Source of the DNA: Conexibacter sp. S30A1 | GTDB lineage: Bacteria; Actinomycetota; Thermoleophilia; Solirubrobacterales; Solirubrobacteraceae | NCBI RefSeq assembly: GCF_023330665.1 | Contig: NZ_CP097127.1 | Coordinates: 2,914,001 to 2,978,000 of the forward strand | Direction of reading: 5' to 3' | Length of the DNA: 64,000 bases | Part shown: one piece after another, positions 1 to 64,000 of the stretch | Layout of the letters: the number at the start of each line of letters is the position of its first letter | Numbering within the stretch: the first letter of the stretch is position 1 | Notes under the pieces: model-generated | What the model saw: only the letters and a program-made list of their open reading frames with translations | Databases searched by the model: none | Told to the model about the DNA's origin: nothing | Program-made: the position numbers and the translations under genes

Positions 1-282
1 GGCGCAAGCGTTCAGGTGACCGGGACCGTGACCCCGGGCCACCCCGGCCACTGGCTGTATCTGCAGCAGCAGAACGCGGCTGGCCAGTGGTTTGACATCG
101 CGGTCGGTCGCCTGAGCCGGGCCTCCACGTTTGCCTTCAGCCTGCGCGAGGGCCAGCCCGGAGCGCTTGCCCTGCGCGTGCAGATCGGCGGCGGGCCCTG
201 GAACGTCGGCGCCGTCTCGGCGAGCCTGCCGCTCACCGTCAGCGGCCTGGCTCCGGTCAGCTCGCTGCCTGCCGCCTCCTAG
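1..282 (+). CDS. C-terminal end of a secreted or surface beta-rich protein (5' truncated by window)
   Basis: The reading frame is open from the first base and stops at 280-282, so only about 93 C-terminal residues are visible. The peptide alternates hydrophobic and polar residues in an Ig/beta-sandwich style (for example the run GHWLYLQQQNAAGQWFDIA, then RVQIGGGPWNVGAVSASL). This is the pattern of bacterial Ig-like repeats that end extracellular proteins. No catalytic motif or membrane anchor is visible. A strong hairpin follows 16 bases after the stop, which supports this being a real gene end. The function cannot be assigned without the missing N-terminus. Confidence 0.6.
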   Translation, partial: GASVQVTGTVTPGHPGHWLYLQQQNAAGQWFDIAVGRLSRASTFAFSLREGQPGALALRVQIGGGPWNVGAVSASLPLTVSGLAPVSSLPAAS

Positions 283-297
283 CGCCTCCAGGTCCTG

Positions 298-331
298 GGG
301 AGGGCGGGCCGGAAATCCGGCCCGCCCTCCC
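298..331. terminator. Strong hairpin, probable terminator of the truncated first gene
   Basis: A perfect 15-bp stem (298-312 paired with 317-331) encloses an AAAT loop, and both arms are almost pure G/C. It sits 16 bases after the stop of the upstream gene and about 100 bases before the next start. There is no T-tract, as is usual for terminators in high-GC actinobacteria. Confidence 0.75.
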
Positions 332-432
332 ACGCGCCATCCACAGCCTCCAGATCCCAACCGGCGCGTCGGCCCGCAGAACGTCGTAGGCTCGCCTCCA
401 GATTCATAAACGCAACCTCAGGGAGGATTGCA

Positions 433-2493
433 GTGATCAAAGTACTCAAGGGTGCGAGCGCGGTGGCGCTCGCATGCGGTGTGGGCGCACTGGCGGCGGC
501 CCCGGCGCTGGCGGCCAGGCCGCACAGCCGGCCGCACAGCAGCGGCGCCAGCGGTCGCAGCACGGTCCCGCTCGGGATCAACGCGGCTGCGATCAGCGGT
601 GCGAAGGTGCTCGGCAACACGCCGGCCAGCACGCCGGAGACCGTCTCCTTCATCTTCAAGGAGAACAATCTGAGCGGGCTTGAGACGCAGGCGCAGAGCG
701 GATTCACGGCGCCGTACATGTCGGTGCAGAGCTTCGCGAGCACCTACGGCGCCTCAACGACGCTGATCGGGGAGCTCCAGAGCTACCTTGCCGGCTACGG
801 CATCAGCACCACGGTGTATGCCAACAACATCGACGTGGTCGCGACCGGTACGGCCGGCGAGTTTGACAGCGCGTTGACTGTCACGCAGCTTGACTACCAC
901 ACCCCGGCGCTCAAGAGCTCCGCCGCCGGTGGCGGCGGCGGGGGCACGACCGTCCAGGCGCAGACCTTCCACGCGCCGAGCAGCCTGCCCACGCTGCCGA
1001 GCAACATCGCCAGCGACCTGGTGGCGATCCTCGGGCTCAGCAACTACGCGCCGTCGGTCAGCAACGCCGCCCACACGAGCCGCGCGCTCACCAGCCACGC
1101 CGGCGCCAAGCCGAGTCCGTCCTCCAGTTGCCTGGCATCCTCCGGCGTGCCGGACGACTGCAACCTGCCCAGCAACTTCGAGCAGCAGTACGGCCTGACC
1201 GGGCTCCACAGCACCGGCTCGGGCCAGACGCTCGGGATCATCACGCTGGCGAGCGTCGACCCGGGCGCGCCGCAGTACTTCTGGAAGAACATCGCCGGTG
1301 TCCATCGCCAGGGTACGCTGAGCTTTGACAACGTCGACGGCGGTGCGGGCACCCCGAGCTACAACGCCGGCAGCGGCGAGACCGACCTGGACATCGAGCA
1401 GTCGGGCTCGGTTGCCCCGGGCGCGAACATCGTCGTCTACACCGCGCCGAACACCGACTCGGGGTTCATCGACGCGTTCTTCACCGCCGCCAGCCAGAAC
1501 GTGGCGGGATCTGTCTCCTGTAGCTGGGGTGAGGCCGAGACGGTGATCCAGGCGGCGCAGGCACTCGGCCAGGAGTCCTCGGGCTACGTGCAGGCCTTTG
1601 ACGAGGCGCTGCTCGAGATGGACGCCCAGGGCCAGGCGAGCTTCATCGCCTCCGGCGACAGCGGCGCCTACGACGCCTACGGTCAGTTCTCGGGCTCGAC
1701 GCAGCCCACGAACCTATCGGTGGACAACCCGTCAGACAGCCCCTACACGACCGCCGCCGGCGGCACGACGCTGCCGTGGAGCGAGACGTTCGCGCCGGGG
1801 GCATCCGTCGACGTAACCGCCCAGCGGATCTGGGGCTGGGACTACCTCTGGCAGCCGGTGTCTGTGCTCAACAGCATCAGCCTGCAGACCTCCGCGGAGG
1901 AGCAGGTCGTCGGCAGCGGCGGCGGCTTCAGCGTCATAGAGCCCCAGCCGAGCTACCAGAGCGGTGTGAACGGCACGACCAGCTTCACGGCCGTCCCGTA
2001 TCTGACACCGACGAGCTACAACCACAAGCTCGGCATCTACCTGCCCACGGCATGGACATTCAACCCCAACCCCGGGCTCACCACAGGCTCCGCAACGGGG
2101 CGCGCCATGCCGGACCTGGCGGCCGACGCCGACCCGTACACCGGCTACATCCTGTACGCGCCGAGCAGTGCCGGCCAGGACGGGATCGCCTCGGCGACCC
2201 AGCCGGGCTGGGGCGGGACGAGCTTCGTCGCGCCGCAGATGAACGGTGCCGCGGCTGTGATCGATTCCTATCTGGCGTCCAAGCACCTGCCGCCGACCGG
2301 CTTCTGGAACCCGATGATCTACCGGTTCGCGCAGCAGGCCAATTCGCCGTTCACGTCGCTTAACGCGAGCGGACCCTCAAACGACAACATCTACTACACC
2401 GGCACCGCGGGCGCGACGTTCGTCCCGGGCGCGGGGCTCGGCTACCCGAACCTGACCACGCTTGCGAACGATTTCGCCAAGGCCGGGTCGTGA
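433..2493 (+). CDS. Secreted sedolisin (S53, kumamolisin-type) acid serine-carboxyl peptidase
   Basis: The 686-residue preproprotein has a signal peptide at about residues 1-27 (ends PALAA). A pro-kumamolisin activation domain follows to about residue 210, then the S53 catalytic domain. The Glu/Asp pair of the triad is in GETDLDIE (E316, D320, spaced four apart as in kumamolisin). The nucleophile is in GWGGTSFVAPQ (S597). The glycine-rich end (GAGLGYPN) fits the C-terminal calcium-site region of the family. The start is GTG, chosen because GGGAGG lies 6 bases upstream and the signal peptide begins at once. The enzyme should be autoprocessed outside the cell and act at acid pH on proteins. The gene is monocistronic and convergent with pabC, with only 6 bases between stops. 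Confidence 0.92.
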   Translation: MIKVLKGASAVALACGVGALAAAPALAARPHSRPHSSGASGRSTVPLGINAAAISGAKVLGNTPASTPETVSFIFKENNLSGLETQAQSGFTAPYMSVQSFASTYGASTTLIGELQSYLAGYGISTTVYANNIDVVATGTAGEFDSALTVTQLDYHTPALKSSAAGGGGGGTTVQAQTFHAPSSLPTLPSNIASDLVAILGLSNYAPSVSNAAHTSRALTSHAGAKPSPSSSCLASSGVPDDCNLPSNFEQQYGLTGLHSTGSGQTLGIITLASVDPGAPQYFWKNIAGVHRQGTLSFDNVDGGAGTPSYNAGSGETDLDIEQSGSVAPGANIVVYTAPNTDSGFIDAFFTAASQNVAGSVSCSWGEAETVIQAAQALGQESSGYVQAFDEALLEMDAQGQASFIASGDSGAYDAYGQFSGSTQPTNLSVDNPSDSPYTTAAGGTTLPWSETFAPGASVDVTAQRIWGWDYLWQPVSVLNSISLQTSAEEQVVGSGGGFSVIEPQPSYQSGVNGTTSFTAVPYLTPTSYNHKLGIYLPTAWTFNPNPGLTTGSATGRAMPDLAADADPYTGYILYAPSSAGQDGIASATQPGWGGTSFVAPQMNGAAAVIDSYLASKHLPPTGFWNPMIYRFAQQANSPFTSLNASGPSNDNIYYTGTAGATFVPGAGLGYPNLTTLANDFAKAGS

Positions 2494-2499
2494 GGCTGA

Positions 2500-3111
2500 C
2501 TAGCGGTTAGCGATTCGCAGAACCCGTAGCGCCGAGGTCAGGACCACGGCGTCAGAGGCGAGGAGCCGGTCGAGATCGACCGGCTCCTCGTCGTATGAGA
2601 GCCGTGAGCGGCCGATCCCGGGCAGCGCGCGGCCGGCGGTGAGCGGGGCGATCAGCCGGCCGCGCTCCTCGATCAGCACGCTGGCCCAACTCGCCTCGAG
2701 CACGGCGCCGTCGGTGTCGATGAGCAGAACGAGCGCCCCGTCGGCGGCCTGCGTGAGCGCGTCGAGCAGCCGCCGGTCCGCCCACTTGTGCGGTCCCAGT
2801 CCGCCCGGCAGCTCAAACGTCGCAAAACCACGCACGACCGGGTCGCCCAACAGCGCTCGCTCATGAACGCTCAGCCCGACGCCGGGCACGAAGGTGAGGC
2901 GCAGGGCGCCGTCGCCACGGTGCACCTGCGGCGGCGTCACGGCGGCTGGCGCCACCCCGTAGAGCGCCTGGGCGCTCGCGTTCATCCGCTCGCGGTGTGC
3001 GTTGTAGCGCGCCACGGTGCGCCCCTGCACGAGCAGCGTCTCGAAGATCCCGGCCGCCGGGTCGGGGCGCTCGCCGTAGTCGAGCGCGCGGCGCGGCGGC
3101 GCGACCCTCAC
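2500..3111 (-). CDS. pabC: Aminotransferase class IV, aminodeoxychorismate lyase-like (PabC)
   Basis: This 203-residue fold-type IV PLP enzyme probably removes pyruvate from 4-amino-4-deoxychorismate to give 4-aminobenzoate for folate. The family opening is seen as PDPAAGIFETLLVQG, and the PLP lysine is in GPHKWADRR. The C-terminal LTSALRVL region is the usual substrate-side loop. At about 200 residues it is shorter than stand-alone PabC (about 270) and resembles the lyase domain of fused PabB-PabC proteins. It lies 25 bases downstream of pabB on the same strand, so the two are probably co-translated. The GTG start is supported by alignment of the N-terminus. No glutaminase subunit (PabA) is present in the window. 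Confidence 0.82.
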   Translation of the reverse strand: MRVAPPRRALDYGERPDPAAGIFETLLVQGRTVARYNAHRERMNASAQALYGVAPAAVTPPQVHRGDGALRLTFVPGVGLSVHERALLGDPVVRGFATFELPGGLGPHKWADRRLLDALTQAADGALVLLIDTDGAVLEASWASVLIEERGRLIAPLTAGRALPGIGRSRLSYDEEPVDLDRLLASDAVVLTSALRVLRIANR

Positions 3112-3136
3112 CGCGCGCCCAGGGCCCGCGCGGCGC

Positions 3137-4519
3137 TCACGCGCTGACCACGCTCGTGCCGACCGCCGCGGCGACCGGCCGCGCCTTGATCAGCGCCTCC
3201 TCGAGCTCGGCCTGGGGCTCGGAGTCGGCGACGATCCCGCCGCCGACTCCGAGCCAGATGTGTCCGTGGGCGAGCTCGAACGTGCGGATCGCGACGTTGA
3301 GCTCGAGCCCCGCCAGTGGGCTCGAGTAGCCGATCGCGCCGGTGTAGACCTCGCGGCCTGAGCGCTCCAGCTCGGCGATCACCTTGAGCGACTGCACCTT
3401 CGGCGCGCCGGTCACCGAGCCCGGCGGAAAGCAAGCGCGGACGAGCGCCGCGTTGCCGGTGCCGGCACGCAGCCGGCCCTGCACGGTCGTCACCAGGTGC
3501 CAGAGCCCCGGGTGCGCCTCGGCGGTCGGGCGCCGCGGCGCGCTCACCGAGCCGTACTCGCAGACCCGGCCGATGTCGTTGCGCATCAGATCGACGATCA
3601 TCACGTGCTCGGCGGCGTCCTTGCCCGAGGTCTGCAGCTGCTCGAGTGAGAGCACCGCGCGCGAGGGGTCATCGGGACGGTGAGCTGTGCCCTTGATCGG
3701 GCCGCTTTTCACGAGCCGGCCCTGGCGGCGCAGGAACAGCTCGGGGGAGAGCGAGACGATGCCGCCGGCCGGGGTGTCGAAGGCCGCGCTGTACTGGGGA
3801 ACGCGGCCGTGCACGAGCGCGCTGCGCAACAGCGCGCTGGCGCTCCCCTGATACTCACCCTCGAGCCGCAGGCAGATGTTGGCCTGGTAGATCTCGCCCG
3901 CGGCGATCCGCTCGCGACAGGCGGCCACCGCGCGCAGGTGGTGCGCGGCGGCGTCACTGTCCAACCGCAACGGGCCGGGACTGGCCGCTGGCCGCGAGGG
4001 CCGCCCAAGCTCCGCCTCGACGCGTGCACGCAGGAACTCGAGGCGCTCCTGCAGCGCCGCCGTGCGCGCCGGCGTGACGAGCGCCTCAAACCACCACGAC
4101 CCGCCGGCGTCGCGGTGCAGCAGGTGGTCGTAGTAGGCGAGGTGGAAGTCCGCAAGCGGCACCGGCCGGACGTCCACGAGCGGCACGTGCTCGACGAGGG
4201 CGGCCAGGCGGTAGCCGAGCCAGCCAAACCAGCCGCCGCCGATCGCCCCCCAGGCATCGGCGCCGTCGTGGCTGACCGCGGGCAGCTCGTCGAGCAGCGC
4301 GAAGGGATCCTCCTGCGGTGTGGCGACTCGCAGCGGCTCGCAGGCGACCACGGCGCCACCGCCGGCCCAGACGCCCGACAGGCTGCACAGGTGAGGCTCG
4401 CCCTCGAGTGCGGCCGCGACCACCTCCGGGCCGCAGGTCCAGGGCAGGCGCTCGCGCCACAGCTCGGCGCTGGTCATGGCCGTGTCGGTCGTTTGCGCCT
4501 GGCTGGTCGGGGTCACCAC
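3137..4519 (-). CDS. pabB: Aminodeoxychorismate synthase component I (chorismate-binding)
   Basis: This 460-residue chorismate-utilising enzyme uses ammonia from a PabA-type glutaminase to convert chorismate to aminodeoxychorismate. The N-terminal half (about 1-200) is the anthranilate synthase I-like domain. The C-terminal half holds the catalytic signatures IKGTAHR, DLMRNDIGRV, TGAPK and the IRTFEL stretch. Anthranilate synthase (TrpE) is the main alternative, but pairing with a class IV lyase favours PabB. The start is uncertain: GTG at 4519 leaves only 21 bases to the divergent kinase gene at 4541, while an ATG at 4477 (MTSAELWRERLPW) also gives a full protein. Confidence 0.88.
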   Translation of the reverse strand: MVTPTSQAQTTDTAMTSAELWRERLPWTCGPEVVAAALEGEPHLCSLSGVWAGGGAVVACEPLRVATPQEDPFALLDELPAVSHDGADAWGAIGGGWFGWLGYRLAALVEHVPLVDVRPVPLADFHLAYYDHLLHRDAGGSWWFEALVTPARTAALQERLEFLRARVEAELGRPSRPAASPGPLRLDSDAAAHHLRAVAACRERIAAGEIYQANICLRLEGEYQGSASALLRSALVHGRVPQYSAAFDTPAGGIVSLSPELFLRRQGRLVKSGPIKGTAHRPDDPSRAVLSLEQLQTSGKDAAEHVMIVDLMRNDIGRVCEYGSVSAPRRPTAEAHPGLWHLVTTVQGRLRAGTGNAALVRACFPPGSVTGAPKVQSLKVIAELERSGREVYTGAIGYSSPLAGLELNVAIRTFELAHGHIWLGVGGGIVADSEPQAELEEALIKARPVAAAVGTSVVSA

Positions 4520-4540
4520 TGCGGATTATCGTTGCAGGCG

Positions 4541-5902
4541 ATGCTCAACCGCAGACTCACAGCTCGGAGCGGTCTGCTCACGACCGCGCTCGCGGTTGCG
4601 CTGGCGACGCTTGCGATCTATCCGCTCGAGCAGGTTGCCCCAACCGTCTCACTCGGCGTCGTCTACCTGCCCGCCGTGCTGCTGATCGCCGCCTACTGGG
4701 GTTTTGCGCTCGGCCTGCTGGCCTCGCTGGCGAGCGCTGCGGCGTTCAACTTCTTCCATCTGCCACCGGTCGGGCGTTTCACGATTGCCAACTCGAGCAA
4801 CTGGGTCGCGCTGGCCGCCTTCGCGCTGGTCGCGGTCGTGGTGGCCACGATGGCCGAGCTCGCGCGCGGCCGCGCCGCCGAGGCGGAGCGCCGCCGAGGC
4901 GAGGCGGACCTTGCGGCGGCGCTCGCGCGCGAGCTGCTCGCTGGGGAGCGCACCGAGGCGGCGCTGAAGGCCACCGCCGAGCGTCTGCGCTCCGCGCTCG
5001 CGCTCTCAGCGGCGGCGATCGAGCTTGGCGAGCGCCAGCCGGCGGCGGGACAGCTCGCCCTGGCGCTGACCGACTCCGCCGGTCACCGGCGCGCAACCCT
5101 GCTCGTCGGCGATGATCTGGCCGAGGAGACGCTGGTGCGGTTGCGCACGCAGGTCGCTCCAGCTCTCGCGGCGCTCGTGGCGGTGGCGCTTGACCGCGAC
5201 GCGGCCGTCGCGCAGGCGGTTGAGGCCGCCGCCCTGCGGCGCAGCAACGAGCTCGGTACGGCATTGCTGCGGGCCGTCTCGCATGATCTGCGCACGCCGC
5301 TGACCGCGATCGTCACGGCCGGGCACGCGCTCGGCTCCGGCTCGCTGAGTGCCGAGGAGCGCGAGCAGCTGAGCGGCGCGGTGGTTGAGGAGGGCGCGCG
5401 TCTGGGGGCGCTGATCGACAAGCTCTTTGACCTCTCGCGCCTGCAGGCGGGTCGGGTCGAGCCACGGCGCGAGCCGGTCTCGCTCGAGGAGGTCCTGCTC
5501 GCCGCCGAGGACTCCGTGAGCGCTGACCCTGGCATGGTGCACCTGACGGTGGATCCGGCCACACCGACGCTTGTGGCCGATGCCGCGCAGCTCGAGCGGG
5601 CGTTCGCCAACCTGCTCGAGAACGCGCTGCGCTACGCCGGCGAGCAGCCGGTCAACGTCAGCGTGCGCCGGCTCGGCTCGCGCCTGGTGGTGCGTGTCAG
5701 CGACCGCGGACCCGGTATCCCGGCCGGTGAGCAGGAGTTGGTCTTCGAACCGTTCTACCGCGGCAGCGACGCGGGGGCGCTCAAGGGCACCGGCCTGGGG
5801 CTCGCGATCGCCAAGGGCTTCGTCGAAGCCAATGGTGGCGTGATCGGCGTCGAGTCGCTGCCCGGTCAGGGCACCAGCCTGGTGGTGAGCTTCCCGGCAT
5901 GA
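4541..5902 (+). CDS. kdpD: KdpD-type membrane histidine kinase lacking the N-terminal KdpD/Usp domains
   Basis: This 453-residue sensor kinase corresponds to the C-terminal half of KdpD. It has four hydrophobic segments of the DUF4118 type at about residues 13-110, a coiled linker, a HisKA domain with phospho-acceptor H248 in SHDLRTPLTA, and an HATPase domain with N box NLLENALRYAG, G1 DRGPGIP and G2 GTGLGLAIA. The ATG at 4541 was chosen because the membrane domain begins immediately. The frame is open further upstream, but that stretch is antisense to pabB. It overlaps kdpE by 4 bases (ATGA). The cytosolic sensory half of KdpD is a separate gene at 11538-12695. The likely role is phosphorylating KdpE under potassium limitation or turgor stress. 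Confidence 0.9.
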   Translation: MLNRRLTARSGLLTTALAVALATLAIYPLEQVAPTVSLGVVYLPAVLLIAAYWGFALGLLASLASAAAFNFFHLPPVGRFTIANSSNWVALAAFALVAVVVATMAELARGRAAEAERRRGEADLAAALARELLAGERTEAALKATAERLRSALALSAAAIELGERQPAAGQLALALTDSAGHRRATLLVGDDLAEETLVRLRTQVAPALAALVAVALDRDAAVAQAVEAAALRRSNELGTALLRAVSHDLRTPLTAIVTAGHALGSGSLSAEEREQLSGAVVEEGARLGALIDKLFDLSRLQAGRVEPRREPVSLEEVLLAAEDSVSADPGMVHLTVDPATPTLVADAAQLERAFANLLENALRYAGEQPVNVSVRRLGSRLVVRVSDRGPGIPAGEQELVFEPFYRGSDAGALKGTGLGLAIAKGFVEANGGVIGVESLPGQGTSLVVSFPA

Positions 5903-6600
5903 GCGAGCGGCTGCGTAGCGGTGAGCGCCCGCGCGTGTTGGTCTGCGACGACGAGTCCCAGATCCTGCGCGCGCTGCGCGTGGTCCTGCGTGACGCGGGC
6001 TTTGAGGCACTGCCGGCCGACAGTGCCGAGCAGGCGCTCGACCTCGCGGCGGTGCACAACCCGGACGCCGCGATCCTCGATCTGGTGCTGCCCGACATGG
6101 ACGGTGTGGAGCTCTGCCGGCGGCTGCGCGAGTGGAGCGCCGTGCCGATCATCCTGCTCTCGGCCGTTGGCGAGGAGGACGCAAAGGTGGCGGCGCTTGA
6201 GGCGGGCGCGGACGACTACGTCACCAAGCCGTTCAGCCCGCGCGAGCTGATCGCACGGCTGCAGGCGGCGCTGCGGCGTGCCGGCTCGGGGCCCGAGGAG
6301 CCGGTGATCCGGGCTGACGGGCTGGAGCTCGACCTCGCCGCGCGGGTGGTGCGCCGTGATGGCGTCGAGGTGCACCTGACCCCCACCGAGTTCGATCTGC
6401 TGCGCGTGCTGGCGCTCAACCGCGGCCGCCTGGTGACCCACCGCGAGCTTTTGCGGACGGTCTGGGGCAGCGCCTACAGCGAGGACACGCAGGTGCTGCG
6501 CGGTCACGTGGCCAACCTGCGGCGCAAGATCGAGCCGCCCGACGGGCCGCCACGCTACGTCAAGACCGACCCGCGCGTCGGCTACCGCTTCGCCGCCTGA
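5899..6600 (+). CDS. kdpE: KdpE response regulator, OmpR/PhoB family
   Basis: The 233-residue regulator has a receiver domain with acidic pocket D17/D18, phosphorylatable D61 in ILDLVLPDMDG and conserved K110 in VTKPF. A winged-helix DNA-binding domain follows from about residue 135 (LTPTEFDLLRVLALN, then VLRGHVANLRRKIE and VGYRF). It is translationally coupled to the kinase through a 4-base overlap. The kdpFACB genes follow on the same strand after 125 bases, so it is expected to activate that promoter. Confidence 0.93.
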   Translation: MSERLRSGERPRVLVCDDESQILRALRVVLRDAGFEALPADSAEQALDLAAVHNPDAAILDLVLPDMDGVELCRRLREWSAVPIILLSAVGEEDAKVAALEAGADDYVTKPFSPRELIARLQAALRRAGSGPEEPVIRADGLELDLAARVVRRDGVEVHLTPTEFDLLRVLALNRGRLVTHRELLRTVWGSAYSEDTQVLRGHVANLRRKIEPPDGPPRYVKTDPRVGYRFAA

Positions 6601-6614
6601 GCGGAGCCTGTAGG

Positions 6615-6644
6615 GCCGGCGCCGGCCAGCGGGCCGGCGCCGGC
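6615..6644. terminator. G/C hairpin after kdpE
   Basis: Two copies of the self-complementary 12-mer GCCGGCGCCGGC (6615-6626 and 6633-6644) can pair around a 6-base loop. This could end the kdpDE transcript or attenuate read-through into kdpF. There is no T-run. Each copy is itself palindromic, so a protein-binding role cannot be excluded. Confidence 0.5.
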
Positions 6645-6725
6645 AGGGGCGCCTGCACAGAACCTGTATGCCGCGCGTGCGCTCCTGCACGGATCCGGCA
6701 CGGGGCGGGCTGGAAGATCAAGCGC

Positions 6726-6806
6726 ATGGATGCTCTTGCAATTGCGCTCGCGGTCGCGATGTTCGCGCTGCTCTACGCGCTGATCTACGCGATCGACCGG
6801 ATCTAG
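6726..6806 (+). CDS. 26-residue hydrophobic peptide upstream of kdpF
   Basis: A short frame starts with ATG at 6726 and encodes a single membrane segment (MDALAIALAVAMFALLYAL, ending IYAIDRI). It stops two bases before the kdpF start. Short membrane peptides of this shape (Met-Asp start, one helix, Arg near the end) are known to precede kdpF in other bacteria, from memory. The position, the spacing and the absence of any other gene in this gap support real translation. It may help assemble or stabilise the Kdp complex, as KdpF does. It is too short for most gene callers. Confidence 0.6.
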   Translation: MDALAIALAVAMFALLYALIYAIDRI

Positions 6807-6808
6807 CG

Positions 6809-6913
6809 ATGCTGATCGCGGCCATCTCCGGCGGTGACCTCTTCGGGCTGGTGGTCTCCGTGCTCGTCTGCGCCTACCTGCTCTACGCGCTGCTGCGTGG
6901 GGAGAAGTTCTGA
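6809..6913 (+). CDS. kdpF: KdpF, small stabilising subunit of the K+-transporting ATPase
   Basis: The 34-residue single-helix peptide ends in the KdpF signature YLLYALLRGEKF. KdpF is a membrane peptide that stabilises the KdpABC complex. The ATG at 6809 follows the 26-residue peptide by 2 bases. Its TGA overlaps the kdpA ATG by one base (6913), a typical coupling in this operon. Confidence 0.88.
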   Translation: MLIAAISGGDLFGLVVSVLVCAYLLYALLRGEKF

Positions 6914-8712
6914 TGACCGTCTACGGCTGGGGCCTGATCGTCGTCTTTGCGCTGGTGCTGACCGCCCTGGCGCTGCCGCTCGGACGCTACATGGCGGCGG
7001 TCTACACGGGCCAGCGGACCTTCATGGACCCGCTGCTTGCGCGCCCCGAGCACCTGCTCTACCGGGTGATCGGCGTGCGCGTCGACCGCGGCCAGGACTG
7101 GAAGCGCTACGCCACCAGCCTGATCGCCTTCTCGCTGGTCGGCTGGCTGCTTTTGTATTTCATCCTGCGCACGCAGACGCTGTGGAGCTTCACAGGGCTC
7201 AATCCCATGGGGTATCACTCGATGCCCTGGAACGTGGCCTTCAACACGGTCTCGTCGTTTCTGACCAACACCAACTGGCAGTACTACGGCGGCGAGACGA
7301 CGATGAGCTACTTCAGCCAGATGGCGGGGCTCGCGGTCCAGAACTTCGTCTCCGCCGCCGTCGGCATCTCCGTGGCCGTGGCCCTGATCCGCGGGATCGT
7401 CACGCACGTCGCCACGAGCGAGCGCGACAGCGCTAAGGCGCACAGCATCGGCAACTTCTGGCAGGACCTGGTGCGCACCGTCCTCTACGTGCTGTTGCCG
7501 ATCTCGCTGATCATCGCGCTGATCCTGCTCTCCCAGGGGGTGATCGAGAACTTCTCTCGCTACCTGAGCTTCACCGGCATCACGCACATAGCGCAGACCC
7601 TGGCGATGGGACCGGTCGCCTCGCAGGAGGCGATCAAGCTGCTTGGCACCAACGGCGGCGGCTTCTTCAACACCAACTCCGCGCACCCGTTCGAGAACTC
7701 CAACGGCCTGACGAACTTCGTGGAGATGCTGGCGGTGCTGCTGATCCCGGCGGCGCTCGTCTTCACCTACGGGCGCATGACCGGCAACCGCCGCCAGGGT
7801 TATGCGATCTACGCGACGATGATGCTGATGTTCCTGGGGGCGGCGGCCGTCTGCTACATCGCCGAGGCGCACGGCTCGCCCGCCCAGCACGTCGCCGGGC
7901 TGCACACGGCGGTGCGCGCCGGCACCACGGGCGGGAACATGGAGGGCAAGGAGCAGCGCTTCGGGATCGCCGGCTCGGCGCTCTTCAACGTGGTCACGAC
8001 CGTGACCTCGTGCGGGGCTGTCAACAGCGCGCTTGAGTCCTTCACCGGGATCGGCGGCGCGGTCCCGTTTGCCAACCTGAGCGCCTCTGAGGTGATCTTC
8101 GGTGGCGTCGGCACGGGGCTCTACTCGATCCTGCTCTACGTGCTGCTCGCGGTCTTCCTCGGCGGGCTGATGGTCGGGCGCACGCCCGAGTACATCGGCA
8201 AGAAGGTCGAGGCGCGCGAGATCAAGCTGGTGGCGCTCGGGATCCTGATCACGCCGCTTTCGGCGCTCTTCTCAACGGCGCTTGCGACCGCCACCCGCGC
8301 CGGGCGAGCGTCGATCGACACGGCCATCGCACACGGACCGCAGGCGTTCAGCGAGACGCTCTACGCCTACCTCAGCCAGGCCAACAACAACGGCTCGGCG
8401 TTCGCCGGCTACAGCGGCTTCGTGCAGCCGGTGGCAGGCAACGTCGGCTCGCACGGGATCACCTTCGCCGACCTGCTCGGCGGCTTCACGATGCTGTTCG
8501 CGCGCTACGCGCCGATCCTCTTCGCGCTGGCGGTCGCGGGCACGCTCGTGAACAAGCGCGTGAGCCCGGCTGGTCTGGGCACGATGCGCACCGACAACCC
8601 CACCTTCGTGGTGCTCTTGATCGGTGTGATCGTGCTCGTCGGCGCGCTCACCTTCTTCCCCGCCCTGCTGCTCGGACCGATCGTGCAGGGCCTGACCGGA
8701 CACCTCTACTAG
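6913..8712 (+). CDS. kdpA: KdpA, potassium-binding translocating subunit
   Basis: The 599-residue polytopic membrane protein has the four-fold pore repeats of the K+-channel-like KdpA. Selectivity-filter regions are visible as TNTNWQYYGGE, GTNGGGFFNTNSAHPFEN (about residues 245-262), TSCGAVNSALESFTGIGG and QANNNGSAFAGYS. Length matches the family (about 560-600). It forms the K+ entry path of the high-affinity P-type ATPase. It follows kdpF by overlap, and kdpC rather than kdpB comes next. Confidence 0.97.
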   Translation: MTVYGWGLIVVFALVLTALALPLGRYMAAVYTGQRTFMDPLLARPEHLLYRVIGVRVDRGQDWKRYATSLIAFSLVGWLLLYFILRTQTLWSFTGLNPMGYHSMPWNVAFNTVSSFLTNTNWQYYGGETTMSYFSQMAGLAVQNFVSAAVGISVAVALIRGIVTHVATSERDSAKAHSIGNFWQDLVRTVLYVLLPISLIIALILLSQGVIENFSRYLSFTGITHIAQTLAMGPVASQEAIKLLGTNGGGFFNTNSAHPFENSNGLTNFVEMLAVLLIPAALVFTYGRMTGNRRQGYAIYATMMLMFLGAAAVCYIAEAHGSPAQHVAGLHTAVRAGTTGGNMEGKEQRFGIAGSALFNVVTTVTSCGAVNSALESFTGIGGAVPFANLSASEVIFGGVGTGLYSILLYVLLAVFLGGLMVGRTPEYIGKKVEAREIKLVALGILITPLSALFSTALATATRAGRASIDTAIAHGPQAFSETLYAYLSQANNNGSAFAGYSGFVQPVAGNVGSHGITFADLLGGFTMLFARYAPILFALAVAGTLVNKRVSPAGLGTMRTDNPTFVVLLIGVIVLVGALTFFPALLLGPIVQGLTGHLY

Positions 8713-8731
8713 GCAACGGGAGACTGACGCC

Positions 8732-9382
8732 ATGACGATTCGCAAAGAGCTTGTGAGGTCGCTTGTCGCGATGCTCGTCTTCACGCTGCTGCTCGGGGTC
8801 GCCTACCCACTGGTGGTGACCGGGATCGGCCAGCTCGCCTTCCGCTCGCAGGCGAATGGGGAACTGGTGCATGTGCACGGACGCCTGGTCGGCTCCAAGC
8901 TGATCGGGCAGAACTTCGCGCTGCCGGTCTACCGCCACGGCAAGCCGCTTTATCAGCATGGCGTGCTGGTCACGCGCCCTGACCCGCGCTACTTCCAGAC
9001 CAGGCCGTCCGGGACGACCCCGGCCGACAACGACGCCGCCACGTCGTTTGCCAACTACGGGCCCAACAGCACCGTGACCGAGAAGGCGATCGCGGCGAAC
9101 ATCGCCGCCTACATCGCGCTCAACGGCCGCTACTACCCGGGTGGGCTGACGGCCGCAAAGGTACCGGTTGACGCCGCCGACACCTCGGCCTCGGGCGTTG
9201 ACCCCGACATCTCGGTGGCCAACGCCCGCATCCAGGCCTATCGCGTGGCGGCCGTGCGGCACCTGCCGCTTGGCACCGTGGATGCGCTGGTGGCCAAGTA
9301 CACGATCGGGCGCTCACTGGGCTTCCTCGGCGAGCCGTCGGTTGACGTGCTCGAGCTCAACCTGGCGCTTGACCGTCTGTGA
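8732..9382 (+). CDS. kdpC: KdpC, K+-transporting ATPase subunit C
   Basis: The 216-residue protein has one N-terminal membrane helix (about residues 10-32) and an extracytoplasmic domain. Family stretches are visible: GSKLIGQNF, YFQTRPS, NYGPNS and SGVDPDISVANARIQAYRVA. KdpC assists ATP and K+ binding in the complex. GGGAGA precedes the ATG by 6 bases. The gene lies between kdpA and kdpB, which departs from the common kdpA-kdpB-kdpC order. Confidence 0.95.
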   Translation: MTIRKELVRSLVAMLVFTLLLGVAYPLVVTGIGQLAFRSQANGELVHVHGRLVGSKLIGQNFALPVYRHGKPLYQHGVLVTRPDPRYFQTRPSGTTPADNDAATSFANYGPNSTVTEKAIAANIAAYIALNGRYYPGGLTAAKVPVDAADTSASGVDPDISVANARIQAYRVAAVRHLPLGTVDALVAKYTIGRSLGFLGEPSVDVLELNLALDRL

Positions 9383-9412
9383 CCGAAACCTGAAAAACAA
9401 GAGGACACACCC

Positions 9413-11515
9413 ATGAGCACGACCACCGCACAAGCCCCCGCCGCCGGACCTTCGCCGGGACGCCGCCAGGCGGTATCGGTCCTGCGCGGCGACATCGCCC
9501 GGCGCGCGCTGCGCGACAGCATCATCAAGCTCGACCCGCGGGTGCAGGTCAGAAACCCGGTGATGTTCGTGGTCGAGCTCGGCGCGGTGATCACCTCCGG
9601 CACCTGGATTGCGCAGGTCTTCGGCCAGCCGGCGCTGGGCGGGCACGACCCGGCCTGGTACACGTTCACGATCGCCATCTGGCTGTGGCTGACGGTCATC
9701 TTCGCCAACCTCGCGGAGGCGTTCGCCGAGGGCCGCGGCCGCGCCCAGGCCGACACGCTTCGCTCGATGCGCCAGCAGACGGTCGCGACGATGCAGGACG
9801 GCTCGACCCGCCGGGCGGAGGAGTTGCGCCGTGGCGACCGGGTGGTGGTCGTGGCGGGTGAGCTGATCCCGGGCGACGGCACCGTGGTCGAGGGCATCGC
9901 CTCGGTCGACGAGTCGGCGATCACCGGCGAGTCCGCGCCCGTGATCCGCGAGTCCGGCGGCGACCGCAGCGCCGTCACCGGCGGCACACGCGTGCTGAGC
10001 GATCGCATCGTCGTCGAGATCACGCAGGAGCCGGGCCAGTCGTTCCTGGACCGCATGATCAACCTGGTCGAGGGTGCGCAGCGGCGCAAGACGCCCAACG
10101 AGGTCGCGCTTGGCATCCTGCTGTCCGGGCTGACGCTGATCTTCATGATCGTCGTCGCGACGCTGCGGCCGTTTGGCCTGTTCGCCGGCACCAACATCTC
10201 CGACACCACGCTTATCAGCCTGCTGGTGGCGCTGATCCCGACGACGATCGGGGCGCTCCTATCGGCGATCGGCATCGCCGGCATGGACCGGCTGGTGCGC
10301 CGCAACGTACTGGCGCTATCCGGTAGGGCGGTCGAAGCCTCCGGTGATGTGGACGTGCTGCTGCTGGACAAGACCGGCACGATCACGATCGGCAACCGGC
10401 TCGCGTCGGAGTTCGTGCCGATGCCGGGCGTCAGCGAGGTGGAGCTGGCGGAGGTCGCGCAGCTGGCCTCGCTGGCCGACGAGACCCCGGAGGGACGCTC
10501 GATCGTGGTGCTCGCCAAGCGCTACGGCATCCGTGAGCACGACCTCACGCAGATGCATGCGGAGTTCGTGCCGTTCACGGCGCAGACCCGGATGAGCGGT
10601 GTGGACATAGATGGCCAGCGGCTGCGCAAGGGCGCCGGAGACGCTGTGATCGCGATGGTGGCGGCCGAGGGCGGCCAGCCGCCCGCGGAGCTGCGCCAGA
10701 CGCTCGACCGGATCGCCGGCGAGGGCGGCACGCCGCTGGCGGTCGCCCGCGACAACCAGGTGCTCGGCGTCGTCTATCTCAAGGACACGGTCAAGGAGGG
10801 GATGCGCCAGCGCTTCGACCAGCTGCGGGCCATGGGCATCCGCACGATCATGATCACCGGCGACAATCGTCTGACCGCCAAGAAGATCGCCGCGGAGGCC
10901 GGTGTCGACGACTTCCTCGCCGAGGCCACCCCGGAGAAGAAGCTCGAGCTGATCCGCGAACAGCAGGCCGCCGGGCGCATGGTCGCGATGACCGGTGACG
11001 GCACCAACGACGCGCCCGCGCTCGCCCAGGCCGACGTCGGCGTCGCGATGAACACCGGCACCCAGGCGGCCCGTGAGGCGGGCAACATGGTCGATCTGGA
11101 CTCCAACCCGACCAAGCTGATCGAGATCGTCGAGGTCGGCAAACAGCTTTTGATCACGCGCGGCGCGCTGACGACCTTCAGCATCGCCAACGATGTGGCC
11201 AAGTACTTCGCGATCCTGCCGGCGATCTTCATCTCCACCTACGCGACTGTGCGCGGCGGCAAGGGGCCGCTCAGCGTGCTCAACGTGATGGGCCTTGGCG
11301 ACCCGCGCTCGGCGGTGATCTCGGCGATCGTGTTCAACGCGATCGTGATTCCGCTGCTGATCCCGATCTCGCTGCGAGGTGTCTCCTACCGGCCGGTGGG
11401 GGCCAGCGCCCTGCTGCGGCGCAACCTGCTGATCTACGGGCTTGGCGGGCTGGCGGCGCCGTTCATCGGGATCAAGCTGATCGATCTCATCGTCCACAAC
11501 CTGCTGGGGGCGTGA
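9413..11515 (+). CDS. kdpB: KdpB, P-type ATPase catalytic subunit
   Basis: The 700-residue P-type ATPase has the phosphorylation motif DKTGTIT (D319), the actuator motif [14 protein letters not shown] and the hinge motif [20 protein letters not shown]. It has the membrane helices expected of KdpB. It hydrolyses ATP to drive K+ through KdpA. The ATG at 9413 follows kdpC by 30 bases. The next gene, the cytosolic KdpD half, starts 22 bases after its stop. Confidence 0.97.
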
Positions 11516-11537
11516 GCCCAGCAGGCTCGCGCCGCAC

Positions 11538-12695
11538 ATGCCCGTGGCCAGTGACCTCGACGAACGATCCTCCGCTGAACGTCCCCGTGGGCGTCTGCGG
11601 GTCGTCCTCGGCATGGCGCCCGGTGTCGGTAAGACCGTCCGCATGCTCGCCGAGGGGCACGCGGAGGCTCGCGCGGGCCGGGATGTCGTGATCGGGCTGC
11701 TTGAAACGCACGGTCGTGAGGAGACCGCGGCCGCGGCCGCGGGGTTGGAGATGCTGGGCCGACGCACGGTCAGCTACCGCGGCACCGAGCTCACCGAGAT
11801 GGATCTGCCCGCGGTGCTCGCGCGCGCGCCCGAGCTGTGCCTGATCGACGAGCTCGCCCACACCAACGCGCCCGGTGTGGAGCACGCCAAGCGCTACGAG
11901 GATGTCGAGGACGTGCTGGCGGCCGGCATCGACGTGCTCTCGACGCTCAACGTGCAGCATCTGGACTCACTTAACGACCAGGTCGCCGAGCTGAGTGGCG
12001 TGCGCGTCCGGGAGACGATCCCGGACGCGGTCCTGGCGGGGGCCGATGAGGTGGTGGTCGTCGATCTCACTCCGGAGGAGCTGCTCGAGCGTCTGCGTGC
12101 CGGCAAGGTGTACCCGCAGGCGCGGATCGAGTCGGCGCTCAACAACTTCTTCCGGATCGAGAATCTGACGGCGTTGCGTGAGGTGGCGCTGCGCCAGGTG
12201 GCCGAGGAGGTCGGCCAGCGCCGGATGGCCGCCGCGGGTGCGGGCTCGCGCGCCGAGCTGCTCGACACCGCGGCCAGCCAAGCCGTCGGCGAGCGGCTGC
12301 TGGTGCTGGTCCAGCCAGAGCCCAGCACGCAGCGGGTCGTGCGGCGGGCCTGGCGCTCCGCGCAGCGGCTGGGCGCCGAGCTGGACCTCCTGTGGGTGCG
12401 CCCGCCGGGGGCGCTCGACGTCGAGCACGAGCGTTCGCTGAGCGCGCTCATGCAGCTCGCCTCGATGCTCGGCGCGCACTTCATCGTCGAAGAGTCAGAC
12501 ACGCTGGTCGAGACGATCGCCGCCGTCGCCCGCAGGCGGCGCTGCACCTACATCTTTATGGGCAGGCCACGCCCGGCACGCGGCCTGGCTCGCCTGCGCG
12601 TGGCGCTGCCGCTGCGCCTGATGGACCTGCTGCCCGGTGTCGATGTGCGGATCGTCGCCGACCGAGGTCGGCGCGAGGAACGAGGTGAGAGATGA
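11538..12695 (+). CDS. kdpD: N-terminal (KdpD sensor + Usp) half of KdpD as a stand-alone cytosolic protein
   Basis: The 385-residue protein carries the KdpD domain (about 18-230) with Walker A-like GMAPGVGKT at residues 25-33, the LLETHGREETA stretch and DELAHTNAPG. The conserved block YEDVEDVLAAGIDVLSTLNV follows. A universal-stress-like domain occupies about 245-385. No membrane segment or kinase domain is present and it ends with a charged tail. In most bacteria this is fused to the DUF4118/kinase part, which here is a separate gene 7 kb upstream (4541-5902). It presumably acts in trans on that kinase as the ATP/second-messenger-sensing module. It overlaps the next gene by 4 bases. Confidence 0.92.
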   Translation: MPVASDLDERSSAERPRGRLRVVLGMAPGVGKTVRMLAEGHAEARAGRDVVIGLLETHGREETAAAAAGLEMLGRRTVSYRGTELTEMDLPAVLARAPELCLIDELAHTNAPGVEHAKRYEDVEDVLAAGIDVLSTLNVQHLDSLNDQVAELSGVRVRETIPDAVLAGADEVVVVDLTPEELLERLRAGKVYPQARIESALNNFFRIENLTALREVALRQVAEEVGQRRMAAAGAGSRAELLDTAASQAVGERLLVLVQPEPSTQRVVRRAWRSAQRLGAELDLLWVRPPGALDVEHERSLSALMQLASMLGAHFIVEESDTLVETIAAVARRRRCTYIFMGRPRPARGLARLRVALPLRLMDLLPGVDVRIVADRGRREERGER

Positions 12696-13150
12696 AGATC
12701 CCAAGGAATCGAAGCGAGCAGGCGCAGACTGCCGCGCAAGGGCGGATCCTGATCCCGTTCACCGCTCAGGGGCTGTCGCAGCGGGCGCTCGACGCCGCCC
12801 TGCGCCTCGCCCGCGCTGAGCGCGCGACGGTGGTCCCGGCGTTCCTCGTGCGCGTGCCGCGCACGCTGCCGCTTGACTCGCCACTGCCGGCGGCCTGCTC
12901 GGTGGGCATGCCGCTGCAGGAGGTGATAGAGCAGCAGGCAGGCGCAGCGGGCGTGGCTGTCGACGCGCGTGTCAGCCGCGGGCGCACATACCGTGATGCG
13001 CTCGGGCGTCTGCTGGCGCAGGAACCCTTTGAGCGCGTGGTGATCGCCGCGACGGGGGAGCCCGGCAACGGCCTGGCCGAGCACGACCTGGCGTGGCTCC
13101 TGTCGGAGGTTCCAGCTGAGGTGCTGATCCTGCGGCCCGCGCTCGGCTAG
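12692..13150 (+). CDS. Universal-stress-protein-like protein, end of kdp operon
   Basis: The 152-residue protein has a Usp/Rossmann-like layout: RILIPFTAQGLSQRALDAAL at the start, then a long helix, FERVVIAATGEPG and a closing PAEVLILRPALG strand. The canonical ATP-binding GxxG-9x-G(S/T) motif is not clearly present, so nucleotide binding is doubtful. It overlaps the KdpD N-terminal gene by 4 bases, so it is almost certainly co-translated and probably takes part in Kdp signalling. Confidence 0.7.
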   Translation: MKIPRNRSEQAQTAAQGRILIPFTAQGLSQRALDAALRLARAERATVVPAFLVRVPRTLPLDSPLPAACSVGMPLQEVIEQQAGAAGVAVDARVSRGRTYRDALGRLLAQEPFERVVIAATGEPGNGLAEHDLAWLLSEVPAEVLILRPALG

Positions 13151-13248
13151 CGTCGCTGTGCCCGCTGCGCAACCGTAGCGGCCCGTCCGGTGCCGAAATG
13201 CTGCCTGCTCGGGCCCACAAACCCTGCGCACGACGGTAAGCTCACACG

Positions 13249-13497
13249 ATGGACCAGAACTCTGGGCGCCCGCTGGGGGAGCGGGTGTCCTTTGCCGGCG
13301 CGCCGCGCCCGGAGCGCGCGCTTCTGCAGCGACAACCCCTGACCGGTGCGCGTGTGGTCCTGAGACCGCTTGAGCCGGCGCGCCGGGCAGCGCTAGCCCG
13401 CGTTGCGCGGCACGTTTCAGGATGGCTTGCAGCGGACAACTTCGGTGTCACGGGCGCGCAACGGCGCCGGCTGGGCGAGCTTACCGAGGGCATCTGA
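13249..13497 (+). CDS. Small hypothetical protein
   Basis: An 82-residue frame with ATG at 13249 lies alone between the kdp operon and the GGDEF/EAL gene. It is rich in Arg and Ala. The stretch LTGARVVLRPLEP resembles the first strand of GNAT acetyltransferases, but the rest of that fold is absent, so it could be a remnant. No good ribosome binding site is seen. The flanks (13151-13248 and 13498-13592) show no other feature. Confidence 0.3.
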   Translation: MDQNSGRPLGERVSFAGAPRPERALLQRQPLTGARVVLRPLEPARRAALARVARHVSGWLAADNFGVTGAQRRRLGELTEGI

Positions 13498-13592
13498 TGG
13501 CCACCGCCATCGGTCAGCAATCCGACGCGGCCAGGCGCAAGGCGTGTACCAGACTTGTCAAGCCGCACCGTATTGCCGAGTAAGGCCCATAT

Positions 13593-15857
13593 ATGGACAA
13601 CAGCGAGCCGCCGCAGCCAATCGATTACAGCGTGATCGCCAAGACGGTCCCCGCGATCGTGTTTGTGTCCGAGACCGGGCCGCACTCACGCTGGATCTAT
13701 GTCAGCGAGTGGATCGAGCCGATCCTCGGCTTCACGGTCAAGGAGTGGACCGGCCAGCGTGGCATGTGGGCGAGTCAGCTGCACCCCGAGGACCGTGAGG
13801 CCGAGCTCGCGGCCGAGGCTGCCGCGGTCGCCCGGGCGCAGGCCGAGCTCGCTGCGGGTGACGACCCCCGCCGTCACGGGTTCAAACGCAGCTACAGGAT
13901 GCTTCACCGTGATGGCCGTTTCGTCTGGGTGCGCGAGGACTCTGTCCTGGCGCCGGGCCCCGACGGTACGCTGCTCTGGCACGGGGTGATGTTCGACATC
14001 ACCGACCAGAAGCATGTGGAGCAGCAGCTCGAGCGCCAGTCCAGCGCGCAGGCGACCGTTGCGCGGCTCGGCGAGCTGGCGCTGCGAGGCGTTGAGATCG
14101 GCGAGCTGCTGCAGGAGAGCTGCCGCGCGCTGACCGACGTGCTGGGAGCGGATGCGGCGCTCGCCTGGCGAATCAGCGCCGACTCACGCACGCGCGAGCT
14201 GCGCGCCTCGAGCGGCACCACCGCCGCGGCACTGCCGCTGCACACCGGTCTACTGACAGCGGGATCGCCCGGGGCAACGGCGGTGGCGACCGGCGCTCCG
14301 GTCCTCGTTGAGAACCTGGACGATGAGCCGGACCTGATCCGTGTGCTGCCGCCGGAGCAGCGCGCCATCAAGAGCAGCGTCACCGTGCCGATCGCCGGCG
14401 CACCACAGGTGTGGGGCCTGCTGGGCGCCTACAGCCAGGTTCCGCAGGCGTTCACCGAGCACGACGTGAACTTCGTCGTGGCGCTGGCCAACATCCTTGC
14501 CGAGGCGCTCGAGCGCCAGCAGAGCCAGGACGCGATGGAGCACCGCGCCCTGCACGACCTGCTCACCGGCCTGCCCAACCGCGGTCTTTTCACCGATCGC
14601 CTCGAGCAGGCGCTGGAGCGCATGCGCCGCCACTCCGGCCTGCTGGCGGCGCTTTTGTTCATCGACGTCGACCACTTCAAGCAGGTCAATGACACGCTCG
14701 GACACCAGGCCGGTGACGAGCTGCTGGTCGCCGTGGCCACGCGGCTGCGCGAGGCCGTGCGCCCGTCCGACACGGTGGCGCGCTTCGGCGGTGATGAGTT
14801 CGGGCTGCTGCTTGAGGAGATCGCCAATGAGCGCTCCGCGATCGCGACCGCGGAGCGGATCGCGGCCAGCTTCGCGCGGCCGTTCGTGCTCGAGGCGGGC
14901 TCGCAGTTCATCACCGCCAGCATCGGGATTGCGCTGGCCGACGGCCACCACCAGGCCGAGGCCCTGTTGCGCGACGCTGACGCCGCCATGTACCGGGCCA
15001 AGCAGCGTGGCCGTGCCCGCTACGACGTCTTTGACGACGAGCTGCGGATGCGTGCGCTGGCCCGTGACCGCATCGAGGGCGAGCTGCGTCGCGCGCTCGA
15101 AGCCGATGAGCTGCGGCTCGTCTACCAGCCGGTGGTGGACATCCGAACCGAGCGCGTCAACGGTGTCGAGGCGCTTCTGCGCTGGGAACACCCCTCGCGC
15201 GGCGAGCTGGCGCCGGCTGAGTTCATCACCGTAGCGGAGGAGAGCGGCCTGGTCGACCGAATTGGCCAGTGGGTGATCGATGAGGCGCTCGCTCACGCCG
15301 CCCGCTGGGAACAGCTGCACCCCGACCGGCCACCGATCCGCGTCGGCGTGAACATCTCCGTGGCGCAGCTGCAGAACCCGCGTTTTCCCGAAGCGCTCGC
15401 GGAGGCGATCGCCTCAGCCGGCATCGAGCCCCAGACGCTGGCGCTGGAGCTCGACGAGAGCGTGCTGCGTGACGAGGCCGAGCAGATGCGCAGCGTGCTG
15501 AGGCTGCTGAAGCGCAGCGGCGTACGCATCGCGGTCCACGACTTCGGCACCGGCGACTCGTCGCTGCGCCAGCTGGCGGCGCTGCCGGTTGACACCATCA
15601 AGGTGCAGCGGCGCTTCGTCACCGCGCTCGGCACGGTAGACGCGGACGCCACGATCGCCCAGGCGGTGATCGCCACCGGCAGGGCGCTTGGACTCCGCGT
15701 GATCGGTGTGGGCGCGGAGACCGCCGAGCAGGTCACGCAGCTGCGCGAGTTGGGCTGTGACTCGGCCCAGGGGTTTCACTTCTCCCATCCCATGAGCGCT
15801 GAGGAGTTCAGCGTCCTGCTTGAGTCTGGCGGCGACCTGCAGCGCACGCGGCGCTAG
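13593..15857 (+). CDS. PAS-GAF-GGDEF-EAL cyclic-di-GMP signalling protein with degenerate EAL
   Basis: The 754-residue soluble protein has a PAS domain (about 10-135), a GAF-like domain (about 150-305), a GGDEF domain with intact active site GGDEF (399-403) and an inhibitory-site RPSD five residues before it, then an EAL domain from about 500. The GGDEF half should be an active diguanylate cyclase. In the EAL half E526 of EALLR is kept. However, the DDFGTG motif reads HDFGTG (H649), the lysine motif reads IKVQ instead of KID (Q672), and AEGVET reads GVGAET (V706). Several metal or base ligands are therefore lost, and phosphodiesterase activity is unlikely. No membrane segment or signal peptide is seen. 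The ATG lies in a CCATATATGG palindrome with no obvious ribosome site. Confidence 0.93.
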   Translation: MDNSEPPQPIDYSVIAKTVPAIVFVSETGPHSRWIYVSEWIEPILGFTVKEWTGQRGMWASQLHPEDREAELAAEAAAVARAQAELAAGDDPRRHGFKRSYRMLHRDGRFVWVREDSVLAPGPDGTLLWHGVMFDITDQKHVEQQLERQSSAQATVARLGELALRGVEIGELLQESCRALTDVLGADAALAWRISADSRTRELRASSGTTAAALPLHTGLLTAGSPGATAVATGAPVLVENLDDEPDLIRVLPPEQRAIKSSVTVPIAGAPQVWGLLGAYSQVPQAFTEHDVNFVVALANILAEALERQQSQDAMEHRALHDLLTGLPNRGLFTDRLEQALERMRRHSGLLAALLFIDVDHFKQVNDTLGHQAGDELLVAVATRLREAVRPSDTVARFGGDEFGLLLEEIANERSAIATAERIAASFARPFVLEAGSQFITASIGIALADGHHQAEALLRDADAAMYRAKQRGRARYDVFDDELRMRALARDRIEGELRRALEADELRLVYQPVVDIRTERVNGVEALLRWEHPSRGELAPAEFITVAEESGLVDRIGQWVIDEALAHAARWEQLHPDRPPIRVGVNISVAQLQNPRFPEALAEAIASAGIEPQTLALELDESVLRDEAEQMRSVLRLLKRSGVRIAVHDFGTGDSSLRQLAALPVDTIKVQRRFVTALGTVDADATIAQAVIATGRALGLRVIGVGAETAEQVTQLRELGCDSAQGFHFSHPMSAEEFSVLLESGGDLQRTRR

Positions 15858-15875
15858 CCCCAGCGAGCTCCCTGC

Positions 15876-17813
15876 TCAGGCGGCCAGCTCCAGCTGCGCG
15901 CTCCAGGTTTCATACATCTCGGCGTAGCGCCCGCCGCGTGCAACCAGCTCCTCGTGCGAGCCCGTCTCCACGATCCGCCCTCCGTCGACCACCACGATCC
16001 GGTCGGCCTTCATCGCCGTGCTCAGGCGGTGCGCGATCAGCACCGCGGTGCGCCCCTCGAGCAGCACGTCGAGCGCCGCCTCGACCTTGGTCTCCGACAT
16101 CAGGTCGAGGTTCGAGGTCGCCTCGTCCAGCACCAGCACCCGCGGGCGGGCGTGGAAGGCCCGCGCCAGGGCGATCAGCTGGCGCTCGCCCGAGGACAGC
16201 GATTGCCCACGCTCGTGCACGACCGTGTCAAGCCCGTCGGGCATCCGCTCCACCACCTCGTGCAGGCCGACCGCGTCGATCGCCTCCCAGACCTCCGCGT
16301 CAGAGGCGTCCGGCCGCGCGAAGGCGATGTTCTCACGCAGCGAGCCGGCGAACAAAAACGGCTCCTGCGGCACCACGCCGAGCTGGCGGCGCAGCGAGTC
16401 GAGTGTCACCGTGCGCAGGTCAACCCCGTCGATCAGCACCCTACCCGCCGTGGGATCGTAGAAGCGCGTGATCAGCTTGGCGATCGTCGACTTGCCGGCG
16501 CCGGTCTCGCCGACAAAGGCCACGCTCTCGCCCGGCGCGATCGCAAGCGTGACGTCGTGCAGCACCTCCTGGCCCGGGAAGTAGCCGAAGCTCACGTGGT
16601 CAAAGCGGATCTCGCCGGCCACCGGCGCAAGCACGGCCGCGTCAGCGGCTTGAGGCGTGTTGGGCTCGGTCCGGAACAGCGTGCGCAGCTTCACGACCGA
16701 GGCCTGCCCCTGTTGGAAGGTCGTGTACTGCTGCACGAGCAGCTGGATCGGTGCGAAGAAGCGGTTCAGATAGAGGAAATAGGCGATCAGCGCACCGAGC
16801 GGCAGCTGATGGTGCAGCACCATCTCGCCGCCGATCGCAAGCAGCGCCCCCTGGCCGAGATAGCCGAGCAGCTGCGTGCCGGGCCCGTAGATCGCGTTGA
16901 TCTGCGCGGTCCGGTTGCTGGCGTCCTGATACTCGCCCACAACGCTGCGGTGCGCGACCACGTTGCGCGCCTGGCGGTTGAAGGCGGCGACCGTGCGCAT
17001 GCCCTGCAGGCTCTCTGACAGGTCGCCGAGCACCCCGGCGATCGCGTCGCGCACACGCAGGTAGGCGCGCTGGGAGGCGCGTGTGAACCAGATCGTGGAG
17101 ACGGTCAAAAGCGGCACCATCAGCGCCAGCGTGATCAGCGTCAGCTCGACGTTCTGGGCGAACAGGATCGCGGTGATCACGATCATCGTCAGCGCCTGCG
17201 CGACCAGCTGCGCCAGGCCGTCCTGCAAGAGCTGCTGCAGGTTCTCGATGTCGGCGGTCATGCGCGTCATCACCACGCCGGCCTTCTCCTGCGTGTAGTA
17301 GTCAAGGCCGAGACGCTGCAGCTGCGCGAAGACCTTGACGCGCAGGTCGTACATCACACCCGCCGCCAGCCGGCCGCTGGCGCGCACCTGTGAGCGCTGT
17401 GCCAGCGCGCTGATCGCCGTCGCCAGCGCGAACACGCCGGCGCAGGCTGCGACCACGGCGAAACTCCCGTGCGCCTGCGGCGGCATGCCGTGATCGATCG
17501 CGTACTCGATCAAAAGCGGTCCCACCTGGCCCAGCACGCTGACCACGCTGACCAGCACGACCGCCCAGAGCCCAAGCCGCCAGTGGCGCAGGACCAGCTG
17601 GCGCAGGGTCAGGTTGCGATCGCGCTCGTCGGCGCCCGTGTAGTTGAAGACCGCGTCCGGGTCCGCGTGCTCCGGTTCTCGCGCAAGCAGCTTGTCGACC
17701 CCCTCCTGCAGCTCCGACGGGATCCCCGCAAACGGCAGCCCGCCGCCGGGCGAGGCGCCGTGCCCGCCGCCGCCGAACATCGGCGCGCCGCCGCCAAAGC
17801 CCCCGAAGCTCAC
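15876..17813 (-). CDS. ABC exporter half-transporter, subunit with consensus Walker B but degenerate signature
   Basis: The 645-residue fused membrane/ATPase protein has a Gly-rich, Met-containing N-terminus, six membrane helices (about 75-360) and a nucleotide-binding domain. Walker A is GETGAGKST, the signature is LSSGE instead of LSGGQ, and Walker B ends in LDEATS with the catalytic Glu present. It overlaps the partner gene by 4 bases. The complementary pattern in the two subunits is that of heterodimeric multidrug or lipid exporters with one inactive ATP site. A MarR regulator heads the operon, which suggests drug or toxin efflux. Confidence 0.93.
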   Translation of the reverse strand: MSFGGFGGGAPMFGGGGHGASPGGGLPFAGIPSELQEGVDKLLAREPEHADPDAVFNYTGADERDRNLTLRQLVLRHWRLGLWAVVLVSVVSVLGQVGPLLIEYAIDHGMPPQAHGSFAVVAACAGVFALATAISALAQRSQVRASGRLAAGVMYDLRVKVFAQLQRLGLDYYTQEKAGVVMTRMTADIENLQQLLQDGLAQLVAQALTMIVITAILFAQNVELTLITLALMVPLLTVSTIWFTRASQRAYLRVRDAIAGVLGDLSESLQGMRTVAAFNRQARNVVAHRSVVGEYQDASNRTAQINAIYGPGTQLLGYLGQGALLAIGGEMVLHHQLPLGALIAYFLYLNRFFAPIQLLVQQYTTFQQGQASVVKLRTLFRTEPNTPQAADAAVLAPVAGEIRFDHVSFGYFPGQEVLHDVTLAIAPGESVAFVGETGAGKSTIAKLITRFYDPTAGRVLIDGVDLRTVTLDSLRRQLGVVPQEPFLFAGSLRENIAFARPDASDAEVWEAIDAVGLHEVVERMPDGLDTVVHERGQSLSSGERQLIALARAFHARPRVLVLDEATSNLDLMSETKVEAALDVLLEGRTAVLIAHRLSTAMKADRIVVVDGGRIVETGSHEELVARGGRYAEMYETWSAQLELAA

Positions 17814-19711
17814 GGGAGCACCTCGATGGCCACCGCTCGGCCCGCCGCCGGGGGCCGCGCCACGCCCCCGGCGGCGCCGGAGCGCTCGAGCCGCTCGCGC
17901 TCCTGCGCCTCGGACTGCGCCAGCACCTCGACATACAGCGGTGATTTGGCCATCAGCTCGGCGTGCGTGCCGTCGGCGACGATCCGCCCGGCGTCGAGCA
18001 GCACCACCCGGTCGGCGAGCGCGATCGTGGACAGCCGGTGGGCGACGATCAGCGTCGTGCGCCCCTGCATCAGGGTGCGCAGCGCCTCGTGGATCTCCTG
18101 CTCGACCTGCACGTCAACGGCGCTTGTGGCATCGTCGAGCACGAGGATCGGCGGGTTGACAAGCAGCGTGCGGGCGATCGCGATGCGCTGGCGCTGTCCG
18201 CCCGAAAGCGTGTAGCCACGCTCGCCGACGACCGTGTCATACCCGTCTGGCAGCGCCAGGATGAAGCGCTCGGCGCCGGCGGCGCGGGCCGCCTGGCGGA
18301 CCTCCTCGAGGCTCGCGTCGGGGCGCCCGTAGGCGATGTTCTCGCGGATCGAGGCGGAGAACAGGAAGGGCTCGTCGAGCACCACGCCGACCTGGTGGCG
18401 CAGGCTCGTGAGCGTCAGCGCGCGCACGTCGTGGCCATCGACCTTGACGGCACCGGCGTCGACGTCGTAGAACCGGGAGAGCAGGCGTGCGACCGTGCTC
18501 TTGCCGCTCGCGGTGCGCCCGACCATCGCCACCGTCTCGCCGGGCTCAAGGCGCAGGTTGAAGTCCTCGAGCACGGCCGGGCCGCCGTCGGTGTAGGCGA
18601 AGCGCACGTGCTCGAAGGCGATCGCGCCGCGGGCGTCCAGGAGGTCGACGGCCAGCGGGCCGTCGACGACGCTCGGCTGCTCATCCAGCACCTCGTAGAT
18701 GCGGACCGCCGAGGCGGCGGCGCGCTGGCTCAGCATCACCAGCATGCCGAGCATCTGGAAGGGCGCCTGCAGCATCACGATGTAGAGGCTGAAGGCGAGG
18801 ATCGCGCCGTCTGAGAGGTGGTGGTGGATCACCAGGTAGCCGCCCCACAGAAGGATCGCGGCGAGCCCGAGCTGGGGCAGGTTCTGGACCAGCGGCGTGA
18901 AGCGCGCGCGGATGTCGGCGTCCTTGATGTAGGCCCAGCGCACGCGCCGCGCGGCGCCCTGCAGCTTGTGCAGCTCGCGCTGCTCGCCGACAAAGGACTT
19001 GACCACGCGCACGCCGCTGACGTTCTCATCGACGGTCATCGCGATCTCGGCCAGCCGCGCCTGGATCAGCCAGGAGACCGGGAAGATGCTTTTGCGCATG
19101 CGCAGGCCCATGAGGAAGACCAGTGGGAGCGTGGCGAGCGCCACGAACGCCAGCGGCACGTTGATCGTGAGCATGTAGGCGAAGGCGACCACGGCGATCG
19201 AGCACTGCACGAGGATGCTCGGGCCGAAGATCAGGTAGCGCTGCACCGAGCGGATGTCGGAGTTGGCGCGCGAGATCAGCTGGCCGGACTGGACGCGGTC
19301 GTAGAACTGGAAGTCAAGCCGCGTCAGGTGCGTGTAGATGATGTTGCGCAGGTCGGCCTCGATCGCGTAGGCGGTGCGCATCAGCAGCAGGCGCGAGAGG
19401 TAGGCGGTCAGGCCCGCGGCGACCGCCAGCGCGAAGACGATCCGCACGTAGTGGGCAAGCGGCGTGGTGTGTCTCACAACCGCATGGTTGATTGCCCCGT
19501 TGAGCAGGCTCGGGATCTGCACCTGCAAAAGCAGCGAGACGAAGGAGAGCACGAGCGCCGAGATCAGCATGCGCCGGTGCGCGAGCACGATCGGCAGCGC
19601 GCGGCGGAGCCAGCTCTTGCGCCGGTCGGTGTCGATCCAGGCGCGCGGCGGCGCGTAGCGGGAGGGCTCGGGTGCGGGGGCGAGACGGCCTGTTGGGGCG
19701 AGGGCGCTCAA
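17810..19711 (-). CDS. ABC exporter half-transporter, subunit with degenerate Walker B
   Basis: The 633-residue fused protein has six membrane helices (about 45-330) and a C-terminal ATPase domain with Walker A GRTASGKST and consensus signature LSGGQRQ. Walker B reads LDDATS, so the catalytic Glu is replaced by Asp. In heterodimeric exporters the subunit lacking the Glu pairs with a partner whose signature is degenerate, exactly as in the 645-residue neighbour. It overlaps both the upstream MarR gene and the downstream ABC gene by 4 bases, making a tightly coupled three-gene operon. Confidence 0.93.
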   Translation of the reverse strand: MSALAPTGRLAPAPEPSRYAPPRAWIDTDRRKSWLRRALPIVLAHRRMLISALVLSFVSLLLQVQIPSLLNGAINHAVVRHTTPLAHYVRIVFALAVAAGLTAYLSRLLLMRTAYAIEADLRNIIYTHLTRLDFQFYDRVQSGQLISRANSDIRSVQRYLIFGPSILVQCSIAVVAFAYMLTINVPLAFVALATLPLVFLMGLRMRKSIFPVSWLIQARLAEIAMTVDENVSGVRVVKSFVGEQRELHKLQGAARRVRWAYIKDADIRARFTPLVQNLPQLGLAAILLWGGYLVIHHHLSDGAILAFSLYIVMLQAPFQMLGMLVMLSQRAAASAVRIYEVLDEQPSVVDGPLAVDLLDARGAIAFEHVRFAYTDGGPAVLEDFNLRLEPGETVAMVGRTASGKSTVARLLSRFYDVDAGAVKVDGHDVRALTLTSLRHQVGVVLDEPFLFSASIRENIAYGRPDASLEEVRQAARAAGAERFILALPDGYDTVVGERGYTLSGGQRQRIAIARTLLVNPPILVLDDATSAVDVQVEQEIHEALRTLMQGRTTLIVAHRLSTIALADRVVLLDAGRIVADGTHAELMAKSPLYVEVLAQSEAQERERLERSGAAGGVARPPAAGRAVAIEVLP

Positions 19712-20124
19712 CGCGGCAGCTCCTCGAGCAGCTGGCCGATCCGCTCGAGCCGTTCCTCCACGGCCGCGTCGGCGCGCGCGAGCAGCGCCCGGCCGGCGTC
19801 GGTCAGCCCGACGTCGATGCGACGGCGGTCACAGCTTGCGTGCTCGCGGTGCACCAGGCCGCGGGCGACCAGGCCGTCGACCACGCCGGTGATGCTGGGG
19901 CGGCTGACCGCGAGCTTCTCGGCCAGGCGTGAGGCGGCCTCCTGGCCCTCGCCGAGGGTGGCCAGCACGCGATACTGGGAGAGCGAGAGGTCGGTGGTGG
20001 CAACGGCGCGCTCGACGATGCGGGCGATGTGCGCGAGCGTGTGGCCGGGGTGGGCGGGGGTGTTGTGCGTGGGGGGCGGTTCGGTTTGCGCCGTCTGTGC
20101 GGGGAGGGATAATTCGGGAGCCAC
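19708..20124 (-). CDS. MarR-family regulator of the ABC exporter operon
   Basis: The 138-residue protein has a winged HTH: LSQYRVLATLGEG, then SRLAEKLAVSRPSITGVVDG as recognition region and the wing HASCDRRRIDVGLTDAG. It starts with GTG at 20124, with an imperfect GGTT-N4-AACC dyad 8-19 bases upstream. That suggests autoregulation and control of the two ABC genes with which it overlaps. The ligand is unknown. Confidence 0.88.
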   Translation of the reverse strand: MAPELSLPAQTAQTEPPPTHNTPAHPGHTLAHIARIVERAVATTDLSLSQYRVLATLGEGQEAASRLAEKLAVSRPSITGVVDGLVARGLVHREHASCDRRRIDVGLTDAGRALLARADAAVEERLERIGQLLEELPR

Positions 20125-20131
20125 ACAGTTA

Positions 20132-20143
20132 GGTTAGCGAACC
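20132..20143. promoter_or_regulatory. Candidate MarR operator upstream of the ABC operon
   Basis: The 12-mer GGTTAGCGAACC forms a dyad with 4-base arms directly before the MarR GTG. On the minus strand TAACCT sits 7 bases before the start, so a -10 element and leaderless transcript are possible. The site would let the regulator block its own promoter. Confidence 0.4.
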
Positions 20144-20188
20144 ACTTTTGCCCTCCCGGCGAGCGCGCCGTGCGGGCGCGCCTGGCGC

Positions 20189-20653
20189 TCAGTCGGCTTC
20201 TGTGAGCCGCTTGAGCAGCTCCACCGCCTGCTGCAGGGTGCGCTGCTCCTCATCGCTGAGGCGCGCGATCGCCTCGCCGAGCCAGCCCTCGCGGGCGGCG
20301 CGGTCGGCCTCCACGGCGGCCCGGCCCCGGGTGGTGATCGCGACCTGCGTGCGCCTGGCGTCGCTTGCGTCGGCGCGGCGCTGCACCAGGCCCTCGGCCT
20401 CCAGCTCGCAGATCGTCTGGCTCATCGACTGCGGTCGCACCGACTCGTACGCGGCCAGCGCGCCGATGCTCTGCTCGCCCTCGCGGTCCAGGCGGCCGAG
20501 CACCGCGGCCTGCGTCAGCGGGAAGCGGTGCACGCCGCGCAAACGCCGCATCAAGCGTCCGAGGACGATCCGTAGCTCGGTCGGCAGGCGCTCGGCGACC
20601 ATGTGGTCCTGTGGAGTGGCTGCGGTTGGGTGTGCCGGGGCGGGCATTGTCAT
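20189..20653 (-). CDS. MarR-family regulator, divergent from DHA2 exporter
   Basis: The 154-residue MarR protein has an HTH core LTQAAVLGRLDREGEQSIGA, recognition stretch VRPQSMSQTICELEAEGLV and wing SDARRTQVAITTRGR. It is transcribed away from the MFS exporter at 20720 with a 66-base gap that contains a palindromic element. This is the classic layout in which the regulator represses both itself and the exporter until the exported compound binds. The start is ATG at 20653 or 20647. Confidence 0.88.
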   Translation of the reverse strand: MTMPAPAHPTAATPQDHMVAERLPTELRIVLGRLMRRLRGVHRFPLTQAAVLGRLDREGEQSIGALAAYESVRPQSMSQTICELEAEGLVQRRADASDARRTQVAITTRGRAAVEADRAAREGWLGEAIARLSDEEQRTLQQAVELLKRLTEAD

Positions 20654-20679
20654 TGCTGAGGATACGGGATCTAAGGGCT

Positions 20680-20717
20680 ACGTAAATCATATCTGCAGGT
20701 AGCCTGTATATTTACGT
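20680..20717. promoter_or_regulatory. Inverted repeat operator candidate between marR and DHA2 exporter
   Basis: Perfect 8-base arms ACGTAAAT (20680-20687) and ATTTACGT (20710-20717) are separated by 22 bases and lie in the only AT-rich stretch of this divergent gap. The right arm overlaps the putative -10 element of the exporter. Binding by the divergent MarR protein is the simplest explanation. Confidence 0.6.
20707..20712 (+). promoter_or_regulatory. -10 element of a probably leaderless exporter transcript
   Basis: TATATT ends 7 bases before the exporter ATG (20720) and no Shine-Dalgarno sequence is present. This predicts transcription starting at or next to the A of the ATG. Confidence 0.5.
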
Positions 20718-20719
20718 CG

Positions 20720-22516
20720 ATGCTTCGTTGGCTGTCATCGAACAGACGCACCGACGGGCCGGTGCCGGGCAACTACAAGTGGATCGCGCTGTCCAACACC
20801 ACGCTGGCGGTGCTTTTGGCGACGCTCGACGGCTCGATCACGATCATCGCGATGCCCGACATCTTCCGGGGCATCCACCTGAACCCGCTGCAACCGGGCA
20901 ACAGCTTCTACCTGCTGTGGATGGTGCTCGGCTACCTGATCGTCTCGAGCGTGCTGGTCGTCAGCCTCGGACGCCTCGGCGACATGTTCGGCCGCGTGAA
21001 GATCTACAACCTCGGCTTCGTGGTCTACACGGTCGCGTCGCTGCTGCTGACGATCGACTGGATGACCGGCGCGGCCGGCGCCACCTACCTGGTCGTGCTG
21101 CGCCTCTTCCAGGGGGTCGGCGGAGCCTTCCTGCTGGCCAACGCGGCGGCGATCGTGACCGACGCCTTCCCCTCAAATCAGCGCGGCATGGCGCTCGGGA
21201 TCAACAACATCGTCGGCGTCAGCGGCATGTTCGTCGGGCTCGTGCTGGGCGGGTTGCTGGCGCCGATTGACTGGCGCCTGGTCTTTTTGATCTCGGTCCC
21301 GGTCGGGCTGTTCGGCACCGTTTGGGCGTACCTGAACCTGCGCGAGTTGGGGCGCACGCAACGCGGCGCGAGGATCGACTGGGCTGGCAACGTCACCTTC
21401 GCGCTCGGGCTGATCCTGATCATGGTCTCGATCACCTACGGGATCCGGCCCTACGGCTCGGACGCGATGGGCTGGACCAGCCCACGGGTGCTCGCGCTGG
21501 CCGGCTCAGGCGTGCTGTGCCTGGTCGCGTTCCTGATGATTGAGCTGCGCGCCGAGGACCCGATGTTTCGCCTGTCGCTTTTGCGCATCCGCGCCTTCAG
21601 CGCCGGCACGATATCCACCTTCCTCTCGGCGATCGCGCGTGGCGGCCTGATGTTCATGCTGATCATCTGGCTGCAGGGGATCTGGCTGCCCGAGCACGGC
21701 GTGAGCTTCACCAGCACGCCGCTGCAGGCGGGGCTGGCGATGCTGCCGTTGACGATCGGCATGCTATTCGCGGGCCCGCTCTCCGGCATGCTCTCGGATC
21801 GCTACGGCGCGCGCGGCTTTGCCACCGGCGGGATGCTCGCCACGGCGGGCACGTTCGTCTGGCTGTGGCTTTTGCCGATCGACTTCAACTATCTGGAGTT
21901 CGCGGGCGCGCTCCTGCTGATGGGCGTCTCACTCGGTATGTTCGCCTCCCCCAACCGCGCCGCGGTGATGAACAGCCTGCCGCCCGAGGACCGCGGCGCC
22001 GGCGGCGCGATGAACCAGACCTTCCAGAACAGCGCCCAGGTGCTTTCGGTCGGCATCTTCTTCTCGCTGATGATCGCCGGCCTGGCCGCGAACCTGCCGC
22101 ACACGCTGACCGCGGGCCTGAGGGCCCACGGCATACCACTCGCCAAGGCCACGGCGATCGGCCACGTGCCGGCGGTGTCGGTGCTGTTCTCCGCCTTCCT
22201 CGGCTACAACCCGGCGCGCAGCCTGCTCGGTGCCGGTGTGCTGCGCCACCTGACCACCCACAACGCCGCGGCCCTGACCGGTCGCTCCTTCTTCCCGGCG
22301 CTGATCGCCGGGCCCTTCCGCGACGGCCTGCACACCGCCTTCGTGTTCGCGATCGTCGCCTGTCTGATCGCCGCGGTCACCTCCGCCATGCGCGGCGGCA
22401 TATACCACCACGGCGACCAGGCGCAGGCCGCCGACGGTCCCGCCGGCGAGGGCGAGCGGCACCCCGGCGCCCCGGCCGGCCTGGAGCTGGACGCCACTCC
22501 CGCCGGGCGCGCATAG
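20720..22516 (+). CDS. DHA2-family (14-helix) drug:H+ antiporter
   Basis: The 598-residue MFS protein has the DHA2 first-helix motif LDGSITIIAMPDI, motif A GRLGDMFGRVKIY and the antiporter-type stretch GALLSPIDWR-like region LLAPIDWRLVFLISVP. About 14 hydrophobic segments are visible, plus a hydrophilic C-terminal tail of about 40 residues. It likely expels toxic organic compounds using the proton gradient. The divergent MarR gene and the shared palindrome indicate substrate-induced control. Confidence 0.9.
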   Translation: MLRWLSSNRRTDGPVPGNYKWIALSNTTLAVLLATLDGSITIIAMPDIFRGIHLNPLQPGNSFYLLWMVLGYLIVSSVLVVSLGRLGDMFGRVKIYNLGFVVYTVASLLLTIDWMTGAAGATYLVVLRLFQGVGGAFLLANAAAIVTDAFPSNQRGMALGINNIVGVSGMFVGLVLGGLLAPIDWRLVFLISVPVGLFGTVWAYLNLRELGRTQRGARIDWAGNVTFALGLILIMVSITYGIRPYGSDAMGWTSPRVLALAGSGVLCLVAFLMIELRAEDPMFRLSLLRIRAFSAGTISTFLSAIARGGLMFMLIIWLQGIWLPEHGVSFTSTPLQAGLAMLPLTIGMLFAGPLSGMLSDRYGARGFATGGMLATAGTFVWLWLLPIDFNYLEFAGALLLMGVSLGMFASPNRAAVMNSLPPEDRGAGGAMNQTFQNSAQVLSVGIFFSLMIAGLAANLPHTLTAGLRAHGIPLAKATAIGHVPAVSVLFSAFLGYNPARSLLGAGVLRHLTTHNAAALTGRSFFPALIAGPFRDGLHTAFVFAIVACLIAAVTSAMRGGIYHHGDQAQAADGPAGEGERHPGAPAGLELDATPAGRA

Positions 22517-22537
22517 CCCGCCGCGCTCATGGCGGGC
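22516..22537 (+). terminator. Hairpin at the end of the DHA2 exporter gene
   Basis: A 7-bp stem GCCCGCC/GGCGGGC with an 8-base loop begins at the last base of the stop codon. It lies at the expected place for transcription termination. The remaining bases to the next gene (22538-22774) show no recognisable feature. Confidence 0.5.
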
Positions 22538-22774
22538 CGCCGGCGCTTCGAGCACGAGCGGCTTGCAAGGAGAGACGGCGTGCGTGTCAGAACAGCATTT
22601 CCAGGCTTCTGTGCCCGTCCGATGTCTGGGTCCACAACGTTCGGTTGAGCCGGCCGGATGCTCGTAGGGGTCGCCTTGAAGCGCCGCCGGCTGGTTGTCA
22701 GCGGTGCGGGTATGCGACTCGAGTGGCTGGTCGGCGCACACTGGGCCGCGCGAACCGGCCGTTAAGCTCGTCGC

Positions 22775-23992
22775 ATGCGCAGAGGGGTACCACGGCCACT
22801 GCCGCCCTGGGCCCGAGTGGCCGGTCTCATGTTCGGGGTGGGGTGGGGCGCGAACCAGTTCTCCCCGCTGCTGCTCGCCTACCAGATCCATCGGGGCGTC
22901 TCGGAGACGACTGCGGACGCGCTGTTTGGTGTCTACGCGCTCGGTCTGATCCCGGCGCTGCTGATCGTCGGGCCGATTTCCGACCGCCGTGGTCGTCGAA
23001 CCAGTGTCCTCGCCGCTGGGGTCGTTTCGCTGCTCGCCTCGCTGGCCCTGATCGCGGGGAACCATGCGCTCGGGCTGCTCTACCTCGGCCGCTTCCTCGC
23101 CGGCCTGGCGAGCGGCGCCGCGTTCGCGGCCGGGACCGCCTGGGTCAAGGAGCTCTCCGGGCCGCCGCACGACCCGGCCGCGGGTGAGCAGGCTGGCGCT
23201 CGCCGCTCTGCGATCGCGCTGTCAGCCGGCTTCGGTCTTGGCCCGCTCGTGGCCGGTCTGATCGCCCAATGGGCTCCGGACCCTCTGAGCGCGGCCTACC
23301 TGCCCCACCTGGTCGTGATCGCCCTAGCGCTCGCGGTCGTGCTGACCGCCCCCGAGACGGTCGGCGACGCGGACGGTGGCCGCAGGCCGAGCGTCCCGGC
23401 GAGCGTCCGCCACATGCGCTTCCGGCTGATCGTGGCGCCGATTGCGCCCTGGGTCTTTCTCGCTCCGTCGGTCTCCTTCGCGGTGCTCCCCGGCCTGGTG
23501 ACGCATTCAACGGCGGGCTTTCGCGTCGGCTTCGCCGCCCTGATCGCGGGCGTAACCCTCGGCGTCGGCATCCTCATCCAGCCCGTGGCCCGGCGGCTTG
23601 ACGGGACCCCTGGGGTCCGTGGCGTGGTGGCCGGCCTGGCGGCGATCAGCGCGGCGCTGCTGCTCGGCGCCCTCGCCGCGAACACGCATGAGTGGCTGCT
23701 TGTGGTTCCCGCCGCGATCCTGTTCGGTGCCGGGTACGGGCTCTGCCTCGTCTCCGGCCTGCTCGAGGTACAGAGGCTCGCACCCCCAGACGAGCTCGCC
23801 TCGATCACGGCCATCTTCTACGCGCTGACTTACCTCGGCTTCGCCGCACCGATCGTGCTCGCCGAACTCGAGCGTTTCGCCGTGGCGGCGACGCTGCTGC
23901 TCGGTGCCATAGCGCTCGCGATGCTCACCGCCCTGACGGCGATCGTGGCTCAGGCCCGCTATCCGGCGGTGGCTGCGCGCTCGCTGACTTGA
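22775..23992 (+). CDS. MFS transporter, 12-helix
   Basis: The 405-residue membrane protein has twelve hydrophobic segments and motif A as GPISDRRGRRTSVL. The helix-4 arginine region GRFLAGLASGAAFAAGTAWV fits sugar/drug MFS exporters. A longer loop in the middle (about 125-145) carries charged residues. The ATG at 22775 begins directly before the first helix. It has no regulator beside it and the substrate cannot be predicted. A hairpin lies just after its stop. Confidence 0.82.
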   Translation: MRRGVPRPLPPWARVAGLMFGVGWGANQFSPLLLAYQIHRGVSETTADALFGVYALGLIPALLIVGPISDRRGRRTSVLAAGVVSLLASLALIAGNHALGLLYLGRFLAGLASGAAFAAGTAWVKELSGPPHDPAAGEQAGARRSAIALSAGFGLGPLVAGLIAQWAPDPLSAAYLPHLVVIALALAVVLTAPETVGDADGGRRPSVPASVRHMRFRLIVAPIAPWVFLAPSVSFAVLPGLVTHSTAGFRVGFAALIAGVTLGVGILIQPVARRLDGTPGVRGVVAGLAAISAALLLGALAANTHEWLLVVPAAILFGAGYGLCLVSGLLEVQRLAPPDELASITAIFYALTYLGFAAPIVLAELERFAVAATLLLGAIALAMLTALTAIVAQARYPAVAARSLT

Positions 23993-23993
23993 T

Positions 23994-24013
23994 CCCGGCG
24001 GGCTGCCGCCGGG
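23994..24013 (+). terminator. Hairpin after the 12-helix MFS gene
   Basis: A perfect 8-bp stem CCCGGCGG/CCGCCGGG with loop GCTG begins two bases after the stop codon. It probably ends the transporter transcript. Confidence 0.6.
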
Positions 24014-24091
24014 CGGAGCGGCCACGCCGACGGTCAGCTTGCGCCACGGCGGCAGAGGCCGGAGCACCCCGTTTGATCTACGCTGGCGCGC

Positions 24092-25066
24092 ATGCGTTAC
24101 CCGGGCGAGTGGGAGCCGCACGAGCGGACGATCATGGGCTGGCCATGCCGCGCCGAGCTCTGGGGGCCGACGCTCGAGCGCGCGCGGGCCGACTATGCCG
24201 AGGTCGCCAACGCGATCGCCGACTTCGAGGACGTCACCATGATCGCCGGCTCGGCGCAGGACGCGCGCGCCGCCCGCGGTGCGTGCACCGGCAGGGTCGC
24301 GGTCGTGCAGCTGCCGATCGATGACTCGTGGCTGCGCGACTCAGGCCCGATCTACGTGGTGGACGACCAGGGCGGCAGGCTGGCGGTGCACTTTCGCTTC
24401 AACGCCTGGGGCGAGAAGTTCACGCCCTGGGAGCAAGACGCCGCCGTGGGCGCGCTGATCGCCCGCGAGCTCGGTGATGAGGTCGTGGAGGCGCCGCTCG
24501 TGCTTGAGGGCGGCTCGGTGCTGAGCGACGGCGCCGGCACGATCATCACCACCGAGCAGTGCCTGCTTGCAAAAAACCGCAATCCGTCGCTGTCACAGGC
24601 GGCGATCGAGGAGCTGCTGGCAGAGCACCTGGGCGCGCAGCGGGTCGTCTGGCTCGGCCAGGGGCTGGTGGAGGATCGTGACACCGACGGTCACGTCGAC
24701 CTGATCGCGGCCGTGACACCCGACCGGCGCGTGCTCGTGCAGACGGCCCCGCCCGGGAACGTCAATCACGAGCGCCTGGCCGAGAACGTCGAGCGTCTGC
24801 ACGCGGCCGGCTATGAGACGGTCGAGCTGCCCGTGCTTCCCTACCGGGAGGTGGCGGGTGAGCGGGTCGTCGTCGGGTATCTCAACCTGTATGTGTGCAA
24901 TGGTGCGGTGATCGTGCCGGTGAGCGGCGATGAGTTCGATGAGGAGGCGCTTGCGATCATCGGCGGGGTCTTCCCCGGTCGTTCGGTCGTGCCGGTGCCG
25001 GGCGCGACGCTCGCCTACGGTGGCGGCGGTCCGCACTGCATAACCCAGCAGGTGCCCGCGGTCTGA
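24092..25066 (+). CDS. aguA: Agmatine deiminase
   Basis: The 324-residue member of the peptidyl-arginine-deiminase superfamily hydrolyses agmatine to N-carbamoylputrescine and ammonia. Family landmarks are GEWEPHERTIMGWP at the start, DSWLRDSGPIYV, LEGGSVLSDG, the DTDGHVD active-site block and the nucleophile C316 in GGPHCITQQ. It is followed after 9 bases by the amidase for the next step, so the pair converts agmatine to putrescine. No arginine decarboxylase is present in the window, so agmatine must be made elsewhere or taken up. Confidence 0.95.
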   Translation: MRYPGEWEPHERTIMGWPCRAELWGPTLERARADYAEVANAIADFEDVTMIAGSAQDARAARGACTGRVAVVQLPIDDSWLRDSGPIYVVDDQGGRLAVHFRFNAWGEKFTPWEQDAAVGALIARELGDEVVEAPLVLEGGSVLSDGAGTIITTEQCLLAKNRNPSLSQAAIEELLAEHLGAQRVVWLGQGLVEDRDTDGHVDLIAAVTPDRRVLVQTAPPGNVNHERLAENVERLHAAGYETVELPVLPYREVAGERVVVGYLNLYVCNGAVIVPVSGDEFDEEALAIIGGVFPGRSVVPVPGATLAYGGGGPHCITQQVPAV

Positions 25067-25075
25067 GGAGAGAAG

Positions 25076-26020
25076 ATGACTGACTATGTCCTGAAGATCA
25101 GTGACACCGTCCCCGACTCGCCGGCGCGCACGCGCCCGCCGGAACGGGAGCCGTTGCGGCTGGGCCTGGTTCAGCAGCGCTGGCACCCGGACGCCGCCGT
25201 GCTTGAGCAGATGCTGACCGAGGGGATCGCGCTGGCAGCCGACCACGGCGCCCGTATCGTGTGCCTGCAGGAGCTGACGCTCTCACCGTATTTTGCGGTG
25301 ACACCCGAGGGTGCGGCGGCGCTTGATGTCGCGCCCGAGTCACTCGAGGATGGCCAGACTGTCAGCTTCGCCAGGCGGGCGGCCGCACAGACCGGCGCCT
25401 ATGTGCACGCGTCGCTGTATGAGCGGGCCGAAGGTGGCGATGGTCTCGGTTACAACACCGCGATCCTTGTCTCGCCGGCTGGTGAGCTCGTGCAGCGCAC
25501 CCGCAAGCTGCACATCCCCGTCACCGCCGGCTACTACGAGGACAAGTACTTCCGGCCCGGGCCGGCTGCTGGTGACGGTGACGCGTTTCCGGTCGTGGCG
25601 CTGCCCGAGCTCGGCGCGCGCCTGGGGCTTCCGACCTGCTGGGACCAGTGGTTTCCCGAGCTCGCGCGCGCCTACTCGCTGGCGGGCGCGGAGGTGCTCG
25701 TCTACCCGACCGCGATCGGCTCAGAGCCCGACCATCCCGGCTTTGACACCGAGCCGCTGTGGCAGCAGGTGATCGTCGCCAACGGGATCGCCAACGGCAC
25801 GTTCATGGTGGCGGTCAACCGCTTTGGCGTGGAGGGGCCGCTCACCTTCTATGGCTCGAGCTTCATCTCAGACCCTTACGGGCGGATCTTGGTGCAGGCG
25901 CCGCGTGACCGTCCGGCGGTGCTGGTCGCCGACCTCGACCTGGATCAGCGCCGCGACTGGCTCGAGCTGTTCCCGTTCCTCACCACCCGCCGTCCGGACG
26001 CGTACGGGGTGCTGACCTAG
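25076..26020 (+). CDS. aguB: N-carbamoylputrescine amidase (nitrilase superfamily)
   Basis: The 314-residue carbon-nitrogen hydrolase has the Glu-Lys-Cys triad at E66 (LQELTLSPYF), K144 (TRKLHIPV) and C188 (PTCWDQWFPE). It releases putrescine, CO2 and ammonia from N-carbamoylputrescine. The motif CWDQWFPE and a preceding agmatine deiminase gene are diagnostic. GGAGAG lies 6-11 bases before the ATG. It has an N-terminal extension of about 25 residues compared with most AguB proteins. Confidence 0.95.
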   Translation: MTDYVLKISDTVPDSPARTRPPEREPLRLGLVQQRWHPDAAVLEQMLTEGIALAADHGARIVCLQELTLSPYFAVTPEGAAALDVAPESLEDGQTVSFARRAAAQTGAYVHASLYERAEGGDGLGYNTAILVSPAGELVQRTRKLHIPVTAGYYEDKYFRPGPAAGDGDAFPVVALPELGARLGLPTCWDQWFPELARAYSLAGAEVLVYPTAIGSEPDHPGFDTEPLWQQVIVANGIANGTFMVAVNRFGVEGPLTFYGSSFISDPYGRILVQAPRDRPAVLVADLDLDQRRDWLELFPFLTTRRPDAYGVLT

Positions 26021-26023
26021 CAA

Positions 26024-26057
26024 GGTGGGTGGGCCGGGACGCACGCCCCGACCCACC
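26024..26057. terminator. Bidirectional terminator between aguB and mmsA
   Basis: Arms GGTGGGT and ACCCACC enclose a further G/C-rich inner pairing. It lies between two convergent genes, 4 bases after one stop and 7 bases before the other. Confidence 0.6.
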
Positions 26058-26063
26058 GGCCGC

Positions 26064-27572
26064 TCAGCGCTCGACGAAGTAGCTGCCAGAGCCCTGGCCG
26101 GATGAGAAGTAGCGGCTGGTGATCGTCTTCTTGCGGGTGAAGAACTCGACCCCGTCGCTGCCGTGCGCGTGCAGATCGCCGAGGAAGCTGTCCTTCCAGC
26201 CGCTGAACGGGAAGAACGCGACCGGTGCGGCGACGCCGATGTTGACGCCGACCATCCCGGCCTGGATCTCGTGGCGGTAGCGGCGCACCGAGGCGCCCGA
26301 CTCGGTGAAGATCGAGGTGCCGTTGCCGAAGCGGCTCGAGTTGACCAGCGCGATCGCCTCATCGAGGGTCGCGACGTGGATCAGCGTGAGCACCGGGCCG
26401 AAGACCTCCTCGCGGGCGATCTCCATCTCCGCGCTGGCGCCGTCAACGATCGTCGGGCCAAGGTAGGCGCCCGCCGGATCGAGCCCGTCGCCGCTCACCT
26501 CACGGCCGTCGAGCAGCAGCTTGGCACCGTCGGCGAGCGCCCGCTCGATGTAGCCGGCGATCCGGTCACGCGCCTGGCAGGAGATCACCGGCCCGAGCTC
26601 AACGCGCTCATCCAGCCCATCACCCACGTGCAGCGCGCGTGCCGCATCGACCAGCGGCCCGACCAGTTGGCCGTGCGCGTCACCGACGGTCACCACCACC
26701 GACCCGGCCATGCAGCGCTGGCCGGCAGCGCCAAAGGCCGAGCCGATGATCCCCTCGACCGTCCTGTCGATCACCGCGTCGGGCATCACCACCATGTGGT
26801 TCTTGGCGCCGCCGAGCGCCTGCACCCGCTTGCCGGTCTGGGCGGCGCGCTCGTAGACCAGCTTGGCGACCGGCGCCGAGCCGACGAACGACACCGCGTC
26901 GATCCCGGGGTGCTCGAGGATCCCCTCGACCACCTCGCGCCCGCCGTTGACGAGGTTCACCACACCCGCCGGCAGCCCGAGGGCATGCAGCTCCTCAAAC
27001 GCGATCGACTGGGTAAGCGGCACCTGCTCGGATGGTTTCAGCACGACCGTGTTGCCGCAGGCGATCGCGAAGGGCAGAAACCAGAACGGGACCATCGCCG
27101 GGAAGTTGAACGGCGCGATGATCGCGCAGACACCCACCGGCTGGCGGACCGTCTCGGCGTCGATGTTGCGCGAGACATCCTCGAGAGTGCGGCCCTGCAT
27201 CGTGGTCGGCACCGCGGTCGCCGCCTCGACCATCTCGATCATGCGCCCCACCTCAGCGCGGGCGTCGGCGATCGTCTTGCCCATCTCGGTCGTCACCGAC
27301 CGCGCCAGGTCCTCCTGGCGCGCCACCAGCCGCTCGCGCAGCTCAAAGAGCTTGCGCGCGCGGGCGATCACCGATACCGCACGCCACTGCGGCAGCGCCC
27401 CCCTGGCCGCCGCCACGGCCGCGTCCAGATCCGCACGACCGGAGAGCGGCACCCTGGCCAGCGTCCGGCCATTGGCCGGGTTGGTCACATCCAGCTCGCC
27501 CGTGGCGGCGCTGGGCGCGGTCCACTCACCGCCGATGTAGTTGTCAAGAAGCTTCGTGGTGGTCGCGGTCAT
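26064..27572 (-). CDS. mmsA: CoA-acylating methylmalonate-semialdehyde dehydrogenase
   Basis: This 502-residue aldehyde dehydrogenase belongs to the CoA-dependent subfamily. It should convert methylmalonate or malonate semialdehyde to propionyl- or acetyl-CoA in valine, beta-alanine or inositol breakdown. Diagnostic features are PFNFPAMVPFW, the LGGAKNHMVV stretch in place of the general-base ELGGK of hydrolytic ALDHs, and the nucleophile C287 in GQRCMAG. It stands alone, divergent from the G1 peptidase gene with a short AT-richer gap. No valine-degradation partners are adjacent. Confidence 0.93.
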   Translation of the reverse strand: MTATTTKLLDNYIGGEWTAPSAATGELDVTNPANGRTLARVPLSGRADLDAAVAAARGALPQWRAVSVIARARKLFELRERLVARQEDLARSVTTEMGKTIADARAEVGRMIEMVEAATAVPTTMQGRTLEDVSRNIDAETVRQPVGVCAIIAPFNFPAMVPFWFLPFAIACGNTVVLKPSEQVPLTQSIAFEELHALGLPAGVVNLVNGGREVVEGILEHPGIDAVSFVGSAPVAKLVYERAAQTGKRVQALGGAKNHMVVMPDAVIDRTVEGIIGSAFGAAGQRCMAGSVVVTVGDAHGQLVGPLVDAARALHVGDGLDERVELGPVISCQARDRIAGYIERALADGAKLLLDGREVSGDGLDPAGAYLGPTIVDGASAEMEIAREEVFGPVLTLIHVATLDEAIALVNSSRFGNGTSIFTESGASVRRYRHEIQAGMVGVNIGVAAPVAFFPFSGWKDSFLGDLHAHGSDGVEFFTRKKTITSRYFSSGQGSGSYFVER

Positions 27573-27663
27573 GGTCTGATCCTTCCGGCTGTGGGTGCGC
27601 TCTTTTCGCCTGCGTTTCGCGATCTCCTAAAGGTCTCTTATGAAGCCGGTGAACGATAGACGT

Positions 27664-28737
27664 ATGAAGAAACGAGTGTTGGTCTCAATTATCCCGGCGC
27701 TCGCGTGTCTCGCGTTCGCCGCGCCTGCACTCGCCACGACAACCCAGGAGGGTGCCAGCGAGAATTGGGCAGGCTACGTGGTCACCCCGAATGATGCCAG
27801 CGGTTTCTCTGCCGTCTCTGGACAATGGCGCCAGCCGAGCGTGTCCTGCACGGCCAACTCGCAGCCCACCTACTCGGCGTACTGGGTCGGGCTTGGCGGT
27901 GGCGGCCAGCAGTCAACGGCGCTCGAGCAGATCGGCACCCAGGCCGATTGCAGCGCCGCCGGCCAGACTCGCTACTACGCCTGGTATGAGCTGGTTCCCT
28001 CGGCGCCCGTCAAGCTGTCTTTGGCGATTCAGCCCGGCAACAGCCTCTGGGCACGCACCGCCGTTCACGGCGACAGGGTGAGCCTCACGATCATCGACCA
28101 GACGACCCACCGCAGATGGCAGAAGACGCTGACGATGAAAACGACGACGCCCGACACCGGCACCGCCGAGTGGATCACCGAGGCGCCATCGCACTGCGCT
28201 GGCGGCAACCTCGAAAACTGTACGCCGCTGCCGCTGGCCAACTTCGCCAAGGCCACCTTCGGCGACGCCCACGCCACGGCGGCCGGCCATACCGGCACGA
28301 TCACTGACTCGCGCTGGACGGCTGAGGCGGTCGAGCTGGCGCCCTCCGCCGGCACCTTCTTCGGTGGTGGCCCGGGCGGCTACTTCCAGGGCGGCTTCGG
28401 CGGCGGCCAGTTCAGCAGCTTCAGCACCAGCGCAAGTGCCGCGCCCACGTCGCTGACCAAAAACGGCACCGCCTTCACCGTCAGGTACGGGGCCACGCTC
28501 AGCCTGCCATCCTCGGGCGGCTCGGGCTACGGCGAGGGTAACCCCTACGGCTACGGCGGTGGCTACTACGGCGGCGGTTTCGGTGGCTACGGCGGCTACT
28601 ACGGCGGCGGTTTCGGTGGCTACGGCGGCTACTACGGCGGCGGTTTCGGTGGCTACGGTGGCTACGGTGGCTACGGCGGCGGTGGTTACGGAGGCGGGGG
28701 CGGCCTGGCGGCCCTCCTCAACAGCCTCGGTTTCTGA
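27664..28737 (+). CDS. Secreted G1 (eqolisin-like) acid peptidase with Gly/Tyr-rich repeat tail
   Basis: The 357-residue secreted protein has a signal peptide (about 1-24, ending PALA) and an eqolisin-type domain at about 30-225: ENWAGYVV, AYWVGLGG, EQIGTQADC with catalytic Q89, YYAWYELVP, and AEWITEAP with catalytic E169. The last about 130 residues are low complexity, with a GGYYGGGFGGYG motif repeated in tandem, probably for wall or self-association. ATG at 27664 is preferred over ATG 27640 because the signal peptide begins there. Together with the S53 peptidase it suggests extracellular proteolysis in acid surroundings. Confidence 0.85.
   Translation: MKKRVLVSIIPALACLAFAAPALATTTQEGASENWAGYVVTPNDASGFSAVSGQWRQPSVSCTANSQPTYSAYWVGLGGGGQQSTALEQIGTQADCSAAGQTRYYAWYELVPSAPVKLSLAIQPGNSLWARTAVHGDRVSLTIIDQTTHRRWQKTLTMKTTTPDTGTAEWITEAPSHCAGGNLENCTPLPLANFAKATFGDAHATAAGHTGTITDSRWTAEAVELAPSAGTFFGGGPGGYFQGGFGGGQFSSFSTSASAAPTSLTKNGTAFTVRYGATLSLPSSGGSGYGEGNPYGYGGGYYGGGFGGYGGYYGGGFGGYGGYYGGGFGGYGGYGGYGGGGYGGGGGLAALLNSLGF
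28561..28659 (+). repeat. Three perfect or near-perfect 33-bp tandem repeats inside the G1 peptidase tail
   Basis: Three consecutive 33-bp units (28561-28593, 28594-28626, 28627-28659) differ only in the last base of the third. They encode the 11-residue unit GYYGGGFGGYG. Such identity at DNA level suggests recent expansion and likely copy-number variation between strains. Confidence 0.9.
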
Positions 28738-28764
28738 CCGCGGCAGATAGCCACCGGCGTGCAG

Positions 28765-28794
28765 CTCGCGCGCGGCCAGCGGGCCGCGCGCGAG
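28765..28794. terminator. Strong bidirectional hairpin between G1 peptidase and metH
   Basis: A perfect 13-bp stem (28765-28777 with 28782-28794) closes an AGCG loop. It lies between convergent stops at 28737 and 28807 and is the obvious terminator for both. Confidence 0.8.
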
Positions 28795-28806
28795 ACGTGC
28801 AGGGCC

Positions 28807-31449
<2,643 letters not shown>

Positions 31450-31483
31450 CGGCGTCACTTGTCGTTGATTGTGGCTCGGTTGC

Positions 31484-32578
31484 TCAGGTTGCGGCAAACG
31501 GCTCAAGCCCGGAGAGTCGCAGCGTTGGCTTCAGCTCGGGGACCGGCCGCGGCGGGATCCCGGCGACCGCCTGGGCGATGGCGCGGATGTGCTCCGGCGT
31601 GGTGCCGCAGCAGCCACCGACGATGTTGACGAGCCCCGCCTGTGCCCATTCGCGCAGCTGAGTGCTCATCGCCTCCGGGCCCTGCTCGTACTCGCCCAGC
31701 TCGTTGGGCAGGCCGGCGTTGGGGTAGGCGGCGATCAGGGTGTCGGCGGCCGCCGCCAGCTGGGCCAGGAAGGGCCGCAGCTGCTCGGCGCCGAAGCCGC
31801 AGTTGAGGCCGACCGCGAAGGGCTCGGCGTGGCGCACCGAGATCCAGAAGGCGTCGATCGTCTGGCCCGAGAGCGTGCGGCCGGAGCGGTCGGTGATCGT
31901 GCCGGAGATCCAGATCGGCAGCTCGACGTGGCCCTCGTCACGCAGGTCGAGGATCGCCTTGAGCGCCGCCTTGGCGTTCAGCGTGTCGAAGATCGTCTCC
32001 ACCAGGAAGAGGTCGACACCGCCCTCGTAGAGGCCGACCACCTGCTCGCGGTAGGCGTCGTAGACCTGGTCGAAGTCGACGGCGCGCGCGCCGGGGTCGT
32101 TGACGTCGGCCGACATCGACAGGGTTCGGTTGGTCGGGCCGATCGAGCCCGCCACCCAGCGCGGTTTTGCGGGGTCGCGGGCCGTGACGGCGTCGGCTGC
32201 GCTACGCGCGAGCGTGGCGGCGGCGAGGTTCAGCTCCTTGGCCAGGTGGCCCGTGCCGTAGTCGGCCTGAGCGATCGTGGTTGAGCTGAACGTGTTGGTC
32301 GAGACGATGTCCGCGCCTGCCTCCAGGTAGTCACCGATCAGCGCGGCGATCAGCGCCGGGCGGGTGAGGCAGAGGATGTCGTTGTTGCCCTTGAGCGGTT
32401 GCGGGTGCTCTGCCAGGCGCTCGCCGCGGAACTCCTCCTCGGTCAGCTGGTGCTTTTGGATCTGCGCCCCCCAGGCGCCGTCGAGCACCAGGATGCGCTC
32501 GGTGGCGGCCTGCTCAAGCGCGGCGATCCGGGCTTCGCGCGCGTGCGTGGAAGCGCTGGTGGGCGGCTCGGTCGTCAT
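31484..32578 (-). CDS. metH: Homocysteine S-methyltransferase domain of methionine synthase as separate protein
   Basis: The 364-residue protein corresponds to the N-terminal (betaine-homocysteine methyltransferase-like) domain of MetH. It has [10 protein letters not shown] at about residue 33, the zinc cysteines in [11 protein letters not shown] and the final [10 protein letters not shown]. It ends with [11 protein letters not shown], which is precisely the segment that leads into the folate domain in single-chain MetH. The folate/B12 protein restarts 34 bases later in a different frame. It overlaps metF by 4 bases. It may be a genuine gene split or a recent or sequencing frameshift; the separate intact start argues for a real split. 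Confidence 0.9.
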
Positions 32579-33435
32579 GCTGCGCTCCGCGCCGGCGCCG
32601 CCCCGGCCCCGAGCAGGCGACAGACCGCCAGCGCGAGGTCGCTCTGGTTGAGCGTGTAGAAGTGGAACTCCTCAAACCCCTCATGTTGCAGACGCTCGAC
32701 CTGCGCGGCGGCGACGATCGCGCCCACCAGGCTGCGCGCGTGGGGCTCGTCTTCGAGGCCCGCAAAGCGCGCCTCCAACCACGGGGGCAGGGTCGCGCCG
32801 CAGCGGCCAGCCATCCGCGAGACGGCCTGGAAGTCGGTCGCCAAAAGGATCCCGGGGGCAAGCGTGAGCGGGATGTCGGCGGCGGCGATCCGGTCTCGCA
32901 GCCCGACGATCGCGGCGGTGTCGAAGCAGAACTGTGTGATCGCGCGAGTGGCGCCGGCCTGCGCCTTGGCGGCCAGCACGCGCAGGTCATGCAGGATCGA
33001 CTGCGACTCCGGGTGCGGCTCGGGGTAGGCGGCGACGCTGATCTCGAAGGGGTGGACGGCGCTGATGCCGGCGACCAGGTCGGTTGCGCTCTGGTAGCCG
33101 TCCGGATGGGCGGCGAAGCGCTCCTGGCCTGAGGGCGGGTCGCCGCGCAGCGCCACCACGTGGCGCACGCCCGCTTGCCAGTAGCGTTCGAGCTGCGCGT
33201 CTGTTTCTGTGCGGGAGCGCCCCACGCAGGTGATGTGGCCGGCCGCGGGCGGCCGCCCGGCTGCGTTGAGCCGCTCGAGCACACCGAGCGTCGCGTCGAT
33301 ACTGCCGCCGCCTGCGCCGCAGGTGACCGACACGAAGGCCGGCTCAAGCGGGCTCAGACGCTCGAGCGTCTGCCAGAGGTTGCGTTCGCCGGCCTCGGTG
33401 CGCGCCGGGAAGACCTCAAAGGAGATGCGGGTCAT
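32575..33435 (-). CDS. metF: 5,10-methylenetetrahydrofolate reductase
   Basis: The 286-residue MetF supplies 5-methyl-THF to methionine synthase. Visible landmarks are SFEVFPARTEAGERNL, FVSVTCGAGGG, HITCVGRS, VALRGDPPSG and ITQFCFDT, as in bacterial MetF flavoproteins. The ATG at 33435 overlaps the stop of the upstream regulator gene by one base (TGATG), and its own end overlaps the next gene by 4 bases. It is thus the second gene in a four-gene methionine operon. Confidence 0.94.
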   Translation of the reverse strand: MTRISFEVFPARTEAGERNLWQTLERLSPLEPAFVSVTCGAGGGSIDATLGVLERLNAAGRPPAAGHITCVGRSRTETDAQLERYWQAGVRHVVALRGDPPSGQERFAAHPDGYQSATDLVAGISAVHPFEISVAAYPEPHPESQSILHDLRVLAAKAQAGATRAITQFCFDTAAIVGLRDRIAAADIPLTLAPGILLATDFQAVSRMAGRCGATLPPWLEARFAGLEDEPHARSLVGAIVAAAQVERLQHEGFEEFHFYTLNQSDLALAVCRLLGAGAAPARSAA

Positions 33436-34439
33436 CAGCGGCCGGGCGCCTCCTGCGCCCGCAGCAGCCAGAGGTTTACGGTCAGGCACTCGCCGTCGCC
33501 ACCCGGTGGCAGCGCGCGTTCTGTCTCGAGCATGAGGCCCGCATCGGTCGCCCAACCCGAGAGCTCGGCCGTTGAGATGCCGAGCCGCCGGTGCCCGTGC
33601 AGCGACCGCAGCTCCTCCAGATCGTGGGCATCGAAATCGGCGACTAGCAGCCTGCCGCCCGGGCGCAGCAGCCGGGCGGCGTCAGCGAGCGCGCTGCCCG
33701 GCGCGTCGAGTGCGTGCAGCACGTGGTGCATCACGGCCACGTCAAAGCTGGCCGGCTCAAATGGCGGGCGGTGCAGGTCGCCGTGGCGCACGGTGGCGCC
33801 CGAGAGTTGCGCCTGGCTGAGCGTCGCGCGCGCCAGGGCCAGCATGTCGTGGTCGGAGTCAAGGCCGACGCTCTGATTGGTGTGGGGGGCGAGGAGCTCG
33901 AGGATCCTGCCGCTGCCCGTGCCGATGTCGAGCAGGCGGCCGATCGGGCCGGTGCTGGCGAGCATCTCGACCAGGGCCGCCTCGACGGCTTCCTCGCCGG
34001 CGTAGAGGCCGCGCAGCGCCTCGAGCTCCTCGGTGTGGGCGCTGCGCAGCGCACTGGCGGCCTGGGTGCGGGCCTGGCGGACGCGCGCGAGCGCGTCCAG
34101 GTCTCCGGCGATCGTCGCATCTGTGGGCGGGGCGAGCGTGGCGATCGCCTGAGCGACCTCAGCTTCGGCGCTGTCCTCGGCGAGGCGGTAGTAGACGTAG
34201 GCGCCCTCGGGCGCGCGCTCGAGGATGCCGGCATCGACCAGCAGCCGCAGGTGACGGCTCGTGCGCGGCTGGCTCTGGCCGATCACGCGGCTGATCTCGG
34301 TGACGGTCAGCTCCTCCTGCGCCAGCAGCGCGACCAGGCGCAGGCGCGTTGGCTCGGCGACAGCGCGCAGCGTGCTCACGAGCTGATCGAACTCGAGCCC
34401 GGAGGCGAGCTCGGGTTGGTCTTCAACGCTGAGCAGCAT
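33435..34439 (-). CDS. ArsR-type HTH fused to SAM-dependent methyltransferase; regulator of the metF-metH operon
   Basis: The 334-residue two-domain protein has an ArsR winged HTH at about residues 15-100 (EPTRLRLVALL, ISRVIGQSQPRTSRHLRLL). A class I methyltransferase fold follows from about 145, with SAM motif LLDIGTGSGRILELL and LRPGGRLLVADFDAHD. No metal-binding cysteine motif of ArsR is seen. Fusions of this type beside metF/metH are known for the SAH-sensing SahR group in Proteobacteria, recalled from the literature. The second domain may bind SAH or SAM as effector rather than catalyse methylation. It heads the operon and overlaps metF by one base. AT-rich dyads lie just upstream. Confidence 0.87.
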   Translation of the reverse strand: MLLSVEDQPELASGLEFDQLVSTLRAVAEPTRLRLVALLAQEELTVTEISRVIGQSQPRTSRHLRLLVDAGILERAPEGAYVYYRLAEDSAEAEVAQAIATLAPPTDATIAGDLDALARVRQARTQAASALRSAHTEELEALRGLYAGEEAVEAALVEMLASTGPIGRLLDIGTGSGRILELLAPHTNQSVGLDSDHDMLALARATLSQAQLSGATVRHGDLHRPPFEPASFDVAVMHHVLHALDAPGSALADAARLLRPGGRLLVADFDAHDLEELRSLHGHRRLGISTAELSGWATDAGLMLETERALPPGGDGECLTVNLWLLRAQEAPGR

Positions 34440-34469
34440 GGGGGCGGAAGCCTACCAGATTGGTGAGCG

Positions 34470-34491
34470 CATATAAAGATATGTGCATATG
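34470..34491. promoter_or_regulatory. Candidate operator for the ArsR-methyltransferase regulator
   Basis: The stretch contains the perfect dyad CATAT-AAAG-ATATG (34470-34483), followed after two bases by the palindrome CATATG (34486-34491). It is the only AT-rich segment in the 109-base gap between the regulator gene and the divergent YceH-like gene. ArsR-family repressors bind short AT-rich dyads of this sort. Confidence 0.55.
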
Positions 34492-34548
34492 ATGTTGCGA
34501 AGTGTTGGTTGTGGGTCTGGGTCGCGGTGATGCTTTACGCTCGCGAGG

Positions 34549-35262
34549 ATGCACCTGGACACGCTCACCGAACCCGAGCAGCGGGTGCTCGGCTGCCTGA
34601 TCGAGAAGCGCTTCACCACCCCCGACCAGTACCCGTTGACGCTGAACGCGCTGCGTCTGGCCTGCAACCAGGCGACCAACCGCGACCCGGTCGTGGCCTA
34701 CGACGAGGAGACCGTCAACGCTGCCGCCCAGCGGCTCACTCGCTACGGGCTGGTGCGCCTGGCCAGTGGCCACTCCAGCCGGGCGACCAAGTACCGCCAC
34801 CTGGCGGAGGAGGCGCTCGGACTGGGGCGGGAGGAGATCGCGCTGCTGGCGGTGCTGTTGCTGCGCGGGCCGCAGACGCCCGGCGAGCTGAAATCACGCA
34901 GCGACCGCCTCGTCGGCTTTGCGTCACTGGAGGCGCTGGAGGAGGTGTTGGCGCAGTTGGTCGCTCGCGGTTACGTACAGGCACTGCCGCGGCGACCGGG
35001 GCAGAAGGAGGAGCGCTACGTCCACACGCTCGGCTCAAGCACCGACTCGGTGGCGCTCCTGCCCGAGCGCGCGCCGACGCCGTCGGCTGCTGCGTCAGCG
35101 TCGGCGGCCGTCCCGTCGCTGGCGCCCCGCCCGCAGCCGAGCGCGGCGGCACCGAGCGCTACGCGAGAGCTTGAGGCACGGCTCGAGCGGCTGGAGGCGC
35201 GGGTCGCTCAGATCGCCGGTCTGCTCGAGGAGCTGACCGGAGAGCAGCTGACCGGCGCCTGA
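34549..35262 (+). CDS. YceH-like protein (DUF480/UPF0502)
   Basis: The 237-residue protein matches the DUF480 family: LTEPEQRVLGCLIEKRFTT, YPLTLNALRLACNQATNRDPV, SSRATKYRH, then a second winged-helix segment with LRGPQTPGELKSRS. A Ser/Ala/Pro-rich linker (about 170-200) leads to a C-terminal coiled coil (TRELEARLERLEARVAQ). The two tandem winged helices suggest nucleic-acid or protein binding. The biochemical role of the family is not established. Confidence 0.85.
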   Translation: MHLDTLTEPEQRVLGCLIEKRFTTPDQYPLTLNALRLACNQATNRDPVVAYDEETVNAAAQRLTRYGLVRLASGHSSRATKYRHLAEEALGLGREEIALLAVLLLRGPQTPGELKSRSDRLVGFASLEALEEVLAQLVARGYVQALPRRPGQKEERYVHTLGSSTDSVALLPERAPTPSAAASASAAVPSLAPRPQPSAAAPSATRELEARLERLEARVAQIAGLLEELTGEQLTGA

Positions 35263-35274
35263 CGGACGCTGGCC

Positions 35275-35883
35275 TCAGCCGTCCAGGAGCTCGCGGCTTG
35301 AAGCCAGGGTGGCGCCGGCCTCGCGCAGCTGCGCGAGCGCTTCCGTTTCCGAGGGCACCCCTTCGGCCTGCACGGCGGCGCATGCGTCGGTCAGGACCAC
35401 AACCTCAAACCCGGCTGCGAGCGCGTCCATGGCCGTGGCCAGCACGCAGACGTTGGTCACCAGCCCGCCGACCAGCAGGCGCCTGATCCCAGCCTGGCGC
35501 AGGCGCTCGGCCAGATCGGTGACCGCGAAGGCCGAGTAGGCGTCTGCCTCACGGGTTGTCCCCTTGGCAAAGAACCAGCCGGGGGTCAGTGTCCGCTCGA
35601 TCAGTGGGTGCAGGCGCGCGCCGGGGGTGCCGGCCACGCAGTGGACCGGCCAGATGCCACCCTGGGCGGTGAAGGAGCTGTGGTCGGCCGGGTGGCTGTC
35701 GCCACTCGCCGCAAAGATCCGCACGTGGCCGGCGAGCGCCGCCAGCGGCGCGGCGACGCGGTCGCCGCCTGGGGCGGGTAGCTCGCCGTAGCCGGGCTCC
35801 TCGCCCGGCATGAACCCCCGTTGCACATCCACGGCCAGCACGGCGTCGGTCTCGGCGTTCAGCTTCGGTGATCCCATGCCCAT
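35275..35883 (-). CDS. Nicotinamidase/isochorismatase-family hydrolase
   Basis: The protein (200-202 residues) has the Asp-Lys-Cys triad of cysteine hydrolases. Numbered from ATG 35877 these are D17 (VDVQRGF), K105 (FFAKGTT) and C144 (TNVCVLATA). Metal-site residues D60, H62 and H66 in SGDSHPADHSSF match nicotinamidase (PncA) rather than isochorismatase. It probably converts nicotinamide to nicotinate for NAD salvage. ATG at 35883 or 35877 is chosen; the frame is open further upstream but that part is low-complexity and unlike the family. It is convergent with the YceH-like gene, 12 bases apart. Confidence 0.85.
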   Translation of the reverse strand: MGMGSPKLNAETDAVLAVDVQRGFMPGEEPGYGELPAPGGDRVAAPLAALAGHVRIFAASGDSHPADHSSFTAQGGIWPVHCVAGTPGARLHPLIERTLTPGWFFAKGTTREADAYSAFAVTDLAERLRQAGIRRLLVGGLVTNVCVLATAMDALAAGFEVVVLTDACAAVQAEGVPSETEALAQLREAGATLASSRELLDG

Positions 35884-36075
35884 AAGCCTATGACGCGCGC
35901 GTGATGGTGGTGGCGCGCGTTGGCTCGAGGCGCGCGGCGGCGGTGCCTCGAGCGAAACCCGTGGAGGGACGACCCCGCCTGACTGATCCGGGGAGGCGGA
36001 TGGTGCGTACGGCCGGTAGGGGCCAATGCGCAGATCACCGTCCCATCCGGTCCAAACCAGCAGAGGGAGACTCAA

Positions 36076-36840
36076 ATGCAAAGCGAGCCATCAGCACCAG
36101 CAACGCAGGACGCCGAATCAAAGGTCCTCACGCGCGGACGCTTCCTGAAGGCAACGGGAGGGACGGTCGCATTCACCGCACTGTTCGGCGGCCTGGCAGG
36201 CCCCGCGCTTGCTTCGTCCGGAGCCGACCTCACGCAGAGCATCGTCGACGCCGCGCTGACCGCCGAGCAGATCGCGACGTCGTTCTACTACCAGGGCGTC
36301 GCCGGTCCAAGCGCACCGCGCCTCGGCCCGGTGCACAACAACAACAACCTCAACTACTTCCAGGCCGCGCTCTGGCAGGAGTACCAGCACACGCAGATAC
36401 TGACCAACCTCGGCGCGGCAAGCCTCACAGGCAGCACGGCGCCCACGCTGTACTTCCCCAACGGCACCTTCGACAGCGCCGGCAGCTTCCTGTCGCTGCT
36501 CAACACGCTCGAGAACGCCTTCATCGGCGCCTACCTCGCGGCGGTCAACTACTGGGCCACAACGTCCCAGCCGGTCTTTGCCGAAGCGGCCGCCCAGATC
36601 ATGGGCGTTGAGGCCGAGCACCGTGCGCTCGGACGCGTGACGTCCGGCAGCAACCCGCCCAACAACCTCGTGCTCGAGGACGCGCTGTTCGCGAGCGTGT
36701 CGGCGGCCGTTCCCGTGTTGCTGCCGTTCGTGCAGGGAGGCAAGGGGTTCACCGCGGTCAGTTACCCGAGCGCGGCCGCGATCGAAGCGGCTGTGACCCA
36801 GCCGATCATCAACAGCGTCACCACGCCAAGCCTCGCCTGA
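36076..36840 (+). CDS. Exported ferritin-like domain protein
   Basis: The 254-residue protein has an N-terminal export signal (TRGRFLKATGG then hydrophobic FTALFGGLAG, cleavage near ALAS). It resembles a twin-arginine signal but reads R-G-R rather than R-R. The rest is a four-helix ferritin-like bundle with TAEQIATSFYYQ, EYQHTQIL (ExxH), ENAFIGAYLAAVNYW and VEAEHRALGRV (ExxH), enough for a di-iron site. Proteins of this type are often annotated as desiccation-related or DUF4439-like. GGGAGA precedes the ATG by 7 bases. The gap 35884-36075 shows no other feature. Confidence 0.8.
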   Translation: MQSEPSAPATQDAESKVLTRGRFLKATGGTVAFTALFGGLAGPALASSGADLTQSIVDAALTAEQIATSFYYQGVAGPSAPRLGPVHNNNNLNYFQAALWQEYQHTQILTNLGAASLTGSTAPTLYFPNGTFDSAGSFLSLLNTLENAFIGAYLAAVNYWATTSQPVFAEAAAQIMGVEAEHRALGRVTSGSNPPNNLVLEDALFASVSAAVPVLLPFVQGGKGFTAVSYPSAAAIEAAVTQPIINSVTTPSLA

Positions 36841-36867
36841 GGGCCTGGGCCGCGAGCGCCGTCCCAC

Positions 36868-36911
36868 GGGGCGGCGCTGGAGCGGTGTGCGTACCGGTAC
36901 GTGAGCCGCCC
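36868..36911 (+). terminator. Hairpin after the ferritin-like gene
   Basis: GGGGCGGC (36868-36875) can pair with GCCGCCCC (36904-36911). The loop contains the 12-base palindrome CGTACCGGTACG (36890-36901). A short T-rich stretch follows at 36920-36925, so this may be the rho-independent terminator of the upstream gene. Confidence 0.5.
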
Positions 36912-36924
36912 CGCTCGCGTTCTT

Positions 36925-36962
36925 TGTGAGTTTGACCACCAGATCCGGTGGTCAAACTCACA
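36925..36962. terminator. Perfect 16-bp inverted repeat between convergent genes
   Basis: The arms 36925-36940 and 36947-36962 (TGTGAGTTTGACCACC and its complement) are perfectly complementary around AGATCC. The composition (half A/T) is unlike the surrounding genes. Its place between a forward gene end and the ribokinase stop suggests a bidirectional terminator. A regulator-binding dyad is possible but less likely between convergent ends. Confidence 0.6.
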
Positions 36963-36988
36963 GGGTTCGCCGTCGCGGGATCAACGCC

Positions 36989-37981
36989 CTATCCGGGCAG
37001 GCCGGTGAGCGCTCGCTCGATCCGCGCCCGGTCAGGCAGGCCGCCGCGCGCGCCCAGCGCGAGCGTGGAGAGCGAGGCGGCTACGCATGCCGCTCGGGTT
37101 GCGTCAACAAGCCCCGCGCCGCGTGCGAGCCAGGCGGCGAGCACGCCGCAGAAGCAGTCGCCGGCGCCGGTGCTGTCGAGCGGCGTGAGCGTGAGCGCGG
37201 GCACGCGGGTGAAGCGGGGCGCGGTGCGCGCCGGCCGGTGTGGTTGATAGACCAGCGCGCCGTCCGCCCCGGCCGTGACGATCACCGCGTAGTGGGGCTC
37301 GAGATCCCCGAGGATCGCCTCGGCGTCCGCGAGCGACCCTGGCTCGGGGGCACCCGCCAGGCCGGCCAGCTCCGACTGGTTGACGACGACCACGTCGGCG
37401 CGGCCGAGCAGCTCGTCTGGCAGTTCGTGGTACGGCGCGGCGTTCAGCACGACCGTGCCGGTGGCCCTGAGCGCGGCGGCCAGCACGGTCTCAACCGGCG
37501 TCTCCAGCTGGGTCAGCAGCACGGATGCCTCACGAACCGCGGCCACGCCGACGTCATCCGCCTGCAGAGCCGCGTTGGCCCCCGGATCGACGACGATCAT
37601 GTTCTCGGCTCGCGCGGCATCGAGCAGGATCGTCGCCCCGCCGCTGTGTTCGCCCGCAATTGTGCTCACGCCGCTGGTGTCGACGCCAAGGGAGCGCAGG
37701 TCGGCGAGCATGCTCGCGCCCGCTTCATCGTCGCCCACCGCGCCGATCATGCTCACGCGCGCGCCGGCGACCGCGGCGGCGGCCGCCTGGTTTGCGCCCT
37801 TGCCACCACTGCCACGCAGCGCCCGCTGCGCGAGCAGTGTCTCGCCGGGTCCCGGCAGACGGTCGAGCACCAGCGTCAGGTCGCGGTTCAGCGAGCCGAC
37901 GACGGCCACCTGAACGTCTGCCGAACCGCGACCGCCGGCCGGGCCCATTGCCGCCCCGCGCGAGGCCGACCAGCTCCGCAC
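36989..37981 (-). CDS. rbsK: Ribokinase (PfkB family)
   Basis: This PfkB sugar kinase (330 residues from GTG 37981, or 319 from ATG 37948) has the N-terminal VGSLNRDLTL and GSGGKGANQA signatures, and the C-terminal DSTGAGDCFCGVLAAWLA with the catalytic Asp. It phosphorylates ribose or a related pentose. It begins one base after the stop of the NCS1 permease, so the two are co-transcribed. Together they suggest uptake and use of a nucleoside or nucleobase-linked sugar, though no nucleosidase is adjacent. Confidence 0.87.
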   Translation of the reverse strand: MRSWSASRGAAMGPAGGRGSADVQVAVVGSLNRDLTLVLDRLPGPGETLLAQRALRGSGGKGANQAAAAAVAGARVSMIGAVGDDEAGASMLADLRSLGVDTSGVSTIAGEHSGGATILLDAARAENMIVVDPGANAALQADDVGVAAVREASVLLTQLETPVETVLAAALRATGTVVLNAAPYHELPDELLGRADVVVVNQSELAGLAGAPEPGSLADAEAILGDLEPHYAVIVTAGADGALVYQPHRPARTAPRFTRVPALTLTPLDSTGAGDCFCGVLAAWLARGAGLVDATRAACVAASLSTLALGARGGLPDRARIERALTGLPG

Positions 37982-37982
37982 C

Positions 37983-39488
37983 TCAGGCGGCGCCGGCTGC
38001 GACCTCGCCGCCCGCCTCCTGGTGTCGGATCTGCCCGCGCGTCAGCAGCGTGCCGATGAAGCCGATCGCGAGCGCCACGATGACGCCGATGCTGGCGTTG
38101 GCCCACGTGCCGGTCTTGCCGCCCAGACCCAGTGGCCCGAGCAGATAGCCCTGCCACTTCAGCCAGCCGGCGTAGGTGTTGACGACCAGGCCGAAGCCGA
38201 CCGCGCTGCCGGCCACCAAAAGGAACATCGGCCAGGCGCGCACATCGCCGTAGCGGCCCGCGGTGTCGTAGAGCTCGCCGATCGCGTAGTCACGCCGGCG
38301 CAGGATCGTGTCGGCGATGACGATGCCCGCCCAGGCGGCGATCGGCACCCCGAGCGTGATCAAAAAGCCCTGGAAGACACCCAGGAAGTTGGTCGTGAAG
38401 AAGACCACGTAGACCCCCAGCACGGTCATGATCGTCCCGTCAATCGCGGCCGCCTTGTAGCGCGGCAGCTTCAGCCCCGCGCTCTGCAGGTTCAGGCCCG
38501 AGGAGTAGATGTCGAGCACGGTTGCGCCGACCAGGCCGAGCACGGTCAGCACGATGAACGGCACCAGGAACCACTGCGGCAGCACCTGCGTGAGCGCGCC
38601 GATCGGGTCCCCGCCGATGCGGCTCAGCACCGCCTTGGAGGAACCGGCCAAGAGCACCCCGTAGACGAACAGGATCACGGGCCCGACCGCGCCGCCAAAG
38701 GTGGTCCACCAGACGATCGACGAGCGCGAGCTCTTGCGCGGCAGGTAGCGTGAGTAGTCGGCGCCCGAGTACACCCAGCCGAGCCCGAAGCCGACCATCG
38801 AGAAGACGATCATGCCGATGAAGTTCGCCGTCGACCCGTTCGGGATCCGGTTGACGATCGCCACGTGCACGTGCGAGGCGCTGAGCGCGATGACGAGCAC
38901 CGTGAGCACACCGGCGACGACCGTGATCAGGCCCTGCAGGCGCATGATCACATCAAACCCCGCCACCCCGCCGAGGATCGTGAGCACCAGGATCACGGCG
39001 ATGCCAACGACCTTGACGCCGGTGCCGCCGCCCAGGCCGAGCTTTTCGCAGACCGCCGCGAAGGCCAGCGTGCCGACCACCACCAGCGAGGTCTCCCAGC
39101 CGACGTTGAGCATCCAGGAGAGGATCGCGGCGATGCGGTTGCCGCGCACGCCAAACGCCGCCCTGGAGATGATCATCGTGGGCGCCGAAGCGCGTGGCCC
39201 GGCGATTGCGACGATGCCGACCAGGATGAAGGAGAGCACGATCCCGACGACGCCGGAGACGATCGCCTGCCACAGCGACAGCCCGAACAGGGCGGTCAGC
39301 GCAAAGGCGCCGTAGCTGATCCCGAAGACACCGACGTTTGAGGCAAACCAGGGCAGAAACAGGCCGGCCGGCCGGCCCTTGTGCTCGTGCTCCGGGATGC
39401 TGTTGATGCCGTTGGCCTCAACGCCCTTGGGCACCCTGTCGGGTACTGGCGCGTCCTCAATCAGGTGCTGCGGGGTCTGCACCGCCAT
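37983..39488 (-). CDS. NCS1-family nucleobase/cytosine-purine permease
   Basis: The 501-residue protein has about twelve membrane helices. NCS1 landmarks include the first-helix region LFLPWFASNVGVFGISYGAF, PTMIISRAAFGVRGN, GADYSRYLPRKSSRSS and ILRRRDYAIGELYD. The family imports cytosine, purines, hydantoins or related rings with H+ or Na+. Coupling with a ribokinase gene suggests a nucleoside or nucleobase salvage unit. The exact substrate is undetermined. Confidence 0.88.
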   Translation of the reverse strand: MAVQTPQHLIEDAPVPDRVPKGVEANGINSIPEHEHKGRPAGLFLPWFASNVGVFGISYGAFALTALFGLSLWQAIVSGVVGIVLSFILVGIVAIAGPRASAPTMIISRAAFGVRGNRIAAILSWMLNVGWETSLVVVGTLAFAAVCEKLGLGGGTGVKVVGIAVILVLTILGGVAGFDVIMRLQGLITVVAGVLTVLVIALSASHVHVAIVNRIPNGSTANFIGMIVFSMVGFGLGWVYSGADYSRYLPRKSSRSSIVWWTTFGGAVGPVILFVYGVLLAGSSKAVLSRIGGDPIGALTQVLPQWFLVPFIVLTVLGLVGATVLDIYSSGLNLQSAGLKLPRYKAAAIDGTIMTVLGVYVVFFTTNFLGVFQGFLITLGVPIAAWAGIVIADTILRRRDYAIGELYDTAGRYGDVRAWPMFLLVAGSAVGFGLVVNTYAGWLKWQGYLLGPLGLGGKTGTWANASIGVIVALAIGFIGTLLTRGQIRHQEAGGEVAAGAA

Positions 39489-39560
39489 CTGCGCTCCTTC
39501 CTCGGTGGCCTCTACAGGTACAGCGCGACCTCTCCCAAAGCCCGGCTAAAGCCTATAGGT

Positions 39561-41519
39561 TCACCCGCCGGTCGGCGTCCAGAGGTCGACGTCGCGTGCC
39601 TCACAGGCCTGCATGAACGCAATCAGCGCCCCCCACGAGTAGAACGGGTCGGAGTCGTGGGCCTCGTGGCCGTCAGGGTCGCGCGAGCTGTAGTTCTCGT
39701 GGCAGTGACGCCGATGCTCCCAGTCGTCTGCGAACATCCGCCACGCGCGCGCCGCCATCTCGCTGGCCACCTCCGCAAAGCCGCTGCGGCGCAGCCCCTC
39801 CCAGACGAACAGGAGCATCGGCGCCCAGATCCGCCCGCGCCAGTAGCTGTCATCCGCGTTCACCGGATCGTCAAACGGCGCCGAGGGCAGCGGCAGCGTC
39901 CCCCAGAACGAGGACTCGTTCAGGAGGTGTTCATGCACCAGCGCCTGCGCCTGCTCCGGCGTGGCGGCGCCGGCGACCAGCGGGAAGAAGCTCGTGGGCG
40001 AGATGTGGGCCGCAAAGCTCCCATCCCAGTCGCGCCCGGCGAACACCCGGCGCGCCGGGTCCCACAGCTGCGCTGAGATCAGCTGCGCGAGCTCGCGCGA
40101 GCGTCGCAGGTGAGCGTTCGCCTCCGTGTCGCGGCCAAGCGCGGCCGCGACACGGGCCAGCAGCTCCCACTCGAGCGCCAGCAGGCTGTTGTGGCCGGGC
40201 TCCTCGAACTCGAGCGTGCCGGTCCTGAGGTTGAAGCGGGCCTGGTCAAAGACCGCCAGGTTGTCCATCCCGGGCTCGTTCAGCGCCCCCTGCTTGGTGC
40301 TCACTCCCTGCGCGCGGCCGACCGGCGATGACCCGTACTCGTAGAGCCCGTTGCCGTTGCCGTCACGGTTGGCGCGGACCCATTCGAGCTGCCGGCAGAG
40401 CGCCGGGTAGAGCTCGGCCAGCAAGGTCCGGTCGCCGGTCTTTAGGTAGGTGCGCCAGACCGCGTAGCAGACGACCGGCAGCTGGCTGCGGTCAACCCAT
40501 TCGTCGTCGGCCGCCGTGAGGCTGGGCACGTTGCCCGCGGCCTGCTGTGCCGCGAGCACCGTCTGCAGGTTCGCCCGGGCCATGAACGTGTCCCCCACGT
40601 GCGCGCACATCAGCGCGTTGTAGTAGGTGTCGCTCATCCACACACCCCAGCCGCCAAAGCCCGCGACCCAGGCGCGTGAGGCGGTGGTGTAGGGGCGGGC
40701 GTTTGACTGGTCCCAGATCGTGTTCCAGGCCATCACGTCGCGCACGGCGCGCGCGGGCTCCGGCGGCTGGGTGGCCTCGCGCCGCGCGACCTCGATCAGC
40801 TCATCGACCGCCTGCAGGCGGGCGGCGGCAGCCGCGGCGGCGGGCTCGGGGTCTGCGTCCTGGGCGACCGCGAAGCGGACCACCTGGCGCGGGTCCCCGT
40901 AGAAGCGGAAGGCGAGCAGCTCCCCGGTGGTGGGCTCCTGCGGCCGGTACAGCCAGCCGCGGGTTTGCAGGTCGGCGGCGAGCGCGGCGCTGTCCGGGTA
41001 GGCGGCGGCCAGCGCGGGCGTCTCTGAGACGGCCACCGCAAACCACTGGCTGCGCCAGCGTCCGAGGCCCGCGGCCGGTGTGCGGTGATCACCTGCCCTG
41101 CGCTCAACGAGCGAGAGCTCGCGCGTGTGCCCGTCCACCATCAGGCGCCGGGTCTCAGCCGGGTTCGCCGTGAAGGGCGCGATGAAGCCCGCCTCGATGA
41201 TCACGTTCAGGCGAAAGAGCATCTCGCCGGGCTCGAGGATGCTCACGCGGCCACTGACACCGGACCAGGCTCCCTTGGCGAACTCGATCAGCAGACGGCT
41301 GCCGTGCACCCTGACCTCGAGCGACACGAAGTTGCTGTCGGAGCTGTGCTCGCCGAGCCTGAAGCGCTCGGAGGCGTCGTAGGCGAGCTCCTCGTAGCGG
41401 CCCGCGGTGGCGCTGAAGGCGGTGACGCGCACCGCAAAGCGGCTCGGGATGTGGATCATGCAGGCCGGGAAGCGCTCGTCCCAGGTGCCCCAGGCGCGGT
41501 CGGGTAGCAGCGTGCTCAT
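39561..41519 (-). CDS. Clan GH-G type glycoside hydrolase (GH63/GH37-like)
   Basis: The 652-residue cytosolic protein has an N-terminal beta-rich domain (about 1-250) and an (alpha/alpha)6 barrel. Barrel landmarks are MAWNTIWDQSNARPYTTASR, VWMSDTYYNALMCAHVGD, QGALNEPGMDN and DDSYWRGRIWAPM, as in alpha-glucosidase/trehalase-like GH63 members. No signal peptide is present, so imported oligosaccharides are the likely substrate. The neighbouring gene is a second large glycosidase on the same strand. The specific linkage cleaved cannot be deduced. Confidence 0.82.
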   Translation of the reverse strand: MSTLLPDRAWGTWDERFPACMIHIPSRFAVRVTAFSATAGRYEELAYDASERFRLGEHSSDSNFVSLEVRVHGSRLLIEFAKGAWSGVSGRVSILEPGEMLFRLNVIIEAGFIAPFTANPAETRRLMVDGHTRELSLVERRAGDHRTPAAGLGRWRSQWFAVAVSETPALAAAYPDSAALAADLQTRGWLYRPQEPTTGELLAFRFYGDPRQVVRFAVAQDADPEPAAAAAAARLQAVDELIEVARREATQPPEPARAVRDVMAWNTIWDQSNARPYTTASRAWVAGFGGWGVWMSDTYYNALMCAHVGDTFMARANLQTVLAAQQAAGNVPSLTAADDEWVDRSQLPVVCYAVWRTYLKTGDRTLLAELYPALCRQLEWVRANRDGNGNGLYEYGSSPVGRAQGVSTKQGALNEPGMDNLAVFDQARFNLRTGTLEFEEPGHNSLLALEWELLARVAAALGRDTEANAHLRRSRELAQLISAQLWDPARRVFAGRDWDGSFAAHISPTSFFPLVAGAATPEQAQALVHEHLLNESSFWGTLPLPSAPFDDPVNADDSYWRGRIWAPMLLFVWEGLRRSGFAEVASEMAARAWRMFADDWEHRRHCHENYSSRDPDGHEAHDSDPFYSWGALIAFMQACEARDVDLWTPTGG

Positions 41520-41540
41520 GCCTGGATCATCCTCTCCCGC

Positions 41541-41645
41541 GCGCCGGGGTGGTGTGCGCCGGGGTGGTGTGCGCCGGGGTGGTGTGCGCCGGGGTGGTGT
41601 GCGCCGGGGTGGTGTGCGCTGGGCCGGTGCCCGCCGGGGCGGTGC
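41541..41645. repeat. 15-bp tandem repeat between two glycosidase genes
   Basis: Five perfect copies of GCGCCGGGGTGGTGT (41541-41615) are followed by two degenerate copies (to 41645), all within the 142-base gap upstream of the GH63-like gene. On the plus strand it would encode a VCAGV pentapeptide repeat, but no start context or homology supports translation. It looks like a variable-number repeat that may affect expression of the downstream gene. Confidence 0.9.
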
Positions 41646-41661
41646 GGGCCCCGAGCTTGCC

Positions 41662-44193
41662 TCAGAGCCGCACGCTGGTGATCAGCGGCGCCGCCGCAAG
41701 CCCGGAGGGCTGCGGCTCGGACTGGAACGGGCTGCCCGCGTAATAGCGGTTGGCGGCGCTGTTACGGACCTCCACCTCGAGGAGGTTGCTGCTCGCCGCA
41801 AGCAGCCCGCCGGGTATGGGGAAGCGATACGGCTTGCGCAGCTTGGTTCCGAGGCCCTGACCGTTGAGGCGCACGCCGGCGGTGCAGTGCACGGCGGGCA
41901 GCGTCAGCTCGTGGCTGTATGCGGGGTCGTCCAGGTCGGGCCAGGCGATGTCAAAGACGCAGCGGTAGAGGCCGCTGCCGGCGAAGCTGGCAAAGCCCTG
42001 GCGCTCCCAGCCCGCCGAGGGGTCGACGGGCACGTCCTTGCGACCATCGGCGGTCAGCCGCCAGCCGTGCTCGAGCACGAGCGTGGGGCGGATCATCGCG
42101 GTGCGGACCTCGCCCGGTTCCAGTGTGAGCGACAGGGCTGCCTGGCTGTCACGCGCCTGCAGCGAGACCAGCCGAGGCGCGTCGGAGTCGTTGAGCAGCG
42201 CTACGCGCAGGCCGTGCTCATCGCGGCCCTGCCAGCTCCACAGCGTGCCGTCGCCGCTGGCGGTGACCGTGATGCCGTCGAGGCGGTGAAGGATCCCATC
42301 CGGCACGCTTGCCGGCACGCCGTGCTGAGGGGGTTCGGACAGGGTGCGTTCCAACCCCGCGGCCAGCGGCCCGCAGCCGAGCACCAGCCCGCCGGCTGTG
42401 GCGAAGCGCTCGAGCGCCGCCACGCAGTCTGGGTCTGGGAGCATCGTCACGCCCGCGAGGATGATCGCCGCGTAGCCGTGACGGCCGGTCTGCAGCACGG
42501 GCCCGGCGGCGGTCGTTGCCTGCGCCAGCGAGCGGTCGTCAACCAGGTCAAAGCCCACGCCCGCCTGGGCGAGCAGCGCCGCCCACTCGCCGATCAGCCG
42601 TGCGTGCGGGGCGTCCGGGCCATCGGCCCAGATCGTGTAAAGCGGGTAGACGATCGCCACCTCGCGCAGGGGCCGCGCGCCGGCGATGAAGCCAGCGACG
42701 GCCGCCAACTCGTCGGATACCTCGCGCAGCTGGTCAAACCACGGCTCGAAGTTGATCGCCGGCGGGAAGTCAAAGCGCGGGTTTGCGAGCAGCTCGCCGT
42801 TCCAGGGCTCGCCGTTGCTCTGGCTGACGGCGTGCATCAGAAACTGGCGCGCGCCGAGCAGCTCGAGCCGCAGCGCCGCCGTGCGCAGCTCATCGGCCGT
42901 CAGCTCCCAGTAGCCGGCGGCATAGTGGCCGCTCGTGCGCGAGGCGTACTGCTCCACGACGACGCCCTCGCGGCCGTGCGCGCGCGCCAGCGAAGCGCCG
43001 AAGCACGGAGAGATCTGCGCCTGGAAGTTGGCGGCGTCAACCAGCGTCTGGGTGCGGTGCGCATCGATCGCGAAGTGGTCGGAGCCGAAGTTGACGCGCG
43101 CATCCACCTCGGGAAAGCCGTCATTGAGACCCCAGCCGCCCACGAACGGCAGGTACTCGTGACCGGTGAGGCCGACCCCGTGCGCTTGGGCCCAGCGCGC
43201 AAGCGTGCCAAAGAAGCTCGTGATCCCGAGACTCGAATACGCGGCGAAGAACTCACAGCGCCGCCGCCGGCCGTTCTCGCCACGGTCGTGGACGACCTCC
43301 CACAGCAGCCGGCCAAGCCCGTCGGCCGCGAGCTGCTTGAGCCAGGCGGTGTCCTCAAGCCACATCAGGCTGTTGCCGATCAGGCCGTCGCGCCCATCCC
43401 AGTCGTAGAAGCCCGCGTACGGGTGGTCAAAGGCGAAGAAGCGCACAGGATCACCGAGCAGTCCTGCAAGCGCCTGGGCGTAGGGCTCGTAGACGACCTC
43501 CAGGAAGCGCTCGGCGGCGCGGGCGTCCAGGTAGTTGATCAGGCGCGAGCTGGCGGCCCTGGCGCTCACATACGCGGTCGCCAGCCAGCCTTTGGGCAGC
43601 GGCGCGTCGGGCGCCACACTGACCACGGCGCCGTCGTCGGCTGGCTGACAGACCGCCCAGGCGCTCAAATCGACCTGCTCGGCGCCGGCGTCGGGGGCGG
43701 TCGCGGCCTGCGGCGGGCGCCCGATCACGGCGACTACGTGCCACTCATCGAAGCGGCGCTCGCCACCCTCGTAGAGCCAGTCGCGCTCGGCTCCGCCGAG
43801 GCCGTCGATCCACTCCGAGCGGATCCGGCTGATGCGCGCGACCCGGGGGTCGGTGGCGCTGCTGGTCGCCCAGAAGAGGTGGCGCTCGCGCAGCTCCTCA
43901 GCACCGCGCACGGTGCGGCCGCCGCCGTGGCCGCTGATCCAGCAGTACTCGTCGTAGACGCCGACCGTCAGGCCGGCCTGTGCCGCCGACTGCACCGCTT
44001 CACGGTAGGCGTGCAGGTAGGGCTCGGACATGTAGAGCTCCAGCGGGAAGGCGCGGCGCGCCTGGATCATCACGGTCCCGAACCCGGCGGCCGCGAACTC
44101 TTCAAGCTGGCGTGCGGCCTCCAGCCGGCTGGGTATGTGGCTCCAGAACCAGTAGGCCGCCGGGCGGTGCTCGTGGAAGGGGTCGCTTGCCAC
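41662..44193 (-). CDS. Large glycoside hydrolase, GH106-like (alpha-L-rhamnosidase-related)
   Basis: The 843-residue protein has an N-terminal TIM-barrel start typical of GH106-related proteins: AYWFWSHIPS, then AAAGFGTVMIQARRAF and the active-site-like LTVGVYDEYCWISGHGGGR. A central domain has HEYLPFVGGWG and WADGPDAPHARLIGEW. A C-terminal galactose-binding-like beta domain ends with LPAVHCTAGVRLNGQGLG and NLLEVEVRNSAANRYY. No signal peptide is seen. It likely trims rhamnose or a similar sugar from plant or microbial glycans. It is the upstream member of a two-gene glycosidase cluster. Confidence 0.75.
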   Translation of the reverse strand: MASDPFHEHRPAAYWFWSHIPSRLEAARQLEEFAAAGFGTVMIQARRAFPLELYMSEPYLHAYREAVQSAAQAGLTVGVYDEYCWISGHGGGRTVRGAEELRERHLFWATSSATDPRVARISRIRSEWIDGLGGAERDWLYEGGERRFDEWHVVAVIGRPPQAATAPDAGAEQVDLSAWAVCQPADDGAVVSVAPDAPLPKGWLATAYVSARAASSRLINYLDARAAERFLEVVYEPYAQALAGLLGDPVRFFAFDHPYAGFYDWDGRDGLIGNSLMWLEDTAWLKQLAADGLGRLLWEVVHDRGENGRRRRCEFFAAYSSLGITSFFGTLARWAQAHGVGLTGHEYLPFVGGWGLNDGFPEVDARVNFGSDHFAIDAHRTQTLVDAANFQAQISPCFGASLARAHGREGVVVEQYASRTSGHYAAGYWELTADELRTAALRLELLGARQFLMHAVSQSNGEPWNGELLANPRFDFPPAINFEPWFDQLREVSDELAAVAGFIAGARPLREVAIVYPLYTIWADGPDAPHARLIGEWAALLAQAGVGFDLVDDRSLAQATTAAGPVLQTGRHGYAAIILAGVTMLPDPDCVAALERFATAGGLVLGCGPLAAGLERTLSEPPQHGVPASVPDGILHRLDGITVTASGDGTLWSWQGRDEHGLRVALLNDSDAPRLVSLQARDSQAALSLTLEPGEVRTAMIRPTLVLEHGWRLTADGRKDVPVDPSAGWERQGFASFAGSGLYRCVFDIAWPDLDDPAYSHELTLPAVHCTAGVRLNGQGLGTKLRKPYRFPIPGGLLAASSNLLEVEVRNSAANRYYAGSPFQSEPQPSGLAAAPLITSVRL

Positions 44194-44214
44194 AGCGGGC
44201 CTCGGTCGGGAACG

Positions 44215-45429
44215 CTACTTTGGCAGCGCCAGGCCGACCAGGAAGGTTGCGCCGCCGACGATGATGCCGGCGAGGGTCATCTCCAGACCGGCCGCCCACC
44301 AGGTGCGCAGCGTCACAAACGATTTGGCGGCGCCCACCAGGAAGTGGGCGATGATCGACACGCTGGCCGAGATCACGATCCCCAAAACGCCGTGGGTGAA
44401 GATGAACGGGATCACCGGGATCATTGCTCCCAGGCCCGTCGATATCCCGGCGGCGATCGCCGCCTGGCCGGCGTTTGAGCCGCCCGTGTCGGAGATCCCG
44501 AACTCCTCCATGGCCAGTGCCTTGAGCAGGGCGTCGGGGTTGCGTGCCAGCTGTGCGGCCATCGTGTCGGCGGTCTGCTGGTCGATCCCCTTGAGCTGGT
44601 AGAAGAGCGAGAGCTCCTCGCGCTCCTCCTCCGGGTGCTGCTCGACCTCACGGCGTTCGCGCTCGAAGTTGGCGTGTGCGACCTCCGCCTCGGAGCGCTC
44701 GGCCAGGAAGGCACCGGTCGCCATCGACAGCGACGCGGCGATCGCGCCGGCGGCGCCGGCCGTCAGCACGAAGGTCGAGCCGCCGGTTGCGCCGGAGACG
44801 CCCGCGACGATCCCGAAGACGGAGGCGAGGCCGTCGTTGGCGCCGTAGATCGCGCCGCTGATCCAGCCGCCGCCGGTGCGGTGCCAGGTCTCGCGCCCGA
44901 GGATCTTGCCAAGCCGCGTCTTGGCGCGTTGCTGGTTGGGGCTCAGCTCCTGCGCTTGGCCGTTCTGCCGGCTGTCCTGGTCGCTCTGCTCGGCCGAGCG
45001 CATCTCGCTCACCGCGGTGGAGTGCTCCTGCTCCTCGGCGCGGATCGCGTGCAGGAGGGCGTCGGTGGTGGGGTCTCCGGTGGGCTGCTTGTAGAGGCCG
45101 CCCACCTCGTCATCCTCGGCCGCCTCGCGCGCGGCCAGCAGCCGGTCGATAGGCGCAAGCCGTGCCTGCATGCGCGCGTACCAGGAGAGCTTGACGCTCG
45201 CCGCGGCTGGCACCTCGATCCCCAGCTCGCCCATCCGCGCCTCAAGCCGCTGGCGGTGGCTTGCCTCAGCCTCCGCCATGCGCATCATGATCTGCGCCTC
45301 GCGCTCAGGCAGGCGCCGCGCGATCAGCTCGTAGGTTGCGCGCGCCTGGATCTCGCCACGCCAGGCCTTCAGAAGGCGTTCGCGGACGGCGGCGTTGACA
45401 TCGTTCTCGGCGGGCTGGCGGTCGCTCAT
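44215..45429 (-). CDS. Ferritin-like domain fused to VIT1/CCC1 iron/manganese transporter (MbfA-like)
   Basis: The 404-residue protein has an N-terminal rubrerythrin/ferritin-like domain (about 10-155) with EIQARATYE, AEASHRQR and AEEQEHS supplying di-iron Glu/His ligands. A linker leads to a VIT1-type membrane domain (about 190-404: GGWISGAIYGANDGLASVFG, AAGAIAASLSMATGAFLAERSE). Such proteins export iron or manganese and protect against peroxide. ATG 45429 is chosen because GAGAGG lies 5 bases upstream and the ferritin-like domain begins there; the open frame before it is unlike the family. Confidence 0.9.
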   Translation of the reverse strand: MSDRQPAENDVNAAVRERLLKAWRGEIQARATYELIARRLPEREAQIMMRMAEAEASHRQRLEARMGELGIEVPAAASVKLSWYARMQARLAPIDRLLAAREAAEDDEVGGLYKQPTGDPTTDALLHAIRAEEQEHSTAVSEMRSAEQSDQDSRQNGQAQELSPNQQRAKTRLGKILGRETWHRTGGGWISGAIYGANDGLASVFGIVAGVSGATGGSTFVLTAGAAGAIAASLSMATGAFLAERSEAEVAHANFERERREVEQHPEEEREELSLFYQLKGIDQQTADTMAAQLARNPDALLKALAMEEFGISDTGGSNAGQAAIAAGISTGLGAMIPVIPFIFTHGVLGIVISASVSIIAHFLVGAAKSFVTLRTWWAAGLEMTLAGIIVGGATFLVGLALPK

Positions 45430-45687
45430 CTGGGCCTCTCGTCGGGGGACGGCTGCCAGCGTAACGCCCAGCGCCAAAGGCGTGCCTGCTTTGGTCTCCC
45501 TAACCCGTGAGCCGTGGCGCGTGGGGGTTTTCAGGCTCGCTGTGCTGGCAGGCGAGCGCGATCGCGCCGAGCCACGCCGGCGCCGAGCACGATGCGCTCC
45601 GGTGACGCCGTGAAGACGAGGTTCACGCCCAGGGTCCCTGCCGCTCAGTCGCTGTCCGGCCGGTCGCACGGGTTCGCGCGCAGGCGC

Positions 45688-46077
45688 TCAATTGGCGCCG
45701 TCCGGCGGCGTGCGTTCCTCGTCGGGCCAGTGGCCGTGGGCTTTCATGTGGGCGCGCTCGCGGGTCGTCGGCCAGCGGCCGCGGGTGGCCAGAAAGACGC
45801 GGTCCTGCCCCTCGAGCTCGCGCTCATCGTCGCCGCTGACGCCCATGCGCCAGAGGAAGTTGATCAGCCAGACCGACAGGCCGGCGCCGGCGAAGCCGCC
45901 GAAGGCCGAGGCGCCGAAGGTGTCAAAGCCGTCGGCGACCAGCAGCACGGTGCCGATCAGGCACAGGCCGCCCGGTATCCACCAGCGCAATAGCCGCACG
46001 CCGAGCGAAGCCGGCAGCCGCTCGGAGCGGGTGGTGAACGGGTTGCCGGCCAACTCAGCGCTGCCCGCTGCCGGCAC
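45688..46077 (-). CDS. Small membrane protein of unknown function downstream of truncated haemoglobin
   Basis: About 121-129 residues. There are two hydrophobic segments (WWIPGGLCLIGTVLLVADG and FGGFAGAGLSVWLINFLW) and a charged C-terminus (RGRWPTTRERAHMKAHGHWPDE). The start is uncertain: GTG at 46077 overlaps the haemoglobin gene by 23 bases, and TTG at 46053 begins one base after its stop. The frame extends much further upstream but there it is only the shadow of the haemoglobin gene. The family is not recognised. Co-orientation suggests it belongs to the electron-transfer block. The upstream gap to 45429 has no other gene. Confidence 0.6.
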   Translation of the reverse strand: MPAAGSAELAGNPFTTRSERLPASLGVRLLRWWIPGGLCLIGTVLLVADGFDTFGASAFGGFAGAGLSVWLINFLWRMGVSGDDERELEGQDRVFLATRGRWPTTRERAHMKAHGHWPDEERTPPDGAN

Positions 46078-46627
46078 CACTGGCGCTGCCCGCGCCACTC
46101 GCGAGTGCGCCACTCGCGACCGCGGTGCTCCCCGCGCCGCTCGCGCGCGCAGGCCGGTAGTGGTGCACAAGCGGCAGGGCGCCGCCCTGCCCGAACTCCG
46201 GCGTGGCCTGCTCACGGCGATCATCGGCCGAGTCAAGGCGAGAGGCGAAGGCGCTGGCCACGCGCTCGGCGTGGGCCTTCGCCAGCTGCGCGCGCTCGCC
46301 CACGAAGAGCTCATCGACGGTCTGCGCCCACAGCGCCAGCCAGCGCAGGAAGTGGCCGTGGCGCAGCGGCGAGCGCGTGTGTAGCTCCAGGTGCGGCCGG
46401 AAGGCGCCACCGCCGTAGCTGCGCGCGCCGAGCAGCACGGTCTCCCAGAAGCTGGTGATCCGGGGCACGTGCGTCTCGAGGTCGAGGTGGGCCACGTCGG
46501 TGAACAGGTAGCCGATCACGGGGTCGGCGAGCGCCCGCCCGTAGAAGGCACGGACCAGCGCCTCGCAATCGGCGCGGGTTTCGATGTCGTGGCGGTGATC
46601 GTCGGCTGGCACGGTCCCTGCACTCAA
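46055..46627 (-). CDS. Group III truncated haemoglobin (trHbIII / Ctb-like)
   Basis: The 190-residue protein has a globin domain in its first about 135 residues matching group III truncated haemoglobins: HDIETRADCEALVRAFYGRAL, IGYLFTDVAHLDLETHVPRI, FWETVLLG, proximal His in HGHFLRWLALW and TVDELFVGERAQLAKAHAERVA. The remaining about 50 residues form a low-complexity Gly/Ser/Ala tail not found in the core family. It may bind O2 or NO. The start is TTG at 46627, overlapping the kinase stop (TTGA), so it is translationally coupled to the sensor kinase gene. Confidence 0.87.
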   Translation of the reverse strand: MSAGTVPADDHRHDIETRADCEALVRAFYGRALADPVIGYLFTDVAHLDLETHVPRITSFWETVLLGARSYGGGAFRPHLELHTRSPLRHGHFLRWLALWAQTVDELFVGERAQLAKAHAERVASAFASRLDSADDRREQATPEFGQGGALPLVHHYRPARASGAGSTAVASGALASGAGSASGAGSGQR

Positions 46628-48081
46628 GGATAGGTGGGCACGCCGGCGCGCACCGGCGGGCCGAACGACAGCTGCACGATCGCCCCGCCGTCGGGGGCGT
46701 TGCCGGCGCTCACGAAGCCTCCGTGCGCCTCCGCAGCCTGCTTGACGATCGCGAGCCCGAGCCCTGAACCGGGCATGCGGCGGGCGTCGGCGGAGCGGTA
46801 GAACCGTTCGAATACGTGGCGCAGGTCCTCATCGCGGAACCCGGGGCCATGGTCGCGCACGCTCAGTACTCCACCGTGCAGCCGCACCTGCACCTCGCCG
46901 CCCGCCGGGCTCCAGCGGCGCGCGTTGTCAACCACGTTGCCGACGGCTCTCGCCACCCGGTCGGCAGCGTTGGCGATCGTGGTCGGCTCGAGCTCGACGG
47001 TGAAGCGCAGGTCTGGGCTGCGGCGCGTCGCTCGCTCGACCGCGTCCTGCACGATCGCATCAAGCTCCACCTCATCAACCTGTTCGTCGCGCCGCGCGCC
47101 GCGCGCCAGCTCGAGCACGTCGGCCACCAGCTGGGTGAGCTCGTCGAGCTCGGCCAGGATCGCGTCGCGCAACCCGGCCTGCTCGTCCGCCGGCAGCTGT
47201 TCGGACTCGAGGAAGATCTGGATGTTTGAGCGCAGCGCCGCGATCGGCGTGCGCAGCTCGTGCGAGGCGTCGGCGATCAGGTGCCGCTGCGCTTCTACCG
47301 ACTGTTCGAGCGCCGCCAGCGTCTGGTTGAAGCTCGCCGCCAGCCGCCTGATCTCAACCGCCCCCTCCTCGCCCAGGCGCCGCGGCTCCTCGAGCGCGCT
47401 GGTGACCTGCTCGGTCTCGTCCGTGAAGCGCCGGATTGGCGCGAGCGCGCCACGCGCGATCAGCGCGCCGATCAGGCCGGCCAGCAGGATCCCGCCGCCG
47501 ACCAACAGCACGTCGGTCAGAGCCAGCCCGCGCAGCGCCGCGTCCGTGCCGCTCAGCGGCACCGCCACTTCCACCGCCTTACGGTCGGCCGGATCGGGGA
47601 CCACGTAGATCTCAAGGCGAGTGCCCCGCACCACGGCGCTGAAGTAGTAAGCGCCACGCAGGGTGCGCGCGACCGTGCGTGCCCGCCGGGTGACCGGCAG
47701 CTGCGGCCGCCCGCCGCTCTGCGCGATCACGCTGCCGTTCGCGCAGACCGACTGGAAGTAGCCGGTGGGGCCGCCAAGCGTCGTCTCAACGCGATCCTCG
47801 CTGGTCATCTTCGCAAACGCGCAGGTGTCCATGCCGGCGTCATCGTCGCCCAGCTTTGACCTGCCCCCGGCGCCCCGCTGGGCGCCGGGGGCGCTTGAGC
47901 GCGCCCTCCCGGCGGGCAGGCCGCTTGGCTCGATCACCGGCTGCGCCAGCCGTGCGAGCTCGGACCTGATCTGGTCGATCAGCCTCGCCCTGGTCGTCAG
48001 GTAACTGACCGGCGCAAAGACCAGGCAGACCGCTGCGACGGCTACGGTTGCCGCCGCTGTGATGCGGCGATGGAGGCTCAC
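46624..48081 (-). CDS. Membrane sensor histidine kinase of the flavin/haemoglobin block
   Basis: The 485-residue kinase has a membrane helix at about 9-29, an extracytoplasmic domain of about 155 residues, a second helix at about 187-210, and HAMP. HisKA follows with H274 in [10 protein letters not shown], and HATPase with [16 protein letters not shown] and [11 protein letters not shown]. The extracellular domain contains two cysteines (DTCAFA and SVCANG), which could form a redox-active disulfide; this is inference. It overlaps its response regulator by 4 bases upstream and the haemoglobin start downstream. Confidence 0.92.
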
Positions 48082-48764
48082 TGTTCCCGCAGAACGTAGC
48101 CGACGCCGTGCACGGTGTGCAGCAGCCGTGGCTCACCGCCCGCCTCGAGCTTGCGGCGCAGGTAGCCGATGTAGACGCGCAGCGAGTTGGAGGTGACGCT
48201 GATGTCGTGGCCCCAGATGCGCTCGTAGACCAGCTCTGTGCGCAGCACCCGGCGTGGGTTCAGCATGAACAGCTCCAGCAGCTGGTACTCGGTCCGCGTC
48301 AGCTCGATCTTGCGCTCCCCAAGCCACGCCGCGTGGGCGTCGGCATCGAGCTCGAGCGGGCCGAACTGCAGCGCCCGGCCTTCGGCCTCGGGCAGATGGC
48401 GGCGCATGATCGCCGCCAGGCGGGCGCGCAGCTCGCGCACGTCATAGGGCTTTATGAGGTAGTCGTCGGCACCCGCCTCGAGCCCGGCGACGCGATCCTC
48501 CACCGCGTCGCGGGCGGTCAGCATCAGCACCGGGGTGCGGTCGCCGATCGCGCGCAGCCGCCGGCAGACCTCGATCCCGTCGAGCTTTGGCAGGCCGAGG
48601 TCGAGCACCACCACGTCGGGGATCGTCTCGGCCAGCGCGAGCAGGCCCTCCTCGCCGTCGGCCGCCGTGATCACCTCATAACCCGACAGCAGAAGTGATC
48701 GCCTGATCGCCTGACGAACAGCCTCGTCGTCCTCGATCACGAGCGCTCGCACGGTCGCCGCCAC
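48078..48764 (-). CDS. OmpR-family response regulator
   Basis: The 228-residue regulator has a receiver domain with phosphorylatable D55 (VVVLDLGLPKLDG) and conserved Lys in LIKPYDVREL. The winged-helix output domain has IELTRTEYQLLELFMLNP and the C-terminal VHGVGYVLRE. It is coupled to the kinase by an ATGA overlap and lies 6 bases after apbE. It presumably controls this whole flavoprotein operon. Confidence 0.93.
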   Translation of the reverse strand: MAATVRALVIEDDEAVRQAIRRSLLLSGYEVITAADGEEGLLALAETIPDVVVLDLGLPKLDGIEVCRRLRAIGDRTPVLMLTARDAVEDRVAGLEAGADDYLIKPYDVRELRARLAAIMRRHLPEAEGRALQFGPLELDADAHAAWLGERKIELTRTEYQLLELFMLNPRRVLRTELVYERIWGHDISVTSNSLRVYIGYLRRKLEAGGEPRLLHTVHGVGYVLREQ

Positions 48765-48770
48765 CGATTC

Positions 48771-49547
48771 TCAGGCCTCCGGGTCGGCGAGCGCCGGGAA
48801 GCCGTCGGTGCTGTGGGTCTCGCCGCCGTCAAGCACGATCAGCGCCTCATACCCCGCCGCTCGGATCCAGTCAAAGCCCTGCTCGCCAGCGGCTATCAGC
48901 GCGGTCGCCAGGGCGTCCGCGACGGCCAGATCCGGCCCGCAGACGCTCGCCGAGGCGATCCCGCGGGCCGGGCGTCCGCGCCTGATATCCCAGATGTGGC
49001 TGCCGCGTTCATAGGTGCCCGAGGTTGCCACCGCGCCGTGCAGCTCGATGACGCAGGCCAGCCGCTCCGGTGACTGCGGTGAACGGATCCCGATGCGCCA
49101 GCTGTCCTGCCCCTGCGGTGCCCCGAAGCCGACGATGTCGCCGGCCGCGTTGACGAGGCCCGCTCCGACGCCCGACCGCACCAGCCCGGCGGCCGCCTCG
49201 CGAGCTGCCCAGCCCTTGACCAGGCCGGTTGGGTCAAGCCCGCCTGGCAGGCTCCAGGGGTCAAACCAGCCGTCCGAGAGCCGCTTTGCCTGATCGCAGA
49301 GCTCGAGCACGGCGTCAATCTCCGGAGGGCACTGCGCGAGCGTCAGCTCGCCGCGTGCAAGCTTGGACATCGGGCTGTCAGGCTTGTAGAGGCTGAAGGT
49401 GGCATCCACGTGCTGAAGCATGGCGCACGCCGCAGCCATTGCTTCGCGCGCCACGTCCACCGCGAGACCCTGTGGCCGCAGGTCAAACGATACGACCGTC
49501 CCCATCACCGGTTCGGCGCGGCGCAGGATCACCTCTGCCGCGGCCAC
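48771..49547 (-). CDS. apbE: FAD:protein FMN transferase
   Basis: The 258-residue ApbE attaches FMN covalently to a Thr of exported flavoproteins, using FAD. Family landmarks are PVMGTVVSFDLR, DATFSLYKPDSPMSKLARGE, GLDPTGLVKGWAA, NAAGDIVGFG, VATSGTYERGSHIWD and the C-terminal VADALATALIAAG. No lipoprotein signal is seen, so it may act in the cytoplasm or on the nascent substrate. The substrate is surely the FMN-binding protein encoded 4 bases upstream. Confidence 0.93.
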   Translation of the reverse strand: MAAAEVILRRAEPVMGTVVSFDLRPQGLAVDVAREAMAAACAMLQHVDATFSLYKPDSPMSKLARGELTLAQCPPEIDAVLELCDQAKRLSDGWFDPWSLPGGLDPTGLVKGWAAREAAAGLVRSGVGAGLVNAAGDIVGFGAPQGQDSWRIGIRSPQSPERLACVIELHGAVATSGTYERGSHIWDIRRGRPARGIASASVCGPDLAVADALATALIAAGEQGFDWIRAAGYEALIVLDGGETHSTDGFPALADPEA

Positions 49548-49551
49548 CGCC

Positions 49552-50064
49552 TCAGGCCTTCAGCTTGTCAAGTGCCGCCTGCAGCGACTGCGCGTAAGCA
49601 TCGGAGGTGTAGGTCGCGCCGGACACGCCGTTGATTCTCGCGCTCTGCACGCTGAGCGCCTGCTGGCGCAACTGCGGCAGCGCGACCTGGTCGACCGTGC
49701 CGGAGTACGAGTCGGCAACGTTCGCCTTCACCAGCGAGATGTTGGTGATCTTGGAGCCACTCACGGTCACCGAGACCTGCAGGTCGCCGTAACCGTACTG
49801 AACGTCGGTGCCGGTCGCCGTGCGGGTACCGGTGGGGACCACTCCCGCAGTGCCGGCCTGTGTAGTTTTGGCGCCCGAACCGGACCCGGATGCCGTGCTG
49901 GCCGATGAGGCCGTCTGTGTCGAGCCGGCGGTGGTGTTCGCCGTGCGTGTGGCGCCGACGCTCGTGCCTGCGAGCAGTGGTCCGCGTGGGCCGCTGACGT
50001 GATAGCCAATCACCGCCGCCATTCCCGCGGCCGTCCCGGCGATCACGATTGGTGCGCGTGTCAT
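49552..50064 (-). CDS. Membrane-anchored FMN-binding (flavinylated) protein
   Basis: The 170-residue protein has an N-terminal membrane segment (about 5-24), a Ser/Thr/Ala-rich flexible linker (about 33-85) and an FMN-binding domain (about 88-168). The ApbE flavinylation motif is visible as NGVSGATYTS, with T151 the likely FMN attachment site. AGGAGA lies 7 bases before the ATG, which fixes the start. The frame is open far upstream but that part is a shadow of the reductase gene. It should carry electrons outside the membrane from the neighbouring reductase. Confidence 0.9.
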   Translation of the reverse strand: MTRAPIVIAGTAAGMAAVIGYHVSGPRGPLLAGTSVGATRTANTTAGSTQTASSASTASGSGSGAKTTQAGTAGVVPTGTRTATGTDVQYGYGDLQVSVTVSGSKITNISLVKANVADSYSGTVDQVALPQLRQQALSVQSARINGVSGATYTSDAYAQSLQAALDKLKA

Positions 50065-50081
50065 CGTTTGTCTCCTGTGCT

Positions 50082-51467
50082 CTAGAAGGCGAAGGCTTCG
50101 TGGTGGATGCGCTCGTCGGGTACGCCCAGCGTGTGCAGCGCTCTCAGCATCAGCTCGGTGAAGCCCGCCGGCCCGCACACGAACACGTCGCGGTGGGCCA
50201 CGTCGGGGATCAGCTTGCGCAGGGTGCGCGCGTCGAGCCGGACGTGCTCGCGGCTGCCGACGAGCTCGTGCAGGCGGCCACGGCGATGGTTGATGAGCGT
50301 GTGCAGCTCCTCGCGCAGGATCAGGCTCTGCTGGTCGTGGGCGCGCGTGAGCATCACCACATCCACGTTCGCCGGCAGATCCTCGAGCAGGGCCCGCAGG
50401 GGCGTGACCCCGACGCCGGCGCCGATCAGCAGGGCGCGGTCGCTGCGCAGCGCGTCGGCCGTGAAGGCGCCGTACGGGCCCTCGATGGCGACGCGCGTGC
50501 CGGGCTCGAGCTTTGCCATGGCGCCGCTGTGATCGCCGACCGCGCGCACCGTGATCCGCAGGTGCTGTTCGTCCGGGACCGCCGAGACCGAGTACGGGTG
50601 CGCCTGCCACCACAGCCCGCGGCGCAGGATGCGCAGCTGGATGAACTGGCCGCCGGAGATCGGTAGATGGCGCATGCCCCGCCCGGCCAGAAGCACGGAG
50701 TTGACGCCCGGCGCCTCGGGCGTGACCGCCACGACGCGCAGCTGGTGAAAGACGCTGCGCCAGAGCGGCAGCAGCACCCGGTAGACGAACACAACCCCGC
50801 CGGTGCCGATGAACAACGCCGTCCACAGCGCACGCATCACGGGATGGCCGATGAACATGACTCCGGTCGTCAGCTGGTGTGAGAGCGAGAGCGCGAGCGC
50901 CAGGTAGGTGTAGAGGTGAACCACCCACCAGGTCTCGTAGCGCATGTGCCGCATCGCGATCCGTGCGGAGGTGACCGCGGCCGCCACCAGCAAAAGGAAC
51001 GCCACCACCCCGGCGAGCATGCCCGGGTAGCTCGTGATCAGACGTGAGAACTGGTGCAGGGGCCCGATGTGCAGGGTCTGGCCGTAGCCGATCACAGCCA
51101 GCAGGCCGTGCAGCGCGATCAGCACGAGCGCCCAGGGCGCCAGCCGGCGATGCCAGCGGATCAGCTGGTCGTGACCGAGCACGCGCTCGACCGCCGGGAT
51201 GCGTCCGGCCAAAAGCACCGTGATCAACAGCAGGTAGGCGCCGGTCAGGCCCGCCAGACGGGCGGCGAAGGTCGTCCAGCCGCCGGGGGCGTTCAGCGTG
51301 TGCCAGCTCTGGGCGGTGACCGCCATCGCGATCACGACGCCGAGCCCGAGCCCGCCCAGGGCGGCGGCGACATCGACCGAGCGCTCGCTGTGCCAGGGTC
51401 GCCGGGCGCGCAGCCGCGGCCCGTCGCCGATGCGGCCGCCCAATGTCAGCGTTCGGTTCATGCACAC
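50082..51467 (-). CDS. Ferric-reductase-like transmembrane flavoprotein (FRE/NOX type)
   Basis: The 461-residue protein has an N-terminal six-helix haem-binding ferric-reductase domain (His in IRWHRRLAPWALVLIALHG and MRYETWWVVHLYTYLA). An FAD-binding domain follows with HPYSVSA and an NAD(P)H domain with LIGAGVGVTPLRALLED and the C-terminal VFVCGPAGFTELM. It should pass electrons from NAD(P)H across the membrane via haem. It is the first gene of a co-oriented block including the FMN protein and ApbE. The start is GTG 51467 or ATG 51461; no ribosome site is obvious. Confidence 0.92.
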   Translation of the reverse strand: MCMNRTLTLGGRIGDGPRLRARRPWHSERSVDVAAALGGLGLGVVIAMAVTAQSWHTLNAPGGWTTFAARLAGLTGAYLLLITVLLAGRIPAVERVLGHDQLIRWHRRLAPWALVLIALHGLLAVIGYGQTLHIGPLHQFSRLITSYPGMLAGVVAFLLLVAAAVTSARIAMRHMRYETWWVVHLYTYLALALSLSHQLTTGVMFIGHPVMRALWTALFIGTGGVVFVYRVLLPLWRSVFHQLRVVAVTPEAPGVNSVLLAGRGMRHLPISGGQFIQLRILRRGLWWQAHPYSVSAVPDEQHLRITVRAVGDHSGAMAKLEPGTRVAIEGPYGAFTADALRSDRALLIGAGVGVTPLRALLEDLPANVDVVMLTRAHDQQSLILREELHTLINHRRGRLHELVGSREHVRLDARTLRKLIPDVAHRDVFVCGPAGFTELMLRALHTLGVPDERIHHEAFAF

Positions 51468-51541
51468 AGACTGCGCTGCGCCTGTCAGAGCGGCGTAGAA
51501 AGGGTGTAAGAAAGATGTGAGTGCCGGTGGCTCGATCGGCC

Positions 51542-51931
51542 TCAGCTCAGGCTGATCAGCACCCCGACGCGCTCGGACCCGGACCGCTTGGCGCTGATTC
51601 GCTGCGTGAGCGAGGCCGCGAAATCGATCAGCGTGGCCATCGCGCCGTACTTCGTTTTGATCGCGGCCAGTATCTGCTCGAGCTCTGTGCCCGTGGCCAA
51701 CCGCGCCTGGCCCTCATACACCGGGCCGTGAGCACCGGCGCCGCGCCGGTCACAGGCCTGCAGCGTCACCCGCGTGGTATGCCGCAGGCGCTTGACCTTG
51801 CCGGAATCGCCTCCGGTTGAAAACGCGAACGCCCCACCCGGCAGCTCGACAAGCCAAACGGGTGTCGCCACGGCCCGCCCGTCTCGGCGGAACGTCGTGA
51901 CCAGCACATATTTCTCATCCGCCAAGCCCAC
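51542..51931 (-). CDS. PPOX-class flavin/F420-dependent oxidoreductase
   Basis: The 129-residue split-barrel protein opens with EKYVLVTTFRRDGRAVATPVW, the typical start of F420-dependent PPOX-class enzymes. It continues with AFSTGGDSGKVKRLRHTTRVTL, where the Lys/Arg residues would contact the cofactor phosphate. It probably reduces a small quinone-like or nitro substrate using F420H2 or FMN. It is a single gene between the ferric-reductase block and xylB with gaps of 50-75 bases. Confidence 0.8.
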   Translation of the reverse strand: MGLADEKYVLVTTFRRDGRAVATPVWLVELPGGAFAFSTGGDSGKVKRLRHTTRVTLQACDRRGAGAHGPVYEGQARLATGTELEQILAAIKTKYGAMATLIDFAASLTQRISAKRSGSERVGVLISLS

Positions 51932-51978
51932 CGCGAAAAAGTTAGACGGTCCTCGCTGTGGCCGGCCGCCGGCGCCGG

Positions 51979-53412
51979 TCAGAGCGGCGAAGCGAGCGTG
52001 TAGGAGAGCTGCTTGTGCGCGCGGGTGTACTGGGTGCGGATCGCGGGGTGGGGGTCGGGGCTGAGGTCGGTGGTGGGGGTGAGCGGCCAGGACGGCCGCT
52101 CACCGGTCAGTGCCCATGCCGCCTGGATGGCGGCACCGTGGGCGACGTACTCGCCGGGCTCCGGGACCGTGACCTGAGCGTCAAAGACCTGTGTGGCGAT
52201 TCGCTGCAGCGCCCCGCTCTGGGCGCCGCCGCCGATCAGCGTAAGGCGCCGCTCGCGCACACCCACCGCGCGCAGCGCGTCGAGGCCGGCGGCCAAACCG
52301 CACAGCACGCCCTCGTAGGCGGCGCGCGCGAGGTTCTCGCGCGTTGCGGAGGCGAGCGTCAACCCGAGCAGCGAGGCGGTCGCCTCGGGCAGGTTGGGGG
52401 TGCGCTCGCCCTCGAAGTAGGGGATCAGCACGACGCCGTCCGATCCGGGCGCGGCTCTGAGCGCGAGCTCTCCCAGCTCGGTGAGGTCGACGCCGAGCAG
52501 CCTGGCGAGGGCGACCGGCACCCGGGCGGCGTTGAGGGTCGTGACGATCGGCAGGTGGTGGCCGGTGGCGTCGGCGAACCCCGCGACGGTCCCGGTCACG
52601 TCGGCGCTCGGGGCCTCGCTGGTCGCAAACACGGTGCCGCTTGTGCCGATCGAGATCACCACATCGCCGGGTTCTGACCCGAGCCCGAGCGCGGCGGCGG
52701 CGTTGTCGCCGGCGCCGGCGGCGACGATCGTGCCGTCGGGCGTGGCGCCGGCGCGCTCGCCGGGTGCGAGCACGCGCGGCAGGATGACCCCCACGGCGCG
52801 GCCCAGAGCGCGCTCCAGAAGCTCGCGGTCGTAGCTATCGCCAGCGGGGTCGAAGTAGCCGGTGCCGGAGGCCTCGGAGCGATCGGTGGCGAGCGCATCG
52901 AGGTCAGGGCCGAGCGGCCCCTGGCCGCGCGGGCCGTAGCCGCGCAGGCGCCAGGTGAGCCAGTCGTGGGGCAGCGCGACCGCCGCCACGCGCGCCGCGC
53001 TGGCGGGCTCGTGGTCGCGCAGCCAGCGCAGCTTCGTGATCGTGAAGGAGGCGACCGGCACCGAGCCGGTGCGCCGGGCGAGCGCCTCGGCGCCAACCTC
53101 CGCGACCAGGTCCCGGGCCGCCTGTGCGCTGCGCGTGTCGTTCCACAGAAGCGCCGGGCGGATGACCTGGCCGTCCGCGTCGAGTGCGACCAGGCCGTGC
53201 TGCTGGCCGGCGATCGCGACCGCCGCCACGTCGGCCAGGCCGCCGGCCTGGCCGATCGCCGTCTGGAGCGCCTCCCACCACGCCTGGGGGTCGACTTCCG
53301 TGCCGTCCGGGTGTGGTGCTCTGCCCGAGCGCACGAGCGTACCCGTCTCCAACTCGCGGATCAGGACCTTGCAGCTCTGGGTGGAGCTGTCGATTCCGCA
53401 GACGAGCGTCAC
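51979..53412 (-). CDS. xylB: Xylulokinase
   Basis: The 477-residue FGGY-family kinase phosphorylates D-xylulose. Landmarks are [14 protein letters not shown] at the start, [49 protein letters not shown] and the FGGY-type [17 protein letters not shown] 53412 is chosen because GGGGAGG lies 6 bases upstream and the family N-terminus begins there. It follows xylA by 34 bases. Confidence 0.95.
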
Positions 53413-53446
53413 TTGAGCCTCCCCGGTCCTGAAAACACGCGCGCCC

Positions 53447-54637
53447 CTAGCGCGCGCCCAACAGGTGTTCGGTTGCCAGCTGCTGCAGCCTGACGAAGCC
53501 GTAACCGCGGGCGCCGAAGTGCGCCGCCGGCTCGAAGCTCTCCCAGGCGGAGGTGTCGGCGAGCAGCTGCGCATGGTCCTCGCCCGCAGCGAGCGTCGGC
53601 TGGCGCAGTTCGGCGACCTTCGCGGCGGCCATCGCCTCCTGGACCTCGGGGTCTGCGCGGAAGGCGGCGGCGCGCTCCCTGAGCAGCAGGTAGTTGGTCA
53701 TGTTCGCCTTCGCCGAGTCCCAGACGCCGCTCTCGTCCTCGGTGCGCGAGGGCTTGTAGTCGAAGTGGCGAGGGCCGTCGTAGGCCGCGGTGCCATCCGG
53801 GCCGCCGTGCTCGAGCAGGTCAACGAGCGCGAAGGCCTGGTAGAGGTCGGCGTGGCCGAAACACAGGTCCTGGTCAAACTTGAGGCCGCGCTGCCCGTTC
53901 AGGTCAATGTGGAAGAGCTTTCCTGCCTCAAGCGCCTGCTGGATCCCGGCGACGAAGTTCAGGCCGGTCATGCGCTCGTGGCCGAACTCGGGGTTCACGC
54001 CGAACAGCTCGGGCCGCTCGAGGGTCGTGATGAACGCGAGCGCGTGGCCGACGGTCGGCAGCAGGATGTCGCCGCGCGGCTCGTTGGGCTTGGGCTCGAT
54101 CGCGAAACGGATCTCATAGTGGTTGTCGGTGGCGTACTGGGCGAGCAGGTTGACCGCTTCTCGGTAGCGTTCGATGGCGGCGCGGATGTCCTTGCCATGG
54201 TCGTATTCGGCGCCCTCACGCCCGCCCCACATCACGAACGTGCGCGCGTCAAGCTCGGCGGCCAGGTCGAGCTGGCGCATGGCCTTGCGCAGCGCGAAGC
54301 GGCGCACCGAGCGGTCGTTTGAGGTGAAGCCGCCGTCCTTGAAGACCGGGGCCGAGAAGAGGTTGGTCGTGACCATCGGGACGACCAGGCCGGTGTCGTT
54401 GAGCGCCCCCTTGAGGCGGTCGATCTGCTGGCGGCGCTCGGCGTCGCTTGAGCCGAACGCGAACAGGTCGTCGTCGTGGAAGGTGAGCCCATAGGCGCCG
54501 ATCTCGGCGAGCCTGTGCACCACGTGCACGACATCCATGGGCGGCCGAGTGGGGCCGCCGAACGGGTCGGTGCCGTTGTAGCCGACCGTCCAGAGGCCGA
54601 ACGAGAACTTGTCGCTGCGTGTCGGTGCGGGGGTCAT
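53447..54637 (-). CDS. xylA: Xylose isomerase, actinobacterial type
   Basis: The 396-residue TIM-barrel enzyme converts D-xylose to D-xylulose. Active-site segments are LTFHDDDL (H54, D57), [33 protein letters not shown] and [14 protein letters not shown], with metal-binding Glu, His and Asp. The length is typical of the short class I (Streptomyces-like) isomerases. It is the first gene of a xylA-xylB operon, with two palindromes directly upstream. No xylose transporter or XylR gene is in the window. Confidence 0.97.
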
Positions 54638-54656
54638 CACGAGAGCCTTCTCTCCT

Positions 54657-54685
54657 CGAAAGTTTCGGATCAATATGTTGATCCG
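54657..54685. promoter_or_regulatory. Two abutting palindromes upstream of xylA, candidate xylose-repressor operators
   Basis: CGAAAGTTTCG (54657-54667) is a perfect odd-centred dyad of the LacI/ROK kind known for actinobacterial xylan/xylose repressors. It shares two bases with a second dyad, CGGATCAATATGTTGATCCG (54666-54685), which has perfect 8-base arms. They lie 20-48 bases before the xylA ATG, where a repressor would block transcription. Confidence 0.65.
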
Positions 54686-54716
54686 GCTGGTGGCGTGTGC
54701 CTGCCAGTACTGGAAT

Positions 54717-55622
54717 CTAGTGGCTGAAAGGTTTCGGTGGTGCTGTGATGAAGGCGAGTTGCTGCGCGTCGTGGTCGGGGCGGTAGCCGATCGCCTGATA
54801 GATCGCGTTGGAGGTGGGGTTGGCCAGGTCGGTGTAGAGCACCACGTGCTCGGCACCGGCGGCGAGCGCCGCGGCGCTGGCGGCGGCCGTGACGGCGGCG
54901 CCATAGCCGTGGCGGCGGTGCGCCGGCGGCGTATAGACCGGGCCGACGCGGGCGACACCGGCGGCGGGCGCGCTGACTGCGGCGAGTGAGACGGTCTCGT
55001 CGTCGTAGTCGCTCTCGCCGCCGTTCGCGCCTGCCTGCGGCGCGCGCCAGAGCTGGACCTCGCCGGCGGCGATCCGACGCTGAGCCAACGCCTGCCAGTC
55101 CTGCGGCGGGTCCCCTTCCAGGGCCTCCTCGTGAAAGGCCTGCAACCAGCGGACGAGCAGCTGGGTGTCTGGCGGATCGGTGGCGAGGGTCGCGACGCCC
55201 CGGACACCCGTTGGCGGCTTCAGCGTTTGCAGGCGGTACATGCGCATCGCGGCGAGCTGCGTGACGCCCGCACCCGTCAGCTGCGCCCAGCGCTCGGCGT
55301 AGGTGCTGGCCGCCTCGCTGGTGCCGGTCACGCCAGGCAGCTCGCGGCCGGTCTGATGGAGCTCATCGGCCAAGAGTTGCGCCGCCGTCTGTGGCATGCG
55401 TGAGAGGAACAGGTTGTGGGGCGGGGTGTGCATGGCGACGCCGACAACGCCATGTGCGTCGGTGACGATCAGCCAGAGATCGTCCTCGTGGCCGGGCTCG
55501 GGCGTGGCGGCACGGCGCCGCGCGTTGGTCGCGATCACGCTCGTGCTGAACGGATCGCCTGAGAGCAGTTGCGTGGCGTCGGCGAGGAAGCGCTTGGGAT
55601 CGTGGCTCCGGCTGAGCTGCAC
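54717..55622 (-). CDS. GNAT-family N-acetyltransferase
   Basis: The 301-residue protein has a C-terminal GNAT core: [20 protein letters not shown] is the acetyl-CoA binding strand and loop, and [22 protein letters not shown] is the last conserved motif. The N-terminal half (about 1-150) is a degenerate GNAT-like or unrelated domain. It is not obviously linked to the xyl operon downstream. The substrate is unknown. Confidence 0.85.
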
Positions 55623-55696
55623 CCAGCCACCTTACCGCCGGCGACGGGCTGGGCAGGCGCCCGGGACTGGGGATCGCGTAGTAGGTTGCTTTGGGC

Positions 55697-55969
55697 ATGC
55701 TCACCGTCTACGGCGCCTGTGCGGTCACGTTCATGATGCTCATGTACGCGCTCGAGCGGCGCGGGTCGCGGTTCGTGCTCGCCTTCGCGTTCGGCTGTCT
55801 GCTGTCAAGCAGCTACGGCTTTCTGGCCGGCACCTGGCCGTTCGGGGTTGTCGAGGCGCTGTGGTCCGTTGTGGCGCTCAGACGCTTTATGAGTCTGCGC
55901 GCCGGCGCGAACGCCGGCGAGCCGGGGCCGGGCTCACCACAGATGCCCGCCCGCGAGGCCCGGGACTGA
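55697..55969 (+). CDS. Small hydrophobic protein of unknown function
   Basis: The 90-residue peptide has two membrane segments (VYGACAVTFMMLMYAL and FVLAFAFGCLLSSSYGFLAG) and a hydrophilic tail. ATG 55697 is preferred over TTG 55691. The shape (first helix followed by ALERRGSRFVLAFA) recalls small conserved actinobacterial membrane proteins, but I cannot name a family. It is divergent from the GNAT gene. Confidence 0.6.
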   Translation: MLTVYGACAVTFMMLMYALERRGSRFVLAFAFGCLLSSSYGFLAGTWPFGVVEALWSVVALRRFMSLRAGANAGEPGPGSPQMPAREARD

Positions 55970-56072
55970 ACGGCACTGGGAGGACTCTCGGTCGCGCGCG
56001 CGTAGAGTTTGGCGGCCGCGCGATTCGCGCGCGTGCCAGGTGATCGTCCCCATCTTGGTCAGGAGCGAGCGG

Positions 56073-57758
56073 ATGCTGGAGCGTGTGGGAGTGTCGCGGC
56101 GGTGGGCGGCGTTGGCCACGGTGACCGTGTGCGGTTTTGGTGTGTGGGTGCCGGGTGCCTGGGCGGCTTCGTCGGCTTCTTATTTCACGGCGCTTTCTGG
56201 GCAGATGACGATCGCGCGCTACGGGGCGGCGGCGGCACCGTTGCCGGACGGGCAGGTGTTGATCGCCGGCGGCGAGAACGGCAGCGGTCCGCAGTCGAGC
56301 GCAGAGGTGTTCGATCCAACGACCGGGACGTTTGCGGCGACGGGGTCGATGACCTACGCGCGCTACGGGGCGGTGGCGGCGCCGTTGCCGGACGGGGACG
56401 TGCTGATCGCCGGCGGCGCCAGCAGTGGCGCCTACTTGACGAGTGCAGAGGTGTACGACCCGGCCAACGGCACGTTCAAAACCGTTGGGTCGATGACCAC
56501 CCCACGCGCGTTCGCGGTGGCGGCCTCGCTGCCGGACGGGCAGGTGCTGATCGCCGGTGGGGCCAATCTGACCGGCCCCCTGTCGAGCGCGGAGGTGTTT
56601 GATCCGGCGACCGGGATGTTCACGGCGCTGTCGGCGCAGATGACCACCGCACGCAAGGGCGCGGTGGCGGCGCCGTTGTCGGACGGGAACGTGCTGATCG
56701 CCGGCGGAGATAGCAGCAGCGGCACCGTCTTGCAGAGTGCGGAGGAGTTTGATCCGGCGACCGGGACGTTCACGGCGCTGTCGGCGCAGATGACCGTCGC
56801 CCGCTACGGGGCGGTCGCGGCGCCGTTGTCGGACGGGAACGTGCTGATCGCCGGCGGCGAGGACTCGAGCTCCAGCTTCGTGTCGAGTGCGGAGGTGTTT
56901 GATCCGGCGACCGGAACGTTCACGGCTACGGGGTCGATGACGACCACACGCGAGGGGGCGGCGGCGGCACCGCTGCCTGACGGGCAGGTGCTGATCGCCG
57001 GCGGCGAAGGCAACACCAGCGGCTACCTCCAGAGCGCGGAGGTGTTTGAACCGGCACCGGAGGCCTCCGTGACCGGCGGCGGGTTTGGCGACCAGACCGT
57101 CGCGCAACCGTCGATGGTGCAGACGCTGCTGGTCACCAACGTCGGTTCACAGGTGCTTTCGATCGCAGGCGCGAGTCTCGGTGGTGCTGACCCCGGCGAC
57201 TTTGCGATCACCAGCGATAGCTGCGCGGCAAGGCGGCTTGCGTTTGAGCAGAGCTGCACGATCCAGGTGCAGTTCACGCCGTCGGCTGCGGGTGCACGGA
57301 CCGCGACGCTGAGCCTTCAAGACAACGAGCCGGTCCCGGCGAGCATCACGCTGTCGGGTAACGGGGTGCCGGCCAACAGCGGCCCGGCGGGCACGACCGG
57401 CCCAGCGGGCGCAACCGGCCCAGCGGGACCCAGGGGCGCGAGGGGCCGCCCGGGCGAGATCCTGCTGGTGAGCTGCCGGACGGTCATCGCGACGATCAGG
57501 CGTCACGGCCACCGGGTCAAGGTCAGGCGCTACAGGTGCACGAGCAGACACATCACCGGCACCGTCAGGTTCACAACGACCGGAGCGCGTGCGCGACTGG
57601 TCCGAGGTCACGTGCTGTATGCGAGCGGCAGCATCCGTCACGGCCGGCTCATGCTCCACGTCCGCCGGGGGACCCGACCCGGCCGCTACACCCTGATCCT
57701 CACACACCGTCACGGGCACCGTTTGATCACAACCCACCACACGATCACCATCACCTGA
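56073..57758 (+). CDS. Secreted kelch-type beta-propeller protein with ASPM/Ig-like and collagen-like segments
   Basis: The 561-residue protein has a signal peptide (about 8-31, ending GAWAAS). Six kelch-like repeats of about 53 residues follow, each with PLPDGQVLIAGG or PLSDGNVLIAGG and SAEVFDPATGTF, forming a probable six-bladed propeller. Next come an Ig-like choice-of-anchor-D domain (LLVTNVGSQVLSIAGASLGG, SCTIQVQFTPSAAG), a short collagen-like Gly-X-Y run (GPAGTTGPAGATGPAGPRG) and a basic His/Arg-rich end. ATG 56073 is chosen because AGGAG lies 7 bases upstream; a GTG lies at 56040. It is probably a surface or adhesion protein. Confidence 0.8.
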   Translation: MLERVGVSRRWAALATVTVCGFGVWVPGAWAASSASYFTALSGQMTIARYGAAAAPLPDGQVLIAGGENGSGPQSSAEVFDPTTGTFAATGSMTYARYGAVAAPLPDGDVLIAGGASSGAYLTSAEVYDPANGTFKTVGSMTTPRAFAVAASLPDGQVLIAGGANLTGPLSSAEVFDPATGMFTALSAQMTTARKGAVAAPLSDGNVLIAGGDSSSGTVLQSAEEFDPATGTFTALSAQMTVARYGAVAAPLSDGNVLIAGGEDSSSSFVSSAEVFDPATGTFTATGSMTTTREGAAAAPLPDGQVLIAGGEGNTSGYLQSAEVFEPAPEASVTGGGFGDQTVAQPSMVQTLLVTNVGSQVLSIAGASLGGADPGDFAITSDSCAARRLAFEQSCTIQVQFTPSAAGARTATLSLQDNEPVPASITLSGNGVPANSGPAGTTGPAGATGPAGPRGARGRPGEILLVSCRTVIATIRRHGHRVKVRRYRCTSRHITGTVRFTTTGARARLVRGHVLYASGSIRHGRLMLHVRRGTRPGRYTLILTHRHGHRLITTHHTITIT

Positions 57759-57868
57759 CAGCCGGCACACAACCGCCGCAGTTCGCGCATCCGGGCTCGA
57801 TCGGCTCGCTATTTTCACGGGCCTGTGAAGCGCGCAGCTCCGACAACTCCGGCGCCGGGCACGCCCCG

Positions 57869-58726
57869 ATGACCGCCGTCGCCTTTGCGACGTGCGCGGC
57901 GCATCCTTCGGGAATCCCAGACGACCGGCCGGCGGCGCAGCTGGTCGGCGCCGAGTTCCAGATCTGGGATGACGAGAGCGTCGATTGGCACGCCTATGAC
58001 CGCGTCGTGGTGCGGTCCGTGTGGGACTACACCGCCAAGCTCGACGCCTTCCTCGATTGGGTGCGGGTTGTTGGCGGCGGGCGCCTGCGCAACAGCCCGG
58101 AGCTGCTTGCCTTCAACGCTGACAAGCGCTACCTGGCCACGCTCGACGCTCCGACAGTGCCGACGAGATTGCTCGAGCCCGGTGACCCGTTGCCCGCCTT
58201 CACCGACGAGGTTGTGCTCAAGCCGAATATCTCCGCGGGCGCACGCGACACCGGCCGTTTCACCCCTGACGCCACGGACGAGGCCGTGCGGCTGCTTGAC
58301 CGCATCCATCGCAGTGGCCGTGCGGTGCTGATGCAGCCCTACCTGTCCGGTGTGGATCTCGACGGCGAGCGCGCCGTGGTTTTCTTCGGCGGGCAGCTCT
58401 CGCATGTGCTTCACAAGCGCCCGGTGCTGCGTGACCCCGGTGTGGCCCCGGTCGCGAACGCCGCCCACGCCCCGGCGGCGATCATGCTCGATCCCGACCT
58501 CGTCGTGCCTGGCAGCGCCAGTGCCGAGCAGCTGCAGCTCGCCCAGCGGGTCCACGGCGAGGTCGCGGAGCGCTTCGGCGAGCCACTGTTTTTGCGTGTC
58601 GACATGGTCCCCGGCCCCGACGGCGCGCCGGTGGTGATCGAGCTGGAGGCGATCGAGCCGATCCTCTACCTGGGCTTGATTCCCGGCGCCGCGGAACGTT
58701 TCGCGGCGGCCGTGCGTCGCTGTTGA
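57869..58726 (+). CDS. ATP-grasp ligase-like protein (RimK/DcsG-type)
   Basis: The 285-residue protein has an ATP-grasp fold. The N-terminal region carries VVRSVWDYTAKLDAFLDWV. The central part has the ATP-binding lysine in VVLKPNISAGARDTGRF. The C-terminal metal-binding segments are MQPYLSGVDLDGERAVVFF and RVDMVPGPDG followed by VIELEAIEP. It resembles proteins related to the cycloserine-pathway ligase DcsG and glutathione-synthetase-like enzymes. ATG 57869 is chosen where the family N-terminus starts; the frame is open upstream but antisense-like. No biosynthetic partner genes are adjacent. Confidence 0.8.
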   Translation: MTAVAFATCAAHPSGIPDDRPAAQLVGAEFQIWDDESVDWHAYDRVVVRSVWDYTAKLDAFLDWVRVVGGGRLRNSPELLAFNADKRYLATLDAPTVPTRLLEPGDPLPAFTDEVVLKPNISAGARDTGRFTPDATDEAVRLLDRIHRSGRAVLMQPYLSGVDLDGERAVVFFGGQLSHVLHKRPVLRDPGVAPVANAAHAPAAIMLDPDLVVPGSASAEQLQLAQRVHGEVAERFGEPLFLRVDMVPGPDGAPVVIELEAIEPILYLGLIPGAAERFAAAVRRC

Positions 58727-58757
58727 CGCCATGGGCGGTGCCGCGCACCGGTGATGG

Positions 58758-58779
58758 GGCGCTCGCGCGATTGAGCGCC
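58758..58779. terminator. Hairpin between convergent ATP-grasp and UPF0303 genes
   Basis: A 7-bp stem GGCGCTC/GAGCGCC with an 8-base loop lies in the 66-base gap between two converging stops. Its place suits a bidirectional terminator. Confidence 0.45.
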
Positions 58780-58792
58780 GCTGCCGGCCTGC

Positions 58793-59275
58793 TCAGCCGG
58801 ATCGACCAGCGAGGAACGCGGAGATCATCTCGACCACGAACGCGTGGTCCTCTGATTGGGGCAGGCCGGAGACGGTGACGGTTCCGACGACGCCCACGCC
58901 GGCAATCCGAATCGGGAACGCGCCACCGTGGGGGGCAAACAGCACGGGTTCGACGCCCAGCGCCGCATCGAGCTCCCTGCCAGCGGCCGCCAGGCGGCGG
59001 CCAACAAGGTAGGAGGAGGCGCCGAAGCGGTTGACGACGTTGACCTTGCGCTCGATCCAGGCGTCGTTGTCCGGCGTCGTACCATCGAGCGCCGCGTGAA
59101 AGAGCTGATGACCGTGCCGGCGGATATCGATCGTGATGGCCAGCGCCCGCGCGCTCGCCGCCGCGACCATCGCGCAGCCCAGCTTCCAGGCATCGGTGTT
59201 GTCGAAGCGGCCGAATATGAGTTCGCGTTCCTGCGCCTCGAGCTGGGCGATGAGCTCCTGCTCATCGCCGCTCAT
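58793..59275 (-). CDS. UPF0303 / HbpS-like haem-degrading-domain protein
   Basis: The 160-residue protein matches the UPF0303 (GlcG/HbpS-like) fold: FDNTDAWKLGCAMVAAA, ITIDIRRHGHQLFHAALDG, WIERKVNVVNRFGASSY and the glycine-rich PHGGAFPIRIAGVGVVGTVTVSG. HbpS-like proteins can bind and degrade haem, but many homologues are uncharacterised. Its ATG overlaps the stop of the Gfo/Idh gene by 4 bases, so the pair is co-translated. Confidence 0.82.
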   Translation of the reverse strand: MSGDEQELIAQLEAQERELIFGRFDNTDAWKLGCAMVAAASARALAITIDIRRHGHQLFHAALDGTTPDNDAWIERKVNVVNRFGASSYLVGRRLAAAGRELDAALGVEPVLFAPHGGAFPIRIAGVGVVGTVTVSGLPQSEDHAFVVEMISAFLAGRSG

Positions 59276-60249
59276 GAGCGCGCCCCGGCTCGGGCCCGCA
59301 CGGCGTCCATCGTCTCCATGATCGCGACGGTCTCGTCGAGGCTCATCAGTGGACTCTCGAGCTCGCCTGCGGCAAGACGGCGAGCGACCTCGTCGGCCTG
59401 ATGGCGCAGCCCGCGGCCCTGGTGCTCTGAGCGCACCACGGTTGGCTCGCCGTCGCGCGGGATCAGGCTGACGGAGGCCGGGGCGTAGAAGGCGCCGTCG
59501 ATCTCGATCCGCGCATCTGTCCCGACGATCGCGGCTCTGGTTGGGCTCTTGGCTCGGAGAGTGCATGTCAGCACCGCCTGGGCGCCACTCGCATAGCTGA
59601 ACAGCATCGAGGTCTGCGCGTCGACGCCGGTGAACGCCGGATCGCTGATCGCGACGATCTCTGTAGGGCTGCCCAGGACCATCGATGCGAACGACACCGG
59701 ATAGATGCCAAGGTCGAGCAGTGCGCCGCCTCCGAGTGCCGGGGCGAACAAGCGAAACTCTGGGTCTTCGGCGAACCACTGGCCGTGATCGGCGCTCACC
59801 GTCACGATCTCGCCGAGCGTGCCCTGCGCGAGCCATTCTCTGACCACGGCGATGTGGGGCAGGAACCGTGTCCACATCGCCTCCATCGCAAACAGCCGCC
59901 GCTCACGCGCAACCGCGACCACCTCGCGAGCCTCCTGCGCGTTCATCGTGAACGGCTTCTCGACCAGCACCGGCTTGCCGGCCTCCAGGGCAAGCAGCGC
60001 GTTGTCGCGATGCATCGGGTGCGGGGTTGCCACGTAGACGATGTCAACCTCAGGGTCGCCGACGAGCGCCTCGTAGCTCGCGTGCGCACGCGAAACCCGG
60101 TGCGCCTTGGCGAAGCGCTCCGCCGACTCCTGGCTGCGTGAGCCGACCGCCGCAACGACGCCCGAGTCGCTCAGTGCCAGATCCGTCGCGAACGCAGCCG
60201 CGATCAGACCGGTTCCGAGGAGTCCCCACCGCAGCTGTCCTTCGGTCAT
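59272..60249 (-). CDS. Gfo/Idh/MocA-family NAD(P)-dependent oxidoreductase
   Basis: The 325-residue protein has an N-terminal Rossmann domain with GLLGTGLIAAAFATDL, the family motif VLVEKPFTMN (catalytic Lys of EKP) and EAMWTRFLPHI, followed by the alpha/beta substrate domain (GGGALLDLGIYPV). The EAMWTR and LGIYP motifs resemble the dihydrodiol/trans-1,2-dihydrobenzene dehydrogenase-like and sugar dehydrogenase subgroup. AAAGGA lies about 8 bases before ATG 60249. It is coupled to the UPF0303 gene. Confidence 0.87.
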   Translation of the reverse strand: MTEGQLRWGLLGTGLIAAAFATDLALSDSGVVAAVGSRSQESAERFAKAHRVSRAHASYEALVGDPEVDIVYVATPHPMHRDNALLALEAGKPVLVEKPFTMNAQEAREVVAVARERRLFAMEAMWTRFLPHIAVVREWLAQGTLGEIVTVSADHGQWFAEDPEFRLFAPALGGGALLDLGIYPVSFASMVLGSPTEIVAISDPAFTGVDAQTSMLFSYASGAQAVLTCTLRAKSPTRAAIVGTDARIEIDGAFYAPASVSLIPRDGEPTVVRSEHQGRGLRHQADEVARRLAAGELESPLMSLDETVAIMETMDAVRARAGARS

Positions 60250-60316
60250 GCGTTTCGTCCTTTCGCTCTGCTGGGCCACCGCACCGATTCTGGCGTGTCG
60301 GCGGCATCCATGACGA

Positions 60317-60943
60317 TTACACGTACGCGACGAAGTCCTCGTGAGCAAGGCGCGGCAGCCGGTCAAACCACGGGTCGACTCCAGGCTTGCCGATGTTGAC
60401 GACGAGGATCGTCTGCCACGGACTGTCCGGAAAGAACTCGCGGTCGATCGCTTCAGCGTCGTAGCCGAGCATCGGCCCGGCCGCCAGGCCCGCCGCACGC
60501 ACGGCAAGGATGAAGTAGCCCGCCTGCAGCGCGCCGTTGAACTTGGCCAGGCGCTTGCGGTTCTCCAGATCGCCCGCAAACGCGTCTCGCAGCTCGGGCC
60601 GGTATGGCAGCAGCTCGGGGATCTTCTCGTGAAACTCGTTGTCGACCGCGAGGATGGCCACCGCTGGAGCGCTGAGCGTCTTGGCGCGGTTGCCCTCGTT
60701 CATCAGCGGGCCCAGGCGCTTCTTGCCCTCGGGGCTGCGCACGAACAGGATCCGCAGCGGATTGGTGTTGGCCATCGTCGGTGGCCACTTCGCGAGCTCG
60801 GTTATCGCCTTGAGCTGCTCGTCGCTGACGGGCTCCGCGGAGAACGTGTTGGCGGTCCGGGCGGCGGTGAACAGCAGCTCCTGGGCGGCTGGCTCGAGCG
60901 CGAGCAGGTTGGCGTTGGTCTGGATGCTTTCAGTTGAGGTCAT
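60317..60943 (-). CDS. Nitroreductase-family protein (malonic semialdehyde reductase RutE-like)
   Basis: The 208-residue flavoenzyme matches the RutE/HadB-like nitroreductase group: LLFTAARTANTFSAEPVSDEQL, AKWPPTMANTNPLRILFVRS, MNEGNRAKTLSAPAVAILA and LAAGPMLGYDAEAID. It uses FMN and NAD(P)H, in RutE to reduce malonic semialdehyde. ATG 60943 is chosen because a TTG start further upstream would lie inside a perfect palindrome that looks like its operator. No other rut genes are present. Confidence 0.87.
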   Translation of the reverse strand: MTSTESIQTNANLLALEPAAQELLFTAARTANTFSAEPVSDEQLKAITELAKWPPTMANTNPLRILFVRSPEGKKRLGPLMNEGNRAKTLSAPAVAILAVDNEFHEKIPELLPYRPELRDAFAGDLENRKRLAKFNGALQAGYFILAVRAAGLAAGPMLGYDAEAIDREFFPDSPWQTILVVNIGKPGVDPWFDRLPRLAHEDFVAYV

Positions 60944-60970
60944 GACGTTCTGGGACGGTTGCGGAAAAGA

Positions 60971-60988
60971 TAGTTGAGTAGTCAACTA
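60971..60988. promoter_or_regulatory. Palindromic operator candidate upstream of the nitroreductase gene
   Basis: TAGTTGA-GTAG-TCAACTA is a perfect dyad with 7-base arms, 28-45 bases before the nitroreductase ATG. It is AT-rich amid G/C-rich DNA. HxlR- or MarR-type repressors often bind such sites before nitroreductase genes. Confidence 0.6.
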
Positions 60989-61075
60989 TAGCGAGGCCAA
61001 CGGGTCGGCTCTGCGGGGCCAGCTAAACGATTGATGGCCGTCGCCGCGCCACGTTTGAGGCGATACCGTGAGGCG

Positions 61076-61441
61076 ATGACGCGCGTCGATAAGTGGCTCT
61101 GGACAGTGCGGCTTGTGAAGACGCGCGCGGCGGCCACCGAGGCCGCCAGGGGCGGACGCGTTCACATCAACGGCATCGCCGTCAAGCCGAGCCGCGAGGT
61201 CGTGGCTGGTGACGAGCTGGAGCTCACGGTCGGCCCGTTGCGCCGCACCGTGATCGTCCGGGGTGCCGCGGAGCACCGGGTCTCGGCGCCAGAAGCGGCA
61301 GAGCTCTACGAGGAAACCAAGCAGAGCATCGCCGAGCGTGAGCGTCAGGCCGAGCTGCGCCGTCTGGCCGGCCCGGTTGATCGCGGTGGGCGCCCGACCA
61401 AGAGGGAGCGCCGCCGCTACGACTCGGGGCCGCGGCGGTAG
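61076..61441 (+). CDS. S4-domain RNA-binding protein (Hsp15-like)
   Basis: The 121-residue protein has an N-terminal S4 domain: RVDKWLWTVRLVKTRAAATE, GGRVHINGIAVKPSREVVAG and DELEL. A basic C-terminal tail ends GGRPTKRERRRYDSG. This matches the Hsp15/HslR family, which binds stalled 50S subunits carrying nascent peptide. ATG 61076 is chosen because the S4 domain begins there. It is divergent from the nitroreductase gene. Confidence 0.9.
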   Translation: MTRVDKWLWTVRLVKTRAAATEAARGGRVHINGIAVKPSREVVAGDELELTVGPLRRTVIVRGAAEHRVSAPEAAELYEETKQSIAERERQAELRRLAGPVDRGGRPTKRERRRYDSGPRR

Positions 61442-61459
61442 CCGTGGTGGCGTGCCGGT

Positions 61460-61863
61460 TCACGTTCGGCGGGGCCTGAGCTCGGACCATTCGTCGTAGG
61501 CGTTTATCGTCACGAGAAATGGATCCAAGCCGGCAAGCCCGAGCAGCCCGAAGGCCCATGGCCAGGGCTCGCAGAAGTAGACCGTTGGGCTCCATGCATG
61601 GCTCTGTTGGCCTTGCCTCAGCGCGAGGTTCACGGGGATGACCGCCGAGGTTGTTCGGAGCCCCCGACGATGACCTCGCCCGACACCGCGTCGGTTAGAT
61701 CGAGTCCGGCAAGCTCCGCGACATGGCGGCCCATCCGGATCTCCGAGGCCCCGGTGTCGATCAGGCATGCCTGAGGAGCCATCTCGAGTCCCTCGACGAC
61801 GAGATCCACGACCGGGCGAGCGCGTCCCGCCTGTCCGGGGAGCGTCTGGAAGCGATGCCTCAT
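61460..61863 (-). pseudogene. Retropepsin-like aspartic protease gene broken by a frameshift
   Basis: The N-terminal part (61630-61863) encodes PVVDLVVEGLEMAPQACLIDTGASEIRMG, with the retroviral-type catalytic DTGA motif, but stops early after GGSEQPRRSSP. The rest of the fold continues in another frame (to 61460) with TSAVIPVNLAL, SHAWSPTVYFCEPWPWAFG and LLGLAGLDPFLVTI, the usual C-terminal half of such proteins. A one-base shift near 61645-61665 explains both. It overlaps the upstream DUF5678-like gene by 4 bases. It may be a real mutation, a sequencing error or a recoding site. Confidence 0.65.
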
Positions 61864-62360
61864 CGCGGCGCGAGCCCGCTTGCCTCGAGTTCGTTGGCGG
61901 GAACCCGAAACATACTGTCCGCCTTCAGGCGGTGCTGGCTGAGCCAGCCGACCACGGAACGAGGATCAGATGCCGCGACGAGGACCTCCGGCCCCTTAGT
62001 CGCCACCCACTGACCGATGAACGGCTCCAGCGTTTCTGCCGCCGGACGTGTGCGGCCCGCCGCTCGCCGGGCGGCACTGGGCGGGGTACCGGTCGCGCGC
62101 GCCAGGTCCGCCGGCCGCCGCCCGGCGGCAAACCCCAAACCGGTGAGTATCCGGCGGGCGTGATGGCTCGTGAACGCCGCCCTGTCCAGGCCGGTGATCT
62201 CGCTGAGCACCTGCTTCGGCGGATACCGCCGCGCTCCGATCACCACGAAGTGGTCCCTGAGCGGCTCGGGAAGCACGGATCGCATCGAACGTTCGACCTG
62301 GCTGGCCCGCAGCACAAAAGCTCTGCCCGCCACGTTCACCTTCCGAATCGTCGCCGACAT
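61860..62360 (-). CDS. DUF5678-like protein paired with the retropepsin-like gene
   Basis: The 166-residue protein has an N-terminal region with RKVNVAGRAFVLRASQVERS, YPPKQVLSEITGL and a C-terminal segment FIGQWVATKGPEVLVAASDP followed by VVGWLSQHRLKADSMFRVP. The latter resembles DUF5678, a small domain often encoded beside aspartyl-protease-like genes. GGAGAA precedes ATG 62360 by 4 bases. The function is unknown; the pair might form a protease-linked or toxin/antitoxin-like unit, which is speculation. Confidence 0.65.
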   Translation of the reverse strand: MSATIRKVNVAGRAFVLRASQVERSMRSVLPEPLRDHFVVIGARRYPPKQVLSEITGLDRAAFTSHHARRILTGLGFAAGRRPADLARATGTPPSAARRAAGRTRPAAETLEPFIGQWVATKGPEVLVAASDPRSVVGWLSQHRLKADSMFRVPANELEASGLAPR

Positions 62361-62830
62361 TGTTTCTCCGATCTGTCTCTGATCTGAAGCGTACAAGTTT
62401 GCGATGGTGCGCTGCCCGGTTCATGACACTCGTGTGGCACCAGCCTCTGGGTGTCCACAAACTCGATCAGCCCATGAGCGACGCAGCCGCCGAGAGGCTC
62501 GCGCAACCGCTTGCCGCGACGAGCACCGATCGTGCTTCCGGACTCCGCCGACCAGGCGCGGCCGCTCTGCCAGCTGGCCCGGCTGGCGCCGCACGGGCAG
62601 GGCGCGGGAGCCTCAAGTGGTCGCTGGCCGAGCGCCGTCGCCAGCATGTGCACCACCGTGTCGACGCCGCCGAGCTCCCGGTCCGTCACGAGGCCTGCAG
62701 GACGGCGCGGCCCTACAAGCTGGCGCTCACCAAGTCCGGCGCACTGTTCGAGCATGAGTTGCGCAAGCGTGACGACGATCGGCAAGACCTCGTCTGGGTC
62801 GAAGGCTGAAGGCCTGGTGGTCGCGGCGCG
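62361..62830 (+). other. Stretch without a convincing gene; possible remnant of a larger coding sequence
   Basis: About 470 bases lie between two minus-strand genes. A plus-strand frame ending at 62809 carries a tail (RPYKLALTKSGALFEHELRK then DDDRQDLVWVEG) that looks like genuine protein sequence. The part before it has shadow-like composition with no start context. It may be the eroded end of a lost gene. Nothing else is recognised here. Confidence 0.3.
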
Positions 62831-63562
62831 CTATGCCGCTTGGCTCAGATCCTCGCCCGTGTCGATGAGGACGGCTGAGTAATGGAAGCCGCCACGGCCC
62901 ACGGCACGTTCCAGCGTCGCGAGCACGCGTTGCGGATCGTCGTAGGGCCCGCTGACGTAGTGGGGCCTGCCGTCCTTGCCGAACGTGATCGCGCTTGGTC
63001 CTGACCAGCTGCCCAGCGCAGGGCAAGCGCGCCTGAAGTCCGGGTGGGGCTCGAAGCCGAGCTCGCGCGCGAACTCGACGGCACCGAGCACCAGGTGCTG
63101 CCCCATCTCGAGCGGTACCGCGAGGCCCTGGGAGTGCCACGGTTCATAGTGATGCAGCCTGGCTGCGTCGAACTCACGGGTCCGCATCCGCTGCGGTCCC
63201 ATCGCGTTCTTGACGCCAAGGCACCAGGTGTCCACCAGAAAGGTGCAGACCTGCAGCTGGTCGCGTCCGCACGGTCTCGCGGTCATTACGACGGCGATGC
63301 CACCGACTTGAGCGTCGTCCTCCTCGTCCGGCCAATCATCGTGACCGTCGATCCTGAGCCCTTGCCGCCAGCCTGGGTTGATCCAGCATCTGACCCGATC
63401 GGCGGCTCGACCGGACGCCGCGCCCTGCGACTCGGCTGCAACCGCCCTTATGAGCTGTGTGGCCTCGCTCTTGCTGATCGCCAGCGCGCGTGCGACTTCC
63501 GCCGGCGCGTAGCCCTGTGCTCGCAACTCCCGAACCCTGTTGAGTAAGCGCTCGTCGATCAT
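62831..63562 (-). CDS. HTH-domain protein of unknown function
   Basis: The 243-residue protein has an N-terminal helix-turn-helix (LLNRVRELRAQGYAPAEVAR, ALAISKSEATQLIRAV). It has a longer C-terminal domain with CWINPGWRQGL, VCTFLVDTWCLGVKNAMGP, GAVEFARELGFEPHPDF and ITFGKDGRPHYVSGPYDDP. The C-terminal part is recognisably conserved in actinobacteria from memory, but has no assigned role. The start is ATG 63562 or GTG 63568. No operon partner is visible. Confidence 0.7.
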   Translation of the reverse strand: MIDERLLNRVRELRAQGYAPAEVARALAISKSEATQLIRAVAAESQGAASGRAADRVRCWINPGWRQGLRIDGHDDWPDEEDDAQVGGIAVVMTARPCGRDQLQVCTFLVDTWCLGVKNAMGPQRMRTREFDAARLHHYEPWHSQGLAVPLEMGQHLVLGAVEFARELGFEPHPDFRRACPALGSWSGPSAITFGKDGRPHYVSGPYDDPQRVLATLERAVGRGGFHYSAVLIDTGEDLSQAA

Positions 63563-63671
63563 GCCCACGTTTGTACGCCACCGACCGGACGCGAGACGGC
63601 GCCGGCGTGTGCGCGAGCTCGCGGTCCTGGGCGCTACCGTGGCGGTGCTGCTGACCGTCTGGGCGGCTGGT

Positions 63672-63860
63672 TCAGCGAGTGGCGGCGTGTGTGCTGAACG
63701 TGATCGCGTCGCCGACGGGTTCGCCGTGCTCGTCGTAGGTCACCAGGGCGAGGTGCTCTGCCGCCTCCGGCGCCTCACCGACGATCTGCTCAAGCGTCGC
63801 GCGGGCCTGTCGCTCCTCATCGAAGGACTCGACAAGGTTGCCGCTGCTGTCAAGGATCAC
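63672..63860 (-). CDS. Small hypothetical acidic protein
   Basis: The 62-residue peptide (ILDSSGNLVESFDEERQARA, then AEHLALVTYDEHGEPVGDAI) has a beta-hairpin then helix pattern and an acidic composition. It looks like a genuine small protein. The start is GTG at 63860. The frame continues upstream without a start codon to a TAG at 63882-63884 that ends the neighbouring partial frame in the same phase. Confidence 0.5.
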   Translation of the reverse strand: MILDSSGNLVESFDEERQARATLEQIVGEAPEAAEHLALVTYDEHGEPVGDAITFSTHAATR

Positions 63861-63881
63861 GTGGTACGTCGACCGCCCAGG

Positions 63882-64000
63882 CTAGCTCGGTGCGGACTCA
63901 ATATCAGCCACGCTGCCGGCGAGCGTGAGCGGGTCTTCCCAGGCGGCGAGGTGGCTGGGTTGACCGGTGGCAGCGAAGCACAAGCTGCGGCCAGCCCAGC
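63882..64000 (-). CDS. C-terminal end of a small protein, truncated by the window
   Basis: A minus-strand frame is open from the window edge to a TAG at 63882-63884. It encodes a plausible end (LCFAATGQPSHLAAWEDPL, TLAGSVADIESAPS). The composition fits real coding sequence but no family is recognised. It is in the same frame as the small gene just downstream. Confidence 0.35.
   Translation of the reverse strand, partial: WAGRSLCFAATGQPSHLAAWEDPLTLAGSVADIESAPS

What the first reader, a model, noticed from the sequence alone, without database searches (positions are those of the whole stretch)
33435..34491. ArsR-methyltransferase fusion as resident regulator of a metF-metH operon in an actinobacterium
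An ArsR winged helix is joined to a complete SAM-binding methyltransferase fold and overlaps metF by one base. It heads an operon that makes methionine and hence SAM. Such fusions beside metF/metH are known in Proteobacteria as SAH-responsive SahR-type regulators (recalled from the literature). The methyltransferase-like domain may therefore have become the sensor for SAM or SAH. Upstream, the dyad CATAT-AAAG-ATATG and an adjacent CATATG are the only AT-rich elements in the gap.
Basis: partly seen in the sequence, partly recalled or inferred. Interest (0 to 1): 0.72.

Follow-up and report, generated by a model that had tools for sequence, protein, structure and literature searches.

The report
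SahR-controlled methionine operon in Solirubrobacterales
An actinobacterium appears to have replaced its own methionine genes with a foreign set that arrived with its own control switch, a protein that probably senses spent methyl donor, and with the DNA site the switch binds.

Summary
A 334-aa ArsR winged helix plus methyltransferase domain (33435-34439, minus) shares one base with metF and heads metF, metH-N and metH-C (metH is split). It is SahR, known from Proteobacteria: 11 alphaproteobacterial plasmid records match at 40-47% over 91-96% of its length, and two sphingomonad loci have the same four genes in the same order. The regulator is not general in the genus: 5 of 28 genomes have it, as one RpoB clade; the 20 other genomes with a MetH match have another MetH branch (33-38%). 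Descent with the congeners' enzymes is rejected for MetH and MetF; the donor is unresolved. A second actinobacterial family has SahR, operator and met genes in 17 of 121 genomes. Best reading: a laterally acquired, self-regulated methionine operon that replaced native genes. SAH as ligand is inferred.

The parts
33435..34439 (-). sahR: ArsR-family winged helix (res. 30-74) fused to class I SAM-dependent methyltransferase domain (res. 168-271)
   Evidence: Pfam; 40-47% to 11 alphaproteobacterial plasmid records over 91-96% of its length; alignment
34470..34491 (.).
   Evidence: 19/22 to alphaproteobacterial consensus, 0 of 2000 shuffles; 19 of 22 columns invariant in 5 genomes versus 3 of 123 outside
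32575..33435 (-). metF, methylenetetrahydrofolate reductase; shares 1 base with sahR
   Evidence: PF02219 1.6e-71
31484..32578 (-). metH-N, homocysteine-binding module of split methionine synthase; overlaps metF by 4 bases
   Evidence: PF02574 4e-97; best NCBIfam matches are the N-terminal parts of MetH models
28807..31449 (-). metH-C, pterin-, cobalamin-binding and activation modules of split methionine synthase
   Evidence: PF00809, PF02607, PF02310, PF02965; stop between the two parts in 6 of 6 own-clade loci checked
34549..35262 (+). divergent DUF480 gene; neighbour only, not assigned to the system
   Evidence: PF04337 9e-56; also beside sahR in G105, G173, G148

Best explanation
This is a SahR-type autoregulated methionine-cycle operon, sahR-metF-metH(N)-metH(C), acquired by lateral transfer into one clade of a Solirubrobacterales genus, where it replaced the native metF and one-chain metH. 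A SahR dimer binds the 22-bp operator that spans 31-52 bp upstream of its own start codon and represses the whole operon. When S-adenosylhomocysteine (SAH) rises relative to SAM it occupies the methyltransferase-fold pocket, SahR leaves the DNA, and MetF and MetH regenerate methionine from homocysteine. Shown here: architecture, gene order, operator and its conservation, phylogenetic discordance, restriction to one clade of the genus. Inferred from SahR work in Proteobacteria: dimer, repression, autoregulation, SAH as ligand. Inferred from the trees and gene counts: transfer and replacement.
For: 40-47% identity over 91-96% of the length to 11 alphaproteobacterial records. Gene order sahR-metF-metH(N)-metH(C) identical in Sphingomonas and Novosphingobium. 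Recognition-helix segment GQSQPR(T/I/V)SRH kept in 16 of 17 SahR-type rows; L009 differs at its first residue. Operator in 5 of 5 closest genomes and at 17 of 17 SahR loci of a second actinobacterial family. One site per genome in 5 genomes at up to 2 mismatches, reversed control 0. MetH-C 56-63% to proteobacterial, Deinococcus and f33 MetH over near-full alignments but 31-35% to 12 congeners. Own clade + congeners rejected for MetH p 1.8e-51 and MetF p 6.0e-4. SahR carriers form one clade by RpoB, 89/87, in a sample of 19 of 28 genus genomes.
Against: No binding or ligand data for this protein. ahcY, a core SahR target in Proteobacteria, shows no operator in the 400 bases before the Pfam match in five genomes. 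The more distant orthologue L013 has only a weak site (14/22; 10 of 1000 shuffles reach it). A grouping of own clade + congeners + Streptomyces on one side is not rejected (MetH p 0.06; MetF p 0.19), and the single-gene trees place the own clade differently (sphingomonads for SahR, f33 for MetF), so the donor is unresolved and an old separate actinobacterial lineage is not strictly excluded. G+C and GC3 of the operon match the genome, so any transfer is old.
Confidence: 0.85

Rival explanations
1. It is an ArsR-M protein: an arsenite-methylating enzyme and regulator linking arsenic and methionine metabolism, as claimed for Brevundimonas sp. M20.
For: The Brevundimonas protein heads a four-gene operon of the same content (metRFHH), its SAM motif is written DLGTGSG, and it was reported to bind its own promoter (CTTTATATAAAG) and to methylate As(III).
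Against: Cysteines are not conserved: the window protein and L009 have one (C318), the four other orthologues have none or one elsewhere, f33 rows have one to three, and 6 of 7 alphaproteobacterial rows have none. The ArsR metal-site region reads ELTVTEI, without cysteines (the CxC expectation is recalled). No arsenic gene among the 13 window proteins I scanned. The Brevundimonas protein itself was not aligned here.
Confidence: 0.04
2. SahR-like regulator whose ligand is SAM (as proposed for SamR) rather than SAH, acting as a SAM-loaded co-repressor.
For: The regulon seems limited to methionine synthesis; ahcY lacks the operator, the kind of argument by which SamR was proposed to respond to SAM (PMC4239095 section 8).
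Against: Closest relatives found and the operator are of the SahR type (40-47%; SamR is described as about 30% identical to SahR, with a 24-bp motif). metK was not checked.
Confidence: 0.2
3. Working methyltransferase with a winged-helix dimerisation domain and no DNA-binding role.
For: Intact SAM motifs; a weak PF08100 O-methyltransferase dimerisation match, below its cut-off; a weak PDB match spanning both domains, AlpH, 2e-4.
Against: Conserved recognition helix, and a well-scoring operator upstream of 22 of the 23 actinobacterial SahR-type genes scored, L013 being the weak one. An ArsR-methyltransferase relative without operator and without met genes in the stretch read (L105) has a different recognition helix.
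Confidence: 0.03
4. Vertically inherited ancient SahR operon that most of the genus lost.
For: A second actinobacterial family also has the system; the tree holding own clade + congeners + Streptomyces together is not rejected.
Against: The congeners' MetH and MetF (12 and 14 rows) each make one clade that excludes the SahR clade; both enzyme types would have had to coexist and sort. Outside the genus only a 37% relative was found in a class sample of 399 genomes, genus members included (five candidates scored per genome); L013 (62%, genus not determined) comes from another collection.
Confidence: 0.12

Closest known systems
SahR of Alphaproteobacteria (Desulfovibrio SahR is the founding member)
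   Same: ArsR-HTH plus methyltransferase fold, 40-47% identity, recognition helix, operator sequence, position before metF or metF/metH
   Different: Host is an actinobacterium; left half-site of the operator diverged (TATGCAC instead of TATAAAG); no operator found before ahcY
ArsR-M of Brevundimonas sp. M20, metRFHH operon (PMC10190100)
   Same: Same gene content and order as described there; reported binding sequence CTTTATATAAAG resembles the SahR site
   Different: Arsenite methylation and the cysteine proposed for it find no support in conservation here
SamR of Xanthomonadales (PMC4239095)
   Same: SahR-like regulator beside metH
   Different: Described as about 30% identical to SahR, with a 24-bp motif and further regulon genes
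McbR of Corynebacterium
   Same: SAH-responsive repressor of methionine genes in an actinobacterium (PMC4239095 introduction)
   Different: TetR type by that paper, a different protein family

Membership tests
SahR | ArsR-family HTH fused to SAM-binding methyltransferase fold | tested here: met
SahR | Full-length sequence kinship to SahR | tested here: met
   40-47% over 91-96% of the query to 11 alphaproteobacterial plasmid records; two Leptospira records match at 26%. The SahR name for the alphaproteobacterial proteins rests on protein, operator and metF context; Desulfovibrio SahR itself was not available to compare.
SahR | About 20-bp palindromic operator upstream of itself | tested here: met
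   19/22 to alpha consensus, 0 of 2000 shuffles; conserved in 5 genomes
SahR | Regulon core of sahR, metF, metH, ahcY, metK | tested here: inconclusive
   sahR, metF and metH met; no site found before ahcY in five genomes; metK not examined; one site per genome
SahR | DNA binding responsive to SAH | not testable with these tools
   Needs EMSA or ITC
ArsR-M / arsenite methyltransferase | Conserved As(III)-binding cysteines | tested here: not met
   Cysteines absent or not conserved across 17 SahR-type rows
SamR | 24-bp palindrome, ATC-10 nt-GAT, Xanthomonadales regulon | tested here: inconclusive
   The site found here is a 22-bp element of the alphaproteobacterial SahR type; no SamR sequence was compared

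The most novel reading that the evidence does not exclude
A complete self-regulated metabolic module (sensor, operator and enzymes) crossed between phyla and displaced the native, scattered methionine-synthase pathway in an actinobacterial clade. The operator was kept nearly letter for letter while the rest of the promoter region diverged, so the foreign regulator runs as a closed loop that controls only its own operon.
Probability: 0.65. Interest if true: 0.55.

Novelty: new member of a known kind. Interest (0 to 1): 0.42.

Why it matters
SahR has been described in Proteobacteria; no title or shown abstract in my listings reports it in Actinomycetota. Two actinobacterial lineages now appear to carry it with its operator. 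Related genomes with and without the module make a natural test of whether bringing one's own regulator and operator helps a transferred pathway replace a native one. It also suggests that the 'metalloregulator ArsR/SmtB' label on annotated relatives is misleading for this family.

Tried and rejected
Riboswitch: none at Rfam gathering scores in the window, none at E up to 1 in 34400-34600, none in 20 congener metF/metH loci. A sigma-70 promoter scan found nothing in 34400-34600; I suspect that the -35 region lies in the operator and that the transcript is nearly leaderless, but this is by eye only. The AlphaFold model from six sequences was poor (mean pLDDT 62.8, residues 174-215 under 50), so no fold search was run. 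ahcY as a second target was not supported. The other ArsR-methyltransferase in the class (G346, L105, 37%) has no operator and no met gene in the stretch read and is not counted as SahR. Partial matches in G178 and a second one in G173 were not counted as orthologues. In the trees I used 12 of 20 congeners for MetH and 14 of 21 for MetF, dropped the interrupted MetH-C of L013, and in the joined MetH tree also the truncated Novosphingobium THN1 row. Paper searches for transfer of the operon returned nothing to the point in what was listed (20 of 379 listed, none).

Full report
What is there. The ORF at 33435-34439 (minus) encodes 334 residues: ArsR HTH (30-74) and a class I methyltransferase domain (168-271). 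Its stop shares one base with the metF start. metF (32575-33435) overlaps metH-N (31484-32578) by four bases, and metH-C follows after 34 bases if its ATG at 31449 is the start (end 28807). Methionine synthase is therefore split into a homocysteine-binding protein and a pterin/cobalamin/activation protein. In 6 of 6 own-clade loci checked there is a stop between the two parts, as in two sphingomonads and Ruegeria; in four f33 loci, two Methylobacterium, Rhizobium, Deinococcus and two congeners the two parts are read through in one frame (19 loci in all). Split MetH in Sphingomonas koreensis is in print (PMC7857596, passages).

What family it is. tblastn against plasmids gives 152 records, 30 listed; 13 match over at least 80% of the query. 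Eleven of these are alphaproteobacterial, 40-47% identical over 91-96% (Methylobacterium, Rhizobium, Sinorhizobium, Shinella, Sphingomonas, Novosphingobium); the other two are Leptospira at 26%. In the four fetched loci that carry annotation the next gene is metF; in Sphingomonas and Novosphingobium ES2-1 the order is regulator, metF, homocysteine methyltransferase, metH, as in the window. tblastn shows that order also in both Methylobacterium records and in Novosphingobium THN1, while the Rhizobium, Sinorhizobium and Shinella loci show sahR-metF only. SahR is described as an SAH-responsive ArsR-family regulator with a 20-bp palindrome and a core regulon sahR, ahcY, metH, metH2, metF, metK (PMC4239095: abstract, passages, section 8). 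The founding paper (Novichkov et al., recalled) is not held, so I know its content only through citing papers and recall.

The operator. Alphaproteobacterial sahR genes are preceded by sites such as CACATAAAGATATCTTTATATC. I wrote a 22-letter consensus from these and scored other loci with it. Eight of eight alphaproteobacterial loci score 17-21, but they gave the consensus. Independent tests: the window gap scores 19 (0 of 2000 dinucleotide shuffles; maximum 16); four own-clade orthologues score 17-18 (0 of 1000 each); the 62%-identical L013 scores only 14 (10 of 1000); four loci of the second family score 16-17 (0 of 1000 each); the other fusion, L105, scores 9 (932 of 1000). In five own-clade upstream regions 19 of 22 operator columns are invariant against 3 of 123 other columns; L013 was left out of that count. 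A pattern of the core with up to two mismatches finds one site in each of the five genomes and no match to the reversed control. The 400 bases before the ahcY match in the five genomes and in G063 score at shuffle level.

Distribution. In the genus, 5 of 28 genomes hold a full-length orthologue at 71-100%; a sixth has only a partial match. In the order, 5 of 201 at E up to 1e-40, the same five. In the class, 6 of 399 at E up to 1e-22, the sixth being L105. In the phylum, 5 of 396: the window genome and four of one unnamed family, f33. Searches scored only the best 10, 5 and 5 candidates per genome. A genome-contig scan gave five loci: four on contigs of the same lengths as those of the four other carriers, and L013, 62% identical, from a record titled Solirubrobacterales. 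In f33, 17 of 121 genomes have it, and 17 of 17 loci have the operator (at most 1 of 500 mononucleotide shuffles) and at least one met gene within the fetched flanks. Two of the four f33 loci read further show no metF in the stretch (L102, L103).

Native or acquired. MetH-C matches at E up to 1e-30 occur in 25 of 28 genus genomes: five at 85-100% identity (the SahR carriers) and twenty at 33-38%, sixteen of these in an open frame of at least 1,100 codons. metF matches occur in 26 of 28: five at 66-100%, twenty-one at 36-46%. In G063, a single contig, metH and metF lie at 3.108 and 0.240 Mb; in the other nineteen congeners with both they are on different contigs, which does not prove that they are unlinked. 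One match for each enzyme was found in the window's genome. Trees place MetH of the SahR clade with proteobacterial, f33 and Deinococcus rows, and MetF with alphaproteobacterial and f33 rows (no other Proteobacteria were in the MetF tree), and the congeners with Streptomyces; the dividing branches have 99-100% support. Holding own clade and congeners together, without Streptomyces, is rejected: MetH p 1.8e-51, MetF p 6.0e-4. Holding own clade, congeners and Streptomyces on one side is not rejected: MetH p 0.06, MetF p 0.19. So common descent with the congeners' enzymes is excluded under the model, but where the operon joins the other side, and who gave it, is not resolved. SahR (midpoint root) groups the own clade with sphingomonads (85/82), MetF with f33 (87/90), joined MetH beside f33 plus rhizobial and roseobacterial rows (86/92). 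RpoB puts the five carriers in one clade (89/87) inside the genus, midpoint-rooted, in a sample of 19 of 28 genomes. Within the carriers the joined MetH tree agrees with RpoB on the pair G000+G105 and on G084 as their neighbour. The neighbour DUF480 is shared by G105, G173 and G148; the G084 contig ends too early to tell, and L013 and the four f33 loci searched show none. G+C and GC3 are those of the genome, so the event is not recent.

How it probably works. SahR binds its operator and represses its own operon; SAH binding in the methyltransferase pocket relieves this; MetF and the two MetH parts remethylate homocysteine. Motif I (LDIGTGSGR), the acidic D194 and D221 are present, so a SAM or SAH ligand is plausible and catalysis is not excluded. 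Ligand, repression and autoregulation are inferred from Proteobacteria (PMC8877191 passages).

The arsenic alternative. Brevundimonas ArsR-M heads the same kind of operon and was reported to bind CTTTATATAAAG and to methylate arsenite (PMC10190100: passages, sections 13 and 16). Cysteines are not conserved across 17 SahR-type rows. I think that protein is a SahR, but I did not have its sequence.

Print status. Searches for SahR or SAH-responsive ArsR regulators (4 papers, 20 of 260 listed, most of them plainly unrelated by title, 9 papers, 7 papers) list no paper whose title or shown abstract reports SahR in Actinomycetota. Only open-licence papers are held, and I read listings, not every paper.

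Noticed in passing
28807-32578: Methionine synthase is split into two genes in the SahR clade, as in two sphingomonads, while the two congeners checked have one chain.
   Followed up: yes
27640-28737: Peptidase A4 family protein with a long Gly/Tyr-rich repetitive tail, convergent with metH-C; matches also lie downstream of metH-C in G105 and G084.
   Followed up: no
L013:7485-7904: MetH-C of the more distant orthologue is interrupted by apparent frame changes and a gap, perhaps assembly errors.
   Followed up: no
L105:4359-5180 (G346): A different ArsR-methyltransferase fusion, 36-37% identical, without operator or met genes in the stretch read; function unknown.
   Followed up: partly
41662-44193: 843-aa ORF with no Pfam match at 0.001, next to an MGH1-like glycoside hydrolase (39561-41519); a PfkB kinase and a cytosine/purine permease lie beyond.
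   Followed up: no
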